DNA of 30,580 nucleotides from a virus. The DNA is taken from the IMG/VR virus record IMGVR_UViG_3300010885_029490, positions 1 through 30,580 of that record. The stretch is one strand, 5' to 3'. This document shows positions 1 through 30,580 of this stretch, in pieces. Each line of letters begins with the position of its first letter. The stretch's first letter is position 1. Made by a program: the position numbers and the translations under genes. The notes under the pieces are model-generated. The model was not told the DNA's origin. It searched no databases and worked only from the letters and a program-made list of their open reading frames with translations.

Positions 1-100
1 AAGAATAGAACTTGAAGAGCGTATAATATCCGATGAAGAAAACGCAAAAGACAATACTCAAAAAGTATTTAAAGGATTTGCAGAAGGGAGATCTAGATAA
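1..100 (+). CDS. C-terminal end of an upstream phage protein (partial; possibly small terminase subunit)
   Basis: An open frame enters from the left edge (first full codon at position 2), encodes 32 charged residues ending in GFAEGRSR, and stops with TAA at 98-100. That TAA overlaps the next ATG (100-102) as TAATG, so translation of the terminase is probably coupled to it. No domain can be recognised in so short a piece. The small terminase subunit is the commonest neighbour immediately before a large terminase gene, so that is a positional guess only. The run of Glu, Arg and Lys is compatible with a helical C-terminus. Confidence 0.5.
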   Translation, partial: RIELEERIISDEENAKDNTQKVFKGFAEGRSR

Positions 101-2325
101 TGTACGAACAAAATTTATTTAGGATAATCCCGGACCATATAAAAGCATCGGTAATTAAACAACAAAACAGGTATAACAAATGGAAGTATGGCTATAACAA
201 AGAACATGATGTCATTGTTATAAGTAAAACCGGTAAGATTGGAGAAATATACGAAATACAAAACTTAAAAGTTGCTTTGCCATTAGTTGAAGATTCTTAT
301 TCAAGATCTAATAAAAAAGAAGAGCAATATTGGGAAAAGATAGACTACCCAAAAGAACTTGAAAAAATAAAAAATGTATTTGATTGGAATAAGTATCCTG
401 ATCACTTTAGAGAACGCTGGTACGATTACGTAGACGCGGAATTTAAAAGAAGAGATGAAGGGGCATTTTTTAATAACAATGGAACACCAACTTACATAAC
501 CGGTACACATTATATGTACTTGCAATGGAGCAAGATAGATGTTGGAGCGCCAGATTTTAGAGAGTCAAATAGATTGTTCTTCATATTTTGGGAAGCTTGC
601 AAAGCAGATCCAAGGTGTTATGGAATGTGTTATTTAAAAAATAGACGTTCTGGATTTTCATTTATGTCTTCAGCAGAATTGGTTAACCAAGCAACAATAT
701 CAAGCGATTCAAGATTTGGTATATTATCTAAATCAGGAGGTGACGCTAAAACAATGTTTACCGACAAAGTTGTTCCTATATCATTAAATTATCCTTTCTT
801 TTTTAAACCTATCCAAGATGGTATGGATAGACCTAAAACAGAGTTAGCATATAGAGTGCCAGCTTCTAAATTTACAAGAAGAAAATTAGATAATAGCGAC
901 GCTCCAGAAGAACTTGACGGATTAGACACAACAATTGACTGGAAGAATACAGGAGATAACTCCTATGATGGGGAGAAATTAAAACTTCTTGTACATGATG
1001 AAAGTGGTAAATGGCTAAGACCTGATAATATATTAAACAACTGGCGTGTTACAAAAACATGTTTACGATTAGGTAGTCGTATTATTGGTAAGTGTATGAT
1101 GGGTTCAACCTCAAACGCTTTAGATAAAGGAGGAGATAATTTTAAGAAACTTTACTACGATTCAGATGTTACAAAAAGAAACCGCAATGGCCAGACTAGC
1201 TCAGGATTATATAGTTTGTTCATACCTATGGAATGGTCGTACGAGGGATTCATTGATACTTATGGCATACCTGTCTTCGACACTCCGAAAAAACCAATCA
1301 AAGGTGTTGACGGAAACGAAATAGAGTATGGAGTTATTGAACATTGGCAAAACGAAGTTGATGGTTTAAAAAGCGATCAAGACGGATTAAATGAATACTA
1401 CCGTCAATTTCCAAGAACAGAACAACACGCTTTTAGAGATGAAGCAAAACAATCATTATTTAATCTTACTAGAATATACGAGCAAATAGATTATAACGAT
1501 GATCTAAGAAACTCAAATGTATTAACAAGAGGTAGCTTCCAATGGGCTAACGGTATACAAGATACTACTGTAGATTTTTATCCAAATAAAGATGGTAGAT
1601 TTTTAATTTCTTGGGTACCACCTAAACATCTTCAAAATCGTGTAATAATAAAGAATGGACTAAAGTACCCAGGTAATGAACACTGCGGCGCATTTGGCTG
1701 TGATAGTTATGATATATCAGGAACAGTGGATGCAAGCAGAGGATCAAATGGTGCACTTCACGGTTTAACTAAGTTTTCAATGGAAGACGTGCCGCCAAAT
1801 CAATTCTTTTTAGAATATGTTGCAAGACCTCAAACGGCGGAGATATTTTTTGAAGAAGTATTAATGGCTTTAGTTTTTTACGGAATGCCAATACTTGCAG
1901 AAAATAATAAACCAAGATTACTTTATTATTTAAAAAGAAGAGGATATAGAGGCTATTCAATCAATAGGCCTGATAAAGTTTGGAATAAATTATCACCAGC
2001 AGAAAAAGAAATTGGCGGAATACCAAACTCATCACAAGATATAATGCAAGCTCACGCATCTGCTATAGAAACTTATATTGAAAATAATATTGGTTTTACA
2101 AATGGATCATATGGTAACATGTACTTCCAAAAAACATTAGAAGACTGGGCAAGATTTAATATAAATAATAGGACGAAGCATGATGCTTCCATAAGTTCTG
2201 GATTGGCTATAATGGCATGTAATAAGCATATGTATACGCCTTCAACTCCTTATGAAAAACCTAAATTTGAATTAGGATTTAAGAGATATAATAATAGTGG
2301 AGAAAATTCACAAATAATACAATAA
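100..2325 (+). CDS. terL: Large terminase subunit (DNA-packaging ATPase/nuclease)
   Basis: Motor that pumps concatemeric phage DNA into the procapsid through the portal and cuts it. The 741 residues fit the two-domain family. The ATPase half has a deviant Walker A, KNRRSGFSFM at about 180-189, with no Lys after the Gly. A Walker B, LLVHDE at 296-301, places Asp300 and catalytic Glu301 together, and a coupling motif GSTSN lies at about 335-339. The C-terminal RNase H-like nuclease has candidate acidic ligands Asp535 (FGCDSYD), Glu601 (ILAENNK) and Asp647 (SSQDIMQ). The start is fixed by the TAATG overlap with the upstream gene. The portal ATG follows the stop codon directly. Length and the RRSGFSFM and AENNK signatures match terminases of crAss-like and marine Bacteroidota phages. 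Motif assignment is by eye; the family call is firm. Confidence 0.95.
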   Translation: MYEQNLFRIIPDHIKASVIKQQNRYNKWKYGYNKEHDVIVISKTGKIGEIYEIQNLKVALPLVEDSYSRSNKKEEQYWEKIDYPKELEKIKNVFDWNKYPDHFRERWYDYVDAEFKRRDEGAFFNNNGTPTYITGTHYMYLQWSKIDVGAPDFRESNRLFFIFWEACKADPRCYGMCYLKNRRSGFSFMSSAELVNQATISSDSRFGILSKSGGDAKTMFTDKVVPISLNYPFFFKPIQDGMDRPKTELAYRVPASKFTRRKLDNSDAPEELDGLDTTIDWKNTGDNSYDGEKLKLLVHDESGKWLRPDNILNNWRVTKTCLRLGSRIIGKCMMGSTSNALDKGGDNFKKLYYDSDVTKRNRNGQTSSGLYSLFIPMEWSYEGFIDTYGIPVFDTPKKPIKGVDGNEIEYGVIEHWQNEVDGLKSDQDGLNEYYRQFPRTEQHAFRDEAKQSLFNLTRIYEQIDYNDDLRNSNVLTRGSFQWANGIQDTTVDFYPNKDGRFLISWVPPKHLQNRVIIKNGLKYPGNEHCGAFGCDSYDISGTVDASRGSNGALHGLTKFSMEDVPPNQFFLEYVARPQTAEIFFEEVLMALVFYGMPILAENNKPRLLYYLKRRGYRGYSINRPDKVWNKLSPAEKEIGGIPNSSQDIMQAHASAIETYIENNIGFTNGSYGNMYFQKTLEDWARFNINNRTKHDASISSGLAIMACNKHMYTPSTPYEKPKFELGFKRYNNSGENSQIIQ

Positions 2326-4773
2326 ATGGTTTATACTAATAGTAATAGTACTTTTCCAAGTCAGGTTGTACCGGATGAAGAAAAACAAAGTTTAGAGTAT
2401 GGTAGACAGGTAGCTCAAGCAATTGAGTACGAATGGTTCAATAGTAATGGTGGAGCAGGTAGTATTGGCGGATTAAGCGGAGGCGGAATGCCAGGCGGAA
2501 GATGGGGAACTACTTGGCAAAAATATCATAATTTAAGATTATATGCAAGAGGTGAACAACCAGTGCAAAAATACAAAGATGAATTATCTATTAATGGAGA
2601 TTTGTCTTATTTGAACTTAGATTGGAAGCCAATACCGGTTATATCTAAATTTGTTGATATTGTTGTTAATGGTATATCTAGTAAAAGTTATGAATTAAAA
2701 GCTGTTGCTCAAGACCCATTTTCAGTACAAAAGAAAACTAAGTATACGCAAAGTTTGCTTAGGGACATGATGGCTAAGAAGTTTTTAGATAAAATGAATA
2801 GCGAGCTTGGTATAAATTTATATAATACACCGGATCCAAATAGCTTACCTACAGATCAAGATGAATTAGAATTACACTTACAACTAAATTATAAGCAAGC
2901 TGTTGAAATTGCAGAGGAAGAAGTAATCAATAACTTCTTAAAGAATAATAAATACGATTTAATAAACAAAAGATTAAATTACGACTTAACAGTAATAGGC
3001 ATTGCCGCTGCAAAAACAAGTTGGAACAAAGCAAGTGATATAGTTATTGACTATGTTGATCCTGCTAATCTAGTTTATTCTTACACAGAGGATCCGAATT
3101 TTGAAGATATATATTATGTTGGAGAAGTAAAATCTGTAAGCTTAGAAGAGTTAAAAATGCAATATCCTGAGTTAACATACGAGGATATGAAGGAAATAGA
3201 AAAGTATCAAGGGAATACAAGTTATGTACGAAATTATAATGGAGGCTATCAGGACGGAAACATTGTTCAAGTATTATATTTCGAATATAAAACGTATTCT
3301 AACCAAGTATTTAAAATTAAACAAACAGATCAAGGATTAGAAAAAGCTTTAATAAAAACAGACTTTTTTGCGCCACCACCAAGCGATAATTTTGATGTAG
3401 TGTCAAGAAGTATTGAAGTATTATACAGCGGAGCAAAGATATTAGGCCATAATAAAATGCTTGATTGGAGATTAGCTGAAAACATGACTAGGCCGGCTGC
3501 TGATACAACTAAGGTAGAAATGAATTACGCTATTACCGCTCCTAGAATGTACCGCGGTAGAATTGAATCATTAGTAAGTAGAATTACTACATTTGCTGAT
3601 ATGATCCAATTAACACATTTAAAACTACAACAAGTATTATCTAAGATGGTTCCTGATGGAGTATTTGTAGATGTTGATGGATTAGCGGAAGTTGATCTTG
3701 GTAACGGAACAAATTATAATCCAGCGGAAGCGTTGAATATGTATTTCCAAACAGGTAGCATTGTTGGTAGATCAATGACCCAAGATGGCGGGATGAACCC
3801 AGGTAAAGTACCTATTCAGGAATTACAAACATCGGCAGGTAATGCAAAAATACAATCATTAATTGCTACTTATCAATATTATTTACAAATGATAAGAGAT
3901 GTTACCGGATTAAATGAGGCAAGAGATGGAAGTGTACCAAACAGAGATATGCTTGTAGGTATACAAAAAATGGCAGCCGCTTCATCAAACACCGCGACAA
4001 AGCATATATTAGACGGAAGTTTATTCTTAACATTGAGAATATGTGAGAATATATCTAAACGAGTTGCAGATGCTTTAGCATTCCCATTAACAGCAAATTC
4101 TTTAACACAAAGTATATCTGTATTTAATGTACAAACTTTGGAAGAATTGAAAAATTTAGAATTGCATGACTTTGGCATTTATTTAGAACTAGAGCCAGAA
4201 GAAGAAGAGCAAGCTCAATTTGAACAAAATATTCAAGTTGCTTTACAAACAGGAGGAATTGATTTAGAAGATGCAATTGAATTAAGGCAAATTAAAAATC
4301 TTAAACTTGCTAATCAATCTCTTAGATATAAGAGAAAGAAAAAGATGCAGCAAGATCAAGCTAATACACAAGCTAATATACAAGCGCAAGCACAGGCAAA
4401 TGCTCAAACTGCAGAATCCGCGGCAATGTCAGAAGTACAAAAGCAACAAGCATTGGCTCAAACTGAAATACAAATTGCTCAAGCAAAGAATCAATTTGAA
4501 ATACAAAAAATGAATCATGAAGCTGATTTAAAGAAACAGTTAATGATGGAAGAATTTCAATACCAAATGCAATTAGCTAAGGTTCAAGCCGAAGCAAGCA
4601 ATGATAAATTAAACAAAATGGAAGATAGAAAAGATGCCAGAGAAAAATTAAGGGGCACTCAACAATCCGAGTTAATTGATCAAAGACAAAACGACACAAT
4701 GCCTAAGAATTTTGAATCCGCGGGATTTGATAATATGGGAGGGTTTGATTTAGCCCAGTTTGAACCAAAATAA
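2326..4773 (+). CDS. Portal protein
   Basis: Probable dodecameric portal at the capsid vertex, through which DNA enters and leaves and to which the terminase and tail bind. Support comes from its position directly after terL (TAA then ATG with no gap), its length of 815 residues, which is usual for portals of this phage group, and the N-terminal segment DWKPIPVISKFVDIVVNGI at about 99-117, a pattern seen in such portals. A Gly-rich loop lies at about 42-60. From about 665 to 770 the protein is extremely rich in Gln, Ala, Lys and Glu with heptad-like spacing. This suggests a long helical barrel or coiled coil, as in the P22 portal barrel inside the head. No catalytic motif is expected. A fold comparison would settle it; the alternative of another head protein is unlikely given gene order. 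Confidence 0.88.
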   Translation: MVYTNSNSTFPSQVVPDEEKQSLEYGRQVAQAIEYEWFNSNGGAGSIGGLSGGGMPGGRWGTTWQKYHNLRLYARGEQPVQKYKDELSINGDLSYLNLDWKPIPVISKFVDIVVNGISSKSYELKAVAQDPFSVQKKTKYTQSLLRDMMAKKFLDKMNSELGINLYNTPDPNSLPTDQDELELHLQLNYKQAVEIAEEEVINNFLKNNKYDLINKRLNYDLTVIGIAAAKTSWNKASDIVIDYVDPANLVYSYTEDPNFEDIYYVGEVKSVSLEELKMQYPELTYEDMKEIEKYQGNTSYVRNYNGGYQDGNIVQVLYFEYKTYSNQVFKIKQTDQGLEKALIKTDFFAPPPSDNFDVVSRSIEVLYSGAKILGHNKMLDWRLAENMTRPAADTTKVEMNYAITAPRMYRGRIESLVSRITTFADMIQLTHLKLQQVLSKMVPDGVFVDVDGLAEVDLGNGTNYNPAEALNMYFQTGSIVGRSMTQDGGMNPGKVPIQELQTSAGNAKIQSLIATYQYYLQMIRDVTGLNEARDGSVPNRDMLVGIQKMAAASSNTATKHILDGSLFLTLRICENISKRVADALAFPLTANSLTQSISVFNVQTLEELKNLELHDFGIYLELEPEEEEQAQFEQNIQVALQTGGIDLEDAIELRQIKNLKLANQSLRYKRKKKMQQDQANTQANIQAQAQANAQTAESAAMSEVQKQQALAQTEIQIAQAKNQFEIQKMNHEADLKKQLMMEEFQYQMQLAKVQAEASNDKLNKMEDRKDAREKLRGTQQSELIDQRQNDTMPKNFESAGFDNMGGFDLAQFEPK

Positions 4774-4804
4774 ATTTTTATTAACAATTATATAATATTT
4801 TATC

Positions 4805-6028
4805 ATGTCAGAACAAGTAAAACAAGAAGGGGAATTTAAGATGAAAGCATCTAGATCCACTCCTAAAAAATTAATTAAAAACGATCAACCTACAAAAATT
4901 GATTTAAAAGCTCCTAAGGCAAATGATCCAATTAAAGTTGATTTAACAGTTCCTAAAACAGAGGAACCAACAAAGGTAGTAATAACTAAAGAGCCAGAAA
5001 ATGCCGTTCAAGAACAAAGCCCAGCAGAAAGCGTGTTACGCGCAGAACAGTCCGAAGTGGAATTGCAAGAAATGGGACAAGGAGACGAAAGGCCCATTGA
5101 AAATGTTATTGAAGAAATCAGCCAGCAAGAAGTAATTGAGCAAACAGCAAATTTACAACAAGAACTGGAAGAGAAAGTTCAAGATCAAATAAACACAGGT
5201 AAAAAGTTACCAGAGAACATAGAAAAACTAGTGTCTTTTATGGAAGAAACTGGCGGAACAGTTGAAGATTATGTTAGATTAAATACTGATTATTCAAATG
5301 TTGACAGTAACGTTTTATTAAAAGAATACTATAAAAATACAAGACCTCATTTAAATGATGAAGAAATTGACTTCTTAATAGAAGACGCCTTTGAATATGA
5401 TGAGGATCTAGACGATGAACGCGATGTCCGTAAAAAAAGACTCGCTTTTAAAGAAGAGGTTGCAAAAGCTCAAAGCCATTTGGAACAAGTTAAGAGTAAA
5501 TATTACGACGAGATCAAGTTGAGACCGGGCGTTACTCAAGAACAACAAAAGGCAACGGACTTTTTTAATCGATATAATAAACAACAGGAATCAGCCGAAG
5601 CAAAACACTTTAAGTTTAAAAACGACACTAAACAATTATTTACTCAAGAATTCAAAGGTTTTGAATTTAATCTTGGTGAAAAAAGTTTTAGATACGGAGT
5701 TGCAAATCAAGAGGCGTTAGCTGAAAAACAATCTGATATTTCAAATCTTATTAAGAAGTTCTTAAATAAAGACGGGGAAGTTACAGACGTTAAAGGTTAC
5801 CACAAAGCGATTTATGCAGCGGAAAATGCGGATAATATTGCAAGACATTTTTACGAGCAAGGTAAAGCCGACGCTATTAAAGAAGTTGTTGCAAAATCCA
5901 ATAACATAACTAATGCCCCTAGGACAGTTCCTAATGGTGATGGTTTTATAAATGGGTTTAAAGTTAAAGCTATAAACGGCGTTGATTCTACTAAATTAAA
6001 AGTACAAACAAAAAAATTTAACAATTAA
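4805..6028 (+). CDS. Acidic scaffold-like head protein
   Basis: A 407-residue, highly charged, helix-prone protein between portal and major capsid genes, the usual place for a scaffolding protein that guides procapsid assembly. Residues 1-110 look disordered and carry three imperfect repeats at about 29-40, 42-53 and 55-65 (PTKIDLKAPK, DPIKVDLTVPK, EPTKVVITK). The middle (about 115-260) is strongly acidic and probably coiled coil. The C-terminal end (about 345-407) is basic and Asn-rich, and may be the capsid-binding tail. No protease motif is apparent. The start has no Shine-Dalgarno; the 31-base gap before it is only A/T-rich. Scaffold is inferred from position and composition, not from recognised homology. 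An alternative is a minor head protein kept in the virion. Confidence 0.6.
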   Translation: MSEQVKQEGEFKMKASRSTPKKLIKNDQPTKIDLKAPKANDPIKVDLTVPKTEEPTKVVITKEPENAVQEQSPAESVLRAEQSEVELQEMGQGDERPIENVIEEISQQEVIEQTANLQQELEEKVQDQINTGKKLPENIEKLVSFMEETGGTVEDYVRLNTDYSNVDSNVLLKEYYKNTRPHLNDEEIDFLIEDAFEYDEDLDDERDVRKKRLAFKEEVAKAQSHLEQVKSKYYDEIKLRPGVTQEQQKATDFFNRYNKQQESAEAKHFKFKNDTKQLFTQEFKGFEFNLGEKSFRYGVANQEALAEKQSDISNLIKKFLNKDGEVTDVKGYHKAIYAAENADNIARHFYEQGKADAIKEVVAKSNNITNAPRTVPNGDGFINGFKVKAINGVDSTKLKVQTKKFNN

Positions 6029-6039
6029 AATTTAAAATT

Positions 6040-7548
6040 ATGGCAAATGTAACGCCGGTGTATGGATCTATAATTCCATCACAAAAACAAATGACTTTAG
6101 AGTCAAACTACCTGAATTTTACAGATGGTACTAATGACTTTGCACAACAATATTTACCAGAAATCTACGAAGCTGAAGTAGAGCGTTATGGAAACAGAAC
6201 TCTTTCTGGATTCTTACGTATGGTAGGAGCTGAAATGCCAATGTCTTCTGATCAAGTTGTTTGGTCTGAGCAAAATAGATTACACATTGCTTATAACAAT
6301 GTAACAGCCGTTCAAACGTCTGCTACAAAAGTAACTCTTACAATTCCTGTAGGTGGTACTGAACCAGCAGGAACTTTAGTTCAAAACGTTATTACTAAAA
6401 ACATGACAATCGTTGTAATTGATCCAGCTACTGGTACAGACGTAAAATGTTTTGTTGGCGCTTCAGGTGTTCTTGACGGTTTAGGAGCTGGTGTATTGGA
6501 AGTATATCCTTACAACTATGCTAACTTAGCTGCTGCTGGAGTTGGTTTAACTGGATTAAAAATCTTCGTTTATGGTTCTGAATTTGCTAAAGGTACTAAT
6601 GGATCTGTAGGATCTATCAATCCTTCTTTCACTCAATACAGTAACTCACCAATCATTATTAAAGACAAATATCAAATCAATGGATCTGATACTGCTCAAA
6701 TTGGATGGGTTGAGGTTGCTACTGAAGACGGTACTTCTGGATACTTATGGTATTTAAAAGCTGAATCTGAAACAAGATTACGTTTTGAAGATTACTTAGA
6801 AATGTCTGTAATTGAAGGTGAATTGGTTAAAACTGCTGCTGGAGCTAACGGTGCTTTCTTAACCGCTGCTAACGCAGGGGCTTTGGCTGGGTCAGGATTT
6901 GACGCTGCTATCCACCCTAAAGGAACTCAAGGTCTTTTTGCTGCTGTTCAACAAAGAGGTAATGTATTAGCAGGATTTTCTGCGGCCGCTGGTTTAGCTG
7001 AGTTTGATTCAATCTTGAAAAACTTAGATACTCAAGGAGCTATTGAAGAAAACATGTTATTCTTAGATCGTGAAACATCTCTTGATTTTGACGATATGTT
7101 AGCTTCTTTATCTTCAGGAGCTGCAGGTGGTGTTGCTTACGGTTTATTTGAAAACTCTGAGCAAATGGCATTGAACTTAGGTTTCTCTGGATTCAGAAGA
7201 GGGTCTTATGACTTTTACAAAACTGACTGGAAATACTTAAATGACGCTTCTACTCGTGGAGCTACAAACGGAGCTGGCGAATTAGGATCTGGTATTGATG
7301 GTATTCTTATTCCAGCTGGAACTTCTACAGTTTACGATCAATTATTAGGAACTAATATCCGTAGACCATTCTTACACGTTCGTTATAGAGCTTCACAAGC
7401 TGACGATAGAAGAATGAAAACATGGATCACTGGATCTGTTGGAGGTGCTTTCACTTCTGATCTTGATGCAATGCAAGTACAATTCTTATCTGAAAGATGT
7501 TTAGTTGTACAAGGAGCTAATAACTTCGTATTGTTTACAGGAGCATAA
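6040..7548 (+). CDS. Major capsid protein
   Basis: Main shell subunit, expected to have the HK97 fold. The 502-residue length, place after portal and scaffold, and N-terminal signatures YLPEIYEAEVERYGNRTLSG (about 38-57) and SDQVVWSEQNRLH (about 70-82) match capsid proteins of crAss-like and marine podoviruses. Codon use differs visibly from its neighbours: GCT, TCT, GGT/GGA and GTT dominate, and CGT arginine codons are frequent where adjacent genes use almost only AGA. This is as expected for the most highly expressed virion gene. It starts 11 bases after the scaffold-like gene with no Shine-Dalgarno. It is followed by an 84-base gap containing a strong hairpin, which may define the 3' end of an abundant capsid mRNA. 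Confidence 0.9.
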   Translation: MANVTPVYGSIIPSQKQMTLESNYLNFTDGTNDFAQQYLPEIYEAEVERYGNRTLSGFLRMVGAEMPMSSDQVVWSEQNRLHIAYNNVTAVQTSATKVTLTIPVGGTEPAGTLVQNVITKNMTIVVIDPATGTDVKCFVGASGVLDGLGAGVLEVYPYNYANLAAAGVGLTGLKIFVYGSEFAKGTNGSVGSINPSFTQYSNSPIIIKDKYQINGSDTAQIGWVEVATEDGTSGYLWYLKAESETRLRFEDYLEMSVIEGELVKTAAGANGAFLTAANAGALAGSGFDAAIHPKGTQGLFAAVQQRGNVLAGFSAAAGLAEFDSILKNLDTQGAIEENMLFLDRETSLDFDDMLASLSSGAAGGVAYGLFENSEQMALNLGFSGFRRGSYDFYKTDWKYLNDASTRGATNGAGELGSGIDGILIPAGTSTVYDQLLGTNIRRPFLHVRYRASQADDRRMKTWITGSVGGAFTSDLDAMQVQFLSERCLVVQGANNFVLFTGA

Positions 7549-7565
7549 CAATTAACAAAGGTATA

Positions 7566-7596
7566 GGTTGCCCTCGTTGAACTGACGAGGGTAGCT
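7566..7596 (+). promoter_or_regulatory. Hairpin in the gap after the capsid gene
   Basis: A perfect 7-bp stem CCCTCGT (7571-7577) / ACGAGGG (7585-7591) with loop TGAACTG can be extended outward to about 7566-7596 with G-T pairs. It is GC-rich in an AT-rich gap. No U-tract follows, so it is not a textbook intrinsic terminator. It may be a 3'-end stabiliser, a processing site or a partial terminator that sets capsid expression above that of downstream genes. Confidence 0.55.
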
Positions 7597-7632
7597 ATTA
7601 CCCTATTATAAATTATCTAATTATATTATATT

Positions 7633-8400
7633 ATGGCAACAGCTAAAAAAATTGAAAAAGAAATCGGTTGGGAAATTAAAGACCGTACATATTACGTAGC
7701 AACGGCAGAATCGCCTTTAACGCTTACAATACCATCTAGACATACTAGAAAATATTCTTTACTTTGGTTTGATGAAGAAACCGGAGAACAAAGAGAATTA
7801 AGATATGCAACCAATCAAAATTCTCCATTTGTTGATGAACAAAAAGGAGAAGCAACAATGGGGCATATCGTATTTAATAATGGAACTTTATTTGTTCCTA
7901 AAAATAAACAAAATTTACAAAAACTTCTATCGTTATATCATCCAATGGTAAATAAAAAATACAGGGAGTATGATAGAGTTGAGGAAGCTATCGATGATCT
8001 ATACGATTTAGAACTTGAATTAACGGCATTAAACGCTGCTCAAGCAATGGATATAGACCAAGCGGAAGCAATATTAAGAGTTGAGTCTGGAAGTAAAGTT
8101 TCAGATATGACTAGCAAAGAAATCAAAAGAGATCTATTATTATTTGCTAAACGAAATCCAGATTTGTTCATTGAACTTGCAAACGATGAAAATGTACAAC
8201 TTAGGAATTTAGCAATTAAAGCTGTAGAGGCTAACATTATTAAATTATCCCCAGACCAAAGAACTTTTAATTGGGCTAGTAATGATAAAAAATTAATGAC
8301 GGTCCCATTTGATGAAAATCCATACTCCGCTATGGCGGCATTCTTTAAGACAGACGAAGGCACAGAAGTCTTTAAGTCTATAGAGAAAAAGTTAAAATAA
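7633..8400 (+). CDS. Conserved head-region protein of unknown function
   Basis: 255 residues, immediately downstream of the capsid gene and flanked on both sides by hairpins. The N-terminal half (about 10-105) looks beta-rich, with IPSRHTRKYSLLWFDEETGE near 34-53 and GTLFVPKNKQNLQKLLSLYH near 84-103. The rest is helical and charged, with a regular run at about 175-205 (FAKRNPDLFIELANDENVQ) and a conserved-looking ending rich in Phe and Glu. No signal peptide, membrane segment or catalytic motif is evident. Position favours an auxiliary capsid or head-completion protein, but I do not recognise a family with a known function. The start is the first in-frame ATG and is preceded by only A/T. Confidence 0.8.
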   Translation: MATAKKIEKEIGWEIKDRTYYVATAESPLTLTIPSRHTRKYSLLWFDEETGEQRELRYATNQNSPFVDEQKGEATMGHIVFNNGTLFVPKNKQNLQKLLSLYHPMVNKKYREYDRVEEAIDDLYDLELELTALNAAQAMDIDQAEAILRVESGSKVSDMTSKEIKRDLLLFAKRNPDLFIELANDENVQLRNLAIKAVEANIIKLSPDQRTFNWASNDKKLMTVPFDENPYSAMAAFFKTDEGTEVFKSIEKKLK

Positions 8401-8410
8401 TACGTAATAC

Positions 8411-8449
8411 TAATATTAGGCGGTACCGAAAGCTACCGCCTTAATATTA
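8411..8449 (+). promoter_or_regulatory. Strong hairpin with GAAA tetraloop between head and tail genes
   Basis: TAATATTA plus GGCGGTA (8411-8425) pairs with TACCGCC plus TTAATATTA (8434-8449), with a single bulged base. At the tip, C8427-G8432 closes a GAAA (GNRA-type) tetraloop beyond one C-C mismatch. The stem fills most of the 64-base gap. No U-run follows, so simple intrinsic termination is doubtful. Processing, mRNA 3'-end protection or factor-assisted termination are alternatives. Confidence 0.6.
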
Positions 8450-8464
8450 TAATAAAACAAGCAA

Positions 8465-9220
8465 ATGGCAGTAAATATAGATACAGTTTATAGAACTGTT
8501 TTATTAATTCTTAATAAAGAGCAAAGAGGTTATTTGACTCCTGATGAATTTAATAAAACGGCTACTCAAGTACAATTAGAAATATTTAATGAATATTTTG
8601 AAGACTTGAACCAACAATATAGAGTTAATGGAAACGATACTGAATATGCAGATCGTGTAAAAAACTTAGAACAAAAAATATCAATATTTCAAACTGAAAC
8701 AAATTGCGTCTGGTTAAACGGTTATTTTTATATAAATTTACCATTACCAGTTGCTCCATTATATACCCCGCAGCCAGAAGTTTATAAATTAGGCACAGTT
8801 ATTTATAAAGGAGAAAAAGAAATACAATACGTTCAACCAAATGAACTATTGGAATTAAATTTATCACCATTAACAAAACCCACAACTACGTGGCCAGTAT
8901 ACAAATATTCTGGAGGACTTATATATGTATATCCTACAACAATACAAACTGATGTTTCCTGCACATTTATTAGAAAACCATATAATCCTATATGGAACTT
9001 TACCTCATCGCCTCCTAATTTTCAATATGTATATAATTCAACCCAATACAATGCGGTGAATAATCCAACGGGATCGCAAGATTTTGAATTACACCCTACA
9101 GAACAAACTAATTTAATAACTAGAATATTACTTTATTCTGGAGTTGTTATTAGAGACCCACAAATTATACAAATAGCAGCACAACAAGTGCAAGCAGAAA
9201 CTGTTAACTCAAAAAGCTAA
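8465..9220 (+). CDS. Head-tail connector / tail ring protein (first of two)
   Basis: 251 residues. The N-terminus (NIDTVYRTVLLILNKEQRGY, then LTPDEFNKTATQVQLEIFNE) and a later segment (CTFIRKPYNPIWNF near 175-188) match a family of structural proteins downstream of capsid genes in crAss-like and marine podoviruses. In the solved crAss-like virion, ring proteins between portal and tail occupy this genomic position; the P22 gp4/T7 gp11 adaptor is the functional analogue. It therefore probably forms a ring below the portal. Beta-rich central part, no enzyme motif. The gene ends 6 bases before the next start and is read as a pair with it. Specific ring identity is inference. Confidence 0.72.
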   Translation: MAVNIDTVYRTVLLILNKEQRGYLTPDEFNKTATQVQLEIFNEYFEDLNQQYRVNGNDTEYADRVKNLEQKISIFQTETNCVWLNGYFYINLPLPVAPLYTPQPEVYKLGTVIYKGEKEIQYVQPNELLELNLSPLTKPTTTWPVYKYSGGLIYVYPTTIQTDVSCTFIRKPYNPIWNFTSSPPNFQYVYNSTQYNAVNNPTGSQDFELHPTEQTNLITRILLYSGVVIRDPQIIQIAAQQVQAETVNSKS

Positions 9221-9226
9221 TAAAAA

Positions 9227-10462
9227 ATGCCGATACCAAATAATGGTTTAATTACCGAAACAAATAGACAATACTACGAAGGAGCCCAGGGGTTTGTAGT
9301 CACTGGAGGTCAAACATCATTTGTTACAACGTTTAATACTGATTTAATTTTTGGAGATTGGAATCCAGCTAATACTAATTATGCTTTAAATAATTTTAAA
9401 CTATATACTAGCCCAACAGGATTGCCTGGCACGTTCTCAGAATACCTATCAACATATACGGTAATTGATAATGTAATAAATATTACTCCTGCTTTAACAA
9501 ACGGCGTTTATGTAGTTGTACAATTAAAGATTTTAGATGGCGGTAATTATGGAACTACTATTCCTGAAAAAGCATTTGGTAATACTACAGAAGAAAATTA
9601 TGGTAGCTATGCATATACTAGCTTAAATGATATTATTAATAACTTTATGGTTGCTTATGTAGGTAAAGATAAACTTATACCATCTGTTAAAAGAACTGAT
9701 GTAATATTTCATGCAAAAAGAAGTTTGCAAGAATTTAGTTATGATACATTAAAAAGTATTAAGTCACAGGAACTAACGATACCACCTAGCTTAAGCATTG
9801 TGTTGCCTCAAGATTATGTTAATTACGTTAAACTTGCTTGGATAGACGAAGCAGGCGTTAAGCATCCAATTTATCCTACAAATAATTTAACATTGGCTCC
9901 ATATGAATCACCCGTACAAGATAGTAGAGGTTTGCCAATACAAGATAACTTTGGCGACAATATAGATGCTGAATCAATAACTGAAAAAAGATGGAGGAAT
10001 AATGATCTTAATTCTTTAACTAATAATCTTAATAGCGGTGGTAATTGGATAGACAATGGCTATGGTTACGATAACTGGTTATGGTATGGTTATTTTGGAC
10101 AAAGATACGGATTAGATCCACAATATGCAAATGAAAATGGATACTTCACTATAAATGATAGAGAAGGTAAAATATCATTTAGCAGTGGAATGGTTGGTAG
10201 ATTAATAATTATAGAATACGTTTCAGATGGACTTGCATATGATTTAGATACAAAAGTTCCTAAATTAGCTGAAGAAGCTATGTACGCTCACATTATACAC
10301 GCTATTTTAGCTTTAAGAATAAACCAACCTGAATACGTAATCAGTCGCTTTAAACAAGAGAAATCAGCTAAATTAAGAAATGCAAAAATAAGATTGTCAA
10401 ATATAAAACTAGAAGAAATTACTCAGGTATTAAGAGGACAATCAAAATGGATTAAACATTAA
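9227..10462 (+). CDS. Tail ring / tail tubular structural protein (second of two)
   Basis: 411 residues. The first about 110 residues look like a small beta domain. The region from about 130 onward (FHAKRSLQEFSYDTLKSIKS, IPPSLSIVLPQDYVNYVKLA) and the C-terminal helical end (YVISRFKQEKSAKLRNAKIR, then a Leu/Glu helix and QSKWIKH) are the signature of a ring or tail-tube family in crAss-like and related phages. It probably stacks with the 251-residue protein to join head and tail. It starts 6 bases after its neighbour and lies 5 bases before the large tail gene, consistent with stoichiometric co-expression. No enzymatic motif. The structural role is well supported; the exact ring is not. Confidence 0.75.
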   Translation: MPIPNNGLITETNRQYYEGAQGFVVTGGQTSFVTTFNTDLIFGDWNPANTNYALNNFKLYTSPTGLPGTFSEYLSTYTVIDNVINITPALTNGVYVVVQLKILDGGNYGTTIPEKAFGNTTEENYGSYAYTSLNDIINNFMVAYVGKDKLIPSVKRTDVIFHAKRSLQEFSYDTLKSIKSQELTIPPSLSIVLPQDYVNYVKLAWIDEAGVKHPIYPTNNLTLAPYESPVQDSRGLPIQDNFGDNIDAESITEKRWRNNDLNSLTNNLNSGGNWIDNGYGYDNWLWYGYFGQRYGLDPQYANENGYFTINDREGKISFSSGMVGRLIIIEYVSDGLAYDLDTKVPKLAEEAMYAHIIHAILALRINQPEYVISRFKQEKSAKLRNAKIRLSNIKLEEITQVLRGQSKWIKH

Positions 10463-10467
10463 TAAAT

Positions 10468-13400
10468 ATGGCAGAAATAAAAAATAGTTTTCTACAATCC
10501 AAAATGAATCAAGACCTAGATGATAGGCTTATTCCAAATGGAGAATACAGATCCGCTTTAAATGTTTCTGTTGGGAAATCAGAAAATAGTGATGTAGGTA
10601 CATTGCAAAATGTATTAGGTAATAACTTTATTGCAGGAAATCCTATTGATATAGATGATCCAAATTATATACCTGGTCTTGAATGTATTGGTTATTTTAT
10701 GGACAATAATAATAATCGTATATATCAATTTTTAACTAATCAAGGAGATAATGGAGCAGCTCCTTTGCTGCATCAAATAACCGTATATGACTTTGGTTTA
10801 AACTCATATATAGTATTAGTGCAAGGAAAATTTTTAAATTTTTCAAAAGCTTCTCTAGTAACAGGAATAAATTTATTAGAAAATTTACTTTTTTGGACAG
10901 ATTATAATAATCAACCAAGAAAAATAAATGTACAATCAGCTATTTCAGCCCCTGCCACTACCGCAAATCCATATTATACTAGAGAGGAACAAATATCTGT
11001 AGCAAAATATGCGCCAGTTGACCCTATAGCATTGGTAAATGTTGTAACTACAACCGCGACCGCAAATGCTGTTGCTTCAATCACAATATTTGTAGCAAGT
11101 ACAACTGGTATTGAGCATGGAATGACTGTAATTGGAGGAGGTATAAATGATAGCGATTTCATATTAGTTGATGAAGTTATTAGTAGTACTGAATTATTAT
11201 TATATAGTCCAGTTTCGCTTTTGATTGGAGACAAACTAAAATTTCTACAATCTACAATGACCAATAAAGAGGACGATCCAAATTGGCCTGGAGACCCGTC
11301 ATATTTAAAATCAAGATATGTTAGATTTAGTTACAGGTTTAGGCTTGACGATGGCGAATATACCCTTATGGCTCCTTTTACACAAATAACATTTATACCT
11401 AATCAAAAAGGATACTTTGTAGATGGCAATGAAAACGCTGCTTATCAAAGCACCGTTGTAAAATGGTTTGAAAACAATGTTAACAATATTGAATTATTAA
11501 TACCATTTCCGGATATTTTAACTAATGTTAATCAATCTTATAAAATACAAGCAGTTGATATACTATATAAAGAATCCGACGGATTAGCGATCCACGTTGT
11601 TGAAACCATACCTTATGATGCTTTTTCGGCAATCCCAAATGCTTCCTCAACTAATATATATACTTACGACTACCAGTCTAGAAAACCATATAAAACATTA
11701 ACTGAAGATCAAACAACAAGAGTTTATGACTTAGTACCTGTTAAGGCTAAAGCACAAGAATCTGCTGGCAATAGAATAATATATGGTAATTTTATAAGAA
11801 ATTACACAGCTCCAAGATCTTTAAATTATCAAGTATCAGTTGCTGAAAAACAAGATTATTCTTTAAACTTTATAGAATATCCAAATCATACCGTAAAACA
11901 AAATAGAACTTATCAAGTTGGATTTATTTTATCTGATAAATACGGTAGACAATCTTCAGTAATATTATCTTCATTAGATACAAACACTACAATATCTGGC
12001 GGTATACAATACGGCGGATCAACCGTATATTCTCCTTATTATTCTGATGCAACGGCACCTATAACTAAAAATTGGTTTGGCAATGCAATATTAATGCTAA
12101 TAAATAGCCCTATTGCACCTATTACACAACCACCTCAACCAAGTTTAGGAACGCCAGGATTATATGCAGAATCAACATCAACTACAGGATTTACATTAAC
12201 TGGAACAACAACAACAACAAACACTACTTATGAATTTACACCAACAGCTGGAACTATTCCTAAAGTTGGAGATTTTATGAGAGGAGCGTTTACAGATTAC
12301 GTTGAAGTGCTAACGATTATTCCAACCCCTGCAAATCCTGTAATTTACGGTGTGCCTTATACCGTTACTACTACAGGTAGAGTCAATGACATCTATAATA
12401 GAGACACGGGTATTCCAAACGATATAAAATACGTTTACACTATTAATCCTTTGGGTTGGTATTCTTATAAAATTGTTGTTAGGCAACAAGAACAGGAATA
12501 CTACAATGTGTATTTACCGGGCATGTTAAATGGTTATCCAAAAGGTCAAACTTATGGATCAGAAACTACTTATCTTGCTAGTGTACCTACTTTAGTTAAC
12601 GGAATAAATACCACGGTATTTCCAACAAATGAAACTAACAAGGTAGCGCATACTGTATTAATAAATGATAATATAAATAAAATACCAAGAGACTTAGTTG
12701 AGGTAGGACCAGATCAAAAACAATACAGAAGTAGTGTGCAATTATACGGAAGAGTAGAAAATGTTTTAGTTGAATTAGGTCCTGGAGATACATATACAGA
12801 CAATACACAATATTTTCCGCCTAAAAAAGCGGATACGGCTATTACTATTTCAACTACAGCTGATTTAAGCTTTTTACCTCAGTCGGTAACAAATGAAAAA
12901 GGATCAGCTTCATATAATTTTTATCAATTAGAGACGCAGCCATTAGTGGCTAGAATATCTACAACAAATAAAATGGGGGTTACAGCTGTAGAAAATATAG
13001 AGGATTTACCATTACAACCAGATACATATATTAATGATCCGTATAATATGAATCCATATTTAAGCGTATACGAAACTAAACCCGTATATTCTTTATTGGA
13101 TATATTTTGGGAGACATCGTCTACCGGTATAGTTTCCGATTTAAATGCAGACGTGTTAACCGGATTTGAAGGCGGTGTTGGTTTATCTGATATTGATTTT
13201 GAAGATTTTGATGAATTTGCAAATCCTTTAGATCCTGTTACAAAATTTATAACAAATCAATTTTATCCAATATCAAACACAAATGTGGCTATTAATTCCA
13301 CTAATGTTACTCTTTCAGTTCGTAACGCTGATGATGGTCCATCCGGTCCAACAGACGTAAGCGCGGCATTTGGCATAGAAACTCAAAATGTTTCAGGTGT

Positions 13401-14754
13401 AAATCGATATAGAATATTTATAAACAATAACTTTGTTTTTACAAGCGCAATAAAATTAACAACTTTTACCTTTACAGTTTCTTTTATACAAGCCGGAGAT
13501 ACTACTCCAACGTCTTATGTAATAAACGGTAGGCTTGAAAACAAACCGCCTCAGATTTTAACGCCTGCTTCTTCGCCAACTGAAGTATCTTTAACTTCTC
13601 CGACAGCACCGCCAACACCTATATATACACTTACAGGACAAAATGGTGCTTTCTTTAGTCCGCAACCGCCAATATTGCCAAATACTCTTAGGCAAGAGGA
13701 ATTATTTTGGGATATTGTAGACAGCGGGTCTACTCCGGGATGGCAATCACTTTTTAACATAACAACAGATCCTATAACAAAAGAAGGTAAATTATACCTT
13801 ATAAATACATTTCCTTCGACAGGGATTATTTATACTTTGAATGTTAGATTAAGAGATGCTTGTACACCAGCAGGGGTACCTGTAACAAGTGTTTTTAATA
13901 AATATGAAAGCAAAGAAGACTTTACTGTAATAACAGTTAAATTAGGACAAACTGTTATTTGTGGCAGAACTTGGACAGCCTCTAATTATACTGGTATTAA
14001 TTTTCAGGATGGAACACCCTTAGTCTATGCAAAAAACGCTGCTGAGTGGGAAGAGGCAGGTATTAATGGATGGGGAGCTTGGTGTTATTATAATTATAAT
14101 GCTGCTAATTTTGCAACATATGGTAGATTATATAATGGATGGGCTATTTTTGGAGAATGGAAAGGCAGAACCAATAATGATCCGCTTAAACAATTTGCAC
14201 CTAATGGGTTTCACGTTCCTTATGGCAACGATAGAGCATATAACGGCAGTTCTTATGTAGGTGAATTATGCGACCTTGAACCTTGTTTTGGAACAAGTGC
14301 CGTTTCTGGTAAAGCATTTAAACAATCTGGGACAACATACTGGACAGCTCCTAATACAGGAACAAACACATCTACTTTTTCTGCATTGCCGGGTGGTTTT
14401 TGTAGGCCAAACGGAACTTTTGGCGGATTAGGTACAGAAGCATATTTTTGGACTTATGGAGTTTTTCCAGCAACAATAAATGGTGTACCAATGACTCCGT
14501 GTCAAACAGCTTTTAGTTTTTTAAACACTTCTGATGTATTTATACAAAATCCTTATCCAATGGGCTGGGGATTTTCCGTTCGATTTATAAATGATCAAGA
14601 AGTTTGTGTTAATGTTCAAACTAGCGGAAACGTTGTAAATATTTTTTACATGGCTGCAAACGGAAATCCTGGGCAAGAAGCAATTGGAGGTATATCCGGA
14701 GCGGATGAAAGAACAGTATGCGCTGTAACTGGATGCGCAATAGAGATACAATAA
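10468..14754 (+). CDS. Large tail protein (muzzle/nozzle-like) with C-terminal FISUMP domain
   Basis: 1428 residues, probably part of the tail tip and a candidate host-binding protein. The N-terminus (KMNQDLDDRLIPNGEYRSAL, then NVSVGKSENSDVGTLQNVLG) and LLFWTDYNNQPRKINVQS near 142-159 are typical of phage tail proteins with beta-propeller-like folds. The middle is Thr/Pro/Asn-rich and beta-repetitive. Residues about 1160-1377 form a FISUMP (Fib_succ_major, TIGR02145-like) domain: CGRTWTASNY near 1166, YGRLYNGW at 1218, PNGFHVP, ALPGGF at 1306 and GFSVRFIND at 1368. A further Cys-containing tail of about 50 residues follows. FISUMP domains occur in surface proteins of Bacteroidota, so placing one on a tail protein suggests adhesion. 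It is followed 36 bases later by a second protein with muzzle-type signatures; the two may jointly form the structure made by one protein in other crAss-like phages. Confidence 0.85.
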   Translation: MAEIKNSFLQSKMNQDLDDRLIPNGEYRSALNVSVGKSENSDVGTLQNVLGNNFIAGNPIDIDDPNYIPGLECIGYFMDNNNNRIYQFLTNQGDNGAAPLLHQITVYDFGLNSYIVLVQGKFLNFSKASLVTGINLLENLLFWTDYNNQPRKINVQSAISAPATTANPYYTREEQISVAKYAPVDPIALVNVVTTTATANAVASITIFVASTTGIEHGMTVIGGGINDSDFILVDEVISSTELLLYSPVSLLIGDKLKFLQSTMTNKEDDPNWPGDPSYLKSRYVRFSYRFRLDDGEYTLMAPFTQITFIPNQKGYFVDGNENAAYQSTVVKWFENNVNNIELLIPFPDILTNVNQSYKIQAVDILYKESDGLAIHVVETIPYDAFSAIPNASSTNIYTYDYQSRKPYKTLTEDQTTRVYDLVPVKAKAQESAGNRIIYGNFIRNYTAPRSLNYQVSVAEKQDYSLNFIEYPNHTVKQNRTYQVGFILSDKYGRQSSVILSSLDTNTTISGGIQYGGSTVYSPYYSDATAPITKNWFGNAILMLINSPIAPITQPPQPSLGTPGLYAESTSTTGFTLTGTTTTTNTTYEFTPTAGTIPKVGDFMRGAFTDYVEVLTIIPTPANPVIYGVPYTVTTTGRVNDIYNRDTGIPNDIKYVYTINPLGWYSYKIVVRQQEQEYYNVYLPGMLNGYPKGQTYGSETTYLASVPTLVNGINTTVFPTNETNKVAHTVLINDNINKIPRDLVEVGPDQKQYRSSVQLYGRVENVLVELGPGDTYTDNTQYFPPKKADTAITISTTADLSFLPQSVTNEKGSASYNFYQLETQPLVARISTTNKMGVTAVENIEDLPLQPDTYINDPYNMNPYLSVYETKPVYSLLDIFWETSSTGIVSDLNADVLTGFEGGVGLSDIDFEDFDEFANPLDPVTKFITNQFYPISNTNVAINSTNVTLSVRNADDGPSGPTDVSAAFGIETQNVSGVNRYRIFINNNFVFTSAIKLTTFTFTVSFIQAGDTTPTSYVINGRLENKPPQILTPASSPTEVSLTSPTAPPTPIYTLTGQNGAFFSPQPPILPNTLRQEELFWDIVDSGSTPGWQSLFNITTDPITKEGKLYLINTFPSTGIIYTLNVRLRDACTPAGVPVTSVFNKYESKEDFTVITVKLGQTVICGRTWTASNYTGINFQDGTPLVYAKNAAEWEEAGINGWGAWCYYNYNAANFATYGRLYNGWAIFGEWKGRTNNDPLKQFAPNGFHVPYGNDRAYNGSSYVGELCDLEPCFGTSAVSGKAFKQSGTTYWTAPNTGTNTSTFSALPGGFCRPNGTFGGLGTEAYFWTYGVFPATINGVPMTPCQTAFSFLNTSDVFIQNPYPMGWGFSVRFINDQEVCVNVQTSGNVVNIFYMAANGNPGQEAIGGISGADERTVCAVTGCAIEIQ
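13948..14598 (+). other. FISUMP domain coding segment
   Basis: Encodes residues about 1161-1377 of the large tail protein. Landmarks match the Fibrobacter succinogenes major paralogous domain: a V-I-C-G-R-T-W opening, G-R-L-Y-N-G-W-A, a P-N-G-F-H-V-P block (compare P-S-G-W-H-L-P), A-L-P-G-G-F, then F-W-T near the aromatic block, and the closing G-F-S-V-R. Unusually many Trp, Tyr, Asn and Cys residues are present. The domain is usually terminal on secreted or surface proteins, as here. Confidence 0.8.
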
Positions 14755-14790
14755 TATTAAAAAAACAAAAAAATAAGTAATTATAATAAT

Positions 14791-16362
14791 ATGAGTGCAA
14801 CAATAGAATTAAAATATTTCAACTCATTTTGGTTAAAAAAATTAAGATCAGTTGTCGATGTGCAGCCTACAACAGCCGCAAATACTATTTCTGCAAATGT
14901 TGCTCAAGGTGATACTATGATAACTATAGCTAGTTCTTACTCTCATATGGGAGTAGGGCAAGCAATATTTTATACATTGTTTTCTCAAACATTCACTTTA
15001 ATTATTAAATCTTTTAGTGGATTAAATGTGTATTTAGTAAATCCAGCAGAAACAGCAATACCCGCTGGAACGCCAATTACTTTTGGAAATATTGTTGATT
15101 TTGAATATGTACCCGCTGCTTATAGTGAAGACGAAGCTGATTGGTATATTGAAGAAGCTAGAATTAGAGGAGGGTACAATAATACAACTGTAGATTTTGG
15201 TGTTAAAGCTTATCTTGTTGAAGACAATAATAATCAACAAAATAGATCAAACTCATTAATTTATTCCGGTATATTTAATTCAAGAACTGGAGTAAATAAT
15301 ACAAATCAATTTTCAGTAGCTGAAGACATAACAAGATCTGTAGACCCTTCAAATGGAACAATACAGAAATTATACGCAGAAGATACCAATCTAATTATAT
15401 TCCAAGAATCAAAGGTTAGTAGAGCATTGATTGACAAAGATGCAATATACACAGCGGAAGGGCAGCCAATGACAACATCTGGAGCACAAGTAATTGGTCA
15501 AATACAATCTTATGCTGGTAATTACGGTATATCAACAAATCCAGAAAGCTTTGCGGTTTATGGATATAGAAAATATTTTGTAGATAGAACTCAAAATGTT
15601 GTATTACGTTTATCACAAGACGGAATAACAGAAATATCATCATATGGAATGCTTGATTTCTTTAGAGATAAATTAGGAAATGTTGGAGCAACAGGTAAAG
15701 TAGTAGGGGGATGGGATATACATAATAAACAATATGTAGTTTCATTGCAACCGGTTTCCCAATCAACAAACAATGAGGGAACTCCATTGGAGCCTTTTAC
15801 ATTGGCATTTGACGAGGAATCTTTAGGATGGGTTAGTTTTTACAGTTATATACCAGACTACATGGGCGGGCTTTTAAATAATTATTATAGTTTTTATAAC
15901 GGTGGTATTTGGATACATTATAATTCCAATGTAACAAGAGGTAATTTTTACAGTACCCAATACAATACAGAGGTAAAATTTGTATTTAATGCACAGCCTT
16001 CATTAATTAAAAACTTTAGCACAATAAATTATGAAGGATCCATTGGATGGAGATTAGATAGTATTATAACTGACATGGATCAATCTATTAGTATAGCCCC
16101 GGCATCCTCCGCTAATAATCAAACTTTAGCAGGAATTGAATTTGCATTGTTTTCTAATAACTTTAAAGCAAAAGAAAATAAATATTTTGCAAATATATTT
16201 AACAATTCTACAGCAATGGGAGGTGATATAATATGGGGACAATCAATGTCTGGTGTAAAAGGAATCTACGCTGTTTGCTCTTTTAGTTTAGACAACGCCC
16301 AATTCAATTCTCAAAAAGAATTATATGCTAGTTCCGTGGAGTACGTAGACTCATCATATTAA
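14791..16362 (+). CDS. Tail structural protein, muzzle/nozzle-like
   Basis: 523 residues. Signatures typical of crAss-like and related tail proteins are DWYIEEARIRGGYNNTTVDF (about 117-136), NSLIYSGIFNSRTGVNNTNQ near 155-174, and KLYAEDTNLIIFQESKVSRA near 193-212 followed by LIDKDAIYTAEGQP. The C-terminal half is a repetitive beta structure with many Tyr, Trp and Gly residues, consistent with a propeller blade arrangement. It probably builds the distal tail with the preceding 1428-residue protein. A 36-base A-rich gap precedes it, and the upstream gene ends in its own FISUMP domain, so this is a separate protein and not a frameshifted extension. No enzyme motif seen. Confidence 0.8.
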   Translation: MSATIELKYFNSFWLKKLRSVVDVQPTTAANTISANVAQGDTMITIASSYSHMGVGQAIFYTLFSQTFTLIIKSFSGLNVYLVNPAETAIPAGTPITFGNIVDFEYVPAAYSEDEADWYIEEARIRGGYNNTTVDFGVKAYLVEDNNNQQNRSNSLIYSGIFNSRTGVNNTNQFSVAEDITRSVDPSNGTIQKLYAEDTNLIIFQESKVSRALIDKDAIYTAEGQPMTTSGAQVIGQIQSYAGNYGISTNPESFAVYGYRKYFVDRTQNVVLRLSQDGITEISSYGMLDFFRDKLGNVGATGKVVGGWDIHNKQYVVSLQPVSQSTNNEGTPLEPFTLAFDEESLGWVSFYSYIPDYMGGLLNNYYSFYNGGIWIHYNSNVTRGNFYSTQYNTEVKFVFNAQPSLIKNFSTINYEGSIGWRLDSIITDMDQSISIAPASSANNQTLAGIEFALFSNNFKAKENKYFANIFNNSTAMGGDIIWGQSMSGVKGIYAVCSFSLDNAQFNSQKELYASSVEYVDSSY

Positions 16363-16381
16363 TACAATCAAATAAAATTAA

Positions 16382-16819
16382 ATGGAATTAAGTATAAGAG
16401 ACAAAATAGAGCAATTAGAGGCTGCTTTAATGGAGAATTCTGAAGAACTTAACTTAGTTGTTGGCGACTCAGAAATGTTTCCTTTAAAGCATACCTTTGT
16501 TGACGGTTTGTATATACGCGAAATGCAAATAAAGAAAGATCATTTTGCTATAGGGAAGTTACAAAAAAGGGAGCATTTATGGATGTTGCTAAAAGGACAC
16601 TTAACTATAACTACAATTGACGGCACACAAGATTATATTGGCCCCTGTTATATTAAAAGTGCGGGGGGAATAAAAAGAGCGGTGTATGCTCATGAAGATT
16701 CTGTGTTTGTAAATATATATCCAAACCCAGATAATAAAGAAGATTTAGATAAAATAGAAGATACATGGATAGCTAAAAACTATTTAGAGTACGAACAATA
16801 CAAACAATTAAAAGAATAA
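16382..16819 (+). CDS. Small cupin-fold protein
   Basis: 145 residues. A beta-rich core from about 33 to 113 (FPLKHTFVDGLYIREMQIKK, then GKLQKREHLWMLLKGHLTIT, then GGIKRAVYAHEDSVFVNIYP) has the layout of the cupin-like proteins found in many marine phages, with a helical N-terminus and an acidic helical C-terminus. Only isolated candidate metal ligands are visible (His65 and His104), and the full two-motif cupin ligand set is not present, so catalysis is doubtful. It may be a binding or structural protein. It sits between tail and ejection-protein genes, 19 bases after one and 3 bases before the other, which ties it to the virion operon. Fold assignment moderate, function unknown. Confidence 0.7.
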   Translation: MELSIRDKIEQLEAALMENSEELNLVVGDSEMFPLKHTFVDGLYIREMQIKKDHFAIGKLQKREHLWMLLKGHLTITTIDGTQDYIGPCYIKSAGGIKRAVYAHEDSVFVNIYPNPDNKEDLDKIEDTWIAKNYLEYEQYKQLKE

Positions 16820-16822
16820 TAT

Positions 16823-17728
16823 ATGGCATATGTTGCAATTGGCGGAGCCGCAGTTAGTATTATAGGGGGTATAATGGGCATGGGATCTGCAGCTGCCGCT
16901 GAAAGAGCTGCTGCCCAAAAAGCCGCCGCATTAAACGCTCAACTGGACTCACTAGAAAAAAATAGACAAGCTATTATAAACCCTTATGCGGCAACTAAAG
17001 ATTTGTCGTCTATGGGTAAAAACGCATATGCTAATATTGGAGTAGCTACTCAAGCCGCAGAGTTTCAAGCTGAACAAAATGATTTAGCGTTAGCTAGTAC
17101 TTTAGATACTCTTAGAGCTACAGGAGCAAGTGCGGGTGGAGCAACCGCTTTAGCACAAGCCGCATTGAAATCACAGCAACAGGTATCTGCTAGTCTTGAA
17201 TCTCAAGAAGCTGCAAACGAAAAACTAAGGGCTGCTGGAGAAGAAAAATTAAATGAGTTTAGAATATCTGAGGCTCAAAAAATGCAAGACGCCGCTAACG
17301 CTGCTTCACAATTTAAATATAGCGAAACAGAAAAAAGAGAAATTGCTAAAATGGATAGAGTAGCATCTCAATTAACGGGAGCGCAAAATCAACAAGCATC
17401 AGCCGCAGCGGCTGGTCAAATGGCGCAGGCAAATATGTTTTCCGGAATTGGTAGTGCTGTAACATCTGGAATAGGAGCTATAAATGCAAGGAATGCGGCT
17501 AATACAGCTGCATCAGATAGAATGTTAAAGAAGAACATTAATTTAATTGGTAAATCACCTAGCGGTTTAAATATATATTCATTTGAATATATAGACCCAA
17601 AATTTGGAGAAGGATTATTTCAAGGAGTAATGTCCGATGAAGTACCAAGCAAAGCTGTAATTAAAGGTAATAGCGGTTACGATAGAGTAAACTATTCATT
17701 ATTAGACGTAGAATTTAAACAAATATAA
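16823..17728 (+). CDS. Internal virion-like protein with C-terminal S74 chaperone/peptidase domain
   Basis: 301 residues in two parts. Residues 1-230 begin with a hydrophobic Gly/Ala segment (VAIGGAAVSIIGGIMGMGSA, about 4-23) and continue as a long Ala/Gln/Glu-rich helix, resembling the small DNA-ejection protein class (T7 gp14-like). From Ser231 the sequence (SDRMLKKNINLIG) opens a Peptidase_S74 intramolecular chaperone-like domain, with the Ser231-Asp232 pair and Lys236 expected at the self-cleavage site, followed by LNIYSFEYIDP and the GLFQGVMSDEVP block. Family knowledge: S74 domains trimerise spikes and then cut themselves off. Here the domain is on a small ejection-like protein. It is the first of three genes leading to the giant protein. 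Confidence 0.78.
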   Translation: MAYVAIGGAAVSIIGGIMGMGSAAAAERAAAQKAAALNAQLDSLEKNRQAIINPYAATKDLSSMGKNAYANIGVATQAAEFQAEQNDLALASTLDTLRATGASAGGATALAQAALKSQQQVSASLESQEAANEKLRAAGEEKLNEFRISEAQKMQDAANAASQFKYSETEKREIAKMDRVASQLTGAQNQQASAAAAGQMAQANMFSGIGSAVTSGIGAINARNAANTAASDRMLKKNINLIGKSPSGLNIYSFEYIDPKFGEGLFQGVMSDEVPSKAVIKGNSGYDRVNYSLLDVEFKQI

Positions 17729-17731
17729 TAA

Positions 17732-19078
17732 ATGGGAGCATATCAAAATCCAGAACAAGTTAAAGATTATACAATGGATGTTGCAAATGCATGGGCAAAT
17801 GCTACAAATAAAGTAGTTGAAGGCATTACAAAAATTGGTGATCAACAAACTAATTTTTATGAAGCCAAAGTAAAAGAATATACTGAAAATAAAAAACTAG
17901 TAAAAAAAGAACAGCAAAATTTATATAATAATATAGATAAAATGGCTGAAGGATATGGAGGTGTAAACTTTCGTAAAACTTTTGATCCATTAGTGCAAAA
18001 ATACGCAGATATAAGCTTAAGATTAAAAAATAATACTTCAGATGATGAATCTCAAGATATGTCAGACTTAGCAAAGCTTGAAGGAATGATAAGTCTAACA
18101 AAAAAAGGTATTGAAGTGCAAATGTCTTATAAAAAAGATTTTAATAAAGCATATGAAACAGGAGGTAATCCTGGTGGTTTTGATATTACACAATCGCCCG
18201 GAGGAGAAAATAATAATGTAATGAATCATTTGCAAAGTGTATATGGTCAATTGCCAACTGATCAAAAAGATATAGAACTTGTATACGCTGCTGACGATAA
18301 AGATCATACAGGTATACCAACAGACGTTAAATTTATATCAAAAGGAAAATTAGGGGGAAAAAGTTGGAGTGGAGAAGTAAATGCTTCTGCATTGCAAAAA
18401 AGTAATGACTTTGGAGTTGAATTAATACCAACAATACCAGACGCAAGTAAACAACTTGGTGAACAATTAGCTACAACAAATTTAGTTCAAAAAATAAATG
18501 TAACTGATCCTCAAACCGGTGCTGTAACTCCTAAAATTATTGGGCCTGCGGATAGTTTTTATGAACAAGGAATGAAAGATTCTAGCAAGCATTCTGCAGG
18601 AATGGTTAATCAGCAAAAGGTTGGCGTATTTAAAAAAGAAGATTATATTAAAAGCTTAGTAGAAGATAAAGTTTTTAAATCTAATGTAGAAGGTTATTTA
18701 GCAAACCCACAAAAAGCAGCAGCTTTAATGAATAGCACTGGATTTAGAAAACCTGGAGATACAACTATTTATGATCAGTCAAATATATTAGAGCATCAAG
18801 ATGAATTTACAAAAAGATTGGCAGACTATTATGCATCTCAACAACCAAAAGAAAGAATTATGCTTAATGAGTTGGGGCAGCCTATAACAAACCAAAGAAA
18901 AATGACTCCTCAAGAAGGTATAGATGAAAGAGTTTCTGTAGAACTTGAAAAAAGCCCTTGGGGACCAAAAGAAAAAACAAAAAAAATTATAACGTCCTCA
19001 GGAGCGGTTATTACTGTGACAAAAGTTGACAAATCAGAAAAAAATCCAAATGGATTTACTACTAAAGTAAGTAAATAA
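17732..19078 (+). CDS. Probable internal virion protein, function unknown
   Basis: 448 residues with no recognised domain. The N-terminal about 150 residues are helical and charged (DVANAWANATNKVVEGITKI near 16-35, then a Lys/Glu-rich stretch likely to form coiled coil). A Gly/Asn-rich linker lies at about 148-165, a mixed region follows, and the C-terminus is Lys-rich. There is no signal peptide or clear membrane segment. It starts 3 bases after the S74-domain gene and ends 13 bases before the giant gene, so the three are probably made together. By position it corresponds to the middle member of a T7 gp14-gp15-gp16-like ejection set, but no sequence similarity to gp15 can be claimed by eye. 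Confidence 0.72.
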   Translation: MGAYQNPEQVKDYTMDVANAWANATNKVVEGITKIGDQQTNFYEAKVKEYTENKKLVKKEQQNLYNNIDKMAEGYGGVNFRKTFDPLVQKYADISLRLKNNTSDDESQDMSDLAKLEGMISLTKKGIEVQMSYKKDFNKAYETGGNPGGFDITQSPGGENNNVMNHLQSVYGQLPTDQKDIELVYAADDKDHTGIPTDVKFISKGKLGGKSWSGEVNASALQKSNDFGVELIPTIPDASKQLGEQLATTNLVQKINVTDPQTGAVTPKIIGPADSFYEQGMKDSSKHSAGMVNQQKVGVFKKEDYIKSLVEDKVFKSNVEGYLANPQKAAALMNSTGFRKPGDTTIYDQSNILEHQDEFTKRLADYYASQQPKERIMLNELGQPITNQRKMTPQEGIDERVSVELEKSPWGPKEKTKKIITSSGAVITVTKVDKSEKNPNGFTTKVSK

Positions 19079-19091
19079 ACAAACATTGTAA

Positions 19092-22000
19092 ATGAAAGTA
19101 TATAAAGATAGTGAAGGCAACTCCTATACTGAGGAGGAAGTGAATAAATTAGCTGAAGATAACCAAGTTACAATTGATGATATTATAGCTACAAACGAGC
19201 TTACAGAAGAGGACCAACAGGAAACAACTCAGCCTGAGGAAGAAGAACCTGAACAAGGCAGCAGTAAACTTGCTTATGTGGATACCACTCCCTTTGAAAC
19301 TGATATTACAGATCTAGGCATTGAACAAGAAGAAGATGATTTAGATCAATTAGTTAATCAACAACTTGCTTTACAAGAATCAAAACAGCCTCCTAAGAAA
19401 AAGAAAAAATCAACTTTAACGCCCGCTAAAGATCCATTTGGCGAAATAAAACCATTTGATCCACTTGGGCTGCAAAAATTTAACCCAAAACCAACTGTTG
19501 AAACTAAATTAAGCAAATTAAAAGGATTTGATCAACAAACAAAAAAAGATGTTCAAGAATTTAGAAGAGCTACCGCTTTTACTCAAGAAGAAATAAATCG
19601 ATTAAATAAGGAATTTGAGGATTATAGTAAACCGCAAAAAGTAACAACTTACTTGCCTGATGGTGGAGCTTATGGATATAGTACTACTGGGGGAGCAAAA
19701 AGTATAACTACTACCAGACCCGCGTTTGAAAAAGAAATTGCTCAAATAAAAAAACAATATGAAGGTACAGAATTATCTCAAGCTCAAATATTAGAAAAAG
19801 CAAAAGCTATGAAGCGTGCTGAATTGGCCGCCAATTTAAGAGATAAAAAAGGTACTGATTATATGAACTCAATTTCTAATTGGGGTAAATCAGATAAACA
19901 AAAAGGTATAGAGTCATATATAAACACGGAAACAGACTATTATAAAACTATATTAGATAATGGGGCCAAAAAAAGAGCTTTATTAAATATTGATCTTGTA
20001 GAGAAAGGGGCTGAATATACAAAATTGAATAATGAACTTGCTAAAGTAACAAAAGCAGATCTAAAATCAGAACAGGATGTTGCTGCTTATAGAAGTAAAT
20101 ATGAAAAAGCTAAAGAATTATATTCTTATATCGAAGGAATTAATTTAACCCTTAATAAAGACGATAGCGAATTTATAAATTCTACAAAGAAATTAAAATC
20201 CGCTGCGCAAGAATTTGATTTAGCAAAAAGATATTATGGATTTGATAATATACCTAAAAAAGCATGGGATACAATTGATTCATTAGCAGATGATCTTACT
20301 TTGCTTTCAATGGTTGGTGTATATGAGCCTATCAGATATATTAAAAATGCAATAACTGGTTATGTTAATAATCCATCCTATTCAATTTCTGATCAAACTT
20401 TTTTTGGAGAAGACACGTCTGATTTAGCAATTGCTTATCAGAAAAAGAAACAAGATACTGAAAACCAATATGAGAAAGTAATTTCTTCTAAAGGTAATGC
20501 TACTGCTATGGATATGACTAAGCACGCAGGCAACCTATTAATATCTCAATTGCCTAATATTGCATTAGGTGTTTTTACAGGGGGGGCGGAACCTGCTACT
20601 GTTGAAGGAGCTATTGCTCTTTCTGAAAAAGCTTTAGCAGGTAAAATTGTTACAAATATATCTGCAACCGCCGCCGAGAGAGCCGCAATATCGGATATAA
20701 TAGCAATGGGAGCGGATGATGCAATTGAAGCAGCTTTGATTAAAGTAGTAAATAAAGAGGCTATTAATAGTAGCGAAAGAATATTGTTAAAAGAAGCGGC
20801 CAAAAAAGCAGAAACTACCGCGCAACGTAAAGCTTTTGAAAGATTAATAAAAAAAGCAACTACAGCTGAGGCGGAAGCATTACCTCAAGCAATGTTACAG
20901 CAAACTTCTATTAATGCTTTAAGAGCAGGTGAGAATGCGGAAATTGCAAAAGTATTACAATGGACTTGGGACAAAGTTAAAATCACAACTCCAGCTGAAG
21001 CAGTAATTTTTGGTAGTTCAACTAGCGAAAAAATTGGTGAACAATTATATACAAATTCATTACCCGCGAGTCAAGGAGGTACTGATTATAATGCAGGGCA
21101 AATATTATTAAGTTCTGCTCTATGGGGTATTGCTGAAACAGCTGGTGAAAAAGTGCAATTAAAAGCAACAGGAGCATGGGCTAATACTATTAAAAAAACA
21201 TTACAAGAAACGCCTACTTTGGTAAATCAAATGGCTAAAGCGCAATTTAAAAATGTTTTAGCAAAAACAGGTGGAATATTAAAAGGGCAATTTAATGAAC
21301 AAGTTTCAGAACAAATAACAAATGCTTTACAGAATACCATTGATAAAACTTTATTAGGTAAAGATGTAGGAATTTTAGATAATACTGGTACAGTATTTAA
21401 AGATACTGCATTATTAGCTGGTTTAATGACAAGTATTCCTCATGTTGCAGGTGCAACTATAAAACCATTTATGGTTACAGCGGAACAAAAGCAAGTAAAA
21501 GCAATTAAAAATGAAATTGCTCCATTAATTGCAGAATTAAAAAAGCCATTATCTAAGGCCCAGAAAAAAGTTATTCAAGATAGAATTAAAGAATTAACAG
21601 TACAAGGTAGCACATTACACCAAAACGCAATACAGCGAATAGGCGATATGTCTATAGGATCTTGGAAAGAAATAGTAAACAATGCAAAAGCCCTTGCTGA
21701 TATACAATTACAAGCAAAGGAGATATATAACGGGAATAGTTCTAATAAAGATACTTTATTAAAGAATTTACAAACCAAATATAGCGAAATAGAAAACTCA
21801 ACAAACAGAACTCTTGCAAGAGCAAAAGATTTAAATGATACTACATTGTTTAAACAAATGGGTATTCAAGACAGAAGAATTGTTGTTGAGAATTTAACTG
21901 AAATAGCGAGATTAGAAGAATTAGGCAAAGGAGATAAATCTACTGCTGGATTGCATGTAGAAAAAATTAAAAACCTAAGAGTTGCTAACTCTGAAATATT

Positions 22001-25000
22001 AGTACGTAGCTCTAATGAAAACTTAGGGCAAATCATTAATACTGTTAACAAATATTATGGTGGACTTGGCGAAACCACTAGCAAAGTAATTGATGCTAAT
22101 GCAGATTTTGTAAAATTAAAAGAACAAGAGCTTAAAGACGCATCAAAAGATAAATCTCCTGAAGAAGTAGCAAAATTAAAAGAAAAACTTGCTGAAGAAT
22201 TAAAAAATTCAAATACAGAAGAGGTAGTAAAAGAATATAAAAGATTATTAACAGAAAGACTTGAGAAAGACTCTGAAGGTAAATCAGATGAGGTTGTTGC
22301 TGAATTAAATAAAAAGTACAACGATACTTTAGCTAAATTTGCTGAAGATACAAAAGATTCTAATGTAAATGCGTTTGTACTTTCTATGCCTAGGCTTGAT
22401 GCTCAAGGCAAACAAATGACCGACTCTAGGGGTAGATTGCTAACTGATGATGTAATTCTAACTAACAAAAGAACTGCTGAAGCCAAAGGAGGAACTACAA
22501 ATGCGCAAGGGCTTGATGCAGCTACGATTGCATCCCACGAATTACTTCATGTATTATTGGCAAAAGCTTTTGGCATCAATCAAAACGCTTTTGTTCCATT
22601 AGCAAATGCTTTATTAGATCATATTGCTATAGAAAATCCTACTTTAGCTGAAAATATAAAAAAATATATTGAATTATCTTACGAAACCTCTGATGGCGGA
22701 ATAAAAGCTGAGGAGATTATTGTATTAGTTTCTGAGTTAATATCTTCTGGCACCTTGAAATATAATGAATCTTTCTTTAAAAAGATTGGATTAATATTAG
22801 TTAATGCTTTTAACAATGTATTAGGCATCCCTCAAATTAATAAAGCTCAAGGTGTTAAACTTAACACAGGTAAAGATGTATATGAATTCTTAGGAAGTTA
22901 TGCAAATTCTTTCAGTGCAGGTAAAATATCTGAAGGTATGAAACTCGCTTTAAAAGGTGGAGTTTCTGGAACATTATTAGAAGGAGCAACTGTTGGAACA
23001 GGCAAAGTAAATACAACATTTTCTAAAGCTAAAGTAGCTGAGGTTCAAGCAAAAATAGATGTTCTTGAAGACCAATACGATAATGATGATATAGAATACG
23101 ATGCTTACGAAAATAAACTTGCGATACTTAAAGAAGAATTAAAGAAAGCTCAAGCTTTACCAGAAGTTGAAACTAAACCAAAAGTCGAAAAACCAAAGGT
23201 TGAAATTAATGCTGAAGATGAGGTTAAAGAAATTATTAAAAATGATAAAGGGTCTGTATCTTCAGATAAAGTTCAGCAAATATATGAAGCTAAAGGATTA
23301 AATGGTGCTGATGAGATCATAAAACTATTTAGACCTATTACAAATAAGATTGTAAACAAAAGAAGAGATGCCCCTGGGTTTGAAGAAAATTTACTTAGAG
23401 ATGAAATAGAGACAGGCGAAGGCGGTATTCTTTATCTTATTAGAAGTTACAAACCTGAAAAAGGAGTGCCTTTAGCGGCTTATATCAATAAGCAATTACC
23501 GCTAAGAGCTATTGCATCGTCTAGAAGAGTGCTAGATAAAGAATTTAGCAAAGACGTTACGGAAGAAAAAGCGTTAATGGCTTCAGAAGCGTCCACAGAG
23601 GTAAAAGAAAAGCCAAAGTATAAGAATGCATTAGAATCAAAAGTTTTTAGTCCAGAGGTCTTAGAAACGGCTAATAAGAAGATATTACCAATTGTAAGAA
23701 CATTGAAGTCTAGAATTGATGCTCCGGTATCATTAAATAGAACAATTACACCATTAATTTCTGAAATTAGAGACGAAATTGGTAAACAATTAGATATTGA
23801 TGTTAAAACCGCAATGGGCGGTAAAAAAGATAATCAATTGCAAAATTGGTTATTAGATAATAAACAGTACATTCTTGAGAACATGACCACAACCTGGTTA
23901 ATGGGTAAAGATGGGCAAGGAGGAATGCCAATTGCTATTCAAAAACAAATTGATGGTAAATTTGTTAATTTTCCTGATTGGGTTGGTAAAAAAATTGATA
24001 GAGAAAAAACAACTACAGATCAGGCGGGAAGAACTTCCGGTGCTGAAATAGTTAGAAGATTACCTAATGTTAATAATAATATATCAGACTCTCAATTTCT
24101 TGATCAAGTAATTGGTCCTGATGGAAATCCATTAAGAGGTAGAAAAGAATCTTTAGCAAAAGCAATTGCCGAAGAAACCGCATTTGATATAATTAATGAG
24201 GATCTTGCAAATGACGGGCCAATATCTGAAGCGCTTAGTGCTAATCAAGAAAGACAAGGCGTTGTAATTGCTGAAAATTTTGCTGTAGATTTTGCGAGAC
24301 AAGCCGATAGAGGTAATGTTAAATTTTCTAAAGAACTTAAATTAAAATTAGCGGAAAAATTAAAAACTGATGTTACTAATAAAAAAGTGGTAAATCTTAT
24401 TGTAGAAATGATACAAGATATTATCAAGCCTACAATGTACAAAAGGACCAAAGCTTTAAAAGATAAAGAAATAAGTTTAAGAGACCAATTAGGTAATGAT
24501 TTATATGAAGAATTATATGATGAATATTTAGCACCTATTGCCGATGCCCTTGAAACGGTTAGAACCGCTCAAGCCGGCAAGAGAGGTAATGCTGCAGAAG
24601 AAGAAGTTATAAGAACATTAAACAATGTAAAGAATAAAGATTTTAAAGTAATTTCTATAAAAGCCGCCGGAGCAGGATCTGACGCGGTTGATGTTAAGTT
24701 TTCTTATAAAGGACTTGATATAAACTTTGAAGTTAAATCAGGCAAGAATGATAGAATAACTTCATTAAATGTTCATAACTATGCAAATAACAAAAAACTA
24801 AACACCTCAAGAAGTCTTAACCAAAAAAATAAAAAAGGACTACTTGATCAAATAGAAAAAAATGCAAAATTTAATTCTTTTGTAAAAAAAGCATTAGAAG
24901 GTGGAGCTACTTTTACTGAAAACGGAAGTTTAGAAGTTGATCAAAAATTATTAAATAAATTAACACCTGGCGATAATACGCTTTATAAAAGGACATTAAT

Positions 25001-28000
25001 ATCTGGTAATGATTTAAATATACCAATAGAACTTGTAGCTGATATAAATAGCCGTAAGGGGATTAATTATATAGGGTTTGGGGATATTGGCATTTTTTAT
25101 ATAAAAAGTAATCCGCTTAAGCTTAATGTTCCTGCCTTACAAGGGAAATTGTATTCTAAAGCATTTTTACATGCTGGAAATGTTAAAAAAAATGGCAAAA
25201 GAACCCTTACTTTAAAAGTGTATACTCAGTTAACAACGGCAACTTCAAATGAATTAACACAAAAATCAAAATCATCTATTTATAGCCCAGAATCTTGGGA
25301 TAGATTATTTAGTAGTATACCTGAAGGAAGAATTGAATATTTAAAAAATATTAAAAACGCTGAAACCAATACAAATAATATTGAAGCCATTAAAGCTACC
25401 AATCTTTCTAAAACGCCTAAAGGTATTTCAGTATTTGATTTTGATGATACCGTTGGTTTAACTTCAGGTAGCGTGCTATACACAATGCCTGATGGTTCAA
25501 CCGGCAAATTAAATGCAGAAGAGTTCGCTAAAGAAGGTGGCAATATGCTAGATGCTGGTGCAGAGTTTGATTTCTCTGAATTTAGTAAAGTTGTTGACGG
25601 AAAACCAGGTCCAATGGTTGAGAAGATGAAGAAGATGATTGGCAAGTTTGGCCCTGAAAACTTCTTTATACTTACCGCTAGGCCTGCTAATGCGGCGGGC
25701 CCAATACACGAATTTTTATCTTCTATTGGTATTGATATACCTTTAGAAAATATAACAGGATTAGGCAATAGCGCAGCTCAAGCAAAAGCAGACTGGATGA
25801 CTAAAAAAGCAGCGGAAGGATATAATGATTTCTATTTTGCTGATGACGCTCCACAAAATGTAGAGGCTGTTAAAAAAGCTTTAGATATTCCTGGAGTAAA
25901 TTCAAAGATACAACAAGCCCGCACTAAATTTTCATTAACATCTAAACAAGATTTAAAGTGGAAACAAGGTGATGAAGATTTATCAACTAAATTTACAGTA
26001 GGCAATATTGATTATAGAATATCTATGATTGAAACCGCTTTTATGGAATATGACAATGACGTTCAAAAAACCTTATTTGATTTAGTAGAAGAAAATAATC
26101 TTGATGAGGATAACACTATAGCAGCTTACGATGGCGAAGCATATAATTTAGAATTTTGGGATAAAAAACAAGGCAATGGAATAACCGGTACGGGTAACGC
26201 GGCAGAAGTGTTTGGTATAGTTATTAACGGAGTGACTGAAAGAGTTAAGAAAAAAAATATTGAGGCATTAGTATTTACCGCAAAAGAGCCTAGCAGAATT
26301 AAATTATATAATTCAATGGCTGAAGTTGTTGCTGACAAATTAGGATGGGGAGCTTATTATAAAGACGGTGTTTATATATTAGCAAAAAAACCAAAAACAA
26401 CTGAGGCAACAACTGGTGTGGGTAGTTTAAAACCTGTGCAAGATGTTTTAAAAGTTGTAGATATTAAATCACCAATAAATCAATCAAAAATAAAATTTAG
26501 TAAAACCATATCTTCAGAATTCAATAAAATAATTGAAGAGAATACTGGTATGGAAAACTATAAAGTATTTTCAGATATTGTTGCTAGGAGAAGAGGTGTT
26601 AATAAAAACAAATTTGATTTTTATGTTCCGCCGTCGGCTGCTGATTTTGAATTACTATTATATAACTTTATAGGTAAAGGAACGCGCGGCGAAGAACAAC
26701 AAAAATTCTTTGCAGATGCTTTATTAAAACCATACGCAAATGGTAATGATTTGATGGATGCCGCAAGACAGTCTATTAAAAATGATTATAAAGCATTGAT
26801 AAATCAATTTCCAGGAATTAAAAAGAAAATAGAAAGTTTAACCCCAGACGGTGATTTTACATATGATCAAGCAATACGTGTTGCCTTATGGACAGAAGAA
26901 GGTATTGAAATACCTGGTTTATCACAAAGAGATCAAACTAAATTAGTAGATCTTGTAAATAACGATCCTGAATTAACAGCATTTAAACAAGGTGTATTAG
27001 TTACGGGTAGACAAGGTAAAGGATGGATTGCTCCTACTGAATATTGGGATGCAAGTACAATTATATCTGATTTACATAATTTAACTGAAGGTGCGGGTAG
27101 AAAAAAATTCCTTGCAGAATTTATTGAGAACACTGAAGAAATGTTTGGTAAGTTTGAGAACGGTAAGTTGGTTGGTCCTAATATAAATAAGATTGAAGCG
27201 GTTTACGGTACAAACGTAAGAGAAGCTTTAGACGATCAATTATATAGAATGATCAATGGCAAAAATAGAAGTTATGGTAGTGATAAAGAAACTTCTATGT
27301 GGTCTAATTGGGTAAACGGATCTACAGGGGCTATTATGTTCTTAAATACCAGATCCGCTGTATTACAATTACTTGGGGCGGTAAACTTCTTAAACTTAAG
27401 AGACAATAACCCTATTGCTGCAGGTAAAGCTTTTGCAAATCAAAAACAATATTGGGCAGATTTTTCACGTATTTGGAATTCAGATAAGATAAAGGAAAGA
27501 CGTGGTGGTTTAAAAGAAGACGTTGCTGCAGCGGAAATTGCTAATGCTGCGGCTGGAAGTAAAAACAAAGTTAATGCCGTTATATCATACTTATTAAAAA
27601 TAGGATATACACCAACACAATTAGCGGATAGTTTTGCGATTGCATCAGGTGGAGCACCGTATTATAGAAATAGAATTAACACTTATTTAAAGGAAGGGCA
27701 ATCACAAGAAGATGCAGAAAAGAATGCATGGAGTGACTTTACTAAAGTATCTGACGAAACGCAACAGTCAGGTGATCCGAGAGATATATCAAAACAACAA
27801 GCAAGCCCAGCTGGAAGATTATTATTAACTTTCCAAAACTTTTCAATGCAGCAATCCCGTATTGTTAAGAAGTCTTTCTTAGATCTTAAAAATGGTAGAG
27901 GAGATGCTAAAACGCATTTGGCAAAAATAATTTATTATTTAGCAATACAAAACACATTGTTTGCCGTATTACAACAAGGATTATTCGCAGTTGCATTTGA

Positions 28001-29063
28001 CGATGATGATGAAGAATTAGATAAAGAGAAAGACAAAGCAAAAAAGAAAACACTTAATGAAAGATTAGTGGATGTAGCTGACGGTGTATTAGATACAATA
28101 CTTAGGGGTACTGGATTTTTAGGCGGAGTTATTTCTGTATTAAAGAACATGACTAAAAAGTATCTTGACGAAAAAGATAAAGGCTTTAAAGCTGACTATG
28201 CAAAAGTTATGCTGGAAGGAGCTAATATATCACCTCCAATTGGATCTAAGCTTAGAAAAGTATATACAGGACTTCAACAAACTAAATTTGAGAAGGATCT
28301 TATAGACGAAAGAGGCTGGGGAGTAATGCAAGACGGTAGAGTTCACTTAGGGCCTATGTATGGCGTAACCGGAAAACTTGTAGAAGCCGGTACAAATATA
28401 CCAATGGATCGTTTGGTAAATAAAATTGAGAACGTGTCTCAAGCAATGAATTCACAAAACAAAGCTTGGCAAAGAGTTGCGGTTGGATTAGGGTTTACAC
28501 CTTATTCAGTAGGTATAGAAGATACAAAAGGGGATTTAGAAATTAGAGCTAAAGCAAAAGCAACTAGAAAAGAAGCTGGTAAAACTAAAAGAAAAGATTC
28601 TAGTCAACAGGAAAGAGATAGTATTGCTAATTTGTCTGAGGATGCTTATATGGATTTTGTAAGAGCTAGAAAAGAGGCCAGAGAAAGAAAAAAAGATAGT
28701 ATTGCTAATCTGCCTGCAGATCAAAAGAAAGCTTATTTAGAAAAGAAAGCTGCCGAATCAGAAGCTCGTAAAAGAGAAAAGGAAGCTTTAAATAAAATAA
28801 AATCTGATAGTATAGCTGGATTATCTCCAACTGAAAAAGCTAATTATAATAAAAAGATTGCCGCTGAAAAAGCGAAAAAGAAAAAAGAACGCCATGATAA
28901 ATACGAAGAAAAGAAAAAAGCGTTAAAAGACAGCTTAGCGGGATTAAGCCCAAGAGAAAGGGCAAAGTATATAGCTGACAAAAAAGCAGAAAGACATGAA
29001 TATTATATAAAAAATAAAAAACCGTCTAAAGCTAAAAAACCTAAAGCATTTTCTGCTTGGTAA
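19092..29063 (+). CDS. Giant polyvalent protein (zincin, sigma-like, PD-(D/E)xK, HAD modules)
   Basis: 3323 residues in one frame, about a third of the window. Order by residue: N-terminal motif KVYKDSEGNSYTEEEVNKLA (2-21) and acidic linker; long helical region (about 140-1030) with hydrophobic stretches near 485-545 and 770; zincin (about 1050-1270, HELLH at 1149-1153); coiled linker; sigma region 2-like domain (about 1365-1495); conserved unknown domain (about 1500-1740); PD-(D/E)xK-like nuclease (about 1826-1990); HAD phosphatase (about 2108-2275); GNAT-like domain (about 2288-2430); hydrophobic C-terminal region (about 2735-2990); four repeats (3176 onward). T7 gp16 and polyvalent proteins show that such giants can be packaged and enter the cell with the DNA; that role is inferred here from position. 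No lytic transglycosylase or RNA polymerase motif was seen. The start ATG has no Shine-Dalgarno. Confidence 0.9.
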   Translation: MKVYKDSEGNSYTEEEVNKLAEDNQVTIDDIIATNELTEEDQQETTQPEEEEPEQGSSKLAYVDTTPFETDITDLGIEQEEDDLDQLVNQQLALQESKQPPKKKKKSTLTPAKDPFGEIKPFDPLGLQKFNPKPTVETKLSKLKGFDQQTKKDVQEFRRATAFTQEEINRLNKEFEDYSKPQKVTTYLPDGGAYGYSTTGGAKSITTTRPAFEKEIAQIKKQYEGTELSQAQILEKAKAMKRAELAANLRDKKGTDYMNSISNWGKSDKQKGIESYINTETDYYKTILDNGAKKRALLNIDLVEKGAEYTKLNNELAKVTKADLKSEQDVAAYRSKYEKAKELYSYIEGINLTLNKDDSEFINSTKKLKSAAQEFDLAKRYYGFDNIPKKAWDTIDSLADDLTLLSMVGVYEPIRYIKNAITGYVNNPSYSISDQTFFGEDTSDLAIAYQKKKQDTENQYEKVISSKGNATAMDMTKHAGNLLISQLPNIALGVFTGGAEPATVEGAIALSEKALAGKIVTNISATAAERAAISDIIAMGADDAIEAALIKVVNKEAINSSERILLKEAAKKAETTAQRKAFERLIKKATTAEAEALPQAMLQQTSINALRAGENAEIAKVLQWTWDKVKITTPAEAVIFGSSTSEKIGEQLYTNSLPASQGGTDYNAGQILLSSALWGIAETAGEKVQLKATGAWANTIKKTLQETPTLVNQMAKAQFKNVLAKTGGILKGQFNEQVSEQITNALQNTIDKTLLGKDVGILDNTGTVFKDTALLAGLMTSIPHVAGATIKPFMVTAEQKQVKAIKNEIAPLIAELKKPLSKAQKKVIQDRIKELTVQGSTLHQNAIQRIGDMSIGSWKEIVNNAKALADIQLQAKEIYNGNSSNKDTLLKNLQTKYSEIENSTNRTLARAKDLNDTTLFKQMGIQDRRIVVENLTEIARLEELGKGDKSTAGLHVEKIKNLRVANSEILVRSSNENLGQIINTVNKYYGGLGETTSKVIDANADFVKLKEQELKDASKDKSPEEVAKLKEKLAEELKNSNTEEVVKEYKRLLTERLEKDSEGKSDEVVAELNKKYNDTLAKFAEDTKDSNVNAFVLSMPRLDAQGKQMTDSRGRLLTDDVILTNKRTAEAKGGTTNAQGLDAATIASHELLHVLLAKAFGINQNAFVPLANALLDHIAIENPTLAENIKKYIELSYETSDGGIKAEEIIVLVSELISSGTLKYNESFFKKIGLILVNAFNNVLGIPQINKAQGVKLNTGKDVYEFLGSYANSFSAGKISEGMKLALKGGVSGTLLEGATVGTGKVNTTFSKAKVAEVQAKIDVLEDQYDNDDIEYDAYENKLAILKEELKKAQALPEVETKPKVEKPKVEINAEDEVKEIIKNDKGSVSSDKVQQIYEAKGLNGADEIIKLFRPITNKIVNKRRDAPGFEENLLRDEIETGEGGILYLIRSYKPEKGVPLAAYINKQLPLRAIASSRRVLDKEFSKDVTEEKALMASEASTEVKEKPKYKNALESKVFSPEVLETANKKILPIVRTLKSRIDAPVSLNRTITPLISEIRDEIGKQLDIDVKTAMGGKKDNQLQNWLLDNKQYILENMTTTWLMGKDGQGGMPIAIQKQIDGKFVNFPDWVGKKIDREKTTTDQAGRTSGAEIVRRLPNVNNNISDSQFLDQVIGPDGNPLRGRKESLAKAIAEETAFDIINEDLANDGPISEALSANQERQGVVIAENFAVDFARQADRGNVKFSKELKLKLAEKLKTDVTNKKVVNLIVEMIQDIIKPTMYKRTKALKDKEISLRDQLGNDLYEELYDEYLAPIADALETVRTAQAGKRGNAAEEEVIRTLNNVKNKDFKVISIKAAGAGSDAVDVKFSYKGLDINFEVKSGKNDRITSLNVHNYANNKKLNTSRSLNQKNKKGLLDQIEKNAKFNSFVKKALEGGATFTENGSLEVDQKLLNKLTPGDNTLYKRTLISGNDLNIPIELVADINSRKGINYIGFGDIGIFYIKSNPLKLNVPALQGKLYSKAFLHAGNVKKNGKRTLTLKVYTQLTTATSNELTQKSKSSIYSPESWDRLFSSIPEGRIEYLKNIKNAETNTNNIEAIKATNLSKTPKGISVFDFDDTVGLTSGSVLYTMPDGSTGKLNAEEFAKEGGNMLDAGAEFDFSEFSKVVDGKPGPMVEKMKKMIGKFGPENFFILTARPANAAGPIHEFLSSIGIDIPLENITGLGNSAAQAKADWMTKKAAEGYNDFYFADDAPQNVEAVKKALDIPGVNSKIQQARTKFSLTSKQDLKWKQGDEDLSTKFTVGNIDYRISMIETAFMEYDNDVQKTLFDLVEENNLDEDNTIAAYDGEAYNLEFWDKKQGNGITGTGNAAEVFGIVINGVTERVKKKNIEALVFTAKEPSRIKLYNSMAEVVADKLGWGAYYKDGVYILAKKPKTTEATTGVGSLKPVQDVLKVVDIKSPINQSKIKFSKTISSEFNKIIEENTGMENYKVFSDIVARRRGVNKNKFDFYVPPSAADFELLLYNFIGKGTRGEEQQKFFADALLKPYANGNDLMDAARQSIKNDYKALINQFPGIKKKIESLTPDGDFTYDQAIRVALWTEEGIEIPGLSQRDQTKLVDLVNNDPELTAFKQGVLVTGRQGKGWIAPTEYWDASTIISDLHNLTEGAGRKKFLAEFIENTEEMFGKFENGKLVGPNINKIEAVYGTNVREALDDQLYRMINGKNRSYGSDKETSMWSNWVNGSTGAIMFLNTRSAVLQLLGAVNFLNLRDNNPIAAGKAFANQKQYWADFSRIWNSDKIKERRGGLKEDVAAAEIANAAAGSKNKVNAVISYLLKIGYTPTQLADSFAIASGGAPYYRNRINTYLKEGQSQEDAEKNAWSDFTKVSDETQQSGDPRDISKQQASPAGRLLLTFQNFSMQQSRIVKKSFLDLKNGRGDAKTHLAKIIYYLAIQNTLFAVLQQGLFAVAFDDDDEELDKEKDKAKKKTLNERLVDVADGVLDTILRGTGFLGGVISVLKNMTKKYLDEKDKGFKADYAKVMLEGANISPPIGSKLRKVYTGLQQTKFEKDLIDERGWGVMQDGRVHLGPMYGVTGKLVEAGTNIPMDRLVNKIENVSQAMNSQNKAWQRVAVGLGFTPYSVGIEDTKGDLEIRAKAKATRKEAGKTKRKDSSQQERDSIANLSEDAYMDFVRARKEARERKKDSIANLPADQKKAYLEKKAAESEARKREKEALNKIKSDSIAGLSPTEKANYNKKIAAEKAKKKKERHDKYEEKKKALKDSLAGLSPRERAKYIADKKAERHEYYIKNKKPSKAKKPKAFSAW
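22240..22900 (+). other. Zincin metallopeptidase domain of the giant protein
   Basis: HELLH (residues 1149-1153, codons from 22536) is a complete HExxH zinc-binding and catalytic motif in a hydrophobic helix, preceded by an Ala-Thr-Ile-Ala-Ser strand-helix junction. A candidate third ligand is a Glu in GIKAEEIIVLVSEL, about 60 residues downstream, which would make it gluzincin-like. Zincins of this sort are recurrent in phage polyvalent proteins, where they may process the protein itself or cut host proteins. Confidence 0.75.
23184..23576 (+). other. Domain resembling sigma-70 region 2 in the giant protein
   Basis: Residues about 1365-1495. The core GGILYLIRSYKPEKGVPLAA (from residue 1444) followed by YINKQLPLRAIASSRR parallels the sigma-70 region 2 pattern in which a Gly-Leu-rich helix, a D/K-P-x-x-G turn and a Y/F-x-x-W-I-x-Q-x-I helix follow each other. 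It is preceded by a helix with FRPITNKIVNKRR. The aromatic DNA-melting residues are not clearly kept, so it may bind core polymerase or DNA without acting as a full sigma factor. Resemblance judged by eye. Confidence 0.5.
24573..25060 (+). other. PD-(D/E)xK nuclease-like domain of the giant protein
   Basis: Residues about 1828-1990. A leading helix GKRGNAAEEEVIRTL provides the usual early Glu. Asp1867 (SDAVDVKFSYKG) and the Glu1880-Val-Lys1882 motif (FEVKSGK) lie 13 residues apart on predicted consecutive strands, the classic spacing of restriction-endonuclease-fold enzymes. The catalytic set therefore appears intact, which suggests active cleavage of DNA or RNA. The target is unknown. Confidence 0.72.
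25413..25916 (+). other. HAD-superfamily phosphatase domain of the giant protein
   Basis: Residues about 2108-2275. Motif I DFDDT (Asp2116, Asp2118, Thr2120) follows a beta strand. Motif II is the Thr of FFILTARP (near 2190). A downstream Lys in QAKADWMTKK fits motif III. Motif IV is FADDAPQN (Asp2251-Asp2252). All four HAD motifs are present in order, so an active phosphohydrolase is likely. The substrate is unknown; nucleotides, protein phosphates or nucleic acid ends are possible. Confidence 0.85.
25953..26381 (+). other. Compact domain with TGTGNA and FTAKEPSRIKLY motifs, perhaps GNAT-like
   Basis: Residues about 2288-2430. TGTGNAAEVF (from residue 2365) and FTAKEPSRIKLY (2395-2406) form a strand-loop-helix pair reminiscent of the acetyl-CoA site of GNAT acetyltransferases, and the same pairing recurs in other large phage proteins as I know them. 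It is bounded on both sides by the F-S junction motif. Fold assignment is tentative. Confidence 0.45.
28617..29030 (+). repeat. Four imperfect DS(I/L)AxL(S/P) protein repeats at the giant protein's C-terminus
   Basis: Units begin at residues 3176, 3202, 3239 and 3280 (codons at 28617, 28695, 28806 and 28929): DSIANLS, DSIANLP, DSIAGLS, DSLAGLS. Each is followed after 3-8 residues by a Tyr and then a Lys/Arg/Glu-rich helix. Spacing is 26, 37 and 41 residues. The protein ends soon after in a Lys-rich tail. The segment is basic and probably binds nucleic acid or a capsid partner. Confidence 0.8.
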
Positions 29064-29067
29064 TATA

Positions 29068-29104
29068 GGAACAAAAGAGAATAGGCACCATACCTAAATG
29101 TTCC
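29068..29104 (+). promoter_or_regulatory. Weak two-part stem in the convergent gap
   Basis: GGAACA (29068-29073) pairs with TGTTCC (29099-29104), and inside it TAGG (29082-29085) pairs with CCTA (29093-29096). It lies directly upstream of the terminator hairpin and 5 bases past the giant gene's stop codon. It may be a structured 3' untranslated element, but the stems are short and chance pairing is possible. Confidence 0.3.
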
Positions 29105-29110
29105 ATAATG

Positions 29111-29144
29111 AAAGAAGGGAAGCTCCTCGGCCTCCCTTCTTTTT
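29111..29144 (+). terminator. Intrinsic terminator ending the virion module
   Basis: AAAGAAGGGA (29111-29120) pairs perfectly with TCCCTTCTTT (29133-29142), with a 12-base GC-containing loop region, and a T-run (29140-29144) follows on the + strand. It stands between convergent genes, 48 bases after the giant gene's stop and just past the end of the leftward genes. Read leftward the stem is the same but the T-run is weaker (TTCTTTCATT), so it may serve both directions, better for the rightward one. Confidence 0.85.
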
Positions 29145-29150
29145 ATTTAA

Positions 29151-29381
29151 TTAAGTATTTAATTTAACTTCTGGCTCAGATTTTTCCCGAGCCTCTAAGT
29201 TCTCTTTAGCCCGTTCTGTTAAAGCTTTAATAGCATCGTCATAACCAGGCATTAATTTTACCGCTTCAAGAGTTCCAGCAGATAAGGTTGTTAAATGCTG
29301 TTGCTCTTCAATTATTCTTTGCAGAACATTAATAACAGCATCTAATTTGTTTTTCATTTCAATTAAACTTTGTTCTTTCAT
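29151..29381 (-). CDS. Small helical protein downstream of ribonucleotide reductase
   Basis: 76 residues, leftward, starting 4 bases after the reductase stop codon, so it is almost certainly co-transcribed. It is helical throughout: a possible coiled coil at about 5-32 (MKNKLDAVINVLQRIIEEQQ), a short LMPGYDDAIKAL motif, then a charged C-terminus. There are no Cys, membrane segment or recognised domain. Genes of this size beside phage nucleotide-metabolism genes are common and usually uncharacterised. It could be an accessory of the reductase or an unrelated small phage protein. No Shine-Dalgarno precedes it (ATCAAATG), as in the rest of the window. Confidence 0.72.
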   Translation of the reverse strand: MKEQSLIEMKNKLDAVINVLQRIIEEQQHLTTLSAGTLEAVKLMPGYDDAIKALTERAKENLEAREKSEPEVKLNT

Positions 29382-29385
29382 TTGA

Positions 29386-30580
29386 TTAAGTTATTTCGCA
29401 TCCAGCTGGTCCACACGCAACTGATTCGCTAAAGTTAGTATTATCTTGTATTTCAATTACTTTTGATAGATCAACATCTTTTAATGTTAACATCATTTGA
29501 TCGTACATTTCTTTAGTACAATCTTCAAATGGCGTTTGTTTATATGTGCCTCCATGATATGGTAGAACAGACAAACCATTATAGTATTCTTTGTTTGCCC
29601 ACATCCATTCACCAACAATTTTCCATTCATCATCTCTTACCGAAACAGTACACGAAACATTATGTGTATTGTTACCTTTAATGTGCCCAGGCTTAACCCA
29701 ATCTTTAGATATTAGTTTTACTCTTTCAAGCGCATCTAATGTTGACTCATATCTTGTTATAGCGCCATTTGGAGCCTTCTGCGGAACAGATATGACTGAC
29801 TGTAATGTTGGATTAAAATATTCATCTTCGATCAATTCTGGATGATTTATTGCAAGATAAGAATAGATTGCTTCATTCTTGCCTAAGCGCATGCGACGAA
29901 TATAATAGTCATTGTGCCAAGCATGAATACCGCTAGAAGTGCCAAGTACAAGGCTAGTCGTTCCTGCCGGCTTAACTGCGGTGGTTCTGGCCGCTCTGTT
30001 GATATTAAGAGCCGCTGCAATAATATTATTTGTTTCCTTAACAGTTTGTGCTGCTTCTTCATAGTTTAGTTTTAAATTTGATTCTGATGCAATACCAGTC
30101 ATTGATACCCCAAGCAATGCATCTTTTTCTGTATTCTTTCTCCATATATCACGCAAGTAATGAAAATCTGAATACGATGCTTGTAATGTACCTAAGAACG
30201 CTGCTGCCGATGATCTTGCGTTGAAGTCTTCTTGATCTTCAATATCAGCCATGTTAATCTCTGTTAAGTTACAAAACTGATAAGGACGTAAAGCAATTTC
30301 ACAACAAGGATTAGTACCCCAATCTTTATCATTAGTAAGGTAAATTCCTGGCTCGCCCGATCCAGAAGCCTCAATACGTTCCCAAACTTTGTCAAATGTT
30401 TTTTTATCAATTTTATGTCTTAAAAGTACTACTGAATTATTTGATCTACCTCTTTGTGGATTATCTTCCCACCAATTTCCCGCCTTACAATTTAACATTG
30501 CATTACTATCGAGATCGAACAGCGAGATCATTGCTGCTCTTCTAATGCCACCTGCTAAAACCGCGTCGGCAATATGACAC
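29386..30580 (-). CDS. nrdJ: Class II (B12-dependent) ribonucleotide reductase, C-terminal part
   Basis: Reduces ribonucleotides to deoxyribonucleotides for phage DNA synthesis using adenosylcobalamin. The window holds the last 397 residues; the frame runs open off the right edge, so the true start is outside. Visible motifs: VLAGGIRRAAMISL near the edge; NPCCEI (codons at 30295-30312) with the active-site Asn, Cys and Glu; CNLTEIN a few residues later; the phosphate-binding VKPAGTTSLVLGTSSG, then YYIRRMRLGK; and a C-terminal CGPAGC pair (29398-29415) in the Cx4C spacing of the redox-active tail of monomeric RTPR-type enzymes. The second Cys in NPCCEI is unusual (NPCSEI and NPCGEI are the common forms). 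It faces the virion operon and shares an operon with the 76-residue gene. Confidence 0.9.
   Translation of the reverse strand, partial: CHIADAVLAGGIRRAAMISLFDLDSNAMLNCKAGNWWEDNPQRGRSNNSVVLLRHKIDKKTFDKVWERIEASGSGEPGIYLTNDKDWGTNPCCEIALRPYQFCNLTEINMADIEDQEDFNARSSAAAFLGTLQASYSDFHYLRDIWRKNTEKDALLGVSMTGIASESNLKLNYEEAAQTVKETNNIIAAALNINRAARTTAVKPAGTTSLVLGTSSGIHAWHNDYYIRRMRLGKNEAIYSYLAINHPELIEDEYFNPTLQSVISVPQKAPNGAITRYESTLDALERVKLISKDWVKPGHIKGNNTHNVSCTVSVRDDEWKIVGEWMWANKEYYNGLSVLPYHGGTYKQTPFEDCTKEMYDQMMLTLKDVDLSKVIEIQDNTNFSESVACGPAGCEIT

Follow-up and report, generated by a model that had tools for sequence, protein, structure and literature searches.

As described by Iyer et al. (2017, PMC5512222), polyvalent proteins are single chains encoded in late gene clusters and combining disparate enzymatic domains, a zincin among them. 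In phage crAss001, the gene of the muzzle protein gp44 is followed by those of the cargo proteins gp45 and gp46 and of the giant gp47, and mass spectrometry detected gp45, gp46, gp47, gp49 and gp50 in virions (PMC10172136). The virion RNA polymerase of phage N4, gp50, is a giant with an N-terminal ejection part, an HExxH zincin motif and a large helical C-terminal part (PMC12633501). The Flavobacterium phage elemoE (NC_055854) also encodes a giant, the 3,694-aa gp18.

The window, i.e., the whole stretch of DNA analysed here, is 30,580 bases long and constitutes a complete IMG/VR record, probably covering only part of a genome some 60–70 kb in size, related records being 58–68 kb long. It encodes a giant of 3,323 aa belonging to the known polyvalent class. 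Its neighbours code for TerL, portal, a major-capsid candidate and further structural proteins; TerL, portal and MCP matched podoviruses of Flavobacterium and Cellulophaga, with TerL relatives found in Flavobacterium elemo phages, Cellulophaga phages and MW202828. Of two ORFs upstream of the giant, one matched the N-terminal and the other the C-terminal part of the muzzle protein of crAss phages. Further genes of the cluster encode a short tail-fibre adhesin, a virion protein of 301 aa (phrog_6121) and a protein of 448 aa. The source phage is best explained as a crAss-related podovirus of Flavobacteriia. The first-pass annotation had placed a polyvalent protein at the end of a virion operon, which was borne out by the late virion genes alongside and the disparate domains in one chain. 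Its comparison with T7-like phages was dropped, as the muzzle matched crAss-virus families and TerL, portal and MCP those of the flavophage podoviruses.

The crAss-type muzzle was split over two ORFs, 10468–14754 with the N-terminal part and a Fib_succ_major domain at its end, and 14791–16362 with the C-terminal domain; the break may mark the insertion of a surface domain. On the minus strand, facing the giant gene, a ribonucleotide reductase large-subunit ORF (29386–30531) of just 381 aa aligned to the C-terminal half of phrog_367 and is possibly split or truncated.

The location of the giant gene resembled that in crAss001, as the virion clusters are syntenic and the giant comes after the muzzle and a pair of smaller cargo genes, and gp47 also has HExxH. 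By this match of position to gp47, the giant is likely to be virion cargo. In contrast, none of the module profiles of the window family matched gp47, gp49 or gp50 of crAss001. Unlike the RNA polymerase cargo gp49/gp50, the giant has no DxDxD, for which reason an RNA polymerase identity was rejected, and its phages carry sigma factors instead. The likeness to N4 gp50 consisted in a putative N-terminal ejection part, HExxH and a helical C-terminal part, but sigma-like, nuclease, phosphatase and GNAT-like modules stand in place of the polymerase. The giant gp18 of elemoE occupies the same place and has a homologous zincin (E 2.8e-13, the only named-phage relative found), whereas its other modules and core were not homologous by profile. 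As in the polyvalent proteins of Iyer et al. (2017), ART-like and zeta/kinase modules are added in relatives of the window giant; the word "sigma" is absent from that paper (PMC5512222). LPD38 (PF18857) had no match in the window giant, nor in any control.

The uninterrupted frame of 3,323 codons reported by the first-pass annotation was confirmed as a single ORF. The third-position GC was 0.17–0.20 in each 500-codon block, and the uniform codon-position GC along 19092–29063 indicated one coding frame. All key residues cited for the named modules were present and conserved across relatives. The GNAT-like module, the family-defining C-terminal core, the junction motif and the exchangeable nuclease slot were features beyond that first reading. 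The features of the giant are as follows:

19092..29063, plus strand: whole ORF of the 3,323-aa polyvalent protein, ATG start, no internal stop
19092..22361, plus strand: poorly conserved N-terminal region, aa 1–1090, no transmembrane segment
22374..22991, plus strand: zincin (gluzincin-type) metallopeptidase module by signature residues, aa 1095–1300, HELLH at 1149–1153 and E1208
23013..23027, plus strand: TTFSK junction motif after the zincin, aa 1308–1312, in a segment with pLDDT<50 (model residues 199–223)
23244..23561, plus strand: sigma-70 region 2-like domain, aa 1385–1490, from profile searches and predicted structure
23589..24296, plus strand: sigC, a highly conserved helical domain, aa 1500–1735, usually adjoining the sigma-like domain
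24321..24332, plus strand: KFSK junction motif, aa 1744–1747, in a segment with pLDDT<50 (model residues 652–662)
24567..25271, plus strand: PD-(D/E)XK nuclease module, aa 1826–2060, with E1836, D1867, E1880 and K1882, in a slot exchanged in relatives
25404..25886, plus strand: HAD phosphatase of the Pnkp 3'-phosphatase fold, aa 2105–2265, from motifs and structure comparison
25926..25937, plus strand: KFSL junction motif, aa 2279–2282, in a segment with pLDDT<50 (model residues 1184–1200)
25959..26396, plus strand: likely GNAT-fold acetyltransferase-like module, aa 2290–2435, from structure comparison
26493..26504, plus strand: KFSK junction motif, aa 2468–2471, at the C-terminal edge of a low-confidence stretch (model residues 146–179)
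26505..28586, plus strand: conserved, mostly helical C-terminal core defining the family, aa 2472–3165
28599..29060, plus strand: lysine-rich tail, aa 3170–3323, with four DS(I/L)A(N/G)L repeats

The identities of the modules are secure, with the exception of the GNAT, which is likely, and of the zincin fold, indicated by its signature. Scans of the single protein sequence with Pfam, NCBIfam and PADLOC gave nothing useful, no match among 50,697 phage records was obtained by tblastn with the first 3,000 aa, the sigma slice or the nuclease slice, and a 1,200-residue model compared with the PDB by Foldseek had no significant match of its own.

Residues 1–1,090, at the N-terminus, were not conserved among relatives and are a probable packaging/ejection part. 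In the zincin module, the 56 aligned relatives invariably had HExxH and, 55 residues further on, a Glu; of the 148 large proteins of the family, 147 contained HExxH, as against 1.3 in shuffles. HExxH plus the downstream Glu make up the gluzincin signature. The profile search of PDB sequences gave nothing credible for the zincin alignment, and the fold had no structural match of its own, the structure-match list being filled by the HAD.

The sigma region 2-like core proposed by the first-pass annotation was borne out by profile searches with hhalign, Pfam and the PDB. A profile of 75 diverse sequences was compared by hhalign with seven sigma factors (four of E. coli and three from the relatives' own genomes), yielding a probability of 91% and an E of 9.8e-7, whereas 29 control windows from the same protein family reached at most 1.8%. 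Regions 2.1–2.3 aligned in register with RpoD, RpoS, RpoH, FliA and the phages' own sigma. Among 55 relatives, Pfam Sigma70_r2 was the most frequently matched family (6/55, best E 1.2e-4), and the top ten matches of the 55-relative profile among all PDB sequences were sigma factors (best E 7.6e-4). The PDB matches were obtained only with this diverse profile; the first alignment, of 28 close relatives with sigC included, found no sigma factor among PDB sequences, and an earlier narrow profile reached 40% in hhalign. The 3,323-aa protein itself was below the Sigma70_r2 cut-off, as was one relative's frame (E 0.007). The predicted structure showed a matching long helix, a broken helix and a 21-residue helix. 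The strict sigma profile was found in 32 first-set ORFs and the broader one recovered 74 ORFs from both sets. The profile evidence indicates that the core is homologous to sigma-70 region 2.

Whether such a domain would bind RNA polymerase is a separate matter, and it is quite conceivable, though on the whole doubtful, that region 2 was reused here as a DNA-binding or structural helical domain. No region 4, which recognises -35, was matched by Pfam in the 3,323-aa protein, the domain was divergent in many relatives, its members having just a few residues in common, and it was fused in every copy found. Such reuse is opposed by the in-register alignment of regions 2.1–2.3 and by the distribution of other sigma factors: core-bearing phages generally have a true sigma factor encoded separately (in 13 of 16 near-complete relatives, about 255–286 aa, above the Pfam cut-off), while five related phages with other giants and no core do not. 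The RpoC-type RNA polymerase was not found in any of the 10 relatives searched, with all 14 controls positive; PF00940 (T7-type RNAP) had no match in 10 relatives and none in controls either. Since these phages carry separate sigma factors and no RpoC-type polymerase was found, they probably rely on the host polymerase, which would make a sigma region 2 in a cargo protein meaningful. In the relatives L177–L183, the stand-alone sigma factor was about 255 aa long, and in L179 its gene was located near that of an ERF-like annealing protein.

A phrase search of 5.39 million papers, outside subscription papers, for a sigma factor in the virion or injected returned none concerning phages among the ten matches listed, and a sigma region 2 within a polyvalent protein appears undescribed. 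The first-pass annotation had suggested that the combination of sigma-like, nuclease and HAD modules may be a new domain architecture. A PD-(D/E)XK domain in large crAss-like proteins was previously noted (PMC7886860).

The nuclease module contained the catalytic string D1867-x12-E1880-V-K1882 plus E1836, and these four residues were invariant in seven divergent nucleases, the others being 21–63% identical to the first. A stand-alone homologue, PSSM2_192 of cyanophage P-SSM2 (E 3.2e-9), carries PD and EVK. The model had an alpha-beta-beta-beta layout, which fits the alpha-beta-beta-beta-alpha-beta core of PD-(D/E)XK nucleases, and Foldseek found the P-SSM2 homologue; no solved nuclease matched the model, and the profile search of PDB sequences gave nothing credible for the alignment. 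The slot between sigC and the HAD was compared in 59 sequences, which fell into three main classes. The class of the window protein had D-xn-ExK in 17 of 18 members (2.4 in shuffles), the largest class EHxxP in 22 of 33 (0.2 in shuffles) and the third EHxxP in 4 of 8 (0.1 in shuffles). At the level of motifs, the EHxxP domains look like HNH/His-Me nucleases. The exchangeable nuclease slot appears to be new.

The HAD contained D2116-F-D2118-D-T2120, T2195, K2232 and D2251/D2252, and its motifs were kept in 35 relatives; motifs I–IV together with the fold characterise it as Pnkp-type. The best solved structures were bacterial Pnkp1 (Z 11.7, rmsd 3.3) and the T4 Pnkp 3'-phosphatase (Z 11.5, rmsd 2.4), to which it is alike in fold and motifs. 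In contrast to these proteins, the kinase half is missing from the window giant; the relative L046 has a P-loop kinase of the zeta/AAA_33 type (Pfam 5e-14). The HAD alignment had no match in the profile search of PDB sequences, and tblastn of the HAD slice against the 50,697 phage records found one uncultured phage (E 3e-7). Fold comparison supported the phosphatase, with its Pnkp fold, but gave no match to a solved structure for the zincin or the nuclease. For aa 2290–2435, most of the 50 structure matches listed were GNATs with moderate Z of 5.4–7.0, and the Foldseek comparison with LasI had a probability of 0.97 and an E of 0.18; the model thus points to a likely GNAT. The C-terminal core had no credible match in the profile search of PDB sequences or in Foldseek, and no Pfam family was recognised. 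The four repeats of the tail (28617–28964) were not seen in 147 relatives.

Related stretches in IMG/VR numbered 386 in one scan and 288 in a scan with the distant core. Module profiles found the core in 79 first-set ORFs (in every member by definition), the zincin in 69, sigC in 59, the HAD in 53, the GNAT in 9 and this nuclease in 6; in the distant set, the core and the HAD were present in 75/75 each and the zincin in 63/75. The giant family is a mosaic in which individual modules were gained, lost or replaced. In L040, the GNAT was located between the zincin and sigC rather than after the HAD, which shows that modules move, and L005, L041 and L043 had an ART-like segment as well, identified at the motif level.

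Several giants were irregular in other ways. In L005, at about aa 2030–2163, a partial HAD start (SVFDFDDTVGLTKGSVLYTMPG) leads into the ART-like segment directly before the full HAD, as if the insertion had duplicated the module edge. The giant gene was broken into overlapping ORFs in L021 (7130–13102 / 13048–16290, near the nuclease slot) and L038 (7430–11266 / 11233–15528, in the sigma/sigC region), by a frameshift, an assembly error or a true gene split. The terminase of L003/L085 (MW202828) was 64% identical to that of the window, with a 3,859-aa giant unrelated by profile and bearing two HEFGH motifs; the giant gene seems to have been replaced wholesale between close phages.

The universality of the core and the fact that several modules can be missing are consistent with a mainly structural or ejection scaffold, the enzyme-like modules being inherited passengers of minor importance in infection. 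This is a rather improbable account, as the catalytic residues stayed invariant while their surroundings diverged to about 20% identity and one nuclease type replaced another in the same slot, both signs of selected activity.

The motif [VIAT][KR][FY]S[KL] recurred at module junctions in low-confidence linkers. It followed the zincin, sigC, HAD and GNAT and preceded HAD, ART and zeta modules. KFSK was the most repeated 4-mer inside giants (20/73, expected 0). For [KR][FY]S[KRL], 114 occurrences were observed in giants against 30.7 expected, compared with a single one in other large ORFs totalling 93,491 aa, and a looser form after dereplication gave 209 against 62.7 expected (sd 7.7). The motif copies after sigC and after the HAD are orthologous and thus not independent, and the position of the motif relative to the module masks is partly circular, mask ends having been trimmed after the motif was seen, and is not the main evidence.

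The simplest explanation of the motif is a candidate protease cleavage site. Alternatively, with appreciable but lesser probability, the motif is a hinge or a relic of recombination that joined modules: it sits at module borders, where a recombination joint would be expected, and about one-fifth of HExxH-bearing relatives lack it, as do the HExxH-containing giants of elemoE, MW202828 and Gundel. However, the Ser codons of the motif were evenly split (58 AGY and 58 TCN), and a different Ser codon was used in each of the window protein's three exact copies. Such an even split indicates that the constraint acts at the protein level and, like the varied codons, argues against DNA-level homology as the cause; the location of the copies in or at the edge of linkers with pLDDT<50 also speaks for a candidate cleavage site. 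Cleavage could not be linked to the presence of the zincin because the zincin signature is nearly universal. As far as the polyvalent literature was checked, the slot and the junction motif are not described there.

On balance, the giant is rather probably a virion-cargo polyvalent protein releasing modules that would take over the host RNA polymerase, attack DNA and mend the ends of nucleic acids. The more specific proposal can be put forward only tentatively, namely that the sigma piece is delivered in the virion and captures the host RNAP before phage expression, the vehicle being a self-processing cassette whose modules, interchangeable nucleases included, are separated by a common protease site. 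Processing might also precede packaging, with the zincin cutting in the producing cell or prohead, some pieces being packaged and other modules acting late, e.g., on the DNA or RNA of the host at the time of assembly. In favour of this order, cleavage of P1 DdrB precedes its encapsidation (discussed in PMC5512222), the giant gene lies in the late virion cluster and muzzle homologues were present in the loci of 66 of 74 relatives. Nevertheless, this order of events is unlikely, as the N4 virion RNAP, a similar zincin-bearing giant, is packaged uncut (PMC5512222) and crAss001 gp47, gp49 and gp50 were detected in virions (PMC10172136).

According to the favoured cargo reading, the giant would be packaged into the capsid alongside internal proteins and would leave by being threaded through the tail, its constant C-terminal core being a likely packaging or assembly part. 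Cleavage by the zincin, in cis or in trans, would follow at the flexible junctions bearing [VIAT][KR][FY]S[KL]. Alone or together with sigC, the sigma region 2-like module would bind the host RNA polymerase at the sigma-factor site and either favour phage promoters or displace the host sigma until the phage's own sigma is made. The nuclease module would attack host or rival DNA, the Pnkp-like phosphatase would heal nucleic-acid ends, perhaps those left by host anticodon nucleases, and the GNAT-like module would modify some target.

Phages carry an RNA polymerase in the virion, as N4 and crAss phages do, or begin with unmodified host polymerase, a sigma factor being made later. Cargo of the virion that includes a sigma region 2, if true, would be a third way to start transcription. 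The junction motif offers a testable answer to the question of how polyvalent modules separate after entry, and the nuclease slot, in which at least two nuclease types unrelated to each other occur, provides a natural series for probing the nuclease target.
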